DNA from: Sphingosinithalassobacter sp. CS137
GTDB taxonomy: Bacteria > Pseudomonadota > Alphaproteobacteria > Sphingomonadales > Sphingomonadaceae
Length of the DNA stretch: 64,000 nucleotides
Reading direction: 5' to 3'
Assembly: GCF_014334115.1 (NCBI RefSeq)
Contig: NZ_CP060494.1
Span: 1,642,501 to 1,706,500 of the forward strand
Every line of letters begins with the position of its first letter. The first letter of the stretch is position 1. A model generated the notes under the pieces. It did no database searches. It had not been told where the DNA came from and saw only the letters and a program-made list of their open reading frames with translations. Below are positions 1-64,000 of this stretch, piece by piece. The position numbers and the translations under genes are program-made.

Positions 1-414
1 GCGGTTCTCGGTGCCTTCGATCTGGCTCATGAAGGTCTGAAACGCTTGCTGGCTGCGCAGCTCGGGATAGCGCTCGACGTTTACCAGGAGCCGGCTCAGC
101 GCACCGCCAAGCTGCTGCTGCGCCGCCTGGAACTGCTGGACAGCGCTCTCGTCGGTCAGCTGGTCGGGAGTGACCTGGATCGAAGTGGCGCGCGACCGCG
201 CCTCGATCACTTCGGTCAGAATGTCGCGCTCGGAACCGGCCGCTCCCGCAACCGTCGCCTGCAGGTTCGGGATCAGGTCCGCGCGGCGCTGATAGGCGGC
301 CTGAACATCGGCCCACCTTGCCTTCGCGTTCTCTTCGGCCGTGGGAACGCTATTGAGGCCGCATGCGGAGAGCATGGCGGCGGCGGCAAGAATGATGACG
401 GCGCGAAACTTCAT
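1..414 (-). CDS. lemA: LemA family lipoprotein (3' end cut by window edge)
   Basis: The reading frame runs from an ATG at 414 off the left edge, giving 138 codons without a stop. The N-terminus is a lipoprotein signal: a hydrophobic core ending in LSAC, with the modified Cys at about residue 18. The body matches LemA: a segment near residues 35-55 with RADLIPNLQATV, a Q-rich helix, then the typical VERYPELRS stretch. LemA proteins are membrane-anchored helical proteins of unclear function, usually about 190 residues, so roughly a quarter is missing here. It is divergent from mscL across about 97 bases. The family call is secure; the function is not known. Confidence 0.9.
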   Translation of the reverse strand, partial: MKFRAVIILAAAAMLSACGLNSVPTAEENAKARWADVQAAYQRRADLIPNLQATVAGAAGSERDILTEVIEARSRATSIQVTPDQLTDESAVQQFQAAQQQLGGALSRLLVNVERYPELRSQQAFQTFMSQIEGTENR

Positions 415-511
415 GGGATACCCTCCCCGGCTCCAACTGTTGCGGCGCTATACGACACCGGAGACCGCGCCGTGAAGAGCGATTCCGGAAAAGAAGGGAG
501 ACCGAACGGGA

Positions 512-976
512 ATGTGGAAGGATTTCAGGACCTTCATCGCGAAGGGCAATGTGCTCGACCTTGCGGTGGGCGTCATCATCGGCGCCGCGTTCGCGACCAT
601 CACCAAGTCGCTGACCGATGATCTCATCATGCCGGTCGTCGGATGGCTCTTTGGCGGCGTGGATTTCTCCAACTATTTCATTCAGCTGGGACCCGTACCG
701 GAGGGCTATACAGGATCGCTCAGCAACTATGCCGCGCTGAAGGAAGCGGGGGTGCCGCTGATCGGCTATGGCCAGTTCCTCAGCGTCGTGCTGAATTTCC
801 TGTTCCTCGCCTTTTCGGTGTTCCTGCTGGTGCGCTACGTCCGCCGCGCGATCCGGCTGCTGCACGAGGACGAGGCGAAGGGCACCGCCGCTCCTGCGCC
901 CGAGCCGCAGGACGTCGTGCTGCTGCGCGAAATCCGTGACGAACTGCGCGGGCGGAGCGAGCCTCCCATACGCTGA
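512..976 (+). CDS. mscL: large-conductance mechanosensitive channel MscL
   Basis: A 154-residue inner-membrane channel that opens under membrane tension and releases solutes during osmotic downshock. The N-terminal amphipathic helix and TM1 (FRTFIAKGNVLDLAVGVIIG) are clear matches to MscL, including the G/A-rich pore-lining stretch. A periplasmic loop follows at about residues 45-85. TM2 (LSVVLNFLFLAFSVFLLVRY) lies near 90-115, then a charged cytoplasmic helix ending in EIRDEL. Length is slightly above the usual 130-145, the extra lying in a Pro/Ala-rich linker before the C-terminal helix. The preceding AAGAAGGGAG at about 493-502 can serve as ribosome binding site. It stands alone, convergent with the Rrf2 gene. 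Confidence 0.95.
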   Translation: MWKDFRTFIAKGNVLDLAVGVIIGAAFATITKSLTDDLIMPVVGWLFGGVDFSNYFIQLGPVPEGYTGSLSNYAALKEAGVPLIGYGQFLSVVLNFLFLAFSVFLLVRYVRRAIRLLHEDEAKGTAAPAPEPQDVVLLREIRDELRGRSEPPIR

Positions 977-992
977 TCGCCGCAACGCGCGC

Positions 993-1424
993 TCAGGCCG
1001 CTTTCAGATCCTCCGAACCGGCATCGGCCAGGCTGGTGCCGTCGAGGATGCGCGCGGTTTCGTCGCGCACGCGCGCCATCGCGTGGCGGATCGCGCAACT
1101 CGCCTCGTCGGCGCAGTCGGTGCAGGGCCGATAAGCGGTCCGGCTGACGCACGGCACCAGCGCCAGCGGCCCTTCGATCACGCGGATGATCTCGCCGAGC
1201 GACACCAGGTGAGTGGGCTTCGACAGGCAATAGCCGCCCAGCTTTCCGCGATGGCTGTGGACGAACCCGGCGTCGCGCAGATCGGCGAAAATCGCCTCGA
1301 GGAACTTGCGCGGCACGTTCGTCTCGGCGGCGATTCGGTTCATCGGGATCGGACGGCTTCCCACGGGCTGCTCTGCCAGGAAGAGCATCGCGCGAAGCGC
1401 GTACCGGGAACGCTGAGTCAACAT
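993..1424 (-). CDS. Rrf2-family transcriptional regulator
   Basis: A 143-residue Rrf2/IscR-type repressor. The start at 1424 (MLTQRSRYALRAM) matches the family N-terminus; the frame stays open to 1481 but that 19-residue extension is not family-like. The winged helix includes IAAETNVPRKFLEAIF and the wing SHRGKLGGY at about residues 50-62. A Cys cluster near 90-110 (PC, PCTDC, SC) could bind an iron-sulfur cluster, as in IscR and NsrR, though the spacing differs from IscR. No iron-sulfur assembly gene is adjacent, so its regulon cannot be read from context. It is divergent from the two-piece tmRNA gene. Confidence 0.88.
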   Translation of the reverse strand: MLTQRSRYALRAMLFLAEQPVGSRPIPMNRIAAETNVPRKFLEAIFADLRDAGFVHSHRGKLGGYCLSKPTHLVSLGEIIRVIEGPLALVPCVSRTAYRPCTDCADEASCAIRHAMARVRDETARILDGTSLADAGSEDLKAA

Positions 1425-1474
1425 GATGCTGGATTCGTGCCAAATCATTGTGGCGCGGTGATGGCGCTCCGGGG

Positions 1475-1503
1475 CTTTCAATTAATTCCCCGGGCCCTAT
1501 ATT
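1475..1503 (+). promoter_or_regulatory. possible promoter for ssrA
   Basis: A TATATT hexamer at 1498-1503 lies 17 bases after CTTTCA at 1475-1480, which matches the -35 consensus at only three positions. Initiation near 1510 would suit the start of the tmRNA acceptor piece. The surroundings are AT-rich for this genome. This is inferred from spacing alone. Confidence 0.3.
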
Positions 1504-1510
1504 GGAAGCT

Positions 1511-1593
1511 GCCGGGCTTGCCCGGCTATAGCGATAAACTGCGGCGTTCAATAGACGCAGCGGACCCGGGGGCAGTACCCGGCGGCTCCACCA
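1511..1593 (+). ncRNA. ssrA: tmRNA acceptor piece (permuted two-piece ssrA)
   Basis: This is the 3' (acceptor) half of a circularly permuted tmRNA, encoded upstream of the coding half. It ends with an encoded CCA at 1591-1593. CGGCTCC just before that end pairs with GGGGCCG at 1627-1633 to form the 7-bp tRNA-like acceptor stem (one G-U). Immediately 5' is a T-arm, CCGGG-GGCAGTA-CCCGG, with a 7-nt loop. TTCAATAGACG at 1547-1557 pairs with CGTGTGTTGAA at 1646-1656 (one mismatch, one wobble), which matches helix P2. The 5' boundary is approximate. The arrangement is the known alphaproteobacterial one. Confidence 0.88.
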
Positions 1594-1626
1594 TAACCGG
1601 TGGTGTATCTGGACACCGTTTCTGAC

Positions 1627-1860
1627 GGGGCCGAACCAGGATCGACGTGTGTTGAAAAGCGCTGTTTTCGCTCGGAATGGGACCACCGCGACGGCCCATA
1701 CACACAAGTGCCAACGATAACGAAGCACTCGCTATTGCGGCGTAACCCCACGGCCTAACGGCCTAAGGTTATTCCAAAATGCGCGGTTGGACCGCACCGG
1801 GCAACAGAAGCGGATTCCAGCGGCTACCAGGGGGGCCGGGCAACAGAACCCCCTGGACCT
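1627..1860 (+). ncRNA. ssrA: tmRNA coding piece with proteolysis tag ANDNEALAIAA
   Basis: The 5' half of tmRNA, which rescues stalled ribosomes and tags nascent chains for degradation. It begins GGGGCCGAACCAGGATCGAC, the conserved tmRNA 5' end. The resume codon GCC is at 1710-1712 and the tag reads A-N-D-N-E-A-L-A-I-A-A, with TAA at 1743-1745; the ANDN start and AA end are typical of alphaproteobacterial tags. Downstream, CCGGGCAACAGAA occurs twice (1797-1809, 1836-1848) in a pseudoknot-like region. A hairpin of 8 bp (1827-1834 with 1849-1856) closes the piece. Bases 1594-1626 separate the two pieces and should be removed by processing. The 3' boundary is approximate. Confidence 0.9.
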
Positions 1861-2013
1861 TCCCCGACGCGCGACGCCCCGGCCGAAGCCCTTGCTCGGC
1901 TCCAGCAGCGGGGACGAAAGCGATGCCGGCCTTTCAGCCGGCCGCGTCCTCGGGATTTGCGCGATTTCGCTGCGACCCGCAGCTTGTCCGCCGTCGTGCT
2001 CGAGGAATGCGAG

Positions 2014-2496
2014 CTAGTCAGGATTCGAACGCTCCAGCATCGCCAGGGCCATGAGGAGCTCGCTCTCCAGCCGCACGCGATCGCGAAGGCGCGGCAGCAT
2101 CGCGAGTGCCGATTGGTCGAATCCCGAGCGATCCGCCGCGATCGCGGTCGCGTCCCACGCGCGCGTGAAGCGCTGCCAATTCTCCTTGAGGACGCAGAAC
2201 TCCTGTTCGGCACGCGCGATCCTGTCGCGCTGAGCGGCAGTGCCCGACCGCGCGGCCAGCGTTTCGAGGAGCGCACCCTCATGATCGAGGTGATCGCTCA
2301 CGAGCTCCTTCAGATGGCGCAGCGCATCCGCGAGGACGTGCGGGTCCGCAGCGCGATCGCGCACGAGATTGCTCAGCCGACCGCTCAACATCTCGATCTC
2401 GTCATGCTCGCGCATGATCCGCGTATAGCTCGTTTCTGGCACGCGATACTCCTGGCGCGCCAGTTTAGGTCGATGCGCGCGCCGCACAAGCGGCAT
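2014..2496 (-). CDS. hemerythrin-like HHE-domain protein
   Basis: A 160-residue, largely helical protein. The region after the first 25 residues carries hemerythrin-like metal-ligand motifs: REHDEIE, then HLKELVSDHLDHEGALLE. These fit a four-helix diiron-binding HHE domain, used in other bacteria for oxygen, NO or redox sensing. The start at 2496 gives a natural length; a later Met just before REHDE is possible. The frame is open much further upstream, but that part is an antisense shadow of pnp. It sits between the tmRNA gene and the end of the pnp operon. The ligand it senses cannot be told. Confidence 0.72.
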   Translation of the reverse strand: MPLVRRAHRPKLARQEYRVPETSYTRIMREHDEIEMLSGRLSNLVRDRAADPHVLADALRHLKELVSDHLDHEGALLETLAARSGTAAQRDRIARAEQEFCVLKENWQRFTRAWDATAIAADRSGFDQSALAMLPRLRDRVRLESELLMALAMLERSNPD

Positions 2497-2543
2497 TCGC
2501 GCGATCTCGATCCGGATTGCTAGCGATCGTCCGGACGCAACAG

Positions 2544-2572
2544 AAAAGGGGCCCGGTCGCCCGAGCCCCTTT
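2544..2572 (-). terminator. Rho-independent terminator of pnp
   Basis: Read on the minus strand, an AAAGGGGCTCGGG / CCGGGCCCCTTTT hairpin is followed by a T-rich run (TTTTCTGTT). It lies about 20 bases past the pnp stop and should end the rimP-to-pnp transcription unit. Confidence 0.8.
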
Positions 2573-2593
2573 CGATCGAGATGATCGTGAGGA

Positions 2594-4915
2594 TCAGCTC
2601 TCGGTGATGAAGGAGGGAAGGCCGATGTCCTCGCCGCCCTCGTCGTCGGACTTGCCGCTTTCCGAACGCTCGCGGCGCGGGCCGCGATCGCCCCGGTCGC
2701 GACCACCGCCGCCACCGCCGCGGCCGCCACGGCCGCCGTCGCGACGCCGGTCGCCGCGGTCGCCACGATCCGAACGCTCGCCCTTCTCGCGCGGCTCGCG
2801 CGCGGGACGGGTGTCCTCCAGCTCGGCGCCGGTCTCCTGATCGACGACGCGCATCGACAGGCGCACCTTGCCGCGCTGGTCGATCTCGAGAACCTTGACC
2901 TTCACTTCCTGCCCTTCGGACAGGACGTCGGACACCTTCTCGACGCGCTCGTTCTTGATCTCCGAGACATGGACCAGCCCGTCACGGCCGCCCATGAAGT
3001 TCACGAAGGCGCCGAAGTCGACCAGGTTCACCACCTTGCCGGTATAGACCTTGCCCACCTCTGGCTCCTCGACGATGCCGAGGATCCACTGCTTGGCGGC
3101 TTCGATCTGCGTCAGGTCGGACGAGCTGATCTTGATCACGCCCTCGTCGTCGATGTCCACCTTGGCGCCGGTCGAGGCGACGATCTCGCGGATGACCTTG
3201 CCGCCCGTGCCGATCACGTCGCGGATCTTCGACTTGTCGATCGTGATCGTCTCGATCCGCGGCGCGTGCGCCGACAGCTCGGTGCGGGTCTCGCCCAGCG
3301 CCTTGGCCATTTCGCCCAGGATATGGGCGCGGCCGTCCTTCGCCTGGTCGAGCGCGGTCTTCATGATCTCTTCGGTGATGCCGGCGATCTTGATATCCAT
3401 CTGAAGGCTGGTGATGCCTTCGCTGGTGCCCGCCACCTTGAAGTCCATGTCGCCCAGATGATCCTCGTCGCCGAGGATGTCGGACAGGACCGCAAAGTCC
3501 TTGCCTTCGAGGATCAGGCCCATCGCGATGCCCGACACCGGCCGCTTGAGCGGCACGCCGGCGTCCATCATCGACAGCGATCCGCCGCACACCGTCGCCA
3601 TCGACGACGAGCCGTTCGACTCGGTGATGTCGCTGGTGACGCGGATCGTATAGGGGAACTCTTCCTTCGTCGGCAGCACCGGACGCAGCGCGCGCCACGC
3701 CAGCTTGCCATGGCCGACTTCGCGACGGCCCGGCGCGCCGAAGCGGCCCACTTCGCCGACCGAATAGGGCGGGAAGTTATAGTGCAGCATGAAGTGCTGG
3801 TAGCTCAGGCCCGTCAGCCCATCGATCATCTGCTCGGAATCCTTGGTGCCGAGCGTGGTGGTGGCGATGGTCTGCGTCTCGCCGCGCGTGAACAGCGCCG
3901 AGCCGTGGGCGCGCGGCAGGAAGTGCACTTCGGCCTCGATCGGGCGCACCGTCTTGGTGTCGCGACCATCGATGCGGCGGCCATCCTTCAGGATCGCGCC
4001 ACGGACGATCTCGGCTTCCAGCTTCTTGACGAGCTTGCCGGCGATCATCTGCTCCTGCGGATCGCGATCGGCGAAGGCTTCCTTCGCCTTGGCACGTGCC
4101 GCATTCAGCATGTCCGAACGGTCGGACTTGAGCGTGGTCTTGTAGGCAGCGGCGATATCGTCGCCGATCAGCTTCTTGAGCTCGGCCTTCATCGCCGACT
4201 GGTCGGCCTGCTCGGCAAGCTCCCAGGGCTCCTTGGCGGCCTGTTCGGCGAGGTCGATGATCGCGTTGATCACCTTCTGCATCTCGCGATGGCCGAACAT
4301 CACGGCGCCGAGCATGACGTCCTCGGGCAGCTCATTGGCTTCCGATTCGACCATCATCACCGCATCGTGCGTGCCTGCGACCACCAGGTCGAGATCGCCC
4401 GCCTCGACATCGGCGTCGGTCGGGTTGAGCTGATATTCGCCGTCCTTGTAGCCGACGCGCGCGGCGCCGATCGGGCCGAGGAACGGCAGGCCCGACAGCG
4501 TGAGCGCGGCCGACGCGGCGACCATCGCCAGAATGTCGGGCTCGTTCTCACCGTCATAGCTCATCACCTGCGCGATGCAGTTGATCTCGTTGTAGAATCC
4601 CTCGGGGAACAGCGGGCGGATCGGACGGTCGATCAGGCGGGAGACCAGAGTCTCCTTCTCGGTCGCGCCGCGCTCGCGCTTGAAGAAGCCGCCCGGGATC
4701 CGACCGGCGGACGAGAACTTCTCCTGATAATGCACGGTGAGCGGGAAGAAGTCCTGCCCTTCCTTCACCTTCTTGGCGGCGGTCACTGCGCACAGCACCA
4801 CCGTTTCGCCGAGCGTCGCCACCACGGCGCCGTCGGCCTGACGGGCAACCTTGCCCGTTTCGAGCGTGAGGGTCTTTCCGCCCCACTCGATTTCCACTTT
4901 CTTCGCGTTGAACAT
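2594..4915 (-). CDS. pnp: polyribonucleotide nucleotidyltransferase (PNPase)
   Basis: A 773-residue 3'-5' phosphorolytic exoribonuclease, a core RNA-decay enzyme. It has two RNase PH-like domains (about 1-230 and 310-545; FTRGETQ in the second), linked by a helical domain. A KH domain follows at about 555-615 with the GTGG loop, then an S1 domain at about 625-695 ([13 protein letters not shown]). The tail beyond about 700 is unusual: rich in Arg, Gly, Asp and Ser, with repeated RGDRGD and [12 protein letters not shown] runs before a short acidic end. RG-rich tails often bind RNA or partner proteins. Last gene of the operon, separated from rpsO by its own terminator. Confidence 0.97.
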
Positions 4916-5126
4916 GTGCTTTCCTTTTCACCGGACGCCCTATGCGCCCGGGGCAGCTAGCGAGCCCTTGTGGCTCATGCGGTGTCCCCCAACCCGTTCG
5001 GGTTGGGCCTGTCGAAGCCCCGTTCCTCTTTCTGCGTCCGAAGAATTGCAGCCCCGCGACAAAATCGGGGCGAACGGAGGAGACTTGGTCGGCGGTGAGC
5101 CGGATTGCTCATCGGCCGATAAAGAA

Positions 5127-5149
5127 ACGGCCCCCGAGCGGGGGCCGTT
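5127..5149 (-). terminator. terminator or attenuator between rpsO and pnp
   Basis: On the minus strand a perfect ACGGCCCCCG / GGGGGCCGT hairpin is followed by TTCTTTAT, seven bases after the rpsO stop. It should terminate or attenuate transcription before pnp. This implies that pnp has a promoter of its own in the roughly 210 bases upstream of its start, or that read-through is partial. Confidence 0.78.
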
Positions 5150-5155
5150 CCTGAA

Positions 5156-5425
5156 TTACTTGCGAAGGCCGAGCTTCGCGATGAGATCCTGATAGCGCGC
5201 TGCGTCCTTCTTCTTGAGATAGTCGAGAAGGCTGCGGCGCTTGTTGACCAGCATCAGCAGGCCGCGGCGCGAATGATTGTCCTTGGCGTGCGTCTTGAAG
5301 TGCTCGGTCAGGTTGGCGATACGTTCGGTGAGGATCGCGACCTGCACTTCGGGGCTGCCGGTGTCGCCGTTCGCACGGCCGTGTTCCTTGACGAGCGCGT
5401 CCTTGCGCTCCTGCGTGATCGACAT
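5156..5425 (-). CDS. rpsO: 30S ribosomal protein S15
   Basis: An 89-residue protein of the usual S15 length. It begins MSITQERK and has the conserved [11 protein letters not shown] and [14 protein letters not shown] segments, then [16 protein letters not shown] and a C-terminal LDYLKKKD helix. S15 binds 16S rRNA helix 22 early in assembly of the small subunit platform. It lies downstream of truB, with a strong terminator directly after it. In other bacteria S15 represses its own translation by binding its mRNA leader; the short truB-rpsO gap gives no clear evidence for that here. Confidence 0.98.
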
Positions 5426-5448
5426 GTCTTTTCCTTCGACATCGTGGC

Positions 5449-6345
5449 TTACAGATTGAAGCCGCGGACGACCCGGATCATTCCGGCCTGAACCTCGGCG
5501 AGCGCGACCGGAACCTCGTCCAGCATCGCAAACACCAGTCCGTCGTCGGCGGTTGCCCCGGTCACTTGCAGCCCCGCGCGGAGCTGCCCTGCCTGACCGG
5601 GCGTGAGGGATAGAGCCGGGATGTCGTCCAGCCCCGCCCTCAACGGCAGAAGCACTGTTTCAAGGCGCCGCTCCTTAGCGGCATCGGCCAATTTGTCCAG
5701 CGAAATCGCCTGATCGAGGCCGAACGGCCCGGCCTTCACGCGGCGCAGCATGGTGACATGGCCGACCGTCCCCAGTGCGCGTGCGATATCGCGAGCAAGG
5801 CTGCGGATATAGGTGCCCTTCGAGACATGCGCGGTGAGCGTCGCCGATTCTAGCGGTCCGCCCGCTTCGGTCGAGGAGGCGAGGTCCAGCGCGTGCACCG
5901 TCACGCTTCGGGTCGCAAGTGCTACCTCCTCGCCCGCCCGTGCCAGATCATAGGCGCGCGCGCCTTCGACCTTGAGTGCGGAATAGGCCGGAGGCACCTG
6001 TTCGATCGGCCCCGTGAAGCGAGCCAGCACCGCTGCGAGCGCATCCTGCGTCGGCCGTTCGTCACTCTGCACGACCGGCTTGCCTTCGAGGTCGAGCGTA
6101 TCGGTCTCGACTCCGAAGCCGATGGTGAAGTCATAGATTTTGTCGCTGTCGAGCATCCGCCCGGCGAGCTTGGTCGCTTCGCCGATCGCCACCGGCAGAA
6201 CGCCGCTCGCGAGCGGGTCGAGCGTTCCGCCATGTCCCACCTTGCGCTTCGGCGCGCCCGCATCGCGCAGCGCGCGTTTGACCGCGCTCACCGCCTGGGT
6301 GGAGCCGGGCCCCACCGGCTTGTCGAGAATGATCCAACCGTTCAT
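5449..6345 (-). CDS. truB: tRNA pseudouridine(55) synthase TruB
   Basis: A 298-residue enzyme that isomerises U55 of the tRNA T-loop to pseudouridine. The N-terminus ([15 protein letters not shown]) and motif [14 protein letters not shown], with the catalytic Asp, are diagnostic of Tru[17 protein letters not shown] and [10 protein letters not shown] follow as expected, and a small C-terminal RNA-contacting domain completes the protein. It sits between rbfA and rpsO in the conserved translation operon, although three additional genes separate it here from rbfA. Confidence 0.97.
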
Positions 6346-6400
6346 CGCAGCGCCTTAAGCGGGGCGACGCCCCAACCCAAGGCCTGAAGCAGTGCCGCGA

Positions 6401-6775
6401 TCAGCCGTCCGCGCGCATCTGCTCCGGCGGCAGGCTCGTCTTGATGCTCTCGACACCGCAGACGAGGTCCGGATTGCGCGCCGAGGAAATCCGCGAGAAG
6501 CGGTCGAGCGCGCCACCGGGGCCGGTCGTATAGACCATCGGCTCGAAGCTCGTGTTGTCGAGGCAGGGCCCGGTCAGCGTCACTTCGTACCAGCGCAGGT
6601 TACGCGCCTGCAGATAGACGATGTTGCTGTCCTCGGGGCCGCGCCGCCAATCGCGAATCCCGCCGTTGGCGGCAAAGCTGATCTGCGTTTCGACTCCGAT
6701 AGGCCGGGTTTGGGAGGCCTCCTGCGCCGGCAGCGGCGCAGTGGCGGCGAGGAGTGTGAGAAGGGTCGTCAGCAT
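6401..6775 (-). CDS. small secreted protein, DUF6491-like
   Basis: A 124-residue protein with a clear signal peptide (MLTTLLTLLAATAPLPAQ), so probably periplasmic. The mature part contains an NIVYLQARNLRWYEVTL segment and two Cys residues, in GPCLDN and LVCGVES, that could form a disulfide. The pattern resembles DUF6491-type proteins, but that match is from memory and weak. It lies nine bases downstream of tdk, on the same strand, within the block that interrupts the rbfA-truB link. No function is known. Confidence 0.55.
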   Translation of the reverse strand: MLTTLLTLLAATAPLPAQEASQTRPIGVETQISFAANGGIRDWRRGPEDSNIVYLQARNLRWYEVTLTGPCLDNTSFEPMVYTTGPGGALDRFSRISSARNPDLVCGVESIKTSLPPEQMRADG

Positions 6776-6784
6776 GGCCTGCTC

Positions 6785-7399
6785 CTAGCACGTCGTGCAT
6801 GAACCTTGGCTGAGCGGCGCGGTTCCCGCCAGCGCCGCAGTGAAGTGGCGACGGCACAGCGCGACATAGCGCTCGTTTCCGCCGATCTCGGTCTGCGCGC
6901 CCTCGGCCACCGGCTTGCCCGCCGCGTCGACTCGCAGGTTCATGATCGCCTTGCGCCCGCAGGTGCAGACCGATTTGATCTCGATGAGCGCGTCGGCGAT
7001 CGCCAGCAGCCGCGCCGATCCCGGAAACAATTGCCCGCGGAAATCGGTGCGCAGGCCATAGGCGAGCACGGGCACGTCGCATTCGTCGCACAGCCCGGCG
7101 AGCTGATCGACCTGCTCCTCGGTGAGGAACTGCGCCTCGTCGATCAGCACGCAGGCGACCGGCCCGGCGCGCTGCTCGCGCTCCACCAGCGCGCGCAGGT
7201 CGGTCGCCGCGTCGAAGGGAGTCGCCTCCGCCTCCAGTCCGATCCGCGATCCGATTGCGCCCGGACCGCTCCGATCGTCGATCGCTGCCGTGAACAGCAT
7301 CGTCCGCATGCCGCGCTCGCGATAGTTGAAGTCGGCCTGCAGCAGCGTGGTCGACTTCCCCGCGTTCATGCTGGCGTAGTAGAAATAGAGCTTGGCCAT
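6785..7399 (-). CDS. tdk: thymidine kinase (type II)
   Basis: A 204-residue enzyme that phosphorylates thymidine for salvage. The P-loop ASMNAGKST is at residues 9-17, and DEAQF at 87-91 holds the catalytic Glu. The lasso/zinc region includes SVCTCGRKA and later CRRHF, and the protein ends SCTTC. All features fit bacterial class II thymidine kinases. The ATG overlaps the stop of the upstream Zn-ribbon gene (TGATG), so the two are translationally coupled. A thymidine kinase gene inside the infB-truB region is not the usual arrangement known from model bacteria. Confidence 0.95.
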
Positions 7400-7719
7400 C
7401 AGGCGACTGGGTCGACAGGGCTCGACGGAGCCGGGTCCGCTCCAACCGGCACCAGCCGGGGCTTGAGCAGGAGCCATGACGCGGCAAGCAGGGTGATCGC
7501 GATCGTCAGCAGAAGCACCAGTGTGGCGCCCGCCCCCTCCACGCGCGACTGCGCCGACCAGAACAGCAGGAGTGCGGTAAGGCCGATCCACAGATTCTTC
7601 GGGACGACAAGGCTGGCGTCACAGCTCCGGCAGGCAAAAGGCGTTCCGAGCCCCCACTGCGTTTTCACGAACGGGATGATCGTGCCACACCGGGGGCATG
7701 CCGGGCCCATTGCCATCAC
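7399..7719 (-). CDS. zinc-ribbon membrane protein, unknown function
   Basis: A 106-residue protein. The N-terminal region has two CxxC pairs (CPRC at about 9-12, CRSC near 30) that can form a zinc ribbon. Two hydrophobic helices follow (about 43-57 and 64-84), then a short Pro-rich tail. The layout resembles small proteins with an N-terminal zinc ribbon facing the cytoplasm. It is coupled to tdk by a TGATG overlap and lies about 60 bases downstream of rbfA. The sequence alone gives no role. Confidence 0.65.
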
Positions 7720-7780
7720 ATCATTCCTGCCGCTCGAATTCTGCCGCGCCGCGGCACGTCGGCCGAGACGGTTGCCAAGG

Positions 7781-8182
7781 CTAATCCTCGGTCGCGTCCC
7801 CGTCCAGATCGCGCGCGACGCGCGGGTTGCGCAGCAGCGCGTCGATCCGGCTGCCCTCGTCGAAGCTCTCGTCGGCCAGGAATTTCAGCTTCGCGGCATA
7901 TTTGGTGTTCACCCGCCGCGCAACTTCGCCCTGCAGATAGGCGGTGTTGGTGCGCAGCGCCTTCAGCACCGCCTCCTCATGCTGGCCGAGCAGCGGCTTC
8001 ACGAACACCGTCGCATGCTTGAGATCGGGCGACATCCGCACCTCGGTGATCGAGACCATGTGCTTCGCCAACGTCTCGTCGTGCACGTCGCCGCGCTGGA
8101 GAATGTCCGACAACACATGCCGCACCTGCTCGCCGACGCGCAGCAGGCGGACCGAGCGGTCTTCGTTGGGGTCGCTTTTCAT
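7781..8182 (-). CDS. rbfA: 30S ribosome-binding factor RbfA
   Basis: A 133-residue KH-like protein that helps mature the 5' end of 16S rRNA and is needed at low temperature. Conserved features include [17 protein letters not shown] at the start, [17 protein letters not shown] in the middle, and [20 protein letters not shown] near the end. Its ATG overlaps the stop of an upstream nuclease-like gene (ATGA at 8179-8182). This is odd, because rbfA normally follows infB directly. Confidence 0.97.
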
Positions 8183-8853
8183 TGGTGTCTACTGCCGATT
8201 GCCTTGATGATGGCGGCGCCCAATTGCCGTGTGTTTCGCGGCCGGCCGGAGCCGTTCAGAAGATCGACGCCAAGCTGAGCGGCGAGTTCACGCAGCACAG
8301 GTTTGGCGACGTCGACCCGGTTGCCGTGGCGCAGTACGCCAATTGAGCCGCTTTCAAATTGTTGGACGGTGTACCCCCCAAAACTCTCGGCAGCTTCAAT
8401 GGACTGGGCGTCGAGCGGGCGGGTTGACTTCCGACGCGACGCGATCGGAAAATCGATCGAACCATTCGACAAGCGCCTCAGATGTCCATCGAAGTCTGCT
8501 CGACCGATGTCCAGTAATGTCTCGACCGATACACCCTCGTCGTCGTCAACATTTATCCGCAGGACCATTATGCGGTCAGCCAATTCTAATGTGTTCGTAT
8601 TGAACCGCGCCTGCACGCTCGTAGTAACGGTCTTCACGGAGATACGCTCTCCCTCGGCGCTCACGACATCATAGCCGCGCTGATTGGTGGTGGTCGCCAT
8701 TTGGCCGCGCGTTATCATCGCGGCATACAGCTCACCAATTCGCCCGGTGAGGTGGTTGAGTTCACCCGGAGCGACGCCCCATTCCAGCTCTTTCTCAAAC
8801 CAGCTTAACGCTTCGCCCAAAGACTGAATAATCTGAATTTGCGTAAGAGGCAT
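8179..8853 (-). CDS. putative PD-(D/E)XK nuclease-like protein inserted between infB and rbfA
   Basis: A 224-residue protein not assigned to a named family with confidence; it resembles DUF6998-type restriction-endonuclease-fold proteins. A helical N-terminus leads to [10 protein letters not shown] (Glu41), GYDV (Asp62) and ISVKT (Lys74). The Glu-Asp-xxK spacing is as in PD-(D/E)XK folds, but the second acidic residue is replaced. The C-terminal 50 residues form a small basic helical segment. Rows of 60 bases within the gene fall to about 48-55% G+C, well below its neighbours, which suggests acquisition. The stop overlaps the rbfA start (ATGA). A terminator-like hairpin separates it from infB. 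Confidence 0.6.
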
Positions 8854-8882
8854 GGCGAAGTGAATCCTGCTGTACGTGAAGA

Positions 8883-8909
8883 GCCCTCCGCCAACTACCG
8901 GCGGAGGGC
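8883..8909 (-). terminator. terminator-like hairpin after infB
   Basis: A perfect 10-bp inverted repeat, GCCCTCCGCC / GGCGGAGGGC with a 7-base loop, lies directly after the infB stop on the minus strand. Only a weak T-containing stretch (TCTTCAC) follows. It may attenuate transcription into the inserted gene and rbfA. Confidence 0.6.
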
Positions 8910-8915
8910 CTCTGC

Positions 8916-11564
8916 TTACAGCGTGCGTTCGCGCATCTCGACTTCGAACGTCTCCAGATAGTCGCCCGGCTTGATGTCGGTGAAGTTCTGGCTGAACGTC
9001 ACACCGCATTCCAGGCCCGCCCGCACTTCGGCGACATCATCCTTGAAGCGGCGCAGCGATGCGATCTCGCCCTGATAGATGATGACGTCGTCGCGCGTGA
9101 TGCGTGCCTTGAGCGCCTTGCGGATGACGCCCTCGGTGACGAGCAGACCCGCCGCCTTGCCGTGCTTGCCCGCCGAGAAGACTTCCTTGATCTCGGCGCG
9201 GCCGACCACCGTCTCGAAGGCCTCGGGGCCCAGCTCGCCGGCCATCCCCGCGCGGATGTCGTCGGTCAGGTCATAGATGACGTCGTAGTATTTCAGCGCC
9301 ACCTTGTTCCGCTCGGCGATCTCGCGTGCCTTGGCGTTGGCGCGCACGTTGAAGCCGATGATCGGCGCGCCGCTGGCCGCGGCCAGCGTCACGTCGCTCT
9401 CGGTGATGCCGCCGACGCCCGAGTGCAGGATCCGCACCCGGATCTCGTCGGTCGAGATCTTGTTGAGCGAGCCGATGATCGCCTCGACGGTGCCCTGGGT
9501 GTCGCCCTTGACCACCAGCGGATATTCGATCGCCTGCTTGTCCTTGAGCGCCGAGAACATGCTCTCGAGGCTCGCCGGCGCCTGCGTCGTGCGCTTCTGC
9601 TGGATGACGCCCTGGCGGTATTCGGCGACTTCGCGCGCACGCGCCTCGCTCTCCACGACCTGCAGCGGATCGCCCGCCATCGGCACCCCCGACAGGCCGA
9701 GCACTTCGACCGGCATCGCCGGACCGGCTTCCTTGACCTGGCGGCCCTTGTCATCGACCAGCGCGCGCACCTTGCCGCTTTCGGCGCCGACGACGAACAC
9801 GTCGCCCACCTTCAGCGTGCCGCGGCTGACGAGGATCGTCGCGACCGGGCCGCGGCCCTTGTCGAGCTTGGCCTCGACCACCGTTCCCTCGGCGTCGCGG
9901 GCGGGGTTCGCCCGCAGCTCGAGCAGCTCGGCCTGGAGCTGGATCTTGTCGATCAGATCGTCGAGCCCGGTCTTCTTGAGCGCCGACACCTCGACGTCCT
10001 GCGTCTCGCCGCCCATCGCCTCGACCTGGACGTCGTGCTCGAGCAGCCGCTCGCGGATGCGCTGCGGATTGGCCTCGGGCTTGTCGACCTTGTTGATCGC
10101 CACGATCATCGGCACGCCGGCCGCCTTGGTGTGATTGATCGCCTCGATCGTCTGCGGCATCAGCCCGTCGTCGGCGGCGACCACCAGCACGACGATGTCG
10201 GTCACGTTCGCGCCGCGCGCGCGCATGTCCGAAAACGCCTCGTGGCCCGGCGTGTCGAGGAAAGTGATCTTCGACTTGTCCTTCTGGGTCACCTGATAGG
10301 CGCCGATGTGCTGGGTGATGCCACCGGCCTCGCCCTGCACCACATCGGTGCCGCGCATCGCGTCGAGCAGGCTCGTCTTGCCGTGATCGACATGGCCCAT
10401 GATCGTGACCACCGGCGGCCGCGGCTGCAGCGCCTCCTCGGGATCCTCGGCGGCATCGAGCTGAAGGTCGATGTCGCTTTCCGACACGCGCCGGAAATTA
10501 TGGCCGAATTCGCCGACGAGCAGCTCGGCGGTGTCCTGGTCGATCGTCTGGTTGACGGTCACCGGCATGCCCATCTTGAACAGCGCCTTCACCAGGTCGG
10601 CGCCCTTCTCGGCCATGCGGTTGGCGAGTTCCTGCACGGTGATCGCGTCGGGCACCTGCACGTCGCGCACCTGCTTCTCGCGCGGCTGGCTCGAGCCGCT
10701 GCGATGCGCGCGCTTTTCCTTCTCGCGGGCGCGCTTGAGCGCTGCGAGGCTGCGCGCACGCGCGCCATCGCCGTCGCCCAGGGCGCGGTTGACGGTGAGC
10801 TTGCCCGACTGGCGGCGATCGTCGCCGCCCTTGCGATCGCGGCTCGGCTTGCTCGCCGGGGCCTCGGAACGCTTCGGCGCCGCCGGAGCACGCGCCGCGG
10901 CCGGCTCGGGCTTGGGTTCGGGGCGCGGGATTTCGGGCCGCTGGACCGGCGTGAACCGGCGCGGTGCGGGACGCGTGGGGTCGAGCTCCAGCGCGCGGTT
11001 CGCTTCCGCGGGGGCAGGAGTCGGCGCGGCAGGCGCAGGCTCGGGCACTTCGGGCTCCGGCGCACGCGCTTCCGGCTCGGCCCGTTCGGGCGCCTGCGCG
11101 GCGGCCTTGGCGGCCTCTTCCTCGGCCTTGCGGTTTTCCTCGGCGCGGCGGCGCTCCTCCTCGGAGGCCTCGGCCTTCTCGCGCTCCTCGCGACGGCGCG
11201 CTTCCTCGAGCGCGGCCATGCGCGCTTCCTCGGCCTCGCGCAGCAGCTTCGCCTGAAGCTCCTGGCGCGAAAGCAGGCTGTCGCCCGACGAACGCGGCGC
11301 AGGCGCGGGTGTCCGCGCCGCGGCCTTCTCCGGCTGCGGCGGCGCCTTGGCCTCCGGTTCGGGCGCCGGCGTCGGCGCCTGCTGCTGAGCCGCGCCTTCC
11401 TCGCCCGGACGGCCGAGAACACGCCGGCGCTTCACTTCCACGACGACGGTGTTCGAGCGGCCATGGCTGAAGCTCTGCTTCACCTTGCCCGTCTCCACCG
11501 TGCGCTTCAGTCCCAGCGGCGCGCGCGTGCCCAGTTTCGGCTTTTCCTTGTCCGTGTCGCTCAT
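8916..11564 (-). CDS. infB: translation initiation factor IF-2
   Basis: An 882-residue GTPase that brings initiator fMet-tRNA to the 30S subunit. The N-terminal third is a long low-complexity Ala/Pro/Glu/Arg region with a highly charged EEARRREER coiled-coil-like stretch. The GTPase domain follows: GHVDHGKTS (G1), DTPGHEAF (G3) and NKVDKP (G4). Domains II, III and IV make up the rest. The ATG at 11564 is preferred; a TTG at 11576, overlapping the ylxR stop as TTGA, would add four residues and has a closer AGGA. It is downstream of ylxR, as usual. Confidence 0.95.
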
Positions 11565-11572
11565 GCGTGTAC

Positions 11573-12274
11573 TCAAAATCCTTCGTTCGTCTCGGTCGTT
11601 CGCGTCGCAGGCGATCCCAACGGCGCACTGTCCTGCGATTTAGGTTCGCAAGGCGAATCTGCGCGATCGGGTCCGATAAAGTGCAGCCAGCGGGCAAGCA
11701 AATCGCGCACCCGCTTTGCCGCCTGGGCGTCGGTCAGGCCGGCATGTACCACATTTTCGCGGCCGAGGGCCAAGGACAATATGGTACGATCGACCGGCAA
11801 TGTTAAGCCCTTGAGGCCGGAGCCTTCGCGGTCGCTGCCCACCCGCCATGCCTGGGCGAGCTTGGCCGCGCCGTCCGCGCTCGCGTCCGCGGCATGGAGC
11901 AGCAGCGCGAGCTTGCCTTGCCGCGCCGCCTTGTCGATCCGCTCGCCCCCGGTCACCAGCGCGCCAGAGCGCGCTTCGAGCCCCAGCCGCTCGAGCGTCG
12001 CGCGCCGCAGCGCCGCGTCGATGCGGTCGGCCAGATCGTCGGGCAGGCGGAACTCGCCGGTCTTGAACGCGCGGGCCAGCGCGCCGCGAAGGCGTCCCTT
12101 GGCGGTCGCCGCCTCGAGCTCTTCCCGGCTCACGCCGATCCAAGCACCGCGCCCGGGCGCCTTGGCATGGACGTCGGGCAGCACGTCGCCCTCGGGCGAG
12201 AGCGCGAGACGGATCAGCCCGTCGCGCGGCGCTTCCTCGCGCGAGAGGATGCAGGTGCGCATGGGATCGCTCAT
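11573..12274 (-). CDS. ylxR: YlxR (DUF448) RNA-binding protein with C-terminal L7Ae-like domain
   Basis: A 233-residue protein encoded between nusA and infB, the standard place for ylxR. The N-terminal domain has the hallmark RTCILSREEAPRDGLIRLAL, followed by PGRGAWIGVSREEL and a basic patch (residues about 1-90). The second half, around KAARQGKLALLLHAADAS, resembles the L7Ae/ribosomal-protein fold fused to YlxR in many alphaproteobacteria. It is presumed to bind RNA; its precise role is unsettled. The stop almost abuts infB, indicating co-translation. Confidence 0.9.
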   Translation of the reverse strand: MSDPMRTCILSREEAPRDGLIRLALSPEGDVLPDVHAKAPGRGAWIGVSREELEAATAKGRLRGALARAFKTGEFRLPDDLADRIDAALRRATLERLGLEARSGALVTGGERIDKAARQGKLALLLHAADASADGAAKLAQAWRVGSDREGSGLKGLTLPVDRTILSLALGRENVVHAGLTDAQAAKRVRDLLARWLHFIGPDRADSPCEPKSQDSAPLGSPATRTTETNEGF

Positions 12275-12394
12275 CGCGCGCCTCCCGCCGGCATGCCGCG
12301 GGGCAGGTCGTGCGCCGCAACCGGGCGCACGCCAGGCACCGGCCCCGGCGCGAGGCCGGGGCGGCGATCAACGCTGTCGGTTAGCGCAAGCCAA

Positions 12395-14050
12395 TCATTG
12401 TTCGGATTCCGCAACAGCGTCCTCCCCGCCCGTGTCCGGCTCCAGCTCGACGCTCGAGTCGGTCAGCGGCGCTTCCTCGTCGGCGAACCAGTGCGCGCGC
12501 GCGGCCATGATGATCTCGTTGCCCTGCTCGTCGGTCAGTCCATACTCGCCGAGCACCCCGCCCTTGTCCTCGCTGCGGTTCGACGCGGCCTGATCGCTGC
12601 GCCGGCGCGGCTCGGCGCGCTTCTTCTGGACCAGTTCGTCGGTGGCGAGATCGGCCAGGTCGTCGAGCGTCTTGATGCCCGCCTTGCCCAACGTCACCAG
12701 CATCGCCTCGGTGAGATAGGGGATGGTCGTCAGATCGTCCGACACGCCCAGCGCGCGGCGTTCCTCGCGGTTCGCCTCCTCGCGGCGTTCGAGCGCTTCC
12801 TGCGCACGGCTCTGCAGCTCCTGCGCCAGATCGTCGTCGAAGCCTTCGATCATCGCCAGCTCGTCGAGCTCGACATAGGCGACTTCCTCCAGCGCGCCGA
12901 AGCCTTCGGCGACCAACAGCTGCGCCAGCGTCTCGTCGACGTCGAGCTCGTTCTGGAACATCTCGGAATTCTGGACGAATTCCTTCTGGCGCTTCTCGCT
13001 CGCGTCCTGCTCGGTCAGGATGTCGATCGCCTTGGCGGTCAGCTGGCTGGCGAGGCGCACATTCTGGCCGCGGCGGCCGATCGCCAGCGAAAGCTGGTCG
13101 TCGGGCACCACCACTTCGATGCGGTCCTCTTCCTCGTCGATCACCACGCGGCTGACGTTCGCCGGCTGAAGCGCGTTCACCACGAAGGTCGCGGTGTCGG
13201 GCGACCAGGGGATGATGTCGATCTTCTCGCCCTGCATCTCCTGCACCACCGCCTGCACGCGGCTGCCCTTCATGCCGACGCAGGCACCGACCGGATCGAT
13301 GCTGCTGTCGTGCGAAATCACGCCGATCTTGGCGCGGCTGCCCGGATCGCGCGCGGCCGCCTTGATCTCGATGATGCCGTCGTAGATCTCGGGCACTTCC
13401 TGCGCGAACAGCTTCTTCATGAAGTCGGGGTGCGCGCGGCTCAGGAAAATCTGCGGCCCGCGGTTCTCGCGGCGCACGTTGAGGATGATCGAGCGGACGC
13501 GGTCGCCCACGCGCACCACTTCGCGCGGGATCTGCGCGTCGCGGCGGATCACGCCCTCGGCGCGGCCCAGATCGACCACGACATGGCCGAACTCGACTCG
13601 CTTCACCACGCCGGTGATGATCTCGCCGACGCGGTCCTTGAACTCTTCATACTGGCGCTCGCGCTCGGCATCGCGGACCTTCTGGAAGATGATCTGCTTG
13701 GAAGCCTGCGCCTGGATGCGGCCGAATTCGATCGGGGGCAGCGGATCGACGATATAGTCGCCCACCTTGGCGTCCTTCTGGAGCTTCTGCGCGCCCTTGA
13801 GGTCGACCTGCTTGAAATAATCGTCGACCACTTCGACCACTTCGACCACGCGCCACAGGCGCAGGTCGCCGGTGTTGGGGTCGAGCTTGGCGCGGATGTC
13901 GTTCTCGACGCCATAGCGGTTCTTGGCGGCGCGCTGGATCGCGTCCTCCATCGCCTCGATGACGATGGCCTTGTCGATCAGCTTCTCACGCGCCACCGCA
14001 TCGGCGATGGCGATCAGCTCGGCCTTGTTGGCGGAAACGGCAGTGGCCAT
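12395..14050 (-). CDS. nusA: transcription termination/antitermination factor NusA
   Basis: A 551-residue RNA polymerase-associated factor. The order of domains is standard: N-terminal polymerase-binding domain (about 1-130), S1 domain (about 135-200), then KH1 and KH2 with SIDPVGACVGMKGSRV and LAIGRRGQNVRLASQL. A long acidic C-terminal region with a helix-hairpin-helix-type repeat (TKAGI-like TLGKAGIKTLDDLA) follows, and the last 40 residues are strongly acidic. It starts five bases after the rimP stop, so the two form an operon. About 120 bases separate it from ylxR. Confidence 0.97.
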   Translation of the reverse strand: MATAVSANKAELIAIADAVAREKLIDKAIVIEAMEDAIQRAAKNRYGVENDIRAKLDPNTGDLRLWRVVEVVEVVDDYFKQVDLKGAQKLQKDAKVGDYIVDPLPPIEFGRIQAQASKQIIFQKVRDAERERQYEEFKDRVGEIITGVVKRVEFGHVVVDLGRAEGVIRRDAQIPREVVRVGDRVRSIILNVRRENRGPQIFLSRAHPDFMKKLFAQEVPEIYDGIIEIKAAARDPGSRAKIGVISHDSSIDPVGACVGMKGSRVQAVVQEMQGEKIDIIPWSPDTATFVVNALQPANVSRVVIDEEEDRIEVVVPDDQLSLAIGRRGQNVRLASQLTAKAIDILTEQDASEKRQKEFVQNSEMFQNELDVDETLAQLLVAEGFGALEEVAYVELDELAMIEGFDDDLAQELQSRAQEALERREEANREERRALGVSDDLTTIPYLTEAMLVTLGKAGIKTLDDLADLATDELVQKKRAEPRRRSDQAASNRSEDKGGVLGEYGLTDEQGNEIIMAARAHWFADEEAPLTDSSVELEPDTGGEDAVAESEQ

Positions 14051-14055
14051 TGCGA

Positions 14056-14595
14056 CTATCCTTCTACCACGATCTTGTCTGCGCCCTCGGGCGACAGCGG
14101 TTGGGTTGCTTCGATCAATGCGTCGGTCATGACGAGCTTGGCGTCGGCGATGTCCTCGAACGCCACGTCCATGACCTTGAAATTGCGGACGTCGATGACG
14201 ACGCGCCCTTCGTCGAGGCCCTGGAGCACGCCGTTCAGCTGCTTGCGGCCGTCGATCTTCTCGATCAGCGTGACTCGCGCCTCATGCCCCTTCCACTGCT
14301 GGAAGTCCTTGCGGCGCGTGAGCGGCCGGTCGATCCCCGGCGAGCTGACTTCGAGCCGATAGGCATGGTCGATCGGATCGCGGCCATCGGCCTCCAGCGC
14401 GTCGAGCTGGGCGGAGATGCGGCGCGAGAGCTCGGCGCAATCGTCGATGGTGAGCTGGCCCGTGTCGGGCCGCTCGGCCATCACCTGCAGCGTCGGGTCG
14501 GACGTGCCGCCGAACATGCGCACGCGCACCAGTTCGAAGCCGAGCGCCTTGGCTTCGGCTTCGATCAGATCGGTCAGTGCGGCGATGTCCGCCAT
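14056..14595 (-). CDS. rimP: ribosome maturation factor RimP
   Basis: A 179-residue 30S assembly factor. Family features are LIEAEAKALGFELVRVRMFG at the start, then DCAELSRRISAQLD, the motif LEVSSPGIDRPLTRRKDF, and a C-terminal SH3-like domain. The ATG at 14595 gives the family length; a much longer open frame upstream is an antisense shadow of the sugar dehydrogenase gene. This is the first gene of the rimP-nusA-ylxR-infB series, so the operon promoter should lie between 14600 and 15000. A TATATG at about 14680, read on the minus strand, is one possible -10. Confidence 0.96.
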   Translation of the reverse strand: MADIAALTDLIEAEAKALGFELVRVRMFGGTSDPTLQVMAERPDTGQLTIDDCAELSRRISAQLDALEADGRDPIDHAYRLEVSSPGIDRPLTRRKDFQQWKGHEARVTLIEKIDGRKQLNGVLQGLDEGRVVIDVRNFKVMDVAFEDIADAKLVMTDALIEATQPLSPEGADKIVVEG

Positions 14596-15003
14596 TCGGT
14601 CTCCAGGATGCAAGTCTACGGCGCCGGAGCCCTGCGGCCCCGACCTCGCCAGTGTCACCAATGTCGAGAAGTGCCCTGCATATAGGCGAAACCGCGCGGC
14701 CCGGCAAGAGCCGGCGAGCACCTCCGCGCCCCTTCCGGCGCAGCGGGCGCCAGACCCCGGAGCATTTTCCCCTGTCCTACACCATCGTGGTTGCGATAGC
14801 CTCCCCGCCGATGCCGCTTCGCACTCTGCCACCGGCGCCGCCGCGCCATCGTGCCGCCTCGCGTGCGTATGCGCGCGTGGGAGCGCGCGTGCGCGCTGAG
14901 GTGCGACTTTTGTGCGACCTTCGGCGGAAAACCGCGAGTTCGCAACCAGCCGCGCCGCGCCGCGTTGCACCTTCATTCCACGCCCTTGGGGAGATCTGAT
15001 TCG
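14596..15003. other. divergent intergenic region rimP / sugar dehydrogenase
   Basis: About 408 bases without a convincing gene. It must hold the promoters of the rimP operon (minus) and the sugar dehydrogenase (plus). A short AT-richer patch with TATATG near 14680 faces rimP. On the plus side, GGGGAG lies about six bases before the dehydrogenase ATG. No tRNA, riboswitch or repeat was recognised. Confidence 0.5.
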
Positions 15004-16170
15004 ATGCGCCGCTTCTCCGCCGCCGCCGCTGCCTTCACGCTGATCGCCTGCACCTCGGGCACTCCCGGCAACTCGCAGGATCCTGCTCCGGTCGGAACCA
15101 CGCCCGCGCCCGTCGCGCAGGATGGGCGCCCGTTCACGGTCACTCGGGTCGCCGATTTCGACTCGCCCTGGGCGATGGATTTCCTGCCCGACGGCCGCAT
15201 GCTGATCACCGAAAAGGCGGGGACGCTTTACCTCGTCTCGGCCGACGGGCAGCAGCGCCAGGCGGTGGCAGGCATCCCGACGGTCGACAGCGCCGGTCAG
15301 GGCGGGCTGATGGATGTCGTGCTCCATCCCGATTTCGCGCAGAACCGGCTGGTCTATTTCAGCTTCTCGGAAGCCGGCGAGGGCGGCAAGGGCGTGGTGC
15401 TCGCGCGCGGTACTTTGGAAACCGGGGACTCGCCGCGGCTGGCGGACGTCGAGCGGCTGTTCCAGGCGACTCCCTATGTGCCGGGCGACGGCCATTATTC
15501 GGGCCGGATCGCCTTTTCTCCGGATGGCCAGCATCTCTTCTTCACCAACGGCGACCGGCAAAAGCTCGAGCCCGCTCAGGACAAGACCGGCACCTTGGGC
15601 AAGGTGCTGCGTCTCACGCCCGATGGCGATCCGGCGCCCGGCAATCCGCTCGCCAGCCAGGGCTTTCATCCGGCGGTCTGGTCCTACGGCCATCGCAATC
15701 TGCTCGGCATCGCCTTCGACGATGCGGGCAATCTGTGGGAACAGGAAATGGGGCCGCGCGGCGGCGACGAGGTCAATCTGATCCGGCCGGGGCAGAATTA
15801 CGGCTGGCCCGTCGTCTCGAACGGCGACCATTACGACGGCCGGCCCATCCCCGATCACGGCACCATGCCCGATCGCGATTTCGTTCCGCCCCAGGCCTCC
15901 TGGAATCCGGTGATCTCGCCTGCCGGGCTGATGATCTATTCGGGTCAGCTGTGGCCGCAATGGGATGGCGACATCTTCCTCGGCGGCCTTTCCAGCCAGT
16001 CGCTGGTGCGCGTCGACGTCAATGGCACCAGCGCCTCCAAGGGCGACCAGTGGGACATGGGGACGCGCATCCGCGACGTGGCGGAAGGCCCCGATGGCGC
16101 GATCTGGCTGCTCGAGGACGGGGGGCGCGGCGCGAACGGCGCGCTGATGAAGCTGACGCCGCCGTCCTGA
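15004..16170 (+). CDS. PQQ-dependent aldose sugar dehydrogenase-type lipoprotein
   Basis: A 388-residue protein of the glucose/sorbosone dehydrogenase family (YliI/Asd-like six-bladed propeller). The start at 15004 gives a signal peptide with the lipobox LIAC; a Pro/Thr-rich linker follows before the enzyme domain. Typical blades are SPWAMDFLPDGRMLITEKAG, QGGLMDVVLHPDF, the GHYSGRIAFSPDG stretch, YGHRNLLGIAFD and EQEMGPRGGDEVN. Members oxidise aldoses in the periplasm using PQQ; no PQQ biosynthesis genes are in the window. It is monocistronic and convergent with the thioesterase pair. Confidence 0.9.
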   Translation: MRRFSAAAAAFTLIACTSGTPGNSQDPAPVGTTPAPVAQDGRPFTVTRVADFDSPWAMDFLPDGRMLITEKAGTLYLVSADGQQRQAVAGIPTVDSAGQGGLMDVVLHPDFAQNRLVYFSFSEAGEGGKGVVLARGTLETGDSPRLADVERLFQATPYVPGDGHYSGRIAFSPDGQHLFFTNGDRQKLEPAQDKTGTLGKVLRLTPDGDPAPGNPLASQGFHPAVWSYGHRNLLGIAFDDAGNLWEQEMGPRGGDEVNLIRPGQNYGWPVVSNGDHYDGRPIPDHGTMPDRDFVPPQASWNPVISPAGLMIYSGQLWPQWDGDIFLGGLSSQSLVRVDVNGTSASKGDQWDMGTRIRDVAEGPDGAIWLLEDGGRGANGALMKLTPPS

Positions 16171-16179
16171 GCGGAGCGC

Positions 16180-16554
16180 TCAGCGCTGGAGCAAATAGTT
16201 CATCCGCGCCGCGGCGATCGGCTTGTCGGGATCGTCCTGCCAGGCCGTCGCCTCGACATTGGCGACGCGGGTGCCCAGCCGAGTGACCACGCCCTTTGCA
16301 CGGGTCGGTTTGTCGCGGCCGCCGCGCATGAAGTCGACCGTCACGTTGATCGGCTTCACTTGCGCCTCTTCCTCGCCGAGCGCCTGCTGAAGCGCCCCGA
16401 TCGCCGCCATTTCCAGCAATCCGCCGATCGCGCCGCCGTGCAGGAAGCCCGGCCGCCCGAGCACGTCCTCGGCGAACGGCATGACGAAGGTCGGCGCCTC
16501 GGCGCCCGGTTCCTCGGTCAGGCCCAACAGCGCGGCGTAGGGGGGAAGCGTCAT
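16180..16554 (-). CDS. PaaI-family hotdog thioesterase (second of a pair)
   Basis: A 124-residue protein with the hotdog-fold signature FLHGGAIGGLLEMAAIGAL (active-site HGG region), followed by the INVTVDFMRGG strand and a final beta strand. Such enzymes hydrolyse acyl-CoA thioesters; the substrate is unknown. The gene starts one base past the stop of another thioesterase of the same family, so the two are co-transcribed and may form a heteromer. The sequences are clearly different from each other, so this is not a recent duplication. Confidence 0.85.
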   Translation of the reverse strand: MTLPPYAALLGLTEEPGAEAPTFVMPFAEDVLGRPGFLHGGAIGGLLEMAAIGALQQALGEEEAQVKPINVTVDFMRGGRDKPTRAKGVVTRLGTRVANVEATAWQDDPDKPIAAARMNYLLQR

Positions 16555-16555
16555 C

Positions 16556-17002
16556 TCAGATCCCGGTGGTCATGAAGGTGCCGGCGACATGGGCGAGCGG
16601 ATCGTCGGGGTCGCCGTCATGCGCCTGACCGCGAACGAAGCCGATGTTGCGAGTCACGCGATAGCATTCGCCGCGCCCGATCACCGTCCGGCCGGGGGTC
16701 GCCGGGCGCAGATAGTCGATCCGCAGGTCGAGCGTCGCATGCGGCAGAAAGGCGCCGCGGCGCAGCCAAACCGCGAAGCTGGTCGCCATGTCCATCAGCG
16801 CGATCACCGGCCCCGAAGCGACCACTCCGGTCTCCGGCTGGCCGATCTGGTCCGGATCATAGGGCAGTTCCAGTTCGGCCCAGTCGGCGCCATGGGCGCG
16901 ATAGCGAATGCCGAGCCGACCGCCATGGCCGCCGAACCCGCTGCGCGCCAGGCGCTCGGGGTCGAAGGAAGGCATCGGGCTGGGCGGGGCATTGTTGGTC
17001 AT
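16556..17002 (-). CDS. PaaI-family hotdog thioesterase (first of a pair)
   Basis: A 148-residue hotdog-fold protein. The core helix segment GVVASGPVIALMDMATSFAV and the strand ATLDLRIDYLRPATPG match PaaI-like thioesterases, although the HGG motif is replaced by SGP, so catalysis may differ from its partner. The start at 17002 (MTNNAPPSP) is chosen because upstream residues are low-complexity; a Met nine residues later is also possible. It shares a transcription unit with the thioesterase at 16180-16554 and is divergent from the peptide cassette. Confidence 0.82.
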   Translation of the reverse strand: MTNNAPPSPMPSFDPERLARSGFGGHGGRLGIRYRAHGADWAELELPYDPDQIGQPETGVVASGPVIALMDMATSFAVWLRRGAFLPHATLDLRIDYLRPATPGRTVIGRGECYRVTRNIGFVRGQAHDGDPDDPLAHVAGTFMTTGI

Positions 17003-17143
17003 CGCCTCCGCCGTAGCGCGGCCCCGGGCGCCGCGCAAACCGAAGGACGGGCGCCAAGATTACATCGATTTAACTAAGCGCCGGCGCTGGTCGGGCCTAG
17101 CCTGCCGCCGCGCCGGCATCCACGCCGCGCCAAAGGGGGAACG

Positions 17144-17296
17144 ATGGCACCGGTACAGATCGGGATCGGCGAGATCGCCGAGCTTGGAACGCAGGTCGGC
17201 ATGTACGGCAGCGTCCGCGCCGGCGAGGTCATGATGGACGATGTGTTCGAGATGATCGTCGCGATCGCCAATCTGATTTACGAGCTCTACCCCTAG
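17144..17296 (+). CDS. 50-residue acidic peptide, candidate precursor of a modified peptide
   Basis: A short frame with a strong ribosome binding site (AAAGGGGGA, four bases before the ATG). It ends three bases before the next gene. The peptide has 7 acidic and 1 basic residues, no Cys, a Gly-rich N-terminal half (IGIGEIAELG) and a hydrophobic/acidic C-terminal half ending IYELYP. The upstream 140 bases hold one distinctly AT-rich patch (about 17057-17077) that could be a promoter. It resembles no family I can name. Its size, position first in a tight operon, and the cupin-like enzyme downstream suggest a substrate peptide, but that is inference. Confidence 0.6.
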   Translation: MAPVQIGIGEIAELGTQVGMYGSVRAGEVMMDDVFEMIVAIANLIYELYP

Positions 17297-17299
17297 GCC

Positions 17300-18259
17300 A
17301 TGCCCGGCATGTCTAGGGCAGTGCGCGAGGCGATCGCCGCTGCCCGCGAGCCTTCGCTCGACGCCGGACGCCGCTGGCGCGGCGGCCCGGAGATGCAGGC
17401 GCTCGCCGCGGCCTTCGCCGACTGCCCGCTCGATCGCGCCGAACCCGCCGCCGACCGGGCCGAGACGCTGTTCGCCGACATCGGCTGGATCGAAGCGCTA
17501 CTCGCACCGCTTGTCGGAGCGCTCGCCGGGGATCCGTTCTTTGAGCCGCCGTTCAAGGCGAGCCGCGACTCAGTACGCACCGGCATCGTCCTGTTCGACT
17601 GCCCCGTCGCCTCGATCAGCGCCAGCGTGTTGCGGGCCGATGCCCTGGCAGCAGCCCCGGCACCCGGGACAGCCGTGGTCTCCGGCCGCATCGTCGTGAC
17701 GCACTATTTCCGGGCGGGCGGCGCGGTGCTCCGCCGATGGGAGGCCGAGCCGCTGGCGCCGGATTTCACTGCCGCGACTGCGCCGCCGTGCCGTCCGCTG
17801 CCGCCGACTCGTCTCCTCGACGGCGACGTGATCCGCACCGACGGGCGAACACGGGCCCAGCTTGTGACTGGTGCCACCCGTGATCTGGCGACGCTCGTCG
17901 CCACCATCCGCGCCGGCGCCGCGCCGCTGATCCGCGAATATGACGTCGAAAGCGGCGCACTGGTTCGGGTCGCCAGCGCCGATGACGGCGCCTCGCGAAC
18001 CGAAATGCTGCTGACCTTCCTTCGCAATGCCCGCCGCACCGACGCCGGTCCCCAGTTCGACGCGGCGACGCACGACCCGGCCTTTCACGCCCGCTGGGCG
18101 GCGATGCGAGAATGGCTCGCGCTCGACGCAGCCGCCGCGCTGCCCCGGCTGGAGACGATGGCGGCGCAGGACCCGAATTCGGAAGTTCGGGCTGCCGCCG
18201 CAGCCACGCTTCGGAATGTACGGCTCCGCGTCGCGGAGGCGCGCCGATGCCGCGCCTGA
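17300..18259 (+). CDS. uncharacterised protein with beta-rich core and C-terminal helical repeat
   Basis: A 319-residue protein with no signal peptide. Residues 1-75 are helical. Residues about 85-150 are beta-rich, with TGIVLFDCPVASISASVL and SGRIVVTHYF (His135), resembling a cupin-like sheet that has lost most ligands. The C-terminal 50 residues (PRLETMAAQDPNSEVRAAAA) look like a HEAT-type repeat. It follows the 50-residue peptide by three bases and overlaps the next gene by 13 bases, so all are translated from one message. I do not recognise the family. It may be a distant relative of its downstream neighbour, which has the same order of parts. Confidence 0.65.
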   Translation: MPGMSRAVREAIAAAREPSLDAGRRWRGGPEMQALAAAFADCPLDRAEPAADRAETLFADIGWIEALLAPLVGALAGDPFFEPPFKASRDSVRTGIVLFDCPVASISASVLRADALAAAPAPGTAVVSGRIVVTHYFRAGGAVLRRWEAEPLAPDFTAATAPPCRPLPPTRLLDGDVIRTDGRTRAQLVTGATRDLATLVATIRAGAAPLIREYDVESGALVRVASADDGASRTEMLLTFLRNARRTDAGPQFDAATHDPAFHARWAAMREWLALDAAAALPRLETMAAQDPNSEVRAAAAATLRNVRLRVAEARRCRA

Positions 18260-19218
18260 TCGATCCCGGACGAGGCGGCGCGATCGGACTCAATGATCTG
18301 ATCGAGGCGCTCGAGACGACTCCCTTCGACGTCCGGGACGAGGATAGCTTTGCCGGCCTGGGTCCGCTGCTTGCGCGGCTTGGCCGCAACCGCGACTTCC
18401 TCGCCGACCTCGCGATCGCGGAGCTCAAGACGCGCTGCGAGGCGCAGTCGGCGTCGTCGGGCTATGGACCGCAGGTCTTCCTGCTGCGCCCGCCGAACGG
18501 TCGATACGTGCTTCGCGCAAATTTCTGGCCCGCCCGCGACGAGCCGGTCACGCGCGCCAGCGGCACGGCCGCCTTCTTCTACGATCTGCCGCACGACCAT
18601 AATTTTTCGTTCCTCACCTACGGCTATTTCGGGCCGGGCTATTGGAGCGACTATTACGAATATGATCCCGATCTCCGCGTCGGACTCCCGGGGGAGCACG
18701 CCGGGCTGCGGCTCATCGAACGCGCCCGGCTCGAACCGGAGCGGCTGATGCTCTACCGCCGCAGCCGCGACATCCATGTCCAGCTTCCGCCCGAAGCCTT
18801 CTCGGTATCGCTCAACATCCTTGGGTCGGACCCGGCGCAACCCTGGATCGACCAATACCGCTTCGACATCAGTAGCGGCACTTTCGCCGAAGCGCTCACC
18901 TGCACCGCCGCCGAGGCACTTCTGACGCTGGCGGCGCAGTTCGGTGGCGAAGGATCGGAGCGTGCGCGCGATTTCGCACGACGCCACCCCTGCGATCGAA
19001 TGCGCCTCACGGCCGTGACGGCGCTCGCCGCCGCCGCGCCTGATCCGGTTGCCGCGCACGCCATATTCGTCACGGCGGCCGATTCATCGAGTGGGCTGGT
19101 CGCGGGGCATGCCCGCCAGCGGCTGGCAGCGATGGAAGCGCTTCAGAGGCGTTCGGCTCCGGAACGGACGCAACCGCCATTGGGGTCGGGCGGAGAGGCG
19201 CTAGCAGGGACGGCGTGA
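18247..19218 (+). CDS. cupin-like protein with a candidate three-His metal site
   Basis: A 323-residue protein starting at the ATG at 18247. After a helical N-terminus, a beta-rich domain (about 75-210) contains PHDHNF (His116, His118), an aromatic run GYFGPGYWSDYYEYD, and RDIHVQLPPE (His177). The HxH plus a His about 60 residues later is the pattern of cysteine-dioxygenase-like cupins with a three-His iron site. The last 90 residues are helical, HEAT-like. It overlaps both neighbours (13 bases upstream; GTGA with the regulator downstream). It could be an oxygenase acting on the small peptide; this is inferred from fold features and context only. Confidence 0.65.
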   Translation: MPRLIDPGRGGAIGLNDLIEALETTPFDVRDEDSFAGLGPLLARLGRNRDFLADLAIAELKTRCEAQSASSGYGPQVFLLRPPNGRYVLRANFWPARDEPVTRASGTAAFFYDLPHDHNFSFLTYGYFGPGYWSDYYEYDPDLRVGLPGEHAGLRLIERARLEPERLMLYRRSRDIHVQLPPEAFSVSLNILGSDPAQPWIDQYRFDISSGTFAEALTCTAAEALLTLAAQFGGEGSERARDFARRHPCDRMRLTAVTALAAAAPDPVAAHAIFVTAADSSSGLVAGHARQRLAAMEALQRRSAPERTQPPLGSGGEALAGTA

Positions 19219-19883
19219 TCGAAATCCTCCAGTGCGATGTCGATGTCCCAAAACTCGGTGCGGCATTGCAGCGCCGCGGCATCTGCGCGACGACGCTGCC
19301 GCGGCATCGGCTCGACGCTAAGCTCGACCAAGGCGCGCCCGCCGCCGTTCTGCTGGGTTCGCGCGGCGAAAATCTCGGCGCGGAGATAGCGACGGTTCGT
19401 CATCGATGGGGTGGGCCACTGCTGATCGCGCTGAAGCCCGGCACCATGGCTTGTCCGGCCGAAGCGCTGGATGCCGGCGCAGACGATGTTGTCGGCCTTC
19501 CCGCCGCGATCTGCGAGATCGCCGCCCGGGTCGCGGCACGGCTACGTCCGCGACCCGAATTGCCGCTACAGATCGGCGAACTGCGTATCGAGCGCGCCGA
19601 ACGGCGCGTGGCGCGGGCAGGCAAGCCCGTGCCGCTGCTGCCGCGCGAATACGCGCTCCTGCTACACTTGGCGCATCGGCCGGGCGCCTGCGTGAGCCGC
19701 AGCGAACTGCTCGGAGCCGTATGGGGACTGGATTTCGACCCCGGCACGAATGTAGTCGAGGTTCACGTCTCGCGCCTGCGGGCGAAGCTCGATCGCGGAT
19801 TCTCGCGGCCCATGCTGCTGACCGAGCGGAGGCGCGGCTATCGGCTTGACCCCATCGTTGCCGCCGCGCCCCCGCCGCGATAG
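19215..19883 (+). CDS. OmpR/PhoB-type winged-helix regulator with degenerate receiver
   Basis: A 222-residue response-regulator-like protein. The GTG start overlaps the stop of the cupin-like gene (GTGA). The C-terminal winged helix (about 115-215) is intact: LLPREYALLLHLAHRPG, SRSELLGAVWG, VVEVHVSRLRAKL and a TERRRGYRL wing. The N-terminal receiver keeps the size and alternating pattern but lacks the phospho-acceptor: the third strand reads AAVLLGSRG (Gly48 where Asp is expected), and the KP motif near the end is LP. It is therefore probably controlled by ligand, protein contact or abundance rather than phosphorylation. No histidine kinase is adjacent. It likely regulates the cassette it belongs to. 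Confidence 0.8.
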   Translation: MIEILQCDVDVPKLGAALQRRGICATTLPRHRLDAKLDQGAPAAVLLGSRGENLGAEIATVRHRWGGPLLIALKPGTMACPAEALDAGADDVVGLPAAICEIAARVAARLRPRPELPLQIGELRIERAERRVARAGKPVPLLPREYALLLHLAHRPGACVSRSELLGAVWGLDFDPGTNVVEVHVSRLRAKLDRGFSRPMLLTERRRGYRLDPIVAAAPPPR

Positions 19884-19915
19884 CGTTCGGGAGGAGTCGA
19901 GCGGAGAGGGAAATC

Positions 19916-20701
19916 ATGGCCGAAGAACGCGTCACCGTGACGATTGCAGACAGTGTTGCCGACGTCCGGCTCGCGCGCGCCGACAAGCTCAATGCGCTCG
20001 ACCCCGCGATGTTCGATGCGATCATCGCGACGATCGAGCAGCTCGGCGAGGCGAAGGGAGTGCGCGCGGTTGTGCTCAGTGGCGAAGGCCGCGGCTTCTG
20101 CGCCGGGCTCGACCTCGCCAGCATGGCGGGAATCGGCTCGGACGTCGATCTGGCCGCACGTACCCATGGCGACGCGAACCGGTTTCAGCAGGTTGCCTGG
20201 GGCTGGCGCATGCTGCCGGTTCCGGTGATTGCCGCGGTGCACGGCATTGCCTTCGGTGGCGGGCTTCAGGTCGCGAGCGGTGCCGATATCCGGATCGCGG
20301 CGCCGGACAGCCGGTTCTCCGTGATGGAGCTCAAATGGGGCATCGTGCCCGATATGGCGGGGTTCGCACTATGGCGCGGGCTGGTCCGCGACGACGTGCT
20401 GCGTGAACTCGTCTATACCGCCCGCGAGTTCGATGCCGAAGAAGCGCTGCGCCACGGCTTCGTCACACGCCTTGCCGCCGATCCGCGCGCCGCGGCGATG
20501 GAACTGGCGCGCGCGATCGCCGGCCGCAATCCCGAAGCGATCCGCGGCGCGAAGCGTCTGGCCAATACAATGGCCGAAGGTACTGCCTCTTCGATCCTGC
20601 CTGCGGAGAGCGCCGAACAACAGGCGGTGATGCGGACGCCCAACCAGATGGAAGCGGTCCGGGCCAACATGGAAAAGCGTGCGCCGGTGTTCACCGACTA
20701 G
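19916..20701 (+). CDS. crotonase-family enoyl-CoA hydratase/isomerase
   Basis: A 261-residue member of the crotonase superfamily. The oxyanion-hole segments are present: [16 protein letters not shown] and [22 protein letters not shown]. The catalytic-Glu regions of classic hydratases are only partly kept ([10 protein letters not shown]), so isomerase or another crotonase activity is possible. It follows the regulator by 32 bases and precedes a thiolase, suggesting fatty acid or related acyl-CoA degradation. A ribosome binding site GAGAGGGA lies just before the ATG. Confidence 0.88.
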
Positions 20702-20828
20702 CACGATCGATTCACAGCTCCCCGCTAGGCGCACCGCACCCTGCCGCGTCGCGCCCAACCGGCCGTTTCCTTCTTCGGCGAAATGGCCTAGAAGGCCGTA
20801 CCCGAAATTCGAAACGTTGAGAGAGCCC

Positions 20829-22025
20829 ATGCGCGAAGCCGCCGTCGTCGCCACTGCCCGCACCGGAATCGGGAAAGCCTATCGCGGCTATTTCAACGAT
20901 ACCGAGGCACCGGTGCTCGCCGCTCACGTGATGAACGCCGCGGCCGAGCGCGCCGGGATCGATCCGGCGCGCATCGACGACATCTTCTGGGGTGTCGGCA
21001 ACCAATGGGGCACCACCGGCGCAAATGCCGGGCGCATGGCGGTGTTTGCGGCAGGTTGGCCCAACACGGTTCCGGCGTTCACGCTCGACCGCAAGTGCGG
21101 CTCGGGCCTTACCGCACTGGCGCTCGCCGCCCGCTCGATCATGTGCGACGAGATCGACGTCGCGCTCGCCGGCGGCATGGAGTCGATCAGCCATACCGTA
21201 ACCAAGGATGCGCCGCGCTATCCCAACAGGTCGGTGCTCGAAAAAGAGCCTGCAGCCTATATCCCGATGATCGAGACGGCGGAGATCGTTGCCGAGCGCT
21301 ATGGCATCAGCCGGGAAGCGCAGGATGCGTTCGCGGCTGCCAGCCAGCAGCGCGCCTCCGCCGGACTTGAGAATGGCGCCTTCGCCGAAGAGATCGCGCC
21401 GATCACGGTCGAGAAAGCGGTGTTCGACAAGCAGGGCAATCGCACCGGCACCGAAACCGTGACCGTCACTCGGGACGAAGGCATCCGCGCGGGCACCACG
21501 GCCGACGTTCTCGGCGGGCTCAAGACCGTCTGGAAGGACGGAGAGTTCGTGAAGGAAGGCAAGCACGTCACGGCGGGCAATGCGAGCCAGTTGTCGGACG
21601 GCGCGGCGGCGCAGATCGTGATGGATCGCAAGACGGCGGAAGCCGAGGGCAAGGACATCCTGGGCATCTACCGCGGCTTTCAGGTCGCCGGCTGCGGGCC
21701 CGAGGAGATGGGAATCGGGCCGGTATTCGCGATTCCCAAGCTGCTCGACCGCGCGGGGCTTTCTGTCGCCGACATCGGCCTCTGGGAACTTAACGAGGCG
21801 TTCGCCAGCCAGTGTCTCTATTGCCGCGACGCGCTCGGCATCGATCCCGAAAAGTATAACGTCAACGGCGGCGCGATCGCGATCGGACACCCGTTTGGCA
21901 TGACCGGCAGCCGATTGGTCGGACACGCGCTGATCGAAGGGCGCAAGCGCGGGGTGCGCTGGGTCGTCGTTTCGATGTGCACCGCAGGCGGCATGGGGGC
22001 AGCGGGGCTCTTCGAAATCGTCTAG
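20829..22025 (+). CDS. acetyl-CoA C-acyltransferase (thiolase)
   Basis: A 398-residue thiolase. The nucleophilic Cys is Cys90 ([13 protein letters not shown]). The second and third signatures, [19 protein letters not shown] and [15 protein letters not shown], with the catalytic His and Cys, are complete. Length and the [16 protein letters not shown] start match degradative thiolases that cleave 3-ketoacyl-CoA to acetyl-CoA. The start at 20829 fits the family and has GAGAG upstream; an earlier in-frame start adds non-homologous sequence. With the crotonase upstream and the SDR downstream it forms a probable beta-oxidation-type group. Confidence 0.95.
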
Positions 22026-22055
22026 GCTTGCCCGGGCGAATCGCGGGAGGTTGCG

Positions 22056-22835
22056 ATTACCAAGGGCACCGCACTTGTCACAGGCGCCTCCTCGGGCCTC
22101 GGTACCGAGTTCGCGCTGGCGCTGGCCGAGCGTGGGCACGATCTCATCCTCACCGCGCGTCGCGCCGAGCGGCTCGAGGATCTCGCGCAGCGGCTGCGCT
22201 CCCGCCACGGCGTGGCCGCAACCACGATCCCATGCGACCTCGCGCGCACCGGGGCCGCGGAGAGGCTGATCGGCCAAATCGCCAAGCGCGGACTGGCAGT
22301 GAACCTGCTGGTGAACAACGCCGGCTTCGGGTTTCGCGGGCCGTTCGTCGAGATGGATCCTGTACAGCTCGCTCGGATGGTCGATCTCAACTGCCGCGCC
22401 GTGATGGAGCTTTGCCGGCTGGTGCTGCCGGGCATGGTGCAGATGCGATCGGGCGCAATCCTGAACGTCGCGTCGGTGGCGGCAGTGCTGCCGGGACCAT
22501 GGATGGCGAGCTATTACGCGACCAAGGCGTTCGTCCTCAGCCTTTCCGAGGCGCTCCACGAGGAAGTGCGGCGCCACGGCGTTTCGGTCAGTGCGCTGTG
22601 CCCGGGACCGGTGGCGACTGAATTCGGCGATCTGTCGGGCCTGTCGCAGAGCGCCTTGTTCCGCCGCGCTGCCGAACCGGCCGAACAAGTGGTGCGCGCC
22701 GGGCTCACGGCGCTCGATGCGAACCGGGCCGTGGCATTCCCGGGCGCCCGCACGAAGCTGGTCGCGGCGAGCACAAGGCTGATGCCGCGCGGAGCGCTGC
22801 GCCGGATCACCGGCGCGTTCCAGCAACGGCGTTAG
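22056..22835 (+). CDS. short-chain dehydrogenase/reductase, apparent ATT start
   Basis: A 259-residue SDR. The dinucleotide motif TGASSGLG is at residues 9-16, followed by LVNNAGFG and the catalytic YYATK (YxxxK); the last 40 residues form a basic helical tail. There is no ATG, GTG, TTG or CTG in this frame between the in-frame stop at 22023 and codons well inside the NAD(P)-binding fold; the first ATG (22212) would remove that motif. An ATT at 22056 lies five bases after a perfect GGGAGG, so ATT is the likely start. Substrate unknown; probably co-transcribed with the thiolase. Confidence 0.85.
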   Translation: MTKGTALVTGASSGLGTEFALALAERGHDLILTARRAERLEDLAQRLRSRHGVAATTIPCDLARTGAAERLIGQIAKRGLAVNLLVNNAGFGFRGPFVEMDPVQLARMVDLNCRAVMELCRLVLPGMVQMRSGAILNVASVAAVLPGPWMASYYATKAFVLSLSEALHEEVRRHGVSVSALCPGPVATEFGDLSGLSQSALFRRAAEPAEQVVRAGLTALDANRAVAFPGARTKLVAASTRLMPRGALRRITGAFQQRR

Positions 22836-22908
22836 GCGCCGCCCTCGCGACGGCGCGGAGCAGCTTCGTTTCGCGCCGCCAGCGCGGGATCACTCACCGG
22901 CGTGACCG

Positions 22909-23085
22909 TCAGTCCTCGCGCCGTGCGCCCGCTAGAGTCCGCTCCAGCTTCGCGTGCGCAGCCGCCTCGGCCGCGCGCTCCCCCTTGGTCCGGCCGTGCA
23001 GCGCACGGTTGGCGGCTGCCTTCGCCTCATGATCCCGCCGCGCCTTCGCCTTGCGCACCTGCCGCAGCTTCACCACCTCGACCAT
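22909..23085 (-). CDS. DUF4169 family small protein
   Basis: A 58-residue, very basic and Ala-rich helical protein starting MVEVVKLRQVRKAKARRD, with the family's AAANRALHGRTKGER core. The start ATG overlaps the stop of the E2 gene as TGATG, so its translation is coupled to the dehydrogenase operon. DUF4169 proteins are widespread in alphaproteobacteria and have no known function. It was identified by reading the strand directly. The charge pattern suggests nucleic-acid or ribosome contact, but this is speculation. Confidence 0.8.
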   Translation of the reverse strand: MVEVVKLRQVRKAKARRDHEAKAAANRALHGRTKGERAAEAAAHAKLERTLAGARRED

Positions 23086-24365
23086 CAGTCGGCGAACAGC
23101 AGCACCGGGGTTTCGAGCAGCTTCTTCAGCGCCTGGACATAGCTCGCTGCATCATAGCCGTCGACGACGCGGTGATCGCAGCTGATCGACAGGTTCATCA
23201 GCTTGGCACGGACGATGTCGTCGCCCTGGAACACGGGTCGCTCCACGATCTTGTTGGGACCGATGATCGCGACCTCGGGCCGGTTAATCACCGGTGTGGT
23301 CGCGATTCCGCCCAGCGGCCCAAGCGAGGTGACCGTTATGGTGCCGCCCGAAAGTTCCTCGGATTTGGCCTTGCCGGTGCGCGCTGCCTCGGCCAAGCGG
23401 CCGATCTCGCTCGCGAGCTGCCAGACATTCTTGTCCTGCGCGTCGCGGATCACCGGCACCATCAGCCCCGCATCGGTCTGGGTCGCCATGCCCATGTGCA
23501 CTCGGCCCGACCGCGTCACCACCCCGCCCTCGTCGTCATAGCGCGCGTTGAGCATCGGGAAGTCGGGGAGGGTGCGGCAGATCGCCACGATCAGGAACGG
23601 CAGCATGGTGAGCTTGGGCCGGTCGCCGCGATTGGCATTGAGGTCCGCGCGCATCTCCTCCAGCGCAGTCACGTCGATTTCGTCGACATAGGTGAAGTGC
23701 GGGATGTTGCGCTTCGATGCAGCCATGTTCTCGGCAATGCGGCGGCGCATGCCGATCACCTTCACCTGCTGATCGTCGCGCGCGCGGCTGACGTGCGGCG
23801 CGTGATAGCCTTGCCCGGAGCCGTAGCGCAGATAGGAATCGAGATCCGCGTGGCGGATCCGGCCCTCCTCGGACGGCTTCACCTGCGACAAATCGACCCC
23901 CAGGTCCGCGGCACGCTTGCGAACCGCCGGCGAGGCGAGGACGGGATGTTCCTCTCGCGGCTTAGCCGGAGCCTGCTCTCCCGCGCTCTCGGCGGGAGCG
24001 GGAGCGGGCGAAGGAGCGGGCGCCGGCGAAGCGACCGGCGCGACCTCCGCGGGGCTTTCTTCCTCGACGCCCGGCGTCTCCGCCGCGACCTGTTCCTCGA
24101 CCTCCTCTTCGACATCCACGTCGTCTTCGGTCTCGATCACCACCAGTGCAGAGCCGATCGGAATCAAGTCGCCCGCTTCGCCCGCCAGCTCGACCACCGT
24201 GCCGGCGACCGGCGACTCCATCTCGACCGTCGCCTTGTCGGTCATCATGTCGGCGAGCCGGCCATCTTCCTCGACCCGATCGCCGACCGCGATGTGCCAC
24301 TCCACGATCTCGGCTTCGGAAATGCCTTCGCCAATGTCCGGCAGGCGGAAAGTGAAGCGTGCCAT
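23085..24365 (-). CDS. bkdB: 2-oxoacid dehydrogenase E2 (branched-chain dihydrolipoyl acyltransferase)
   Basis: A 426-residue E2 subunit. The N-terminal lipoyl domain (about 1-80) carries the lipoylated Lys in MTDKATVEM. An acidic, then Pro/Ala-rich linker follows. A peripheral subunit-binding domain is at about 142-178 (LASPAVRKRAADLGVDL). The C-terminal catalytic domain ends with ISCDHRVVDGYDAA, which holds the active-site His and Asp. Together with E1 alpha and E1 beta of the branched-chain type upstream it oxidises branched-chain 2-oxoacids to acyl-CoA. No E3 (lipoamide dehydrogenase) gene lies in the window. Confidence 0.93.
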   Translation of the reverse strand: MARFTFRLPDIGEGISEAEIVEWHIAVGDRVEEDGRLADMMTDKATVEMESPVAGTVVELAGEAGDLIPIGSALVVIETEDDVDVEEEVEEQVAAETPGVEEESPAEVAPVASPAPAPSPAPAPAESAGEQAPAKPREEHPVLASPAVRKRAADLGVDLSQVKPSEEGRIRHADLDSYLRYGSGQGYHAPHVSRARDDQQVKVIGMRRRIAENMAASKRNIPHFTYVDEIDVTALEEMRADLNANRGDRPKLTMLPFLIVAICRTLPDFPMLNARYDDEGGVVTRSGRVHMGMATQTDAGLMVPVIRDAQDKNVWQLASEIGRLAEAARTGKAKSEELSGGTITVTSLGPLGGIATTPVINRPEVAIIGPNKIVERPVFQGDDIVRAKLMNLSISCDHRVVDGYDAASYVQALKKLLETPVLLFAD

Positions 24366-24366
24366 G

Positions 24367-25440
24367 TCAGTCCTTCAGGATTTTCTTGAGCGCCTGGCCG
24401 ATGCGGACGGGGCCCGGAAAATAGGCCCACTCCAGGCTGTGCGGATACGGAGTGTCGAAGCCGGTGACGCGTTCGATCGGCGCCTCGAGATGATAGAAGC
24501 AGCGCTCCTGCACTACCGCCGCCAACTCCGCGCCGAACCCCTGGGTTCGAGTGGCTTCGTGAACGATCATGCAGCGTCCGGTCTTCTTCACGCTCTCGAC
24601 GATCGTGTCGACGTCGAGCGGCATCAGCGTGCGCAGGTCGATGATTTCGGCATCGACGCCCGCTTCGGCGACGGTGTTCGCCACCACATGAACCATGGTG
24701 CCGTAGCAGAGGATCGTCAGTGCCTCTCCTTCGCGCACAACCGCCGCCTTGCCGAGCGGGATGCGGTAATAGCCGGTGGGCACCTCGCCGCCCGGGTGGC
24801 TTCCCCAATTTTTCGCGGGGCTGTCGTACTTGCCGTCGAAAGGACCGTTGTAGATGCGCTTGGGCTCGAAGAAGATGACCGGGTCATTGTCCTCGATGCA
24901 TGCGATCAGCAGCCCCTTGGCATCATAGGGCGTGGCCGGAATCACGGTCTTCAGCCCAGAGACGTGCGTGAAGATGCCCTCGGGCGACTGGCTGTGCGTC
25001 TGCCCGCCGAAGATGCCGCCGCCGAACGGCGAGCGCACGGTCAACGGCGCGATGAACTCGCCCGCCGAGCGATAGCGCAGTCGCGCAGCTTCGGAGACGA
25101 GCTGGTCGAGCGCGGGATAGATATAGTCGGCGAACTGGATTTCCGGCACCGGGCGCAGGCCATAGGCGCCCATGCCGATCGCCACGCCCACGATCCCGCA
25201 CTCGGTGATCGGCGTATCGAATACCCGCTCCTTGCCGTATTTGTCCTGCAGGCCCGCGGTCGCACGGAACACGCCGCCGAAATAGCCGACGTCCTCGCCC
25301 ATCACGACGACGCTGGAGTCGCGCTCCATCATCACGTCCATGGCGCTGTTGATCGCCTGGATCATGTTCATTCGCGCGGTGTCGCCCTCGCGCTCGGGGG
25401 TGGGAGCGATGCGTGCTTCCTGGGTGGCTATGTCGGTCAT
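24367..25440 (-). CDS. bkdA2: 2-oxoisovalerate dehydrogenase E1 beta subunit
   Basis: A 357-residue thiamine-diphosphate-dependent E1 beta subunit. Conserved parts are MNMIQAINSAMDVMMERD, VVMGEDVGYFGGVFRAT, the TPITECGIVGVAIGMGAYG segment, and FAGIYPA-like FADYIYPALDQLVSEAA. The C-terminal domain has IDLRTLMPLD. The sequence is of branched-chain rather than pyruvate type. The start at 25440 is chosen because its ATG overlaps the stop of the upstream hydrolase (ATGA). It forms the E1 heterotetramer with the product of 26315-27601. Confidence 0.93.
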   Translation of the reverse strand: MTDIATQEARIAPTPEREGDTARMNMIQAINSAMDVMMERDSSVVVMGEDVGYFGGVFRATAGLQDKYGKERVFDTPITECGIVGVAIGMGAYGLRPVPEIQFADYIYPALDQLVSEAARLRYRSAGEFIAPLTVRSPFGGGIFGGQTHSQSPEGIFTHVSGLKTVIPATPYDAKGLLIACIEDNDPVIFFEPKRIYNGPFDGKYDSPAKNWGSHPGGEVPTGYYRIPLGKAAVVREGEALTILCYGTMVHVVANTVAEAGVDAEIIDLRTLMPLDVDTIVESVKKTGRCMIVHEATRTQGFGAELAAVVQERCFYHLEAPIERVTGFDTPYPHSLEWAYFPGPVRIGQALKKILKD

Positions 25441-26318
25441 TCGGCACTCTCGGGCGTGATAAATTGGTCGCCTTGGGCGGGCTGCCAAGCGGCGAGCGCC
25501 GCGCGCGCAGCGGCGTCGTCCAGGCCATAGCCGCGCAGGAACAGGCGCACCGCGGGCATGGCGCGCGCGAGCATCTCCGGATTGTCGACCAGCACGTGAT
25601 CGCCATCCTGCAGCACAAGACCATAGGCAGGCGCCGGACTGGTCTGAACCGGCAGGAGATGGTCCTGGGGAGTGCTGGCGTACCCCATTTCGCTCGGAAT
25701 CACGTCTTCGGTTCCCGTCACCGCAAGAACCGGCACTTCAAGGGTCGAATAGGCGTCGGGCTGGATCAGGCCGGGAATTTTGCCCGGAGTGGAGAAGGCG
25801 AGCGCCGCACGCACCTCAGGTACGCGGAGCGGCATTAGGCCTCCGAGAGCGCCGCCCTCTCCCAGCGAGACCAGGGAGCCGAAACTATGCCCCACGGCGA
25901 CGATCGGAAGACCTTCGAACATACGGGCAGCATAGTCGCGTGCTGCCCGCATATCGGCGAAACGCTCGATGAAACCCTGCTGCGGCGTGAACGCCGCCCG
26001 ATCCTCATATCGCACCGAATCGACGTGGAGCGGCGCGAGCACAGCGAAGCCCTCCGCCGTCAGCGCGTCCACGAGGTGCGCATAGCGTTCGGGCCAGGAC
26101 CCGAAGCCGGTGGAGAACAGCACTACGCCTCGCGGCTCCGCGGGCGCCCAGACCGTCAGCGTGGTGCTGCGCTCGGTGGAAACCTGAAGCGGCACGGTGT
26201 TCGCGGGAAGAGCCGTCTGGGACTCCTGGGCCACCGCCTGCGCAAGAGCTGGGTGCGGCGCCAGGCCGAGGAGCGCGGCGGCCACCGCTGCCAGGAATGG
26301 GTGAACCGTCCGAGTCAC
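25437..26318 (-). CDS. secreted alpha/beta hydrolase encoded between E1 alpha and E1 beta
   Basis: A 293-residue protein with a GTG start at 26318 and a signal peptide (FLAAVAAALLGLAPHPALA). The alpha/beta-hydrolase fold is evident: VVLFSTGFGSW near residue 66, the nucleophile elbow GHSFGS with Ser145, a TGTEDVIP strand with the probable acid, and DGDHVLV with the catalytic His. The resemblance is to platelet-activating-factor acetylhydrolase/dienelactone hydrolase-like esterases. It overlaps both dehydrogenase genes (GTGA upstream, ATGA downstream), so it is tightly coupled to them. A periplasmic hydrolase inside a cytoplasmic oxoacid dehydrogenase operon is unexpected. Confidence 0.82.
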   Translation of the reverse strand: MTRTVHPFLAAVAAALLGLAPHPALAQAVAQESQTALPANTVPLQVSTERSTTLTVWAPAEPRGVVLFSTGFGSWPERYAHLVDALTAEGFAVLAPLHVDSVRYEDRAAFTPQQGFIERFADMRAARDYAARMFEGLPIVAVGHSFGSLVSLGEGGALGGLMPLRVPEVRAALAFSTPGKIPGLIQPDAYSTLEVPVLAVTGTEDVIPSEMGYASTPQDHLLPVQTSPAPAYGLVLQDGDHVLVDNPEMLARAMPAVRLFLRGYGLDDAAARAALAAWQPAQGDQFITPESAE

Positions 26319-27601
26319 CGCTTTGGCCCCGGACGGCCCGCGGCCGCTTCCTCGTCGAGCATCTGCTGCATCTGTTCCTTCAGATGCCAGGGCATTTCCT
26401 CGTATACGCCCTCGAACATCGTCTCGAACTTCTGGTGCATGCCATGGCCCAGGATGCCGTTCTTCTCGGCCTCCTTCTGCGTCTTGCGCACCATCTCGGC
26501 GAGTTCGAGATCCTGCGCGGCATGGCGCTCCTCGTCCCATTCGCCCAGTGCGATCAGATGCTCCTTGAGCCGCTTCACCGGATCGCCCAGCGGCCAGGCA
26601 GTCGCCTCCTGCGCACTGCGATAGGCGCTCGGATCGTCCGACGTGGAATGGCCCTCGGCGCGATAGGTGAAATGCTCGATCAGCGTGGGACCCTGATTGG
26701 TCCGCGCCCGCTCGGCGGCCCATTGGGTCGCTGCATAGACGGCGAGCGGATCGTTGCCATCGATGCGCAGCCCGGCGATGCCATAGCCGATCGCGCGCGC
26801 GGCGAAGGTGGTCGCCTCGGCGCCGGCGAAGCCCGAGAAGCTGGAGATCGCCCACTGGTTGTTGACTACGTTGAGGATCACCGGCGCGCGATAGACCGCG
26901 GCAAAGGTGCAGGCCGAATGGAAGTCGCCCTCGGCAGTCGATCCCTCGCCGCACCAGGTCGCGGCGATGCGGCTGTCGCCCTTCGCCGCACTCGCCATCG
27001 CCCAGCCGACTGCCTGCGGATATTGCGTCGCGAGATTGCCCGAGATCGAGAAGAAGCCCTTCTCGCGATCCGAATACATGATCGGCAGCTGCTTGCCCTG
27101 CAGCTTGTCGCCCTTGTTCGAATAGATCTGATTCATCATCTCGATCAGCGGATAGCCGCGCGTGATGAGAATCCCCTGCTGGCGATAGCTGGGGAAACAC
27201 ATGTCGTCCTGCGCCAGCGCCATCGCGGCCGCCACCGCAACGGCCTCCTCGCCGGTCGACTTCATGTAGAAGCTGGTCTTGCCCTGGCGCTGCGCGCGGA
27301 ACATCCGCTCGTCGAAGGCGCGGGTCAGCGCCATGTTGCGCAGCATGATGCGCAGCGTATCGGGGTCGAGCCGCGGATCCCAAGGGCCCACCGCCTGCCC
27401 GTCGTCGCCCAGAACGCGAACGAGCGTATAGGCAAGCTGGTGGAACTCGGCTGGATCGGCAGCGGAATCGGGGCGCGACGCGCTCCCCGCCGCGGGAACG
27501 TCGACGTCGCTGAAGTCGACTTCATCGCCGGGCCGGAACTTGGGTTCCGGCACGTGCAGCGACAGCTTCGGAAGGTTGGAGCGCTGAGGAGCGGCAGGCA
27601 T
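26315..27601 (-). CDS. bkdA1: 2-oxoisovalerate dehydrogenase E1 alpha subunit
   Basis: A 428-residue E1 alpha subunit. It has the N-terminal extension usual for branched-chain enzymes (about 1-60). The substrate-entry segment MFRAQRQGKTSFYMKSTGEEA and the thiamine-diphosphate motif, beginning TWCGEGSTAEGDFH and ending NVVNNQWAIS, are complete. A later IEHFTYRAEGHSTSDDPSAY segment is the phosphorylation-loop region of the family. It is the first gene of the bkd operon; 160 bases separate it from dcp, where a terminator for dcp lies, so a promoter is expected between about 27605 and 27720. Confidence 0.93.
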   Translation of the reverse strand: MPAAPQRSNLPKLSLHVPEPKFRPGDEVDFSDVDVPAAGSASRPDSAADPAEFHQLAYTLVRVLGDDGQAVGPWDPRLDPDTLRIMLRNMALTRAFDERMFRAQRQGKTSFYMKSTGEEAVAVAAAMALAQDDMCFPSYRQQGILITRGYPLIEMMNQIYSNKGDKLQGKQLPIMYSDREKGFFSISGNLATQYPQAVGWAMASAAKGDSRIAATWCGEGSTAEGDFHSACTFAAVYRAPVILNVVNNQWAISSFSGFAGAEATTFAARAIGYGIAGLRIDGNDPLAVYAATQWAAERARTNQGPTLIEHFTYRAEGHSTSDDPSAYRSAQEATAWPLGDPVKRLKEHLIALGEWDEERHAAQDLELAEMVRKTQKEAEKNGILGHGMHQKFETMFEGVYEEMPWHLKEQMQQMLDEEAAAGRPGPKR

Positions 27602-27724
27602 GAACTCTCCGGATTAAACCGCGTCGTCCTATGGAACGCGCGGAATCGACTTTCCGTGCCTGTTATAAAATTTCAACGGCGCTGTCGAGTAGGTCAGCAG
27701 GACTGACCTGACGCTGCACCTGCG

Positions 27725-27753
27725 AAAAGGCGGCCCGGCACCGCCGGACCGCC
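27725..27753 (-). terminator. Rho-independent terminator of dcp
   Basis: On the minus strand a GGCGGTCCGG / CCGGGCCGCC hairpin with a 5-base loop is followed by TTTTCGC, nine bases after the dcp stop. It separates dcp from the bkd operon. Confidence 0.75.
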
Positions 27754-27761
27754 CACTCGTG

Positions 27762-29933
27762 TCACTCGCCGGTCGGAAAGCCGCGGCGGCGGAACAGCGC
27801 CTGCACGTCCGGATCGCGCCCGCGGAACGCGCGATAGGCCGCCTTGCGGTCGGTTTCGTTGCCGGTCGACAACAGCGTGTCGCGGAAGCGCTGCGCGGTA
27901 GCTGGATCCCAGACATTGCCGGTCGCCTCGAACGCGGCCCAGGTGTCGGCGTCCATCGTCTCCGACCAGAGGTAGGAGTAATAGCCCGCCGAATAGGAGT
28001 CGCTCGAGAACAGATGATTGAATTGCGGCAGGCGGTGGCGCATCACGATCTCGCGCGGCATGCCGATCTCGGCCAGCGTCTCGCGCTCGAACGCATCGAC
28101 GTCGGTCACCGGCTCGCTGCGGTCATGCAGCTTCATGTCGACGATCGCGCTCGCCAGATATTCGACCGTGTCGAAGCCCTGGTTGAAGGTCGAGGAAGCC
28201 TCGATCTTGTCGACCAGCTCCTGCGGCATCGGTGCGCCAGTCTGGTAATGGCGCGCATAGCGATCGAGCACGTCGCGCGTCAGCAGCCAATTCTCGTTCA
28301 CCTGGCTCGGATATTCCACGAAATCGCGCGGCGTGCCGGCCAGCCCCGGATAATAAACGTCCGACAGGAAGCTGTGCAGCGCATGGCCGAATTCGTGGAA
28401 CAGCGTCGTCGCGTCATCGAGGCTGATCAGCGTCGGCTCGCCCTCGGCGCCTTCGGTGAAGTTGTTGTTGTTCGAGGCCAGCACGATGTCTTCGCCGCGC
28501 AGTCCGCTGCGGCTGCGATAGCTCGTCGCCCAGGCGCCCGAGCGCTTCCCCGACCGCGCGAAATTGTCGAGGTAGAAGACTCCGATCGCCTCGCCGCTCT
28601 TGTTATCGGTGACTTCGAAGGTGCGCACGTCGGGGTGAAAGACGGGAATCGTCCCCGTATTCTCCTCGAAGCTGATGTCGTAGAGCCGCCCGGCCGAATA
28701 AAAGGCCGCGTCGACGATATTGTCTAGCTGGAGATACGGCTTCACTTCGCTTTCATCGAGGTCATACTTCGCCTTGCGCACCTTCTCGGCATAGAAGCGA
28801 TAGTCCCAGGGCTCGATCACGATGTCGGCGCCTTCCTGATCGGCGAGCGCCTGCATGTCGGCAACCTCCTCGCGCACCCGGGCGACCGCCGCGGGCCACA
28901 CCGCCATCATCAGCTCGGTGGCGGCGGCGGGAGTTTCCGCCATGGTGTCGTCCATGCGGTAATAGGCATGGTTCTCGAAGCCGAGCAGCTCGGCGCGCTC
29001 CTGCCGCAGCGCCAGGATCTGCGCGATCGTCTGGTTGGTGTCGTTCGCGCCGCCATTGTCGCCGCGATCGACATAGGCGCGCCACACCTGCTCGCGCAGG
29101 TCGCGCCGCGTGGAATACATCAGAAAGGGCTGCATCGACGAGCGGGTGTTCTTCACCGCCCATTGGTCGGGCTGGCCGCGCTCGATCGCCTCGGCTTTCA
29201 GCGAGGCCGCGAAGCTTTCGGGCAGGCCGGCGAGATCGTCCTGCGACTCGAGGAAGATTGCAGTCTCCTCATCGGCCAGCACCTTCTGGCTGAAATCGGC
29301 GTAGAGGCCGGCCAGTTCCTGATTGATGCGGCTGATTTCGGCCTTCTGCTCGGCGTTCAGCAACGCGCCGGACGTGACATAATCGCGATAGGTGCGCTCG
29401 AGCAGCCGCATCTGCTGCGGCGTGAGGTTCGCCTGCTCGCGATTGTCGTACACGGCCTTTACGCGCGCGAACATCTCGGGATCGAGGCTGAGCTCGGTGA
29501 AGAAGGCGGAGAGCTTCGGGCTCCATTCGCGCGCGATCGCCTGCACTTCTGGAGTGGCGAGATTCGACTGGTACACGCCCCATGCCGAGAAGAGCCGGCC
29601 GAGCTGCGCGCCCGAGCGCTCCTGCGCCTCGATCGTGTTTTCGAAGGTGGGCGCCGCCGGATTGTCGCGGATCGCCGCGAACTCGGTGCGCGCATTCGCC
29701 ATCGCAGCCTCGAAGGCGGCTGGGAACATGTCGGCAGTGATGCGGTCCCAGGGCGGCACGCCGTCATAAGGGCCGGTCCAGGGTTCGAGCAGCGGCGCCG
29801 GGTCGACAGCCGCCTGCTGAGTGGTGGCGGTCTCGGCAGGTTCGGTTTGCAGAGCCGTGGCCGTTGCAGGGCTGGTCATGGTCATGAGCGCCGAGGTCGT
29901 GGCGAGAAGCGCGATCCGCAAGCGGAAGGACAT
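27762..29933 (-). CDS. dcp: M3-family peptidyl-dipeptidase, exported
   Basis: A 723-residue zinc metallopeptidase. The N-terminus is a signal peptide (about 1-27), so this copy acts in the periplasm. The zinc motif LFHEFGHALH (HExxH) lies in the C-terminal third, with the downstream Glu ligand region VEYPSQVNENWL. Other family segments are IAQILALRQERAELLGF and GVFYLDNFARSGKRSGAW. Dcp enzymes remove C-terminal dipeptides from oligopeptides. Length matches the family. It appears monocistronic, with its own terminator. Confidence 0.93.
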   Translation of the reverse strand: MSFRLRIALLATTSALMTMTSPATATALQTEPAETATTQQAAVDPAPLLEPWTGPYDGVPPWDRITADMFPAAFEAAMANARTEFAAIRDNPAAPTFENTIEAQERSGAQLGRLFSAWGVYQSNLATPEVQAIAREWSPKLSAFFTELSLDPEMFARVKAVYDNREQANLTPQQMRLLERTYRDYVTSGALLNAEQKAEISRINQELAGLYADFSQKVLADEETAIFLESQDDLAGLPESFAASLKAEAIERGQPDQWAVKNTRSSMQPFLMYSTRRDLREQVWRAYVDRGDNGGANDTNQTIAQILALRQERAELLGFENHAYYRMDDTMAETPAAATELMMAVWPAAVARVREEVADMQALADQEGADIVIEPWDYRFYAEKVRKAKYDLDESEVKPYLQLDNIVDAAFYSAGRLYDISFEENTGTIPVFHPDVRTFEVTDNKSGEAIGVFYLDNFARSGKRSGAWATSYRSRSGLRGEDIVLASNNNNFTEGAEGEPTLISLDDATTLFHEFGHALHSFLSDVYYPGLAGTPRDFVEYPSQVNENWLLTRDVLDRYARHYQTGAPMPQELVDKIEASSTFNQGFDTVEYLASAIVDMKLHDRSEPVTDVDAFERETLAEIGMPREIVMRHRLPQFNHLFSSDSYSAGYYSYLWSETMDADTWAAFEATGNVWDPATAQRFRDTLLSTGNETDRKAAYRAFRGRDPDVQALFRRRGFPTGE

Positions 29934-30021
29934 TCATTTCTCCGGAATTCTGGAACAATGGGTGGTATAGTAGGACAAGGCGCCTGAATGGCAACTGAGC
30001 GCCCCGTGGACGTCCTGGGTC

Positions 30022-30456
30022 TCAGTCCTTGCGCCATTGATCGCCCCAGACCGAATAGATGAAGGTCGCCGACCAGGTGATGATCATGAACCCGCCCAGC
30101 GACTGCATCATGCTTACGAGCCGGATCGGTCCGTCGGTCTTGAGTTCGGTATAGCCCAATGTGGCGAAGTTGATTCCCGAGAAGTAGAGATAGTCGCTCC
30201 AGGTGCGCGGATAGGTGTCCGCAAGTTCGCCGAACATCGGCCAGCGCGCGATCTCGTAATAGACGCCGGCGAACAGCGCGATTTCGAAGAGGTGGAGCAG
30301 CAGGAGCGCGGGAAAGAGAGTGAGCATCGAAAGATGCGCCTTCTTATTGGGATCGGGCGTGATCCGGCGCGTCGCGAGGATACCATAGTGGTGGATGATG
30401 CCGAGCAGACCCACCAATCCCACACCCAGCGCGAGCGCGATGAAATCATCCTGCAT
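30022..30456 (-). CDS. small potassium-channel-like membrane protein
   Basis: A 144-residue membrane protein. Hydrophobic helices lie at about 5-27, 44-72 and 112-138. Between the last two is a pore-loop-like segment, SGINFATLGYTE, reminiscent of the K+ channel selectivity filter (TVGYGD), with changes at the second and the last two positions. The start at 30456 excludes an upstream open stretch that is antisense to imuA. It is divergent from imuA; the LexA box between them could affect both. Ion selectivity and function are unproved. Confidence 0.7.
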   Translation of the reverse strand: MQDDFIALALGVGLVGLLGIIHHYGILATRRITPDPNKKAHLSMLTLFPALLLLHLFEIALFAGVYYEIARWPMFGELADTYPRTWSDYLYFSGINFATLGYTELKTDGPIRLVSMMQSLGGFMIITWSATFIYSVWGDQWRKD

Positions 30457-30544
30457 GATCTTCCCCTGTTTCACGGCAGCCGTGAGAGGCCAACGCGGCA
30501 GGCGCGGCAGGGGCTCCGAACGGCGTTGACTCTCCGGCAGGTTG

Positions 30545-30559
30545 GAACAGAATAGGAAC
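30545..30559 (+). promoter_or_regulatory. LexA (SOS) box upstream of imuA
   Basis: GAAC at 30545-30548 and GAAC at 30556-30559 are separated by exactly 7 bases, the GAAC/GTTC-N7 direct-repeat operator bound by alphaproteobacterial LexA. It lies 30 bases before the imuA ATG. A 14-bp perfect palindrome (30555-30568, GGAACAATTGTTCC) overlaps it. DNA damage should therefore induce the imuA-imuB-dnaE2 unit. Confidence 0.85.
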
Positions 30560-30589
30560 AATTGTTCCGATTCGAGTCGTTTGTTCCAC

Positions 30590-31336
30590 ATGGCCGATGC
30601 CGCCGCTCTCGCCGACCTCCGCGAAACCCTACGTTCGATCGAGACGCAGGGCTTTCGAAAGCGCCCCGTGCTGCCCTTCGGAATCGGCGCGGTCGATGCA
30701 AAGCTGGCGAGCACCGGCCTGCGGCTCGACGCCCTGCACGAAATCGCCGGCGCGACTCCCGATCTGGCCGATGATGCTTCCGCCACGCTGTTCCTCAGCG
30801 GGATCGCCGGGCGCGCCTTCGGCCCGGTGCTCTGGGTCGTGCGGCGGCGGGACCTGTTTGCACCCGGCCTTGCCCAGGCAGGGCTCGAGGCGCGGCGCGT
30901 GCTTTATGCCGAGGCTTCCGACGACGCCGAGGTGCTGGCGCTGATGGAGGAAGGGCTGCGCCACCGCGGCCTGGGCGCAGTGATCGGCGAAGTGAAGCGT
31001 GCGCACATGACCGCGACGCGCCGGCTGCAACTCGCAGCCGAAGGTGGGCGAACGATCGCGCTGCTGCTCAAGCGGCATGGGCGGAGCGGGGGCAATCCGC
31101 TGGGCGCGCCTTCGGCTGCGGTGACGCGCTGGCGCATCGGCGCGGCCCCATCGACTCCGCTGCCGGTGGAAGGCGTGGGCCGTGCGCGCTGGAAGGTTTC
31201 GCTCGTCCGCCAAAAGGGCGGCGAGCCTGCGGACTGGATTTTGGAGGCGTGCGATGAAACGGGTCGCTGCGCTCTACCTGCCAAACTGGCCGATCGACCG
31301 GCTGCGGCAGGCGGAGCGGACCGCCGCGCCGCCTGA
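30590..31336 (+). CDS. imuA: ImuA, mutasome accessory protein
   Basis: A 248-residue RecA-like accessory protein of the damage-inducible mutagenesis cassette. The start at 30590 (MADAAALADLRETL) follows the LexA box. Typical ImuA features are PFGIGAVDAKL near residue 30 and the LHEIAG segment, then the VLWVVRRRDLFAPGLAQAGL strand. It lacks a good Walker A motif, as is usual for ImuA. Its C-terminus overlaps imuB by 83 bases, an unusually long overlap. It is thought to interact with ImuB and the DnaE2 polymerase at lesions. Confidence 0.9.
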   Translation: MADAAALADLRETLRSIETQGFRKRPVLPFGIGAVDAKLASTGLRLDALHEIAGATPDLADDASATLFLSGIAGRAFGPVLWVVRRRDLFAPGLAQAGLEARRVLYAEASDDAEVLALMEEGLRHRGLGAVIGEVKRAHMTATRRLQLAAEGGRTIALLLKRHGRSGGNPLGAPSAAVTRWRIGAAPSTPLPVEGVGRARWKVSLVRQKGGEPADWILEACDETGRCALPAKLADRPAAAGGADRRAA

Positions 31337-33116
31337 GCGCCGCGGTACAGTGGATGCCGCTCCGCTGGCAGCAGCGGCAGCGACGGAGCGGCTGAACGCC
31401 TGTTCGGTACCGCGCGAGGCGGGATTCCGCCCTGGCGCCCGCTGGGCACGCGCCGAACGCGCCAAAGAGATCGACGCGCTGCCGGCGCACCAGCGGCCCA
31501 GAATGCGCGAGCTCGGCCGCCGCAGCGAAGCGGCGGAGCATCCGTTCAAAGCTGCGCACGCGGAAAACGGGCGAGGAGGAGCCCATCCACCGGTTTCCCC
31601 ATTGCGAAAAGCAACCCTGCCTCTCGTCACGTCGCATCGTGTCGGCACCCGCACCCTCGTCGCCACCGCATGCCCGGCTGCTCGTGCGCTCGGGATCGTG
31701 CCCGGCATGGCGCTTACAAGCGCCCGCGCGCAGCTTCCCGGACTCGAAGTGCATCCTGCCGATCCACAGGGCGACGCGGAAGCGCTCCGCCGCCTTGCCG
31801 TTCTTGCGGCGCGGCGCTGGTCGCCGCTGGTCGCACGCGCCGGCGAACACGGCCTGTTCCTCGATCTCACCGGCGTGGCACATCTGTTCGGCGGCGAAGA
31901 GGCGATGGCACGGCGCATCCTGCGTCTGCTGACGCGGCGCGGCTATGCTGCGCGCATCGCCGTGGCCGACACGGCGGGCGCGGCATGGGCGCTGGTCACC
32001 CGGATGCCGGAGCCGGTCTTGCTCTGCCCTCCGGGTGCGCACCGCACCGCGATCGCCGCACTTCCACCAGAGGCGCTGCGCATAGCGTCCACCGCAGTCG
32101 AACTGCTCCGCCGGCTGGGCGTCGATCGCATCGGCACGCTCGCGGCCATGCCGCGCGCGCCGCTGGTCCGCCGTTTCGGCCGCGGCCTCGCCGAACGGCT
32201 CGACCAAGCGCTGGGGCTCGCTCCCGAGCCGCTCGATCCGATCATCCCGCAGGAACATATTCTCGCCGGTCACCGCTTCGCCGAACCGGTCCTGAGCGCC
32301 GAAGGCATCGCCTTTTGGCTCGGCCAGCTGGTGCCTGAGCTCGCCAACGCATTGGCGCAGGCGGGGCTCGGCGCACGGCGCATCGAGTTCGTCGCCGAAC
32401 GCATCGACGGGGTTCCACAGCGCATTCGCATCGGCCTTGCCCGCGCCAGCCGCGACCCTGCGCATCTCGTGCGGCTACTCGCCCGCCGCATCGAGGAGAT
32501 CGAACCCGGCTTCGGCATCGATTCGATCACACTTCATGTCCGGCGTGCCGAACCGCTGGGTCCCTCTTCCTTTTCCGACCGGCTCGACGCCGAGGACAGC
32601 GTGCCCGATCTGGCGCCGCTGGTCGATACGCTGGCGACCCGCATCGGCGCCGCGCATATGTGGCGCATGCGCGCCGTGGAAAGCGACGTACCCGAGCGCT
32701 CCGCGGCGCACGGGCCGGTGCTCGATCCGCCCGCTCCCCCTGTCGAGCGCCGGCGCATCGACGACGTGCGCCAACTCGATACCGGCGCGGCGCTGCCGCC
32801 CTGGCATGCACGCTGGCCGCGCCCGACTCGGCTGTTGCACCGTCCCGAGCAAGTCGATGACGTGCTCGCGCTGCTTCCGGATCAGCCGCCGCGCCGCTTC
32901 ACCTGGCGTGGCGAAACGCATCGCATCGTCCGCGCCGATGGTCCCGAGCGCATCCATGGCGAATGGTGGAAGCGGCTGAGCGAGGTACATGCCACGCGCG
33001 ACTATTATCGCGTCGAGGACGAGCAGGGCCGCCGCTACTGGCTGTTCCGCCGCGGCGACGGCGAGCGCGCGGTGAGCGGCGACATGCGTTGGTATCTGCA
33101 CGGCGTTTTCGGGTGA
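31254..33116 (+). CDS. imuB: ImuB, catalytically inactive Y-family polymerase homologue
   Basis: A 620-residue protein. It aligns with Y-family DNA polymerases, but the catalytic acids are absent: the N-terminus reads VAALYLPNWPIDRL where active enzymes have an Asp motif, and the later motif is FLDLTGVAHLFGG. ImuB acts as a scaffold that links DnaE2 to the beta clamp. Residues about 32-115 are a low-complexity, Arg/Ala-rich insertion before LPLVTSHRVGTRTL. The C-terminal region (RRFTWRGETHRI, DYYRVEDEQGRRYWLFR) is as in other ImuB proteins. dnaE2 starts 43 bases downstream. Confidence 0.92.
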   Translation: MKRVAALYLPNWPIDRLRQAERTAAPPERRGTVDAAPLAAAAATERLNACSVPREAGFRPGARWARAERAKEIDALPAHQRPRMRELGRRSEAAEHPFKAAHAENGRGGAHPPVSPLRKATLPLVTSHRVGTRTLVATACPAARALGIVPGMALTSARAQLPGLEVHPADPQGDAEALRRLAVLAARRWSPLVARAGEHGLFLDLTGVAHLFGGEEAMARRILRLLTRRGYAARIAVADTAGAAWALVTRMPEPVLLCPPGAHRTAIAALPPEALRIASTAVELLRRLGVDRIGTLAAMPRAPLVRRFGRGLAERLDQALGLAPEPLDPIIPQEHILAGHRFAEPVLSAEGIAFWLGQLVPELANALAQAGLGARRIEFVAERIDGVPQRIRIGLARASRDPAHLVRLLARRIEEIEPGFGIDSITLHVRRAEPLGPSSFSDRLDAEDSVPDLAPLVDTLATRIGAAHMWRMRAVESDVPERSAAHGPVLDPPAPPVERRRIDDVRQLDTGAALPPWHARWPRPTRLLHRPEQVDDVLALLPDQPPRRFTWRGETHRIVRADGPERIHGEWWKRLSEVHATRDYYRVEDEQGRRYWLFRRGDGERAVSGDMRWYLHGVFG

Positions 33117-33159
33117 CGCACTGCAAGTCCTTCTCTCCGGTGGAGAGGAGCAGGGCGGC

Positions 33160-36100
33160 ATGACCTACTCCGAGCTTCAGGTCACGACGCACTTCTCCTT
33201 CCTGCGCGGCGCCTCGTCGTGCGAGGAGCTGTTCGCGATGGCGGCGGCGATGGAGATGCCTGCGCTAGGCATCACCGACCGCAACTCCGTCGCCGGAATC
33301 GTTCGCGCGCTGGTCGCCGCCGAACAGACCGGCGTGCGGCTGGTTGCGGGATGCCGACTCGATCTCGTCAGCGGCCATTCGCTGCTCGTCTGGCCGCAGG
33401 ATCGCGCCGCCTGGAGCCGGCTCACGCGTCTTCTCACGCTCGGCAAGCATCGCGCCGACACACAACGCGGTGAAAAGGGACAGTGCTTCCTCCACTGGGA
33501 CGATATTGCGCAGCATGGCAACGGGCTGGTCGCGGCGCTGGTGCCGGGCCTGGCCGATTTCGGGGATGCTGTGGCGCTGCGCTGGATGGCCCACATCTTC
33601 GGTGCCGACGGCCATGTAGCGCTCAGCCACCATCGCCGTCCGAATGATGCGCTGCGCCTTCACCGGCTGAGCGAGGCCGCGCGCGCGCACGGGCTGACGC
33701 CGCTCGCCACGGGCGACGTGCTCTATCACCATCCCGACCGGCGCATGCTGCAGGACGTGGTCACCGCAATCCGCGAGAAGGCCACGATCGACACGCTCGG
33801 CTTCGCCCGCGAGCGCCATTCCGACCGCCACCTGAAACCGCCTGCCGAGATGGCGCGCCGTTTCGCGGCGCATCCCGAGGCGCTCACCGCAGTCGAGGTG
33901 ATCGTCGAGCGCTGCACCTTTTCGCCGCGCGAGCTGCAGTATCAGTACCCCGACGAAATCGTGATGTCGGGCCGAACTCCGCAACAGGCGCTGGAAAAGC
34001 TCGCCCGCGAGGCGCTGGCCAGGCGATTTCCCGACGCACCCCGCTACGCCGCGCAGCTCGAACACGAGCTCAGCCTTGTCGCGCAGCTCGACTATGCGCC
34101 CTATTTCCTCACCGTCCATTCGATCGTCGAATATGCGCGCAGCCAGGGGATATTGTGCCAAGGACGCGGTTCGGCCGCCAATTCGATGATCTGCTATCTG
34201 CTCGACATCACGTCGATCGATCCGGTGCAGCACGAGCTGCTGTTCGAGCGCTTCGTTTCGACCGAGCGCAAGGAGCCGCCCGACATCGACGTCGATTTCG
34301 AGCATGAGCGGCGCGAGGAAGTGATCCAGTGGATCTACCAGACCTACGGCCGCGATCATGCCGCGCTGACCGCCGTCGTCAGCCGCTTCCGCAGTCGCGG
34401 CGCCGTGCGGGAGGTGGGCAAGGTGCTGGGCCTGCCTGAAGACCTCACCGGAGCGCTGGCGGGTCAAGTCTGGGGCTGGTCTTCCGAAGGTGTCGAGCAG
34501 CGCCATGTCGAGGCGCTGAACCTCGACGCCACCGATCCGCGGATCGCACTGACGCTCGATCTCGCGCGCCAGCTGATCGGCACGCCGCGCCACTTGTCGC
34601 AGCATCCCGGCGGTTTCGTCCTCACCCGCGACCGGCTCGACGATCTGGTGCCGATCGAACCCGCCTCGATGCCCGATCGCTGGGTGGTCGAATGGGAGAA
34701 GGAGGATATCGAGGAGCTCGGCTTCATGAAGGTCGACATCCTCGGGCTCGGCATGCTGGGCTGCATGCGGCGCGCGTTCGAGCTGCTCGAGGAACACAAG
34801 GGGCTGCGCGTGGGCATGGCCGACCTGCAAGACGACGATCCCGCCGTGTACGAGATGATCCAGCGCGCCGACACGCTGGGCGTGTTCCAGATCGAAAGCC
34901 GCGCGCAGATGGCGATGCTGCCGCGGATGAAGCCAAAGGAATTCTACGATCTCGTCATAGAAGTGGCGATCGTGCGACCCGGGCCGATCCAGGGCGACAT
35001 GGTGCATCCCTATCTGCGCCGGCGCGAAGGCAAGGAGAAGGAGGAATACCCCTCCGAGGAACTGCGCGCGGTGCTCCAGAAGACCAAGGGCGTCCCGCTG
35101 TTCCAGGAACAGGCGATGAAGGTGGCGATCGTCGGCGCGGGCTTCACCGCGGCCGAAGCCGATGCGCTGCGGCGATCGATGGCGACGTTCAAGTTCACCG
35201 GCGGCGTGAGCCATTTCCGCGACAAGCTGGTCGAGGGAATGGTCGCGCGCGGCTATGCCCGCGACTTTGCCGAGCGCACCTTCAAGCAGATCGAGGGCTT
35301 CGGCAGCTACGGCTTTCCCGAAAGCCACGCGGCGAGCTTCGCCAAGATCGCCTATGCGAGCTGCTGGATGAAGCACCACCATCCCGACATCTTCTGCGCG
35401 GCGCTGCTCAATGCGCAGCCGATGGGATTCTATGCACCCGCTCAGATCGTGCGCGACGCGCGCGAGCACGGCGTCGTGGTGCGTGCCGTGTGCGTCAACG
35501 CCAGCCGATGGGACACGCTGGCGGAGGATGGCCCCGAAGACGGGCTGCTGCCCCTGCGGCTCGGCATGCGGATCGTCCATGGCCTGTCGAACCAGGATGC
35601 CGCGCGTATCCTGGGCGCGCGCAGCGAACGGCCGTTCGCCAGCGTCGAGGACATGTGGCGGCGATCGGGCGTTCCGCTCGCCGCACTGGAGAAGCTCGCC
35701 CGCGCCGACGCCTTCGCATCGCTGGGGCTCGACCGGCGCCAGGCGCTCTGGGCGATCAAGGGATTGGGCGAGAAGCCGCTGCCGCTGTTCGCCGCCGCCG
35801 ATGCGCTGGAACGCGGGGAAGAGGCGCCGGTGGCGCTCGACCCGCTATCGGCCGGCCGCGAAGTGGTGGAGGATTATCGCACGACCCAGCTGTCGCTGCG
35901 GGCGCATCCGCTGCACTTCCTGCGTGACCAGCTGGCGGCGGAGCGGGTGGTCCGCTGCGCCGACCTCGCCCGGATGAAGGACGGCGCGCGAGTGGACGTG
36001 GCGGGCGTGATCCTCGTCCGCCAGAAGCCGGGCAGCGCCAAGGGCGTGCTGTTCATCACCATCGAGGACGAGACCGGCACCGCCAATGCGATCGTCTGGC

Positions 36101-36405
36101 CCGACCGGTTCGAGGCGCAGCGCCGGACCATCATGTCCGCCGCGATGATCTCGATCCGCGGGCGCGTGCAGCGCGAGGGCATCGTGATCCACGTCATCAC
36201 CGACCGGATCGTCGACCGATCGGAAATGCTGCGCAACATCGGCGACCTCGACCTGCCCGACCTCACCGGCCCCGGCGACGGAGCGCATCGCGGCGGCCCC
36301 GACCAGCGCGACCGGATTCGCCCGCGCGACCTGTATTTCAAGCCGCACGCCAATGGCACGGACCCCGAAGAGGCGATTCGATTCAAGTCGCGCGACTTCC
36401 ATTGA
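33160..36405 (+). CDS. dnaE2: error-prone DNA polymerase DnaE2 (ImuC)
   Basis: A 1081-residue C-family polymerase, shorter than replicative DnaE as expected for DnaE2. The PHP domain begins HFSFLRGASSCEEL (about 10-280). Catalytic Asp residues are in PDIDVDFEH (Asp375, Asp377, Asp379). The fingers/HhH region and an OB fold near 930-1020 (VDVAGVILVRQKPGS) follow, ending ATGIANAIVW-like ETGTANAIVW. The protein lacks the C-terminal tau-binding extension of DnaE1. With ImuA and ImuB it performs translesion synthesis and induced mutagenesis. A terminator follows about 20 bases after the stop. Confidence 0.96.
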   Translation: MTYSELQVTTHFSFLRGASSCEELFAMAAAMEMPALGITDRNSVAGIVRALVAAEQTGVRLVAGCRLDLVSGHSLLVWPQDRAAWSRLTRLLTLGKHRADTQRGEKGQCFLHWDDIAQHGNGLVAALVPGLADFGDAVALRWMAHIFGADGHVALSHHRRPNDALRLHRLSEAARAHGLTPLATGDVLYHHPDRRMLQDVVTAIREKATIDTLGFARERHSDRHLKPPAEMARRFAAHPEALTAVEVIVERCTFSPRELQYQYPDEIVMSGRTPQQALEKLAREALARRFPDAPRYAAQLEHELSLVAQLDYAPYFLTVHSIVEYARSQGILCQGRGSAANSMICYLLDITSIDPVQHELLFERFVSTERKEPPDIDVDFEHERREEVIQWIYQTYGRDHAALTAVVSRFRSRGAVREVGKVLGLPEDLTGALAGQVWGWSSEGVEQRHVEALNLDATDPRIALTLDLARQLIGTPRHLSQHPGGFVLTRDRLDDLVPIEPASMPDRWVVEWEKEDIEELGFMKVDILGLGMLGCMRRAFELLEEHKGLRVGMADLQDDDPAVYEMIQRADTLGVFQIESRAQMAMLPRMKPKEFYDLVIEVAIVRPGPIQGDMVHPYLRRREGKEKEEYPSEELRAVLQKTKGVPLFQEQAMKVAIVGAGFTAAEADALRRSMATFKFTGGVSHFRDKLVEGMVARGYARDFAERTFKQIEGFGSYGFPESHAASFAKIAYASCWMKHHHPDIFCAALLNAQPMGFYAPAQIVRDAREHGVVVRAVCVNASRWDTLAEDGPEDGLLPLRLGMRIVHGLSNQDAARILGARSERPFASVEDMWRRSGVPLAALEKLARADAFASLGLDRRQALWAIKGLGEKPLPLFAAADALERGEEAPVALDPLSAGREVVEDYRTTQLSLRAHPLHFLRDQLAAERVVRCADLARMKDGARVDVAGVILVRQKPGSAKGVLFITIEDETGTANAIVWPDRFEAQRRTIMSAAMISIRGRVQREGIVIHVITDRIVDRSEMLRNIGDLDLPDLTGPGDGAHRGGPDQRDRIRPRDLYFKPHANGTDPEEAIRFKSRDFH

Positions 36406-36425
36406 GTCGCCGCTTCGCTTCGCGG

Positions 36426-36450
36426 TTTTCGCACTAATTCTTTGCGAAAA
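36426..36450. terminator. bidirectional terminator between dnaE2 and trehalase
   Basis: A perfect inverted repeat TTTTCGCA / TGCGAAAA with a 9-base loop is followed by TTT on the plus strand and, because the stem itself begins with T residues, is usable in both directions. It lies between convergent dnaE2 and treA. Confidence 0.65.
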
Positions 36451-36538
36451 TTTCCTTCAGCCGATCCTTTGTTGCGCAAGCCCGGTCGCGCGAGGCGAGC
36501 ATGGCAGATTCGCGCCGTGTAGGACAGCGCCGCCGCGC

Positions 36539-38179
36539 CTATTCGCCGGGCAACCCATATTCGGCGATCAGCGCGCGCGTGACGCCGTTCGTCCAGCCGA
36601 AGCCGTCCTGCAGCGGATATTCGCCGCCACCGCCCGGCCGAACCGCCTCGACATCATATTTTTCGACGAGCTTGCCGGTCTCGCGATAGGTGCGGACCAC
36701 CGTGCCGAGGAAGCGGTCGGCGACCGCCCGCGCCAGTTCGGGATGGCCGGTGCGGCGCAGCCCCTCGACCGCGATCCACTGGAGCGGCGGCCAGCCGTTG
36801 GGCGCATCCCATTGCTGGCCCGTGTCGACCGTCGTCGTGCGCAGCCCGCCGGGCGCGAGCAGGCTCGCCTCGACCACCGCCGCCACGGCATCGGCACGCG
36901 GCCCGCCCTCGATCACGCCAGTGAACAGCGGATAGAGCGTCGCCGCGGTCACGCCCGGTCGGATCCCGCCGCGCGCAATATCCCAGTCGCCGTAACGCCC
37001 CTCGCCTTCGCTCCACAGCCAGCGCTCGATCGCCACCCGGCGCGCTTCGGCGGCGCGCGCATAGCGATCGCCGCACGCCGTATCGCCGAGCGCCCAGCAC
37101 CGCTCGGCGATCGCGCTCTCGAGCCCATAGAGCAGGCTGTTGAGATCGACCGGCACGATGTTGGTGGTGTCGATGCTCGCCAGCGTGCGGCCGTCCGCCA
37201 GCCAGCGCGACGAAAAATCCCAGCCGCTTTCGGCGCCAGCGCGCAAATGGCGATAGACCTCCGCCGCGGCCCGTCCGCTTTCGGCCGCCGTTTCGACGTC
37301 CTCGCGATAGCTTTCGTCGCGCGGCGTGTCCCGATCGTCCCAATAGCGGTTGAGCAGCGCGCCGTCGGGCATCCGCACGACACGCGCCGCCGCCGGAGCC
37401 GAATCGCCGAGCCGATCGGCGCCGCGCATCCAGAAATCATGCTCGGCCCGGAGCGCCGCCAGCCGGGCCTCGAGCACCGCCCGGTCCTGCTCGGCGGACA
37501 GCTCGGCCATCAAATAGAGGAAGGGCGGCTGCGACCGGCTGACGTAATAGGTGCGCGTGCCGTTCGGCACATGGCCGAAGCGATCGACCAGCGAAGTGAA
37601 ATCGGCGAGCATCGATTCGATGAGATCGTGGCGCCCGTCGCGCGCGAGCCCGAGCATCGTGAAATAGCTGTCCCAGTAATAAAGCTCGCGGAAGCGCCCG
37701 CCGGGCACGACGAACGGCTCGGGCAGCGCCAGCGCCGAACTGCCGCGCTCGGGCACGACCGGCGGCTTGGTGAGATGCGCCCAGAGCGCGCCGATATGCG
37801 ATTCGAGCGGCAGCGCCGGGCCGCGCCGCACGAGCGACGGCGTCGGCTGGGCATCGGCCGCGGGCAGATCGAAATTGTCGAGGACGAAGCGGCGCAGCGC
37901 GGCGTCGTCTCCGTCGAAATCGCGTTCGCGCCACGCCGCCAGGATCGCCGCGGGCTCGCGCCGTGGAACGGCATCGACGAAGGTCTTCCCGTCCGGGAAG
38001 ATGCGGCGCATCTGCACCTGGACGAACAGATCGCCGTAGAGATCGGCCGGGGTCGCGACCGAAGCGGTGTCGGCCGTCGCCGCGACCAGCGCGAGCGGCG
38101 CCTGGGGCCCGGCGCAGGCCGCGGGAAGCGATGCCGCTAGAAATGCTGCCACTGGCTTCAACCAAAACGAGAGGCGCAT
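36539..38179 (-). CDS. treA: trehalase (GH37), exported
   Basis: A 546-residue glycoside hydrolase that splits trehalose to glucose. The start at 38179 gives a signal sequence ending near AAC, possibly a lipoprotein. GH37 signatures are complete: PGGRFRELYYWDSYF near 155 and QWDAPNGWPPLQW near 450, plus YEYP-like GGGGEYPLQDGFGWTNGV at the end. It should act in the periplasm or at the outer surface. It is divergent from nothing close: the next gene upstream (38280) is on the same strand 100 bases away and unrelated. Confidence 0.95.
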   Translation of the reverse strand: MRLSFWLKPVAAFLAASLPAACAGPQAPLALVAATADTASVATPADLYGDLFVQVQMRRIFPDGKTFVDAVPRREPAAILAAWRERDFDGDDAALRRFVLDNFDLPAADAQPTPSLVRRGPALPLESHIGALWAHLTKPPVVPERGSSALALPEPFVVPGGRFRELYYWDSYFTMLGLARDGRHDLIESMLADFTSLVDRFGHVPNGTRTYYVSRSQPPFLYLMAELSAEQDRAVLEARLAALRAEHDFWMRGADRLGDSAPAAARVVRMPDGALLNRYWDDRDTPRDESYREDVETAAESGRAAAEVYRHLRAGAESGWDFSSRWLADGRTLASIDTTNIVPVDLNSLLYGLESAIAERCWALGDTACGDRYARAAEARRVAIERWLWSEGEGRYGDWDIARGGIRPGVTAATLYPLFTGVIEGGPRADAVAAVVEASLLAPGGLRTTTVDTGQQWDAPNGWPPLQWIAVEGLRRTGHPELARAVADRFLGTVVRTYRETGKLVEKYDVEAVRPGGGGEYPLQDGFGWTNGVTRALIAEYGLPGE

Positions 38180-38279
38180 GCGCGACTCCTGTGGTTCGTC
38201 CCTCTCCTGTTTCAGCCGCTCGCGCGACCGCCCCACCCCCTTCACAGGCTCAGGACGAATCGAGCGAGGGCAGAGTCCT

Positions 38280-39287
38280 TTATAGGGCAGTCACCGTCTG
38301 CTCGATCACCCCGAAAACGGGGTGGTGACGATCGTCTTCGGCCCAGATGCGCACCGTATCGCCGGCCTTCAGGAATGAGGTTTCCGGTTTTCCACGGAGG
38401 ATCGTCTCGACGGTGCGCACTTCGGCGAGGCACGAATAGCCGACGCCGCCGTCGGCGATCGGCTTGCCCGGGCCGCCATCGGCATCGCGGTTAGAGACGG
38501 TGCCCGAGCCGATGATCGTGCCGGCACCGAGGTTTCGCGTTTTGGCGGCATGCGCGATCAGCGTGCCGAAATCGAAGGTCATGTCCTCGCCCGCCTCGGC
38601 GCGGCCGAACGGTTCGCCGTTCAAATCGACCATCAGCTTGCGATGGAGCTTGCCGTCGCGCCACCAGTCGCCGAGCGCATCGGGCGTGACGAACACCGGC
38701 GACATCGCGCTGGCCGGCTTGGACTGGAAGAAGCCGAAGCCCTTGGCGAGCTCGCCGGGGATCAGGTTGCGCAGCGACACGTCGTTGGTGAGGCCGACGA
38801 GGCGGACGTGATCGAGCGCGTCCCGCGCCGAGACCCCCATCGGCACGTCGCCGGTGACGACCACCACCTCGGCCTCGAGATCGCAGCCCCAGCTTTCGTC
38901 CTTGAGCGGGATATCGTCGCGCGGGCCGAGGAAGCCATCGGACCCGCCCTGATACATCAGCGGATCGTGCCAGAAGCTCTCGGGCATTTCGGCGCCGCGC
39001 GCCTGGCGGACGAGCGCGACGTGATTCACATAGGCCGAGCCGTCGGCCCATTGAAAGGCGCGCGGCAGCGGCGCCGCCGCTTCGCGCTCGTGAAAGCGCT
39101 CGCGCGGGATCGCCTCATGGTTGAGGTCGGTCGCGAGGTTGCGCAGATCGCCCTCCAGCCGATCCCAATCGTCGAGCGCGGCCTGCAGCGTCGGTGCGAC
39201 CGCGCCGGCATCGGCATACCAGGCGAGATCGTCGGAGACGATGACGAGGCGGCCGTCGCGACCGTGCTTCAGGCTGGCGAGTTTCAT
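38280..39287 (-). CDS. fumarylacetoacetate hydrolase family protein
   Basis: A 335-residue FAH-family enzyme. The start at 39287 (MKLASLKHGRDGRL) is family-like. The metal-binding catalytic core includes ESWGCDLEAEVVVVTGD with the conserved acidic residues, GLTNDVSLRNL, and GAGTIIGSGTVSNRD near the C-terminus. Members hydrolyse C-C bonds in 2-oxo-acid degradation products, for example fumarylacetoacetate or acylpyruvates. No tyrosine or homogentisate catabolic genes are nearby, so the substrate is open. Confidence 0.88.
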   Translation of the reverse strand: MKLASLKHGRDGRLVIVSDDLAWYADAGAVAPTLQAALDDWDRLEGDLRNLATDLNHEAIPRERFHEREAAAPLPRAFQWADGSAYVNHVALVRQARGAEMPESFWHDPLMYQGGSDGFLGPRDDIPLKDESWGCDLEAEVVVVTGDVPMGVSARDALDHVRLVGLTNDVSLRNLIPGELAKGFGFFQSKPASAMSPVFVTPDALGDWWRDGKLHRKLMVDLNGEPFGRAEAGEDMTFDFGTLIAHAAKTRNLGAGTIIGSGTVSNRDADGGPGKPIADGGVGYSCLAEVRTVETILRGKPETSFLKAGDTVRIWAEDDRHHPVFGVIEQTVTAL

Positions 39288-39406
39288 GCGGTGTTTCTCC
39301 TCTCTTGCCATTCACATAGGGGCCTGCGCGATCCTGTCGAGGTTTTCGAGGCGCGCGCGGCCACGACGGTTGACAGCCATCCCGCCAACTCACAACGCTG
39401 TGGTCC

Positions 39407-42400
39407 ATGAACCCGTCGCTACGATTTCTGGATCACGGCGGCGACATGGCCCGGCGCATCCGTGAGCACGATTGGTCGGACAACCCGCTGGGCACGCCCG
39501 ATCGCTGGCCGCAGGCGCTGCGATCGGCGCTGGGGATCTGCCTGGGATCGAGCTTTCCCACCGCGATTTACTGGGGGCCCGATCTGCGGCTGCTCTACAA
39601 CGACGCCTGGGCGCCGATCCCGGCCGAGCGGCATCCGTGGTGCCTGGGCCGCCCGGCACGCGAAGTGTGGGGCGACATCTGGAGCGTGATCGCGCCGCAG
39701 TTCGACGAAGTGCTGCGCACCGGCAAGGGAATCGCGGCGTTCGACCAGCTGTTGCCGATGGTGCGCGAGGGACGGCCGCAGGACACGTGGTGGAACTACA
39801 GCTTCACGCCGATCCGCGATCGCGACGGCGCGATTGCCGGCGTGTTCAACCAGGGCAACGAAACGACGCGCGTGGTGCTCGCCGAAAACGCGCGCAAGAG
39901 CGAAGTCGACCGGATGCGCGAGCTGTTCCAGCAGGCGCCGGGCGCGGTCGCGCTGCTCCACGGGCCGCACCACCGGTTCGAACTGGCCAATCCCGCCTAT
40001 CTCGAGCTGGTCGGCGCGCGCGACCTGATCGGACGCGAAGTTGCCGAGGCGCTGCCCGAAGTCGTCGCACAGGGCTATGTCGAAGTGCTCGACACGGTGT
40101 ACCGCACGGGCGAGGCGTTTCGCACCACGGCGACACCGGTGGAGCTCCAGCGCACCGCCGACGCGCCGGCCGAGACGCGCATCCTGGATTTCGTGTTCCA
40201 GCCGATCAAGGACGCGCGCGGCAACACCACCGACATCTTCATCCAGGCGACCGACGTGACCGAGCGCGCCGAGGCCGAGACCGCGCTGCGCACGAGCGAG
40301 GAGCGGCTGCAGCTGGCGCTCGACGCTTCGGCCGGAATCGGCACCTGGGAATGGGACGGACGCACCGGGCGGCTGCGCGGCGACGGGCGGTTCGCCAGGC
40401 TGTTCGGAGTCGACCCCGATCGGCTGGCCAAGGGAACGACGATCGAGGGCTTTTACCAGCTCGTCCATCCCGACGACCGCGAGCGGGTGCGCGGCGCGAT
40501 CGAATCGGCGGTCGAGAAGCACGAGACGCTGTCGATCGAATATCGCGTGCTGCGCCCCGACGGCGAGGTGCGGTGGCTGCTGACCCAGGGCCGGGGCTTC
40601 TTCGACGAGGCGGGCATGCCGGTCCGCTTCCCCGGCGTGAGCTACGACATCACCGCGCGCCGCGCGAACGAGGATGCGGCGCGGCTGGCGGCCGAGGAGC
40701 TGCGGATCGCCAACGAGGCGCAGACCTTCATCTATGCACTGGCCGAGCGGCAGCGGACGCTCGACACGCCGGCGGCGATCATGCGCTTCACCGCGGCCGC
40801 GCTCGCCCAGCGCATGGGGCTCGACCGAGTCGGCTTCTATCGCGTCATCGGCGACGGCATCCTCCAGTTCGGACCGTCGTGGACGAACGGATCGCTGCCG
40901 GCGATGCAGGGTACGATGAGCGTCGATATCCTGGGATCGGCGGTAGAGCGCTATCGCTCGGGGCGCAGCGTGGTGACTCGCGACTCGCAGACCGACTATC
41001 CCGGCACCGAGCTCGCGCAGCTTTCTCCCGCCGCGGTGGGCGTGCCGCTGCTGCGCGGCGGCAGCTGGGTAGCCAGTCTCTACGCCAACCAGGCGGAGCC
41101 GCGCGACTGGACGGCCGAGGAAGTGGCGTTCATCGAAGCGGTCGCCGAAATCTCGTGGGACGCAGTGGAGCGCGTCAGTGCCGCCGCGGCGCTGCGCGAG
41201 AGCGAGGAGAAGTTCCGCGCGATCGCCAATTCGATCGACCAGATGATCTGGGCGACGCGCCCCGACGGGTACCACGACTATTTTAACGATCGCTGGTACG
41301 AATATACCGGCGTGCCTCATGGATCGACCGACGGCGACATGTGGGCCGGCGTGTTCCATCCCGACGACGAGCCGCGCGCCGTGAAGCTGTGGCGCCGATG
41401 CCTCGAGACCGGCGAGCCCTATCACATCGAATACCGGCTGCGGCACCACAGCGGCCACTATCGCTGGGTGCTCGGCCGCGCCCAGGCGGTGCGCGACGAA
41501 TATGGCGCCATCACGCGCTGGTTCGGCACCTGCACCGACGTGCAGGAAATCGTCGATGCGCGCGAAGTGCTCGCCCGCTCGCGGCAGGAGCTGGAGCAGG
41601 CTGTGGAGGAGCGGACGCGCCAGCTGATGGCCGCCGAGGAACAGCTCCGCCAGGCGCAGAAGATGGAGGCGGTGGGCCAGCTGACCGGCGGCATCGCGCA
41701 TGATTTCAACAATATGCTGGCGGTCGTGGTCGGCGCGCTCGACCTGCTCGAGCGGCGGCTCGCCCAGGGGCAGACCGATGTCGACCGCTATGTCACCGCG
41801 GCGCGCGACGGGGCCAGCAGGGCGGCGGCGCTGACCCAGCGGCTGCTCGCCTTTTCACGCCAGCAGCCGCTGAAGCCGGTGCCGGTCAGCGCCAACGACA
41901 TGGTCGCCGGCATGATCGAGCTGCTGGTGCGGACGCTGGGCGAGGACGTGACCGTCGAGACGATCCTGCCGCGCACCGTGTGGCACGCGCTTGCCGATCC
42001 CAACCAGCTCGAGAACGTGATCCTCAACCTGGCGGTGAACGCACGCGACGCGATGCCCCAGGGCGGCACGCTGACGATCGAGACGGCGAACGTGACGCTG
42101 CGCGAGGAGGACCGTGCCGCCTATGACCTGGCGCCGGGCGACTATGTGCAGATCGCGGTGCGCGACACCGGCTGCGGCATGCCGCCCGACGTGGCGGCGC
42201 GCGCGTTCGAGCCGTTCTTCACCACCAAGGGCGTCGGCAAGGGCACCGGGCTGGGGCTGAGCCAGGTGTTCGGATTCGTGCGCCAGTCGGGCGGGCAGAT
42301 CCGAGTCGAAACCGCCCCGGGCGAAGGCACGACGGTGCGCGTCTATCTGCCCTGCTACAGCGGCGGCCAGTTGCCCGATGCGCCCGCCGCGACCGCGCGC

Positions 42401-42781
42401 GCCGCGGCGCCGCGCGCGCGCCGGGGCGAGACGATCCTCGTCGTCGAGGACGAGGACCGCGTGCGCAGCTTCTCGGTCGAGGCGCTGCGCGAGCTGGGCT
42501 ATACGGTGATCGACGCACGCGACGGGCCCGAGGCGCTGCGGCTGCTCGATCGGGGACAGCGGGCGACATTGCTCTTCACCGACATGGTGATGCCCGACAT
42601 GACCGGGCGCGAGCTCGCCGCCAAGGCGCGCGAGCACATCGCCGACCTGAAGGTGCTGTTCACCACCGGCTATTCGCGCGAGAGCGAACCGGCGCCCGAC
42701 AGCGACGCGGGAGCGGTGCTCGCCAAGCCGTTCGACTTCGATGCGCTGGCGCATCGCGTGCGCGCCGCGATCGACGGCTGA
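39407..42781 (+). CDS. hybrid sensor histidine kinase with PAS, GAF and receiver domains
   Basis: A 1124-residue soluble hybrid kinase with no transmembrane helix. In order: three PAS-type domains (about 15-150, 155-290, 295-425), a GAF domain (about 440-590), a fourth PAS (about 595-720), a coiled coil, HisKA with the phospho-acceptor His765 in GGIAHDFNN, HATPase (GCGMPPDV; GKGTGLGLSQV) to about 985, and a C-terminal receiver with Asp1059 in LLFTDMVMPDMTG. The HDFNN variant and fused receiver are typical of sphingomonad hybrid kinases. No partner regulator is adjacent; it stands between an FAH enzyme and purA. The signal is unknown. Confidence 0.93.
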   Translation: MNPSLRFLDHGGDMARRIREHDWSDNPLGTPDRWPQALRSALGICLGSSFPTAIYWGPDLRLLYNDAWAPIPAERHPWCLGRPAREVWGDIWSVIAPQFDEVLRTGKGIAAFDQLLPMVREGRPQDTWWNYSFTPIRDRDGAIAGVFNQGNETTRVVLAENARKSEVDRMRELFQQAPGAVALLHGPHHRFELANPAYLELVGARDLIGREVAEALPEVVAQGYVEVLDTVYRTGEAFRTTATPVELQRTADAPAETRILDFVFQPIKDARGNTTDIFIQATDVTERAEAETALRTSEERLQLALDASAGIGTWEWDGRTGRLRGDGRFARLFGVDPDRLAKGTTIEGFYQLVHPDDRERVRGAIESAVEKHETLSIEYRVLRPDGEVRWLLTQGRGFFDEAGMPVRFPGVSYDITARRANEDAARLAAEELRIANEAQTFIYALAERQRTLDTPAAIMRFTAAALAQRMGLDRVGFYRVIGDGILQFGPSWTNGSLPAMQGTMSVDILGSAVERYRSGRSVVTRDSQTDYPGTELAQLSPAAVGVPLLRGGSWVASLYANQAEPRDWTAEEVAFIEAVAEISWDAVERVSAAAALRESEEKFRAIANSIDQMIWATRPDGYHDYFNDRWYEYTGVPHGSTDGDMWAGVFHPDDEPRAVKLWRRCLETGEPYHIEYRLRHHSGHYRWVLGRAQAVRDEYGAITRWFGTCTDVQEIVDAREVLARSRQELEQAVEERTRQLMAAEEQLRQAQKMEAVGQLTGGIAHDFNNMLAVVVGALDLLERRLAQGQTDVDRYVTAARDGASRAAALTQRLLAFSRQQPLKPVPVSANDMVAGMIELLVRTLGEDVTVETILPRTVWHALADPNQLENVILNLAVNARDAMPQGGTLTIETANVTLREEDRAAYDLAPGDYVQIAVRDTGCGMPPDVAARAFEPFFTTKGVGKGTGLGLSQVFGFVRQSGGQIRVETAPGEGTTVRVYLPCYSGGQLPDAPAATARAAAPRARRGETILVVEDEDRVRSFSVEALRELGYTVIDARDGPEALRLLDRGQRATLLFTDMVMPDMTGRELAAKAREHIADLKVLFTTGYSRESEPAPDSDAGAVLAKPFDFDALAHRVRAAIDG

Positions 42782-42853
42782 GGTTGCCGCGACGCGACGG
42801 GGCGACTAGGGCGCCAAGCTCGGGGCCGCGGGGCCCGCTTCGAGGACGGAATA

Positions 42854-44143
42854 GTGGCGAACGTCGCAGTGATCGGCGCCCAATGGGGCGATGAAGGCAA
42901 GGGCAAGATCGTCGACTGGCTCGCCGAGCGCGCCGATGTGGTCGTGCGGTTTCAGGGCGGGCACAATGCCGGCCACACGCTGGTGGTGGGCGACAACACC
43001 TACAAGCTCTCGCTGCTGCCCTCGGGCATCGTGCGCGGCACGCCGAGCGTGATCGGCAATGGCGTGGTGCTCGACCCCTGGGCGCTGCGCGACGAGATCG
43101 AGCGGCTGCGCGGGCAGGGAGTCGAAGTGACTCCCGACACGCTGATGATCGCCGACACCTGCCCGCTGATCCTGCCCTTTCACCGCGACCTCGACGGACT
43201 GCGCGAGGACGCCAGCGGCGCCGGCAAGATCGGCACGACGCGGCGCGGCATCGGCCCGGCTTACGAGGACAAGGTGGGCCGCCGCGCGATCCGGGTGTGC
43301 GACCTCGCCCACCTCGACAGCCTGGGGCCGCAGCTCGACCGGCTGAGCGCGCACCACGACGCGCTGCGCGCCGGCTTCGGCGAAGCGCCGATCGACCGCG
43401 CCGCGCTGACCGCGCAGCTCGAGGAGATCGCCGGTTTCGTCCTGCCCTATGCCCAGCCGGTGTGGCGGACGCTGCACGAGGCGCGCGCGCGCGGCCGCCG
43501 CATCCTGTTCGAAGGCGCGCAGGGCGTGCTGCTCGACATCGACCACGGGACCTATCCGTTCGTCACTTCGTCGAACACGGTGGCGGGCACCGCCGCGGCG
43601 GGATCGGGACTGGGGCCGGGCGCGGTCGGCTTCGTGCTGGGCATCGCCAAGGCCTATACGACGCGCGTCGGATCGGGGCCCTTCCCGACCGAGCAGGACA
43701 ATGAGACCGGCGAACGGCTGGGCACGCGCGGGCGCGAATTCGGCACGGTGACGGGGCGCAAGCGCCGCTGCGGCTGGTTCGACGCAGTGCTCGTCCGCCA
43801 GTCGGTCGCGGTTTCGGGCGTCACCGGAATCGCGCTCACCAAACTCGACGTGCTCGACGGATTCGACGAAGTGAAAGTGTGCACCGGCTATCGGCTGCGC
43901 GGCGCGGAGCTCGACTATTATCCCGCCAATTTCAACGATCAGGCCGAAGTTGAGCCGATCTACGAAACGGTCGAGGGCTGGTCGGAATCGACCGCGGGCG
44001 CGCGCAGCTGGGCCGAACTGCCGGCGCAGGCGATCAAGTACATCCGCCGGATCGAGGAGCTGATCCAGTGCCCGGTCGCGCTGGTATCGACCAGCCCCGA
44101 GCGCGACGACACGATCCTGGTGCGCGACCCCTTCGCCGATTGA
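42854..44143 (+). CDS. purA: adenylosuccinate synthetase
   Basis: A 429-residue enzyme that joins IMP and aspartate with GTP in the first step from IMP to AMP. The start is GTG at 42854 ([21 protein letters not shown]), the canonical PurA N-terminus with the P-loop-like GDEGKG. Later motifs are [12 protein letters not shown] and the [21 protein letters not shown] segment, then [19 protein letters not shown]. Length is normal. It is monocistronic and ends in a GC-rich hairpin region convergent with a small secreted protein gene. Confidence 0.97.
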
Positions 44144-44148
44144 AGGTC

Positions 44149-44177
44149 GCGCCCGGCCAGAGGCTTCCGCCGGGCGC
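44149..44177. terminator. GC-rich hairpin between purA and 44188-44523
   Basis: A perfect 9-bp inverted repeat, GCGCCCGGC / GCCGGGCGC with an 11-base loop, sits between the convergent genes. There is no T tract, so it is a possible but unproved terminator for either side. Confidence 0.4.
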
Positions 44178-44187
44178 ACTCCCCGCC

Positions 44188-44523
44188 TCAGCGCGTCGGC
44201 GGCGCATCGTCTCCCATCGGCTCGGGCATCACCGGCCCGATCGTCGTCGGATCCGACACTTCCTCGTCGAGCACGGGATCGGGCGTCGCGGGATCGAGCG
44301 GGGGCTGGTCGAGATCGTCACCGGGCAGCGGCGCATCGGGCATCGGCTCGCCCGTCTGGTTCGCCAGCGGATCGAGCGCCGGATCCTCGGCCAGCGGTTC
44401 GTCCATCAGCGTGTTGGCGGTGGCGTTCGGCGCGTCCTGAAGCGCCGGCGCTGCCTGGATGTGCGCGACTGCCGCAGTCGAGCCGCAGAGGAACAAGAGG
44501 CTCGCAAGTGTCGTGGTACGCAT
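44188..44523 (-). CDS. small secreted acidic proline-rich protein, unknown function
   Basis: A 111-residue protein. The first 22 residues are a signal peptide (TTLASLLFLCGSTAAVAHI). The mature part is dominated by Asp, Pro, Glu and Leu in irregular repeats such as EDPALDPLAN, PLDPATPDP and DEEVSDPTT, with almost no basic residues. It is probably periplasmic or surface-exposed and intrinsically disordered. The composition could bind cations, but no recognised family applies. The long frame extending upstream is antisense to the DUF2252 gene and is not part of it. Confidence 0.6.
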   Translation of the reverse strand: MRTTTLASLLFLCGSTAAVAHIQAAPALQDAPNATANTLMDEPLAEDPALDPLANQTGEPMPDAPLPGDDLDQPPLDPATPDPVLDEEVSDPTTIGPVMPEPMGDDAPPTR

Positions 44524-44640
44524 GGGTTTACTCCGGTTGCTGAACTGAGCAGCTGAAGAACCCTCTTCTCCGGCAAAGGCGCCCGGGCAGCCGCCCCGTT
44601 CGGCGCAGTCCGCCGCCGGTTCGACCGGCATCTGCACGAT

Positions 44641-46068
44641 TTGAGCGACCAATCGCGTTCCGCCGCCCCCGAAGCGCGGTGCGGAACGGGACGCGGCCTT
44701 CGCGGTTCCCCAAGCGTGGCCCAACAGGAAGCACGCACCGAGCGGATCGCGGCGGCGATCGACCGTGTCGACGGAGTCCGTCCCGGCGCGGGCCCGCCGA
44801 CGACCAAGCACCGCAGGATGCTCGAAAGCCCGTACCGCTTCCTGCGCGGCTCGGCGCAGCTCTTCTACGCCGACCTGGCCGACGGCGCGCTGCGCCTGCC
44901 GGCGGGGTTCGACACGCCGGCCTGCACCACTGCGGTGCTGGGGGACTGCCATATGGGCAATTTCGGCTTCGTGACGGAGAAGGGGTCGCACGGGCGCCAC
45001 ATCGCCTTTGTGCCGACCGACTTCGACGAAGCCTGTATCGGCCGCGCCGGCTGGGATCTGATGCGGCTTTCGGTCAGCCTGTTCGTCGGCGCCGAGCTGG
45101 CGCGCGGCATTCTGGCCGGCAGATACGCGACCGACGCATTCGCGGATCTGGACGGGCTTGCCGCTGCGAGCGCCGACGATGCCGAAGCCGCCGTGCGCGC
45201 GTGCCTCGATTCTTATGCCGAGACCTGCCGCCGCGTGATCGACAATCCGATGGTGCGCCGGACGACGCTCGACCGATTCGCCCGCCGCCATCCGCTGCGC
45301 CGCTATCTGAAGAAGGCGCGCAAACGGGCGATCGGCGGGAAGAAGTTCGAGCGCAAGAGCTCGCTGGGCAAGGCGGCGGCGAGCGGACCGAACGGCCTGT
45401 GTTTCCGCGAGCGGCCGAACCGGTACCGCCGGCTGGAGCCGGCGCTGGAGGAAAGCGCCCGCGCCGCCTTTCGTCCCTATGTCGACGACACCATCCTCGA
45501 CATCATCGAGCGGCTGGGACAGGGCACGGGATCGCTCGAGCTGCCGCGCTATTATCTGCTCGTCGGGCGCGAGGGCGCGATCGGAACGGCGGGCCTCGCG
45601 ATGGCACAGGTTGTGGAGGCGAAGCAGCAGCGCGTGGCGGCGCCGGTCCATGCCTTTCCCGATCTCGATCCGCGCAACAGCCTGGGCGCGGCGCATCTGA
45701 CCGTGCATATCCAACGGCGCGTGCAACGCGAGCCCGACCTGCTGCTCGACCAGATGGAATGGCAAGGCGCGCACTGGCTGATCCGATCGCGCCACCATGC
45801 GCGGGTGAGCGCCGAGCCCGAGGAAATCTGCCTCGCCAAGCGCCATGTGGGGCAGCGGATGCGCGACTATGCGGTCGCCTGCGGCACCGCGGCCGCGCTT
45901 GCCCATGCCCGCGGCGACAACCGCTCGGTGCGGTTCGAGACCGCGATGGCCGACGCGCTCGACCGCGAACGCGATGCGCTGATCGAGAACGCCCGGCGCT
46001 ATGCCGAGCAGGTGGTAGCGGACTGGCGGTGTTTCGGGCGGCTGATGGATAGGAGCGGCGACGGCTGA
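44641..46068 (+). CDS. DUF2252 family protein
   Basis: A protein of up to 475 residues. Family signatures are YRFLRGSAQLFYADL, then LGDCHMGNFGF, PTDFDEACIGRAGWDLMRL, and a C-terminal HHARVSAEPEEI and CGTAAALAHARGD; the GDCHxxNFG plus DFDE pair resembles the catalytic loops of kinase-like (aminoglycoside phosphotransferase) folds. DUF2252 proteins have no established function. The start is uncertain: a TTG at 44641 and a GTG at 44716 are candidates, neither with a good ribosome binding site. It is convergent with aroC, ending 10 bases from it. Confidence 0.85.
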   Translation: MSDQSRSAAPEARCGTGRGLRGSPSVAQQEARTERIAAAIDRVDGVRPGAGPPTTKHRRMLESPYRFLRGSAQLFYADLADGALRLPAGFDTPACTTAVLGDCHMGNFGFVTEKGSHGRHIAFVPTDFDEACIGRAGWDLMRLSVSLFVGAELARGILAGRYATDAFADLDGLAAASADDAEAAVRACLDSYAETCRRVIDNPMVRRTTLDRFARRHPLRRYLKKARKRAIGGKKFERKSSLGKAAASGPNGLCFRERPNRYRRLEPALEESARAAFRPYVDDTILDIIERLGQGTGSLELPRYYLLVGREGAIGTAGLAMAQVVEAKQQRVAAPVHAFPDLDPRNSLGAAHLTVHIQRRVQREPDLLLDQMEWQGAHWLIRSRHHARVSAEPEEICLAKRHVGQRMRDYAVACGTAAALAHARGDNRSVRFETAMADALDRERDALIENARRYAEQVVADWRCFGRLMDRSGDG

Positions 46069-46078
46069 ACCGGACCGC

Positions 46079-47146
46079 TCAGCCGCACTGGGCGCGATGC
46101 AGCAGCTTCTGATCGGCGAGGACGAGCGCGACCATCGCCTCGACGACCGGAACCCCGCGGATGCCGACGCAGGGATCGTGGCGCCCCCGGGTCGCGATCT
46201 CGGTCGCCTCGCCGTCGCGAGTGACCGTTTCGACCGGGGTGAGGATCGAGCTGGTCGGCTTGAACGCGACGCGCAGCCGCAGCGGCTGTCCGGTAGAGAT
46301 GCCCCCCGCGATGCCGCCGGCATGATTGGCGAGGAACTCCGGCCCGTCGGCGCCCGGGCGCATCGGATCGGCATTGGCCTCGCCCGACAGCACGGCGGCC
46401 GCGAAGCCGTCGCCGATCTCGACGCCCTTGACCGCATTGATCGACATGCACGCGGCGGCGAGCTCGCTGTCGAGCTTGGCATAGAGCGGCGCGCCCCAGC
46501 CCGCGGGCACGCCGGTCGCTTCGCAGGCGACGACCGCGCCGAGCGAGGAACCGGCCTTGCGCGCAGCGTCCACCAGCGTTTCCCAGCGCGCGGCGGCGGC
46601 GGCATCGGGGCAGAAGAAGGCGTTGCGGCCGATCTCGTCCGCATCGAAGTTCGCCGGATCGATCGCGTCGCCGCCGATCGCCTCGACCCAGGCGGTGATC
46701 GTCACTTCGGGAATCACCTTGCGCGCCACGCCGCCCGCCGCGACGCGCGCCGCCGTCTCGCGCGCCGAACTGCGCCCGCCGCCGCGATAGTCGCGGAAGC
46801 CGTATTTCGCGTCATAGGCATAGTCGGCGTGGCCCGGGCGATAGGCCTTGGCGACGTCCGAATAATCCTTCGAGCGCTGGTCGACATTCTCGATCATCAG
46901 GCTGATCGGCGTTCCGGTCGTCCGCCCCTCGAACACGCCCGAGAGGATGCGCACCGCATCGGGCTCGCGCCGCTGGGTGGTGAAGCGCGACTGGCCGGGG
47001 CGCCGGGCATCGAGGAACGGCTGGATGTCGGACTCGCTGAGCGCCAGCCCCGGCGGACAGCCATCGACCACGGCGCCCAGGGCGGGGCCGTGGCTCTCGC
47101 CCCATGTGGTGAAGCGGAAGATGCGACCGAAGGTATTGAAGCTCAT
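46079..47146 (-). CDS. aroC: chorismate synthase
   Basis: A 355-residue FMN-dependent enzyme that makes chorismate, the last step of the shikimate pathway. The ATG at 47146 gives [20 protein letters not shown], the standard N-terminus. [32 protein letters not shown] is represented by its core segments near residue 100-130, and [11 protein letters not shown] near the end is the third signature. The start codon overlaps the stop of the upstream DUF2442 gene (ATGA), so translation of aroC appears coupled to that gene. Confidence 0.96.
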
Positions 47147-47397
47147 GCGGCGGTCGCGGGCGCCTGCGACAGATCGCCATTGCCTCTGAGCAACCCTGCG
47201 ATCGAAATGTCTTCGTCGAGCACGTCCCAGTGCAGACCGGACGGGCTGATCATAACGGTTTCGCGCTGAGCCGGAGTAGCGTTCCGCAACCGAGGAAACC
47301 AGGCGAGCGGCACGCCGAGGATCCGCCCGTCCTCGAGCGCCACCCACATCTGATCCGCATCGAAGCGGACGCTGACTGCACTAACCGAAATGGGCAT
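47143..47397 (-). CDS. DUF2442 domain protein
   Basis: An 84-residue protein starting at 47397 ([18 protein letters not shown]). The features [15 protein letters not shown] and a later [14 protein letters not shown] are characteristic of DUF2442. These small proteins commonly sit beside DUF4160 genes, an arrangement interpreted by others as toxin-antitoxin-like or as a paired regulatory module, without settled function. It overlaps the DUF4160 gene upstream by 17 bases and the aroC start downstream by 4. Confidence 0.82.
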
Positions 47398-47623
47398 GCC
47401 ACGCTTCCTCAATATCCCGGCGGCGTTCCAGCACGACTTGCGAGACAAGCCGGAGCTCACGCGCCGAAAGCCCGTGATTGTAGGCAGGCGCCACCTCCGG
47501 ATAAAGCCAGAACTTCGCTTCGCGCCCCTCCTTCAGAACATGGACGTGCGCCGGCTCGCGCGGATCGCCTTCGTTCGAGTAGAAGAAAAAGCGCCATCCC
47601 TGATGCTCGAACACCCGGGGCAT
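47381..47623 (-). CDS. DUF4160 domain protein
   Basis: An 80-residue protein with the DUF4160 hallmarks: WRFFFYSNEGDPREPAHVHV with the conserved PxHxHV, then EAKFWLYPEV and a C-terminal amphipathic helix (LVSQVVLERRRDIEEAW). It is the first gene of the DUF4160-DUF2442-aroC series. DUF4160 proteins pair with DUF2442 proteins in many bacteria. The role is unproved. Confidence 0.82.
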   Translation of the reverse strand: MPRVFEHQGWRFFFYSNEGDPREPAHVHVLKEGREAKFWLYPEVAPAYNHGLSARELRLVSQVVLERRRDIEEAWHAHFG

Positions 47624-47629
47624 GGCGGC

Positions 47630-48151
47630 TCAGACCTCGTTCAGCGCGGCAAAGGCGGGCGGGTGATCCGCAAGCCCCCGCGCGCCGCAGGGCAGCCCGC
47701 CCTGCAGCTCGATCGCCAGCAGATACGGCCCGGCATAGGGCGAGTCGAAGCCCTCCGCCGCCGCGGCGGAAAAGCCGAAGCGGCCGTAGAAGCCGGGCTC
47801 GCCGAGCACGAACATCAGCAGCGCGCCCGCCCGCGTCATCTCGTCGATCGCCGCACGGACCAGCGCCTCCGCGACGCCGGTCTGGCGATAGGCGGGCAGC
47901 ACCGCGAGCGGGGCGAGCGCCACCGCAGGCACCGATTCGGGGCCGATCGCCACATGCATCCTGCTGAGCGCGACGATGCCCGCCGCCGTGCCGCTCGCCT
48001 CGTCGCGCGCGATCAGCGCGAGCACGAGATCACCGTCGATCGCGAGCTGCTTCACCAGCATCGCTTCGGCCGGGCGCGGGAAACAGGCGCGCAGGATAGC
48101 GTCGATGTCGTGCGCGTCGCGCGGCGCGGCGCGCTGGATCGTCGTCGTCAC
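47630..48151 (-). CDS. GNAT family N-acetyltransferase
   Basis: A 173-residue acetyltransferase with a GTG start at 48151. The acetyl-CoA-binding region is VPAVALAPLAVLPAYRQTGVAEALV, and FVLGEPGFYGRFGF is typical of YhbS-type GNAT proteins. The substrate is unknown. It lies nine bases after fabI and six bases before the DUF4160 gene on the same strand, so it may be part of a longer unit from the YihY gene to aroC. Confidence 0.85.
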   Translation of the reverse strand: MTTTIQRAAPRDAHDIDAILRACFPRPAEAMLVKQLAIDGDLVLALIARDEASGTAAGIVALSRMHVAIGPESVPAVALAPLAVLPAYRQTGVAEALVRAAIDEMTRAGALLMFVLGEPGFYGRFGFSAAAAEGFDSPYAGPYLLAIELQGGLPCGARGLADHPPAFAALNEV

Positions 48152-48159
48152 GCGAAGCG

Positions 48160-48963
48160 TCAGCTCAGCGCGATGTCGGGCGCGTCCTCGGCCTTCATGC
48201 CGATGACGTTGTAGCCGGCATCGACATGGTGCGTCTCGCCCGTCACGCCCGAGGCGAGATCGGAGAGCAGATAGAGGCCGGCGCCGCCGACATCCTCGAT
48301 CGTCACGTTGCGGCGAAGCGGCGAATTGAGCTCGTTCCACTTCATGATGTAGCGGAAGTCGCCGATGCCGCTGGCGGCGAGCGTCTTGATCGGCCCCGCC
48401 GAGACCGCGTTGACGCGGATCTTTTCGGGCCCGAGGTCCATCGCGAGATATTTGACGCTGGTTTCGAGCGCCGACTTCGCCACGCCCATGACGTTATAGT
48501 GCGGCACGACCTTTTCCGCGCCGTAATAGCTGAGCGTCAGCAGGCTGCCGCCGTTCGGCATCATCGCGCGCGCGCGCTTCGCCACCGCAGTGAAAGAGAA
48601 CACCGAGATGTTCATCGTCATCAGGAAATTGTCGAGGCTGGTGTCGTAATAATGGCCGCGCAGCTCGTTCTTGTCGGAAAAGCCGATCGCGTGGACGACG
48701 AAGTCGATCGTCGGCCATTTCGCCTGCAGCGTGTCGAACGCCGTATCGAGCGCCGCCATGTCGGAAACGTCGCACTCGATCAGGAAATCCGAGCCGAGCT
48801 GCTCGGCGAGCGGCCGGACGCGCTTGGCGAGTGCCTCGCCCTGATAGGTGAATGCCAGCTCCGCCCCGGCTTCGCGCAGCTTCTGCGCAATGCCCCAGGC
48901 GAGCGATCGATCGTTGGCGAGCCCCATGATCAGCCCGCGCTTGCCCTGCATCAGTCCCGTCAC
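48160..48963 (-). CDS. fabI: enoyl-[acyl-carrier-protein] reductase FabI
   Basis: A 267-residue NADH-dependent enoyl-ACP reductase, which completes each cycle of fatty acid synthesis. The N-terminus GKRGLIMGLANDRSLAWGIA is the atypical SDR cofactor motif of FabI. The catalytic Tyr and Lys lie in YYGAEKVVPHYNVMGVAKSALE-region segments (YYGAEK and MGVAKS). FabI is the target of triclosan. The start overlaps the stop of the YihY-type gene (ATGA is at 48960-48963). Confidence 0.96.
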   Translation of the reverse strand: MTGLMQGKRGLIMGLANDRSLAWGIAQKLREAGAELAFTYQGEALAKRVRPLAEQLGSDFLIECDVSDMAALDTAFDTLQAKWPTIDFVVHAIGFSDKNELRGHYYDTSLDNFLMTMNISVFSFTAVAKRARAMMPNGGSLLTLSYYGAEKVVPHYNVMGVAKSALETSVKYLAMDLGPEKIRVNAVSAGPIKTLAASGIGDFRYIMKWNELNSPLRRNVTIEDVGGAGLYLLSDLASGVTGETHHVDAGYNVIGMKAEDAPDIALS

Positions 48964-49913
48964 GTCGCTTGCGCCTCCTGTTCCTGCGCCTCGTCTAGAC
49001 CCTCGTCGGGGTCTTCCGCCAGTGCGGCGTTGAGCTCGGCGCCGATAACGAGGCCGAGGCCGATGATGAAGAAGAAGATCAGCGTGATCATCACGCCCGC
49101 GAGGCTGCCGTAGGTGAGATCATAGGTGCCCAGGCTGCCGAGCACGACCGGCAGCAGCGCCGTGGTGGCGAGCCACCAGCAGGTGGTGAACAGCGGGCCC
49201 GGCCATTTATGGCAATGGCGGCGATAGCCGCTGGGGGTGAGCGAATAGAAAAGGATGTAGAGCGCGATGAACAGCGCGACGCCGGGCGCGAGCCGGCTGA
49301 TCGAGACGATCCGCGCGGCATCATCGGCAAAGGGCAGCAGCCGGGTGATGAACTCCTGCACGCCGGTGAGCACCACCTGAAGGCTGAACGCGGACATCAG
49401 CAGGATCACCGAGCCGATGATGAGCCCGGCCGAGCCGAGCCGATACTCCCAGAACGGCCGACCGCCGGTGACGCCATAGGAGCGGCGCAAAATGCCGCGC
49501 AGCGTCTCGATGAAGCCGCCGGTGGTCCACAGCCCGACGAGCGCGCCGAGCCACAGCAGCGTGCCCGAGCGCGCCTCGAGCACGTCGCGCACCGGCTTTC
49601 GCAGCACTTCGGCGACGTCGGGCGGGACAGTCTGGAGGAACGCCTCGAGCGTCTGGACGCCCTCGCCGCTGTGACCGAACAGCCGCGCGATGGCGGCGGC
49701 GACGATGAAGAAGGGAAACAGCGTGACGAGCGAGAGATAGGCGAGATTGCCGGCATAGGTGAAGCCGTCGGTATAGGTGCCGACCGCGACACGTTTGACC
49801 ACTTCGAAGAAGCGCTCGGAAAAGCCGAGATCGTCCAGCCGCCGCCGGATCTTGCCGCCGAAGCCCTTGCGCCGCGCCTCGGGCGATTCCGGGGAGATGT
49901 CTGCATCAGCCAC
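48960..49913 (-). CDS. YihY/virulence factor BrkB family membrane protein
   Basis: A 317-residue integral membrane protein with about six helices. Family features are the N-terminal GNLAYLSLVTLFPFFIV segment, LGALVGLWTTGGFIETLRGILR, and a late YGSLAGVMITLIFFFIIGLGLVIGAELNA. YihY/BrkB proteins are widespread; once annotated as RNase BN in error, their function is not firm. An acidic 25-residue tail follows the last helix. Translation of fabI is coupled to it through a 4-base overlap. Confidence 0.92.
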   Translation of the reverse strand: MADADISPESPEARRKGFGGKIRRRLDDLGFSERFFEVVKRVAVGTYTDGFTYAGNLAYLSLVTLFPFFIVAAAIARLFGHSGEGVQTLEAFLQTVPPDVAEVLRKPVRDVLEARSGTLLWLGALVGLWTTGGFIETLRGILRRSYGVTGGRPFWEYRLGSAGLIIGSVILLMSAFSLQVVLTGVQEFITRLLPFADDAARIVSISRLAPGVALFIALYILFYSLTPSGYRRHCHKWPGPLFTTCWWLATTALLPVVLGSLGTYDLTYGSLAGVMITLIFFFIIGLGLVIGAELNAALAEDPDEGLDEAQEQEAQAT

Positions 49914-49920
49914 GAAAGGA

Positions 49921-50871
49921 TCAGACGCCCATGCGGCCGCGCGGGTTCCCCTTGTCGCGATCCTGCCAGCCCCGGACGAACTCGACCAGCGCGTCGTCGC
50001 CGACCGGCAGATCGACCATCAGCGTGACGAGCAGATCGCCGCGCCCCCCGCCCTTGCGATGGAAGCCGCGGCCCTTGAGGCGCAGCACCTTGCCCGACGT
50101 CGAGCCCTTGGGCACCGTCAGCATCACCGCGCCGTCGGGCGTGGGCACGCGCACCTGCGCGCCGAGCACGGCTTCGGAGAGGCTGACCGGCAGGTCGAGG
50201 CGGACGTCGTCGCCGTCGCGCGTATAGAAGGCATGCGGCTGGACCTCGACCGTCACGATCGCATCACCATTGCCGCCGGGGCCCGCCTGCCCCTTGCCCG
50301 ACAGGCGCATCTGCGTACCGCTCTCGACGCCGGGCGGGAGCTTGAGGTCGATCGTCGAACCGTCGGCGAGCGTAATCCGCTGCGCCGCGAGCGTGGCTGC
50401 ATCGACGAACGACACCTGCAGTCGATAGGCGGTGTTCGCGCCCTTGGGCGGCTGGCGCCGGCCGAAGCCGCCGAACCCGCCCGAAAAGCCGCCGCCGCCC
50501 TGCTGGCGCGCACCCGCGCCGCCGCCGAACAGCCCCTCGAAAATGTCGCCGATGTCGCCCTGGCCGCCGAAATCGAACTGGCCGCCGCCGGGGCGGAAGC
50601 CGCCCCCCTGCCCCCCCGCGCCGCCGCCGAAGCCGAACGGCGCGGTGGGATTGCCATCGGCATCGATCTCGCCGCGATCGAAGCGCGCGCGCTTGTCCTT
50701 GTCGGTCAGCAGGTCATAGGCCTGGGTGACCTGGCTGAACCGCTCGGCCGCCTTGGGATTGTCCTTGTTGCGGTCCGGGTGCAGCTCCTTGGCGAGCTTG
50801 CGATAGGCCTTTTTGATGTCGGCCTCGCTCGCGCCGCGTGCCACGCCCAGCGTTGCATAAGGATCTGCCAT
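49921..50871 (-). CDS. CbpA-like J-domain protein (DnaJ class II)
   Basis: A 316-residue Hsp70 co-chaperone. The J domain has the essential HPD (KELHPDRNKDN). A Gly/Phe-rich region follows (about 75-150, with runs of Gly). There is no Cys-rich zinc domain, so it is a class B (CbpA-type) protein. C-terminal substrate-binding domains contain the LPPGVESGTQMRLSGKG and LTVPKGSTSGKVLRLKGRG repeats. The start at 50871 (MADPYATLGV) is conventional; four extra upstream residues are possible. It is upstream of the YihY gene by eight bases, likely co-transcribed. Confidence 0.9.
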   Translation of the reverse strand: MADPYATLGVARGASEADIKKAYRKLAKELHPDRNKDNPKAAERFSQVTQAYDLLTDKDKRARFDRGEIDADGNPTAPFGFGGGAGGQGGGFRPGGGQFDFGGQGDIGDIFEGLFGGGAGARQQGGGGFSGGFGGFGRRQPPKGANTAYRLQVSFVDAATLAAQRITLADGSTIDLKLPPGVESGTQMRLSGKGQAGPGGNGDAIVTVEVQPHAFYTRDGDDVRLDLPVSLSEAVLGAQVRVPTPDGAVMLTVPKGSTSGKVLRLKGRGFHRKGGGRGDLLVTLMVDLPVGDDALVEFVRGWQDRDKGNPRGRMGV

Positions 50872-50955
50872 CGGGTTCTTCACTCTCCACGCGGTTTCAA
50901 GCCTATATAGGCGCCGCGAACATCGGCGCGAGCCGGCCTTCCTGCAAGGGGACGC

Positions 50956-51846
50956 TCAGCCGGCGCAATCGCCGAGCGGCTCGACATCGACCGACACGTG
51001 CATCCGCTGCGCGCCCGATCCCAGCACGATCCCGTCGATCGGCGCGATATCGGCATAGTCGCGGCCGACCGCCATCAGCACATGATCGCTCGCCATCCAG
51101 ATGCCGTTGGTGGGATCGAGCCCGACCCAGCCGCGTTCGGGCCCACACCACAGCAGCACCCAGGCATGGGTGGCGTCGGCGCCGACCAGCCGCGGCTGGC
51201 CGGGCGGCGGCAGCGTGCGCAGATAGCCCGAGGCATAGGCGGCGGGCAGGCCGGCGGCGCGCAGACCCGAGATCATGATCTGCGCGAAATCCTGACACAC
51301 GCCGCCGCGCTTGCGAAAGGCGTCGCCGGGCGGCGTATCGACCAGCGTGGCGGCGGTATCGAAGGCGAATTCTGCCTGGATGCGCCGTGCGAGCGCGATT
51401 CCAGCCGCGAGCGCGCCGCGGCCGGGATCGAGATCGGCCGCGCACCATCGCGCGATCTCCGCATCGATCGGAATGAGCGGCGAGGGAAAGAGATAGCTTG
51501 CCGGGCCGAGCGGCGAGGCATCGGCGCTGGCGCGCGCCAGCGCGGCTATTTCGCCCAGCGTCGGATCGCCGGCATCGGGCACCGGCACCAGTCGGTCGAC
51601 ATACACCTGCGCCGCGCTTTCGATCGTGAGCGTGCGCGCCGGCGCCGCGACCACCAGCCGAACGACATGCGCCAGCCCCGCATCGGCGCGTGCCGGGAAA
51701 GTGTGCCCGCCCGGTTCGACCGACAGCCGATAGTCGTCGAGCCGCTGGCCCGGCCAGTCGATCGGCTTCAGCCGCAGGTTGCAGCGCGCGAAGCCGACCG
51801 GCTCGGCATAGTCGAAGCGCGTGACGTGGCGAATGGCGTAGCGCAT
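50956..51846 (-). CDS. transglutaminase-like protein of the ATP-grasp/alpha-E cluster
   Basis: A 296-residue protein. It has the N-terminal beta-sandwich domain that precedes bacterial transglutaminases (YAIRHVTRFDYAEPV), then the papain-like core: GGVCQDFAQ with the catalytic Cys, ATHAWVLLW with the His, and GLDPTNG with the Asp. It overlaps the ATP-grasp/alpha-E gene by one base (ATG/TGATG-type junction at 51846). Such clusters have been proposed to build and cleave peptide bonds on an unknown substrate, possibly a peptide tag; experiments are lacking. Confidence 0.88.
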   Translation of the reverse strand: MRYAIRHVTRFDYAEPVGFARCNLRLKPIDWPGQRLDDYRLSVEPGGHTFPARADAGLAHVVRLVVAAPARTLTIESAAQVYVDRLVPVPDAGDPTLGEIAALARASADASPLGPASYLFPSPLIPIDAEIARWCAADLDPGRGALAAGIALARRIQAEFAFDTAATLVDTPPGDAFRKRGGVCQDFAQIMISGLRAAGLPAAYASGYLRTLPPPGQPRLVGADATHAWVLLWCGPERGWVGLDPTNGIWMASDHVLMAVGRDYADIAPIDGIVLGSGAQRMHVSVDVEPLGDCAG

Positions 51847-54347
51847 CAGGCGAGCACCAGCCCCGAAGCGCGCAGCGGCTCGGCGCCCTGAAGGAAGTAG
51901 CGGCGGGCGATCGCATCGGAGAGCGTTTCGACCCGATCGTGCAGATCGGCGAGCAGCGCCGCGTCGACCGCCGCCGCGCGCGCGGTGAGCACGATCGCCG
52001 CCAGCGCCCGCGCCTGTTCCTGCTGCGGCTCGGCGAGCCCGTCGTCGGACAGCACCGGCAGCTGATCGAGATGCTCGGCGATCGCCTGCACCTGATAGGC
52101 GATCGAGCGCGGATTGCCGGGATCGAGCGCGACGAGATCGACCACCGGAACCCGCGCGATCCCGGTGAGATAGCGCTGGCGATAGCTGATCTGGCTGTCG
52201 GCGAGATCGAGCAGAGTCGAAAGATCGTCGGCGGTCGCATCGGCGCCGGCAAAGACGCGCACCACCCGCAGCGCCGCGGCCGCGCGTTCGACCCGTCGCC
52301 CGAGATCGTGGAAGCGCCATGCCTCGGTGCGGGCCATATGCTCGGCCGAGAGCCCGGCAAGCGCCGAATAGCGCCGCTGGAGCGAGCCCGCCTTGTCGAG
52401 CAGTCCGCCGCGGCTGGGGAAAGGCGCGTCGAGCAGGCGGATCATGTCCGCCGAAAGCCGCTCGCGCGAAACCTCGCCGATCAGCCGCGCCTGACGATTG
52501 ATCGCGCGCACGCTGTACCACGCCTCTTCGTCTTCCAAGGCGGTGCGGGCGAGCTGGATGAGATCGGCGCGGCGATGGCCGCGCGGCTCGGGCGCGGCAT
52601 CGGCGCCGACCACCAGCCCGACCAGCCGCCGAACCGTCTCCGCCGACAGCGCGGCGCCGGTATCGGCGCTGATCGAATTGCCGAGCAGCGCACGCACCAC
52701 GCCGAGCAGCGCCTCGCCGCGTTCAAGATAGCGGCCGAGCCAGAAGAGATTATCGGCGACGCGGCTGGGAAGCGTGCCGGGATTGCGGCGCAGCTGAGTC
52801 GTCGCGCTCGACGGCAGCAGCGTGACCGGTTCGACCGGGGCAGGCCCGTGGACGCACACATCGGCCGACCAGCTGCCCTCCCCCATCACCGCCGCGCGCG
52901 GATCGGGATGTTCGCCGATGCGGGCGAAGCCGCCGGGCAGCACGGTCCAGCCGCCGTCGGCACCGCGCGCGGCGAAGACACGCAGCGTGAACGGGCGCGC
53001 CACGAGCCCCTCGCCCGACACCATCGGCATGGTCGAGAGCCGCGCCACTTCCTGGCCGACATAATCCTGCGGCCGCCGCTCCAGATCGTCGAGGAGCGCG
53101 GCACGCGCCTCCGTGTCGAGCGACGCCCCGAGCACCGGCCGACCATCGGGCAACGCGCGCGTCGGCACGCCGAACGCGGGCGCAATCAGCAGCTCGTCGA
53201 GCCGGTCGATCACCTGCCCGCGCTCGCGATCACCGCCGCACCACCAGGTCGCGATACTCGGCAGCGCGAGCGTTTCGCCCAGCATCGCCTCGGCGAGCCA
53301 CGGCAGGAAGGCGGCCACCGCGGGTGCCTCGAGCATGCCCGCACCGGGCGCATTGGCGACAACGACATTGCCAGCCGCCATCGCATCGACGAGCCCGGCA
53401 ACGCCGATCGTCGAATGGCTGTCGAACGCCAGCGGATCGAGCAGCCGCGGATCGACTCGGCGCCACAGCGCATCGATGCGCTTCAGCCCGGCGATGGTGC
53501 GGACATAGACCTGATCCTCGAGCACGGTGAGATCGGCGCCCTCGACCAGCAGATAGCCGAGATAGCGCGCGAGATGCGCCTGTTCGGCATAGCTCGGGTT
53601 GAGCCGGCCGGGCGTGAGCAGGCCGATGCGCGGCTCGGCACGGCGGCAGAGCGCGGCGAGCCCGTCGCGAAAGGCGGCGAAGAAGGGCGCATGCCGCTCG
53701 ATGTTGAGTCGCGACTGCAGGCCGCCCAGCATCCGCGCCATCGCCAGCCGGTTTTCGAGCGCATAGCCCGCGCCGGCGGGGGCACGGAGATGATCGGCGA
53801 GCACGCGCCAAGTGCCGTCTGGGCCGCGACAGAGATCGGCGGCGATAAAATGGAGATGGCGGCCGCCGGGCGGCGCGAGGCCGACCAGCGGGCGGAGGAA
53901 GAACGGGCTGCCGGTGACGAGCGCGGCGGGGACATGGCCCTCGGCGGTAAGCCGCCCCGGGCCGTAGACATCGGCGAGGATCGCCTCCATCAGCCGCGCG
54001 CGCTGCGCGACGCCCGCCGCGATCTTCGTCCACTCCGCCGCCGGAAGCAGCAGCGGCACCGGCGAGAGCGGCCAGGGCCGTTCGTCGCCTTCGCCGGCGA
54101 TGCGAAAGCCGGTGCCGATGTCGTCGGCATGGCGCTGGGCGCGCTCTCGGGCGTGCCCGAGCGTGTCGCCGCTATGGCTGGCGAGCTCCTCGAACAGCGC
54201 CGTCCAGGCGGCGTCGTCCGAGCCCTGCCCGCAGAGCATGTCGCCCGACCGGCCCTCGCCGCAATAATCGGCGATCCAGCGCGCGGCGATGGTGCCGGCG
54301 TCGAAAAGTCCTTCTGGACCCCGGATGGCGCGTTGCTCCCGCTGCAT
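51846..54347 (-). CDS. circularly permuted ATP-grasp / alpha-E domain fusion protein
   Basis: An 833-residue fusion. Residues about 60-480 are a circularly permuted ATP-grasp ligase (formerly DUF404/DUF407), with RIGLLTPGRLNPSYAEQ, LVEGADLTVLEDQVYVR and VVANAPGAGMLEAPAV. Residues about 520-833 are an alpha-E helical domain (DUF403), opening ADNLFWLGRYLERGEAL. In many genomes these are separate genes; here they are one. With the downstream transglutaminase they form the known but functionally unresolved peptide-ligase/peptidase cluster. The start at 54347 is the best ATG; earlier sequence is antisense to ligD. Confidence 0.85.
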   Translation of the reverse strand: MQREQRAIRGPEGLFDAGTIAARWIADYCGEGRSGDMLCGQGSDDAAWTALFEELASHSGDTLGHARERAQRHADDIGTGFRIAGEGDERPWPLSPVPLLLPAAEWTKIAAGVAQRARLMEAILADVYGPGRLTAEGHVPAALVTGSPFFLRPLVGLAPPGGRHLHFIAADLCRGPDGTWRVLADHLRAPAGAGYALENRLAMARMLGGLQSRLNIERHAPFFAAFRDGLAALCRRAEPRIGLLTPGRLNPSYAEQAHLARYLGYLLVEGADLTVLEDQVYVRTIAGLKRIDALWRRVDPRLLDPLAFDSHSTIGVAGLVDAMAAGNVVVANAPGAGMLEAPAVAAFLPWLAEAMLGETLALPSIATWWCGGDRERGQVIDRLDELLIAPAFGVPTRALPDGRPVLGASLDTEARAALLDDLERRPQDYVGQEVARLSTMPMVSGEGLVARPFTLRVFAARGADGGWTVLPGGFARIGEHPDPRAAVMGEGSWSADVCVHGPAPVEPVTLLPSSATTQLRRNPGTLPSRVADNLFWLGRYLERGEALLGVVRALLGNSISADTGAALSAETVRRLVGLVVGADAAPEPRGHRRADLIQLARTALEDEEAWYSVRAINRQARLIGEVSRERLSADMIRLLDAPFPSRGGLLDKAGSLQRRYSALAGLSAEHMARTEAWRFHDLGRRVERAAAALRVVRVFAGADATADDLSTLLDLADSQISYRQRYLTGIARVPVVDLVALDPGNPRSIAYQVQAIAEHLDQLPVLSDDGLAEPQQEQARALAAIVLTARAAAVDAALLADLHDRVETLSDAIARRYFLQGAEPLRASGLVLA

Positions 54348-54412
54348 GAGTGGCGGACGATGGGGGAAACCATGCTGCCGCGCAACGCCGATTGCGACCG
54401 GCGGAGACTCGG

Positions 54413-56857
54413 CTAGACGTCGGGCAGTTCCTGCGACGCCTCTCCCCAGCCGGCGAGCGCGCGGCTGGTGGCGCGATCGACCAGCGTATCGGCATCGGCG
54501 ACACTGAACCGCTGGGGCCCGTCGAGATCGCGCAGCTCGCTCCAGCTGATCGGCGCCGAGACCGGCGCGCCGGGCCGCGCGCGCGCGACATAGGGCAGCA
54601 CCGCGGTCGCGCCGCGCTGGTTGCGCAGATAATCGATGAAGATGCGGCCCGTGCGGCTCGCCTTCTTGAGATTGGCGGTGAAGCGATCGGGCTCGGCCTG
54701 CGCCAGCGCGCGGGCGAAACGCTCGGCGAAGCTCTTCACGTCCGGCCACTCGGCCTTGGGAATGAGCGGCACCACCAGATGCACCCCCTTGCCGCCGGTG
54801 AGCATCGGGAAGCTCGTGAGGCCGATGTCGGCGAGGTGGCGCTTGAGATCCTCGGCGGCTTTCTTGACGTCGCGGAAGTCGAGCCCCTCGTCGGGATCGA
54901 GATCGAACACCAGCCGATCGGCCTTCTCCACATCGGCGACGCGGCTGCCCCAGCCGTGGAATTCGATCGTGCCCATCTGGACGCAGGCGAGGATGCCGTC
55001 GACGTCGTCGACATAGAGGTAGGGCTGAACCGAGCCATCCTTCTCGCGAATGTCGACATGGCGGACATGCTCGCCGAAGCTGCCCGCGTCGTGCTTCTGG
55101 AAGAAGCATTTGCTCGCCCGGCCCTGCGGACAGCGAACGAGGCTGATCGGCCGATCGGCGATCCACGGCAGCAACACCGGCGAGACCGCCTGGTAGTAAT
55201 CGGCGAGTTCGCCCTTGGTGACGCCGGCATCAGGGAAGATCACGCGATCGCGGCTGCTGATCTTCACCGTCGAGGCAGGCGCCTGCGGCAGCGGCTCGGG
55301 CGTTTCGGCAGTCACGTCGGCGGCATGCTTGTCTTCGCGCAGGCCGAGGAAGCTGGCGTGGCGGACGACGTTTTCGGAAGTGAGCTCGGCAAAGGCGATC
55401 TCGGCGACGAGCTTCGGCGTTACCCAGTGCGCGCCCTTCGCGACGCTTTTCGGAGCATCGACCGGCGGCGTCTTGCGGGCGAGCCGATCGAGCCTGTCGC
55501 GCAGCGCCTGAAGCGTGTCCATGTCGAAGCCGGTGCCGACCTTGCCGCGATATTCGAGCCCGTCGGGCCCATGCACCGCGAGCAGCAGCGAGCGCAGCGG
55601 CCGCCCCTTCGAATTGCTGGGCGACCAGCCGACGATGACGAATTCCTGGCGCCGCACGCACTTCACCTTGAGCCACGCCTTGGTCCGGCTGCCGCGATAG
55701 GGCGCGTCGACCTTCTTCGAGACGATACCTTCATAGCCTTCGCGGCACATCGTTCCGAACAGCTTCTCGCCCGCGCCGATCACATGTTCGGCGAACTGGA
55801 TGCGTTCGTCGCTTTCGGCGAGCAGCGGGCGCAGCCGCTCCTTGCGCTGGACCTGCGGCAGCTTCGTCAGATCCTCGCCATCGGCTTCGAGCAGATCGAA
55901 GGCGAAGAAGACGAGCCCCTTGCCGCCCGCGGAGATCGCGTCCTGAAGGGTCGAGAAATCGGGGCGGCCGTCGTTGAACGCGACGATCTCGCCGTCGATC
56001 AGCGCCGAACCGACGCGAAGCGACGCGGCGGCATCGGCGATGCCGGGAAATTTGTCGGTCCAGTCGAGCCCCGAGCGAGTGAAGATGCGCGGCCCGCCCG
56101 CGCCCAGGCTGAGCAACGCGCGATAGCCGTCATATTTGACTTCGTGCAGCCACTGGTTTCCCGAGGGGACGGCATCGACGAGCGTGGCGAGCTGAACCGG
56201 GCGGAACGCCGGGGCCTGGGCGCTTCTGGGTTTGGCGCCGCTCTTCGCGCGCTTCGCGGGCGGCTTCTTCCCGGTCGCTTGCCTGCCCTCGGCGATCTCG
56301 AGCATCGTCCGGCCGGTCTTCACGCTGGTGAGGCCGGTCTCGACCAATGTGTCGGTGCCGCCGGCATATTCGTCCTCGAGCTTGCGCAGCAGCCAGTTCT
56401 CGGCCTTTTCGCGGCCGCGCGGCTTGAGGCGGATCAGCAGCCACTCGCCGCGCATCCGCTCGCCAAAGAGGCGGAAGTGGAGATGGCCCTTTTCGAGATC
56501 CTTCGCGCTCTTGCCCTCCACCGGCTCCCACTCGCCGCGATCCCAGAGCATGACGGTGCCGCCGCCATATTCCTCCTGCGGGATGGTGCCTTCGAAGGTG
56601 GCATAGGAGAGCGGGTGATCCTCGGTGCGGACCGCGAGCCGCTTTTCGCCCGGATCGAGGCTGGGGCCGCGCGTCACCGCCCAGCTCTTGAGCACGCCAT
56701 CGACTTCGAGCCGCAGATCCCAGTGGAGCCGCGAGGCATCGTGCTTCTGGACCATGAAGGTGCGGCCGGTGCCGCCCCCTGCTTCGCCGCGCGGCTCGGC
56801 GGTCTTCGCGAAATCGCGCTTGGCATTGTATCTGGCGAGAAGATCGGCGTCGGCCAT
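54413..56857 (-). CDS. ligD: multifunctional DNA ligase D (LigD)
   Basis: An 814-residue enzyme of bacterial non-homologous end joining. Domain order: 3'-phosphoesterase (about 30-190, FMVQKHDASRLHWDLRL), ATP-dependent ligase (about 215-500; nucleotidyl Lys241 in EVKYDGYR), then primase-polymerase (about 535-800; LVFDLDPDEGLDFRDV with catalytic Asp residues, and GGKGVHLVVPL). This phosphoesterase-ligase-polymerase order is as in Pseudomonas. The ku gene is six bases upstream on the same strand, forming a minimal end-joining operon. Confidence 0.96.
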   Translation of the reverse strand: MADADLLARYNAKRDFAKTAEPRGEAGGGTGRTFMVQKHDASRLHWDLRLEVDGVLKSWAVTRGPSLDPGEKRLAVRTEDHPLSYATFEGTIPQEEYGGGTVMLWDRGEWEPVEGKSAKDLEKGHLHFRLFGERMRGEWLLIRLKPRGREKAENWLLRKLEDEYAGGTDTLVETGLTSVKTGRTMLEIAEGRQATGKKPPAKRAKSGAKPRSAQAPAFRPVQLATLVDAVPSGNQWLHEVKYDGYRALLSLGAGGPRIFTRSGLDWTDKFPGIADAAASLRVGSALIDGEIVAFNDGRPDFSTLQDAISAGGKGLVFFAFDLLEADGEDLTKLPQVQRKERLRPLLAESDERIQFAEHVIGAGEKLFGTMCREGYEGIVSKKVDAPYRGSRTKAWLKVKCVRRQEFVIVGWSPSNSKGRPLRSLLLAVHGPDGLEYRGKVGTGFDMDTLQALRDRLDRLARKTPPVDAPKSVAKGAHWVTPKLVAEIAFAELTSENVVRHASFLGLREDKHAADVTAETPEPLPQAPASTVKISSRDRVIFPDAGVTKGELADYYQAVSPVLLPWIADRPISLVRCPQGRASKCFFQKHDAGSFGEHVRHVDIREKDGSVQPYLYVDDVDGILACVQMGTIEFHGWGSRVADVEKADRLVFDLDPDEGLDFRDVKKAAEDLKRHLADIGLTSFPMLTGGKGVHLVVPLIPKAEWPDVKSFAERFARALAQAEPDRFTANLKKASRTGRIFIDYLRNQRGATAVLPYVARARPGAPVSAPISWSELRDLDGPQRFSVADADTLVDRATSRALAGWGEASQELPDV

Positions 56858-56863
56858 CGCGCG

Positions 56864-57766
56864 TCAGCCCGCCGCCTTCTTCTTCGCCGGAGGTTTTTTC
56901 GCGCTGCTGCTGCTACGCGAGCGGCTCGATGCCTTTTTCGCCGGCTTGGTCTCGACCTCGTCGTCGTTCGAGGCGCCGGGCTTTTCGAGCGACTTCTTGA
57001 GCGCGGCCATCAGATCGACGACATTCGAGCCGCGGCTGGCGGGGCCTTCCTCAGCCTCCTCGACGATACGGCCGCCCTTCGAGCTTTTCTTGCGCTCGAT
57101 CAGATCCTTGAGCGCGTCGACATAGCGATCGTGAAACTCCTGCGGATCGAAGGCGGCGGTCTTCTTCTCGATCAGCGATTCGGCCAGCTCGAGCAGCTCG
57201 GCATCGGGCTTCTCGTCGGAGATGTCGCGGAAATAGCTCTGCGCCTTGCGCACTTCGTCGGCATAGCGGAGCGTTTCGAGGACCATCCCGCGCCCGCAGG
57301 GCTTGAGGCTGACGACATGTTCGCGGCCGCGCAGCGCGAGCTGGCCGAGCCCGACCTTCTTCGTCCGCCGCAGCGCCTCGCGCAGCACGATGAACGCTTC
57401 CTCCGCCAGATCGTCGGCGGGGACCACGAAATAGGGTTTCTCGTAATAGAGAACGTCGATCTCGTGCGCGTCGACGAATTGCGTGAGCTCGAGCGTCTTC
57501 TTCGATTCGAGCTTCACTGCGTCGATCTCTTCCTGATCGAGCAGGATGTAGGAGCCCTTTTCGTATTCGAAGCCCTTCATGATCTCGTCGGTGTCGATCG
57601 GGCCGACGCCGGGAACCACTTTCTCATATTTGACCGGCTTGCCGCTCGGTTCGTGAATCTGGCGGAACGAGATGGCGGCGCCGGAGCGAGTCGCGGTGAA
57701 GATCTCCACCGGGATCGACACCAGCGCCAGGCGAATCTGTCCCTGCCAATAGGCGCGCGCGGCCAT
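56864..57766 (-). CDS. ku: non-homologous end-joining protein Ku
   Basis: A 300-residue Ku homodimer subunit that binds DNA ends and recruits LigD. The start at 57766 ([22 protein letters not shown]) matches bacterial Ku. Core features are [24 protein letters not shown] segments, [16 protein letters not shown] and [17 protein letters not shown]. The C-terminal 50 residues are Lys/Ser/Arg-rich ([15 protein letters not shown]), a common DNA-binding extension. The gene lies just upstream of ligD and divergent from pdxH. Confidence 0.96.
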
Positions 57767-57855
57767 GCCATTCTCCTCGTTGCGAGGCCGATTCAATCCC
57801 CGAGCGCGCGACTCGTTCCTCGACACTCCTGCGGGGTGCCGGTAGAGCGCGGGCC

Positions 57856-58446
57856 ATGGCAGAAGACCCGATCGCGCTGTTCGACAGCTGGTTCGCGCAC
57901 GCCCAGGCGAGCGAACCCAACGACGCCAATGCGATGGCGCTCGCCACCGTCGATCCGGCGGGCCAGCCGTCGGTGCGGATGGTGCTGCTGAAGGGGCATG
58001 GCGCCGAAGGCTTCACTTTCTACACCAACGGCGAGAGCCGCAAGGCGATCGAGCTTGCCGAATGCCCGCGCGCGGCGCTGCTGTTCCATTGGAAGTCGCT
58101 GCGGCGGCAGGTGCGAGTCGAAGGGCCGGTCGCACGCGTGAGCGACGCCGAATCGGACGCCTATTTCGCCAGCCGCGGCCGCGATTCGCAGCTTGGCGCC
58201 TGGGCTTCGGACCAGTCGCGCCCGCTGCCCGCGCGCGCGGTGTTCGAGGAACGCTATGAAGCCGTTCGCGCGCGGTTCGAAGGCGGGCCGGTGCCGCGCC
58301 CGCCGCATTGGGGCGGCTGGCGGGTGAGCCCCGAGCGAATCGAGTTCTGGCAGGACCGCGAACATCGGCTGCACGAACGGCGGTTGTTCGTGCGCGAAAC
58401 CACGCCGGGCGCGGAGGGCTGGTCCGAGGGGCTGCTCTACCCGTGA
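57856..58446 (+). CDS. pdxH: pyridoxamine 5'-phosphate oxidase
   Basis: A 196-residue FMN enzyme that makes pyridoxal 5'-phosphate. Conserved features are the N-terminal [26 protein letters not shown] strand pair (AMALAT and PSVRMVLLK), [30 protein letters not shown], and the C-terminal [15 protein letters not shown] and RLHERRLF. Length is normal. The stop overlaps the GTG start of the downstream cation transporter (GTGA), so the two are co-translated. Confidence 0.96.
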
Positions 58447-59369
58447 ACCGGCCGGTTCGCCGGGCGGCTCTCGCGAGCGTTGCCGTCGCGCTGCTGCTCG
58501 GCGCACTGAAAGCCTGGGCGGCGCTGAAGACCGGATCGGTGGCGGTGCTCGCCTCGCTCGCCGACAGTCTGCTCGATCTGGTCGCGTCACTGGTGACGCT
58601 GGGCGGCGTGCGCTGGGCGATGCAGCCCGCCGACGCCGAGCATCGCTTCGGCCACGGCAAGGCCGAGGCGCTGGCCGCGCTGTTCCAGGTGGGCGTGATC
58701 GCGGTTTCCGCCTTCGCCATCCTGCTGCGCGCGATCGAGCGGCTGTCGACCGACCAGACGAGCACCGATCCCGAATATGGCATCGGCGTTTCGATCGTCG
58801 CCTTCGTGCTGACGCTTGCGCTGACCAGCTATCAGCGGTCAGTGATCCGGCGCACCCGATCGGTGGCGATCGGCGCGGACCATGTCCACTATCAATCGGA
58901 CCTGCTGCTCAACGGCGCAGTGATCGTCGCGCTGGTGCTCGAAGGCTATCTGGGGCTTGCCGGCGCCGATCCGCTGTTCGGCATCGCCATCGCCTTCTGG
59001 CTGATGTTCGGCGCGTGGCGCGCCTCGGTCGAGGCGATCAACCAGCTGATGGACCGCGAATGGCCCGAGGAGAAGCGCCGCCGACTGGTCGAAGTCGCCT
59101 GCGGCCTTTCGGGATTCGAGCGGCTGCACGACCTGCGCACGCGGACCAGCGGCAATCGCGACTTCGTGCAGTTCCACATCTGGGTCGATCCGGACATGAG
59201 CGTCGCCGCCGCACATGACGTGGTGGAAGCGCTGGAGCGTGCGCTCGCAGACGAATTCCCGGGAATCGAAGTGCTGATCCACCTCGATCCGGCGGGACAG
59301 GTCGACGATCCGCACAATCCGCTCGTCGAGGCCGACGAGAGCGCCTTCCTCAAGGAGACCAAGCGATGA
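58443..59369 (+). CDS. cation diffusion facilitator family transporter
   Basis: A 308-residue CDF transporter (FieF/YiiP-like) for divalent metals such as Zn or Fe. The GTG start overlaps pdxH. Six helices are expected; metal-site residues appear in [13 protein letters not shown] (D..D) and [15 protein letters not shown] (HxxxD-type). [12 protein letters not shown] is the loop signature. The C-terminal cytoplasmic domain begins after about residue 210, with [12 protein letters not shown]. It overlaps the PhzF gene (ATGA). Metal specificity cannot be read. Confidence 0.92.
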
Positions 59370-60163
59370 AGCTGCCCTTCGCCCAGATCGACGCGTTCGC
59401 GAGCGCGCCCTTCACCGGCAATTCGGCCGCGGTGATGCCGCTCGACGCGTGGCTCGACGACGCGGTGCTGCAGGCGATCGCGATGGAGAACAATCTCTCC
59501 GAGACCGCCTTCCTCGTTCCCGACGACAGCGACGAGGCCGATTACGAGCTGCGCTGGTTCACGCCGACCACCGAAGTTGCGCTGTGCGGCCATGCGACGC
59601 TGGCGAGCGGCCATTATCTGCTGAACGCGAATTCGGAGACGGACCGAGTCGTCTTTCGCACGCGCCAGGCCGGGCTGCTCGAGGTGCGGCGCGACGGCGA
59701 CGGCTATGCGATGGCGCTGCCCGCCTATCCGCCCGAGCCGGCCGAAGTGCCGGGGCTGCTCGAGGCACTGGGGATCGAGGAAGCGCAGACGCTGCGCCAC
59801 GCCAGCGGCTATGACCTGACGGTGCTCGACAGCGCCGAGGCGGTGCGCGCGGTGGAGCCGGACTTTCGCGCGCTGGCGCAGATCGGCGACACGCTGAACA
59901 TCGTCACGGCGCCGGGCGGCGACACCGATGTGGTGAGCCGCGTGTTCGCGCCCGCCGCGGGGATCGACGAGGATCCGGTGACCGGATCGGCGCATTGCGT
60001 GCTGACGCCCTATTGGGCGCAGCGGCTGGGGCGCGAGGCTTTCGCTGCTTATCAGGCGAGCGCACGCGGCGGCCATGTGCAGTGCGGGCTGGCCGGCGAC
60101 ATGGTGATCCTGGGCGGCAACTGCGTGACGGTGATCGAGGGCGCGTTCCTGCTCCCCGACTGA
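59366..60163 (+). CDS. PhzF family isomerase/epimerase-like protein
   Basis: A 265-residue protein of the PhzF family (diaminopimelate-epimerase fold). The N-terminus QIDAFASAPFTGNSAAV and NNLSETAFLV hold the conserved Glu used as the catalytic acid/base; VALCGHATLASGHYL, then EDPVTGSAHC in the second lobe, complete the signature. No phenazine genes are present, so the substrate is unknown. It starts within the end of the CDF gene (ATGA), third in the pdxH operon. Confidence 0.92.
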   Translation: MKLPFAQIDAFASAPFTGNSAAVMPLDAWLDDAVLQAIAMENNLSETAFLVPDDSDEADYELRWFTPTTEVALCGHATLASGHYLLNANSETDRVVFRTRQAGLLEVRRDGDGYAMALPAYPPEPAEVPGLLEALGIEEAQTLRHASGYDLTVLDSAEAVRAVEPDFRALAQIGDTLNIVTAPGGDTDVVSRVFAPAAGIDEDPVTGSAHCVLTPYWAQRLGREAFAAYQASARGGHVQCGLAGDMVILGGNCVTVIEGAFLLPD

Positions 60164-60173
60164 CCCGGCCGGA

Positions 60174-61283
60174 TCAGGCCAGTGCCAGATCGGCGCGTTC
60201 GGTTTCGGCGATCCAGCCGCCGCCCAACACGCGATCTCCCGAATAGAGCACCGCGGCCTGGCCGGGCGCGACGCCATATTCGGGCGCGGTGAACACCACG
60301 CGATCGCCCTCGAGCCGCGCAGGCACGGGCTTGGCAAGCGACCGCACCTTCGCCGTCATCGGCCCGGCCGCATCGCCGCCGATCCAGTTCAACCGCTCGA
60401 TCCGCGCCGCACGCACCGCGAGCGCGCGCTTGGGCCCGACGATCACTTCACGCCGCTGCGGATCGAGCCGCAGGACGTAGAGCGGCTCGGCCTGGCCGCC
60501 GATTTCGAGCCCGCGGCGCTGGCCGACGGTGAAATGGATGAGCCCGCGATGTTCGCCGAGCTTCACCCCGCGCTCGTCGACGATGTCGCCGCCCGCCTCG
60601 GCCTGCGGCCGCAGCTTCTTGACGAGCGTGGCGTAATCGCCGTCGGGCACGAAGCAGATGTCCTGGCTGTCCGGCTTGCCCGCCACGCCGAGCCCCAGTT
60701 CGGCGGCGAGCGCCCGCACCTCGGGCTTGGGCAGGCCACCCAGCGGAAACCGCAGGAAATCGAGCTGCGCCGCAGTGGTGGCGAACAGGAAATAGCTCTG
60801 ATCGCGCGCCGGATCGGCGGCGCGGTGCAGCTCTGCCCCCGCGGCGCCCTCGACACGGCGGACATAATGGCCGGTGGCGAGGCAATCGGCGCCCAGATCG
60901 CGCGCAATCGCCAGCAGATCGGTGAATTTCGGGCCGATATTGCACTGGACGCAGGGGATCGGCGTGCGCCCGGCGAGATATTCGTCGGCGAAATCGTCGA
61001 TCACCGATTCGCGGAAGCTGCTGGCGTGATCGAACACATAATGGGCGATTCCGAGCCGATCGCAGACTGCGCGCGCATCGCGGATGTCGCTGCCCGCGCA
61101 GCAGCTTCCCGCACGCCCGACCGCTTCGCCATGATCGTAGAGCTGGAGCGTGATGCCGATCGTTTCGGCGCCGGTGCGGGCCGCGAGCGCGGCCACGACC
61201 GAGCTGTCGACCCCGCCCGACATGGCGACGACGATCCGCCGCGCGGCGAGCGGCTCGGGAAGCTGGAAATCACCGGAATGCAT
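60174..61283 (-). CDS. mnmA: tRNA-specific 2-thiouridylase MnmA
   Basis: A 369-residue enzyme that thiolates U34 of tRNA Lys, Glu and Gln. The ATP-binding PP-loop is MSGGVDSS at about 21-28. Catalytic Cys residues are in IPCVQCN and, later, [16 protein letters not shown]. The GQRRGL and [25 protein letters not shown] features ([22 protein letters not shown]) match MnmA. The start at 61283 is preceded by a short region shared with no gene. It is convergent with the PhzF gene, 10 bases apart. Confidence 0.96.
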
Positions 61284-61398
61284 CGCCGCCGCACATAGGG
61301 CGCCGGACGCGCCGATGCAAAATTTCGGCGCCTTTACCGGTCCTTCAGGACGCGCCGCTACGAGAGTCGTCCGAAGTGAGTTTTGCGGATGCGTAGCA

Positions 61399-61626
61399 GT
61401 GGACCTGAGCTTTGCCCGACTGGACCGCGACGTCGCGGTTACGGCGCTGCCCACCGAACTGGCCGTGCTGCTGGTCGGCGTGGCCGCGCGCCAGGCGGCG
61501 AGCCCGACGGCGGCGGCGCAGGCGCGGCTGAGCGGCACGGCGCCCGAGGCCGAGCTGCTGGCGCCGCCGCACGGCGCATTTCATCGCGCCGTTTCGCTGG
61601 CGTTAAGGCGTTGGCCGCAGGAGTGA
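61399..61626 (+). CDS. possible small hypothetical protein
   Basis: A 75-codon frame from a GTG at 61399, coding [20 protein letters not shown] and an Ala-rich helical remainder. It lies in the otherwise empty 448 bases between mnmA and sciP, on the sciP strand. No ribosome binding site stands out, and no family is recognised. It could be chance in GC-rich sequence. The rest of the gap (61627-61731) contains a GC-rich hairpin just before sciP and nothing else recognised. Confidence 0.3.
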
Positions 61627-61731
61627 ATACGCTGTTTACCGTCCCGTTTCAGCCAATGTTGAAGCAGCACGTCTAACGGTCGTTCAAGTGAGTTGGAGAG
61701 GGGGCCCCCCGCCCCGATCGAGGTTTGGTAG

Positions 61732-62031
61732 ATGATTGAGAATCAGAAGATCCGCCCTGCAAAAGTCATCGGTCCGCTGGGCGAGCCGCTGACGCTGGAC
61801 ACGCTGCCGCCGCCCGACACGACCCGCTGGGTCGTGCGGCGCAAGGCCGAAGTCGTGGCCGCAGTGAACGGCGGTCTGCTGAGCATCGACGAGGTCTGCG
61901 AACGCTATGGCCTGACGGTGGAGGAATTCGCCGGATGGCAGCGCGCGATCGACCGTTCGGGCATGCCCGGGCTGCGCGTCACGCGCATCCAGCATTATCG
62001 CACGCTGTACGAGCGCCAGCAGAAATATTGA
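61732..62031 (+). CDS. sciP: SciP (DUF1153), CtrA-inhibitory transcription factor
   Basis: A 99-residue DUF1153 protein. In Caulobacter SciP binds the cell-cycle regulator CtrA at promoters and blocks its activity. The N-terminal arm KVIGPLGEPLTLDTLPPPDT, the helix-turn-helix region WVVRRKAEVVAAV and LSIDEVCERYGLTVEEF, and the end TRIQHYRTLYE are characteristic. It is strictly alphaproteobacterial and so supports the taxonomic call. It stands alone; ctrA is not in the window. Confidence 0.95.
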   Translation: MIENQKIRPAKVIGPLGEPLTLDTLPPPDTTRWVVRRKAEVVAAVNGGLLSIDEVCERYGLTVEEFAGWQRAIDRSGMPGLRVTRIQHYRTLYERQQKY

Positions 62032-62138
62032 GGGACGACCTGGACGGCCAAGCGGGGGCGGCCGGAACCAAGCACGGGCTTCGCGAGTCTTTGCGGTGAT
62101 CTCCGGAACGTACCGGAGGTGAAACGGAGGGACCTCGA

Positions 62139-62402
62139 ATGGATCTCGTTGGCATTATCGTCTGGCTGATCGTCGGCGGCGTCGTCGGCTGGCTCGCATC
62201 GCTCGTCATGCGCACCGATGCGCAGCAAGGCATCTTCCTCAACATCGTCGTGGGCATCGTCGGCGCCTTCATCGGCGGCTGGCTCTTCTCGAGCGCCGAC
62301 ATCAACGACGGCATCACCGTGGGCACGTTCCTCGTCTCGCTGGTGGGCGCGATCATCCTGCTCGCGATCGTCAATCTGGTGCGCCGCGGTTCGCTGCGCT
62401 GA
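62139..62402 (+). CDS. GlsB/YeaQ/YmgE family stress-associated membrane protein
   Basis: An 87-residue protein with three hydrophobic helices: IGIIVWLIVGGVVGWLAS-type start, IFLNIVVGIVGAFIGGWLF, and a last helix VSLVGAIILLAIVNLV. The Gly-rich pattern is that of transglycosylase-associated (GlsB/YeaQ) proteins, which are often stress-induced. Between helices 2 and 3 is a polar loop (SSADINDG). A second family member is encoded 0.9 kb downstream on the other strand. Confidence 0.88.
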   Translation: MDLVGIIVWLIVGGVVGWLASLVMRTDAQQGIFLNIVVGIVGAFIGGWLFSSADINDGITVGTFLVSLVGAIILLAIVNLVRRGSLR

Positions 62403-62434
62403 ACCGGATCGTACGGCCGCTCCGGCGGAACAGA

Positions 62435-62465
62435 AAAAAGGGGTCGCCCGCCGGGCGGCCCCTTT
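62435..62465. terminator. bidirectional terminator
   Basis: An AAAAGGGGTCGCCCG / CGGGCGGCCCCTTT hairpin lies between the convergent GlsB-type gene and the SIMPL gene, with T runs usable on both strands (TTTCTCG on plus; TTTTTTCTG on minus). Confidence 0.8.
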
Positions 62466-62471
62466 CTCGTT

Positions 62472-63200
62472 TCACTTCAGCAGGAAGCGGAAGGTGAGCG
62501 TGACGGTAACGTCCTGCTCGCCCGGCACGATCGCGGTATCGGCCGATTCGCTCTGCGCGCGGGCGGAGACCATCATCGGCGGCTGCGGCCCCGCTCCCTC
62601 CATCGTTTCCGAGATCGAGACGATGCGGTCGACCGACAGGCCGGCGGCGCTGGCATAGAGCTGCGCGCGGGCGGCGGCGCGGGCAACCGCGTCGCGGCGC
62701 GCCTCGTCGAGCGCGGCGGCCGGATCGTCGAGCGAGAGGCTGGGCCCGTTGATGTTGTTCGCGCCCTCGCGCACCAGCACGTCGAGGATCGATCCGCTCT
62801 TCGCGACGTCGCGGAAGCGCACCGAGACCATGTTCACCGCCTGATAGCCGGTGATGACCGGCGGCTCATTCTCCTGATAGCGATATTGCGGGTTGAGCTG
62901 GATGCTCGCCGTCTGGATGTCGCGCTCGGCAACTCCGGCCCGGCGGAGCGCGGCGAGTACCCGCTCCATGCGCGCACTGTTCTGGGCGAGCGCCTCGGCC
63001 GCGGTGGCGGCCTGGGTCGTCACGCCTGCGCGGATCGTGGCGAGATCCGGAGTGCGCGTCGTGCGCCCCTCGGCCACTACCGTCAGCAGCGTGCCGTCGT
63101 GCGGCATCATGTGCATCGGCGCGGGCATGTTCTGCGCCGCGGCGGGCGCCGTCAGCCCGAGCATCGCGACGCCGGCCGAAACCATCAATAGGCTACGCAT
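62472..63200 (-). CDS. SIMPL domain-containing periplasmic protein
   Basis: A 242-residue protein with a signal peptide (LLMVSAGVAMLGLTAPAAAQ). The SIMPL (DUF541) body starts LTVVAEGRTTRTPDLATIRAGV, continues LAQNSARMERVLAALRRAGV and ERDIQTASIQLNPQY, and has a RDAVARAAARAQLYASAAGL helix near the end. SIMPL proteins are periplasmic, oligomeric and of uncertain function; the E. coli YggE example is linked to oxidative stress. Between two GlsB-type genes, which may hint at envelope stress, but this is inference. Confidence 0.92.
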   Translation of the reverse strand: MRSLLMVSAGVAMLGLTAPAAAQNMPAPMHMMPHDGTLLTVVAEGRTTRTPDLATIRAGVTTQAATAAEALAQNSARMERVLAALRRAGVAERDIQTASIQLNPQYRYQENEPPVITGYQAVNMVSVRFRDVAKSGSILDVLVREGANNINGPSLSLDDPAAALDEARRDAVARAAARAQLYASAAGLSVDRIVSISETMEGAGPQPPMMVSARAQSESADTAIVPGEQDVTVTLTFRFLLK

Positions 63201-63282
63201 TGTCTGTCTCCCGAATAGCGAAGGTCCCGCGGGCGGGACGAACCGCACGCGGGACCATGGACGCGAGCGCCTGTCGCGCCGA

Positions 63283-63543
63283 TTAAGCGCGGCGGGCCAT
63301 CACCAGGCGATAGAGCGCGAGAAGGATGATCGCGCCCACCGTGGCGGCGGCATAGTTTTCCCAGCCGCTGTCGAGCGCCAGACCCATCGACCGCGCGATG
63401 AAGCCGGCGAGCAGCGCACCGGCGATGCCGATCAGGATCGTGACGATGATGCCGCCCGGATCCTTGCCCGGCATGATGAGCTTGCCGAGGACGCCGGCGA
63501 CGAGGCCGATCAGAAGCCAGCCGATCAGAGTGCGTTCTTCCAT
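63283..63543 (-). CDS. GlsB/YeaQ/YmgE family stress-associated membrane protein
   Basis: An 86-residue three-helix membrane protein: LIGWLLIGLVAGVLGKLIMP, then DPGGIIVTILIGIAGALLAG and AAATVGAIILLALYRLVM. The GKLIMPGKDPGG loop is the classic signature of this family and is better conserved here than in the copy at 62139. It is divergent from the RND adaptor gene and upstream of the SIMPL gene. Confidence 0.9.
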   Translation of the reverse strand: MEERTLIGWLLIGLVAGVLGKLIMPGKDPGGIIVTILIGIAGALLAGFIARSMGLALDSGWENYAAATVGAIILLALYRLVMARRA

Positions 63544-63688
63544 GGGTTCCTCCCGTTGCGGCCCGTTCCCGCGAGCCGCGGCCGAGCGTCGCGCGATGAC
63601 GCCCGGGATGCAACCGTTTCTTGGCGGAAACGATCCCAGGACTTGCGAAAAACCGCGGTCGCGGGCAAGCGCCGACCATTGCGACAAA

Positions 63689-63723
63689 CGACCGTTGCGG
63701 TCGGTGACTTATTCTTCTAATAC
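63689..63723 (+). promoter_or_regulatory. promoter and candidate operator for the RND efflux adaptor
   Basis: A TTGCGG (63695-63700), 17-base spacer and TAATAC (63718-63723) give a good sigma-70-like promoter about 48 bases before the ATG. An exact inverted repeat, CGACCG-TTG-CGGTCG (63689-63703), covers the -35, as would a repressor site. The regulator is not in the window. Confidence 0.45.
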
Positions 63724-63770
63724 AGCGTTTCGATGGCGTGCCCCGCGGGGCCGAGCAGAGATATGCGCAG

Positions 63771-64000
63771 ATGAATTACGAGGCGAAGATGTTCGGTGAA
63801 GACGAGCGCGCGGCACTTCCGGGCGAGGAGCGGCGCCGTTCGCGCCGCTGGTGGATCCTCGGTGGCATCGCGGCGATCGCAATCCTCATCGTCGCCTTTC
63901 TCGCGTTTGGCAGCGGTTCGGGCGAAACGGCCGAGAAGGCCGGAGCGCCGGGCGCAGCGGCTGGCGGCAACGAGGGGCAGATGCCGACGATCACCGTCGC
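63771..64000 (+). CDS. RND efflux periplasmic adaptor subunit (5' part only)
   Basis: The first 76 codons of a gene cut by the right edge. A charged cytoplasmic N-terminus with an RRRSRRWW stretch leads into one transmembrane anchor (ILGGIAAIAILIVAFLAF, about 28-45). A Gly/Ala-rich linker follows, then QMPTITV, the usual entry to the first beta strand of membrane-fusion proteins of RND efflux pumps. The inner-membrane pump gene is expected next, outside the window. The call rests on the N-terminal layout only. Confidence 0.6.
   Translation, partial: MNYEAKMFGEDERAALPGEERRRSRRWWILGGIAAIAILIVAFLAFGSGSGETAEKAGAPGAAAGGNEGQMPTITV

Follow-up and report, generated by a model that had tools for sequence, protein, structure and literature searches.

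The window, a stretch of 64,000 nucleotides from the 3.19 Mb single-contig genome of Sphingosinithalassobacter sp. CS137, carries a four-gene cassette whose probable function, in a reading held with moderate confidence, is the modification of a peptide in the manner of RiPP pathways. An enzyme with a predicted thiol-dioxygenase fold and its catalytically dead twin would together oxidise the hydrophobic tail of a short acidic peptide encoded ahead of them. The features of the region are:

16180..16554, − strand: second hotdog-fold thioesterase, a divergent neighbour (4HBT, E 2.5e-8)
16556..17002, − strand: first hotdog-fold thioesterase, a divergent neighbour (4HBT, E 3.4e-10, scanned without its first codon)
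17132..17139, + strand: Shine-Dalgarno-like site AAAGGGGG upstream of the peptide gene, read from the sequence
17144..17296, + strand: peptide gene, 50 aa, acidic and Cys-free, with the N-terminal motif IGEIAELGTQVG and a hydrophobic tail
17300..18259, + strand: partner gene, 319 aa, a degenerate cupin of thiol-dioxygenase-like fold with a helical (HEAT-like) tail and no conserved His, as judged from hhalign, the model and fold matches
18247..18259, + strand: 13-base overlap of the partner and cupin-like genes
18247..19218, + strand: cupin-like gene, 323 aa, predicted thiol-dioxygenase fold with three invariant His and a helical tail, from the model, fold matches and alignments
18592..18600, + strand: codons of His116-Asp117-His118; His116 and His118 are predicted metal ligands, from their invariance
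18775..18777, + strand: codon of His177, the predicted third metal ligand, likewise from its invariance
19215..19883, + strand: gene for an OmpR-type DNA-binding protein, 222 aa, with no Pfam receiver match; a clade-limited addition
19215-19218, + strand: GTGA overlap of the cupin-like and OmpR-type genes

The four genes are co-directional over positions 17144-19883 (+) and are joined by a 3-base gap, the 13-base overlap and the GTGA overlap. The tightly coupled operon described in the earlier note is thus confirmed, and its gene order recurs in relatives, which places the cassette beyond chance. The overlap between the partner and cupin-like genes measures exactly 13 bases in 75 of 97 measurable loci (100 loci in all, some genomes being represented twice). 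A promoter and terminator scan returned nothing above chance.

The cupin-like protein is best understood from its predicted structure (pLDDT 93.4). The best 50 PDB matches listed for this model are thiol dioxygenases (49 by title, 3eqe being noted for its title; VIA-align 2), and the top-scoring folds include the small-molecule enzymes mercaptosuccinate dioxygenase and 3-mercaptopropionate dioxygenase. His116, His118 and His177 are invariant in 46/46 rows of one alignment and in 15/15 rows of a more diverse one that shares five rows with the first and extends down to 21% identity; together they form a predicted metal site. At the level of sequence, searches of solved structures gave chance-level matches, hhalign of the family against four CDO_I proteins gave a probability of 0.1 for these four, and the PF05995 profile has no match to the protein at E up to 1. 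Among the features of the thiol dioxygenase superfamily, the cupin fold of thiol-dioxygenase type (in the model) and the three-His site (in the alignments) are therefore present and the PF05995 profile match is absent. Because the window peptide lacks Cys, the thiol substrate would also be missing in the window's clade if the peptide is what the enzyme acts on. Several of the 120 homologues listed bear the name "transposase", and database records so named include P0004, P0022, P0023, P0026 and P0122; this name was rejected, as the protein has no Pfam or NCBIfam transposase domain and its model is thiol-dioxygenase-like.

The partner is, from its alignments, a degenerate and non-catalytic-looking paralogue of the cupin-like enzyme. 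It aligns to the cupin family over 258 columns (hhalign), on which ground its treatment as a separate HEAT family was rejected. Its model (pLDDT 95.7) has thiol-dioxygenase-like fold matches, with close runners-up in the list, and no column reaches 40% His in 42 rows. Two proteins had been described from the window alone, one with a beta-rich core and a HEAT-like tail, the other cupin-like with three placed His residues. The helical tail of the former and the histidines of the latter stand; the independent identity of the former does not, and the two proteins are now assigned as the degenerate and the active members of a paralogue pair. The impression that none of the first three products belongs to a nameable family holds for the peptide and the cupin-like protein, neither of which has a Pfam or NCBIfam match at E up to 1, and is qualified for the partner by HEAT_2, a match below the cut-off (E 6.8e-4). 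An apparent partner-cupin fusion in L032, a single 606-codon frame at 9134-10954, was also rejected, its partner end being shifted, unrelated sequence; in its relative L033 the two genes overlap as usual. In both L032 and L091 (9000-10010) the partner frame is broken near its end, that of L032 continuing into the cupin frame; either a sequencing error or a broken gene is involved.

The window peptide has a net charge of -6 and no Cys, and a homologue search with its 50 residues returned one identical sequence, from one candidate. Its counterparts were sought by position, as small frames before the partner gene, and such a frame is present in 97/98 testable loci. This figure joins two sets that share some genomes: 29/29 loci from L002-L030, where the frames were chosen by eye among those listed and six sit inside a longer open frame whose internal ATG was taken as the start, and 68/69 testable loci of a 71-locus set, from which L063 and L093 are excluded because their contigs end too early. 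Since the listed frames had to carry a Shine-Dalgarno-like site, the presence of this site in relatives is no independent evidence. The regular company of peptide frame and enzyme, which the earlier note had proposed to check, is thus found, with the frame ahead of the partner. Loci that keep the enzymes and lack the frame, which would speak against a precursor, are mostly absent: in L052 the front part of the peptide is lost and a tail remnant precedes the partner at about 9000-9050, and the divergent locus L134 has no clear peptide frame. The upstream DNA of L052 is another open frame, pointing to a deletion, an insertion or an assembly join.

Other divergent loci are more varied. A small frame lies ahead of the partner in L118-L122, those of L118 and L119 showing weak similarity. 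There are two peptide candidates in L123, and those of L133 and L135 have no profile match. In L132 the sole candidate follows the enzyme (8916-9095) and ends in AVGGPLCVGVFVVLMLVPM, much as the Gly-Gly..Cys peptides do; it has a Gly-Gly-Pro-Leu-Cys stretch and a weak profile match (E 0.018), so that the peptide gene may here sit behind the partner-enzyme pair. Altogether 103 peptides were gathered, 97 of them distinct. A search with the resulting profile recovered 95 of 112 loci at E up to 0.5, which is no independent test, the profile being built from the same peptides; the 17 misses comprise ten curated peptides within open frames of 164-277 residues (above the 160-residue limit), two contig ends, L052, L118, L133, L134 and L135. 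Additional small frames were observed in several genomes. Lysobacter selenitireducens (L100) has tandem peptide genes (8565-8717 and 8770-8928) before one partner-enzyme pair. In L054 and L058, at about 10900-13000 and 3' of the cupin, there are a winged-helix-like protein (by eye) and two more small peptide frames carrying LPxLDxEVG-type motifs, with another partner-like protein adjoining in the manner of a second cassette. A 63-aa frame of L133 (9002-9193), ahead of the partner-enzyme pair, holds an internal repeat (STLFIFAARK ... STAFIFAAQR).

The 97 distinct peptides have a median length of 50 and a median charge of -5, and 83 are net negative. Their N-terminal consensus runs around I-D-x-x-x-[LI]-[PA]-x-L-x-T-x-x-G, a motif common to several genera; in 86/97 the first 28 residues include the pattern [ILVF][PA]x[ILM], and the most hydrophobic stretch lies in the second half in 95/97. 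Cys is found in 24/97, and 17/97 show Gly-Gly followed by Cys within three residues, for example the peptides of Sphingosinicella, Alteromonas halophila and Lysobacter; that of Alteromonas stellipolaris, outside the 97, has a Gly-Ala-Ala-Cys stretch.

Three groups of related loci were used to estimate selection. The dN/dS of the peptide is 0.35 (8 sequences, 28 pairs, including L036, trimmed to a late internal ATG), 0.20 (18 sequences, 134/153 pairs usable) and 0.33 (7 sequences, 21 pairs), as compared to 0.15, 0.19 and 0.37 for the cupin in the same groups and 0.29 for the partner in the one group examined. In all three groups the N-terminal part is under more constraint than the tail (usable N-terminal pairs 127/153 in the second and 20/21 in the third). 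On these ratios the peptide is under purifying selection, the opposite of the relaxed frame that the earlier note took as refuting a precursor. Where it proposed to look in the alignments for a conserved leader and a variable core, the peptides show a conserved N-terminal motif and a faster-evolving hydrophobic tail, which would fit a RiPP precursor with a recognition segment and a separate core.

The distribution of Cys follows the phylogeny of the enzyme. On a tree of 67 enzymes (the window and 66 of the 71-locus set, leaving out L052, L063, L076 and L093, which have no curated peptide, and L096, whose enzyme is short), the presence of Cys in the peptide changes 2 times, compared to 14.6 in shuffles, L101 being scored as Cys-bearing in the absence of a Gly-Gly junction. 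The window enzyme belongs to a 20-row clade without Cys (support 100/100). This indicates that peptide and enzyme are inherited jointly; an interaction between them does not follow from it.

Homologues of the cupin-like protein comprise at least 3,251 protein clusters in public data (E up to 0.001, 8,000 candidates scored). The protein occurs in 97/296 genomes drawn from the window's order and in 15/398 genomes of the phylum, 13 of them within the window's own family. A search from the Alteromonas enzyme matched 1,358 of 2,076 candidates, those listed including Pseudoalteromonas, Lysobacter, Luteimonas and Stenotrophomonas, and among 72,556 plasmid records a single one, from A. stellipolaris, has a match (65% of the query). 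The locus of this species (L123), also with a 13-base partner/cupin overlap, runs from an adaptor (TIGR01730), an ATPase and a MacB-type permease through small peptide frames, partner and cupin to an ABC ATPase and an ABC-2 permease. Similarly, an ABC ATPase and an ABC-2 permease lie beside the cassette of A. halophila (L099), and an ABC ATPase beside that of Lysobacter (L100), where the permease frame examined has no match; both have MacB-like genes nearby, judged from translations only. In two Lysobacteraceae-type genomes, remote enzyme-partner pairs share their surroundings with RiPP genes: that of L133 adjoins, at the next gene, two TIGR04511 peptide maturation dehydrogenases, and that of L135 lies 3 to 8 kb from such genes, namely one dehydrogenase and, at about 7 kb, an NHLP-related precursor (TIGR04509). 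As for the window, no exporter or leader-cutting gene was recognised among the near neighbours scanned, its genome has no C39 peptidase match, and the two MacB_PCD matches in that genome are remote from the window. A role as a defence system was tried and rejected, a PADLOC scan of five proteins having given one weak match, for the partner of a relative (E 0.0069).

The strongest competing explanation is that the cupin and its partner form a dioxygenase for a small-molecule thiol, or another small molecule, in which the peptide would be a small structural or regulatory subunit instead of a substrate. The mercaptosuccinate and 3-mercaptopropionate dioxygenases at the top of the fold list, the Cys-free window peptide and an enzyme as common in the order as one of ordinary metabolic function (97/296 genomes) would all agree with it. 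However, it leaves aside the conserved motif and faster-evolving tail of the peptide, the tandem and extra peptides of some relatives, the Gly-Gly..Cys junction of 17/97 peptides and the RiPP or ABC transporter genes in the surroundings of some relatives, and it is considered unlikely. A hydrophobic toxin or bacteriocin-like effector, with the protein pair as an immunity or neutralising complex, would suit the small size and hydrophobic tails of the peptides and the ABC genes beside three relatives. The invariance of the three-His site in 15/15 rows, down to 21% identity, points instead to catalysis, and PADLOC has no match for the window's three products, making this function very improbable. 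Lastly, the position of the short frame directly before the partner, at a 3-base gap, would suit a leader frame whose translation regulates the genes after it, with no role for the product itself, but amino-acid level constraint (dN/dS 0.20-0.35) and a motif common to several genera render this barely credible.

The fourth gene does encode an OmpR-type DNA-binding protein, as proposed (Trans_reg_C, E 1.6e-21). Like the OmpR/PhoB response regulators, it has a C-terminal winged-helix domain; unlike them, it matches no Pfam receiver model at E up to 1, and the N-terminal half of its homologues is poorly conserved, inspection by eye of part of the alignment having revealed no conserved Asp. Its description as a dedicated, fixed member of the cassette was not upheld: a homologue follows the cupin in 23/71 loci (tblastn), 19 of which are the Sphingomonas-Stakelama-type L031-L049, and a looser motif count gives 29/100 loci. 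The two thioesterases are kept beside the cassette in 41/71 and 40/71 loci, in Sphingomonas and Novosphingobium, and the crotonase gene found downstream of the window's cassette is near it in 14/71, some contigs being too short in both counts. This synteny may come from common descent of the region and not from function.

Under the favoured reading, peptide modification, the 50-aa product would be a precursor whose N-terminal half serves as the recognition segment and whose hydrophobic C-terminal part is the portion modified. The cupin-like protein would be an Fe(II) oxygenase with its three-His site in a thiol-dioxygenase fold, and the dead paralogue would most likely hold the recognition segment and present the tail to the active subunit within a heteromer. 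As the window peptide has no Cys, it cannot be modified by Cys oxidation; for the Cys-free branch, inspection suggests Asp, Glu and Tyr close to the tail as candidate residues. In the Alteromonas and Lysobacter relatives, cleavage near the Gly-Gly (or Gly-Ala) junction and export through the ABC systems encoded next to the cassette are probable. The product of the window's lineage may instead be retained by the cell or its membrane, or leave through an exporter encoded elsewhere, given that none was recognised beside the cassette and no C39 peptidase was detectable in the genome. The RiPP-like logic of peptide, metal enzyme and partner, first put forward from the window alone, is supported in part by their co-occurrence, the selection on the peptide, the thiol-dioxygenase-like model and the RiPP and ABC genes near some relatives. 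L052 and L134 count against it, and the HEAT and cupin identities have given way to an active and a degenerate paralogue.

MbnB/MbnC and TglH/TglI are pairs of an iron enzyme and a partner from RiPP systems of the DUF692/MNIO type. Like them, the cassette combines a short precursor, an oxidative metal enzyme and a second protein in one operon; unlike them, its enzyme has a different predicted fold and is paralogous to the partner, and its precursor is Cys-free in the window's clade. SagB-related loci that combine maturation dehydrogenases (TIGR04511) and NHLP-related precursors (TIGR04509) share a stretch of DNA with the remote pairs of L133 and L135, whereas no such gene was recognised beside the window's cassette. 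The thiol dioxygenases themselves (cysteine, 3-mercaptopropionate, mercaptosuccinate, ergothioneine and cysteamine dioxygenases, and plant cysteine oxidases) differ from the cupin-like enzyme, which matches neither a Pfam model nor the profile of the four CDO_I proteins, has an extra helical tail, and is encoded alongside a degenerate paralogue and a peptide gene, the peptide of the window having no Cys. No model in Pfam, NCBIfam or PADLOC names the window's enzyme, and no description of the cassette was found among the papers listed by full-text searches of an open-licence library. The RiPP-like logic is known, and the enzyme fold and dead-twin arrangement were not found described.

A bolder proposal, advanced tentatively and with the balance tilted against it, is that the family makes a new class of peptide natural products or peptide-derived cofactors. 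The enzyme and its dead twin might oxidise Cys in the Gly-Gly..Cys branch and have been repurposed to a non-thiol residue of the Cys-free hydrophobic tail in the Sphingomonas and Novosphingobium branches. The sphingomonad form, frequent on chromosomes and with no recognised local exporter, might then make an endogenous peptide product, not a bacteriocin.

If the peptide-modification reading is true, it would add a new fold to the RiPP tailoring enzymes, together with a pseudoenzyme partner of clear ancestry. The pairing of one enzyme family with Cys-bearing and Cys-free peptides would constitute a natural experiment, and what a thiol-dioxygenase fold does to a non-thiol substrate would become directly testable, largely in sphingomonads. 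The family concerned spans at least 3,251 related protein clusters in public data, for which no family model was matched in these scans, and in some records carrying the unsupported name "transposase".
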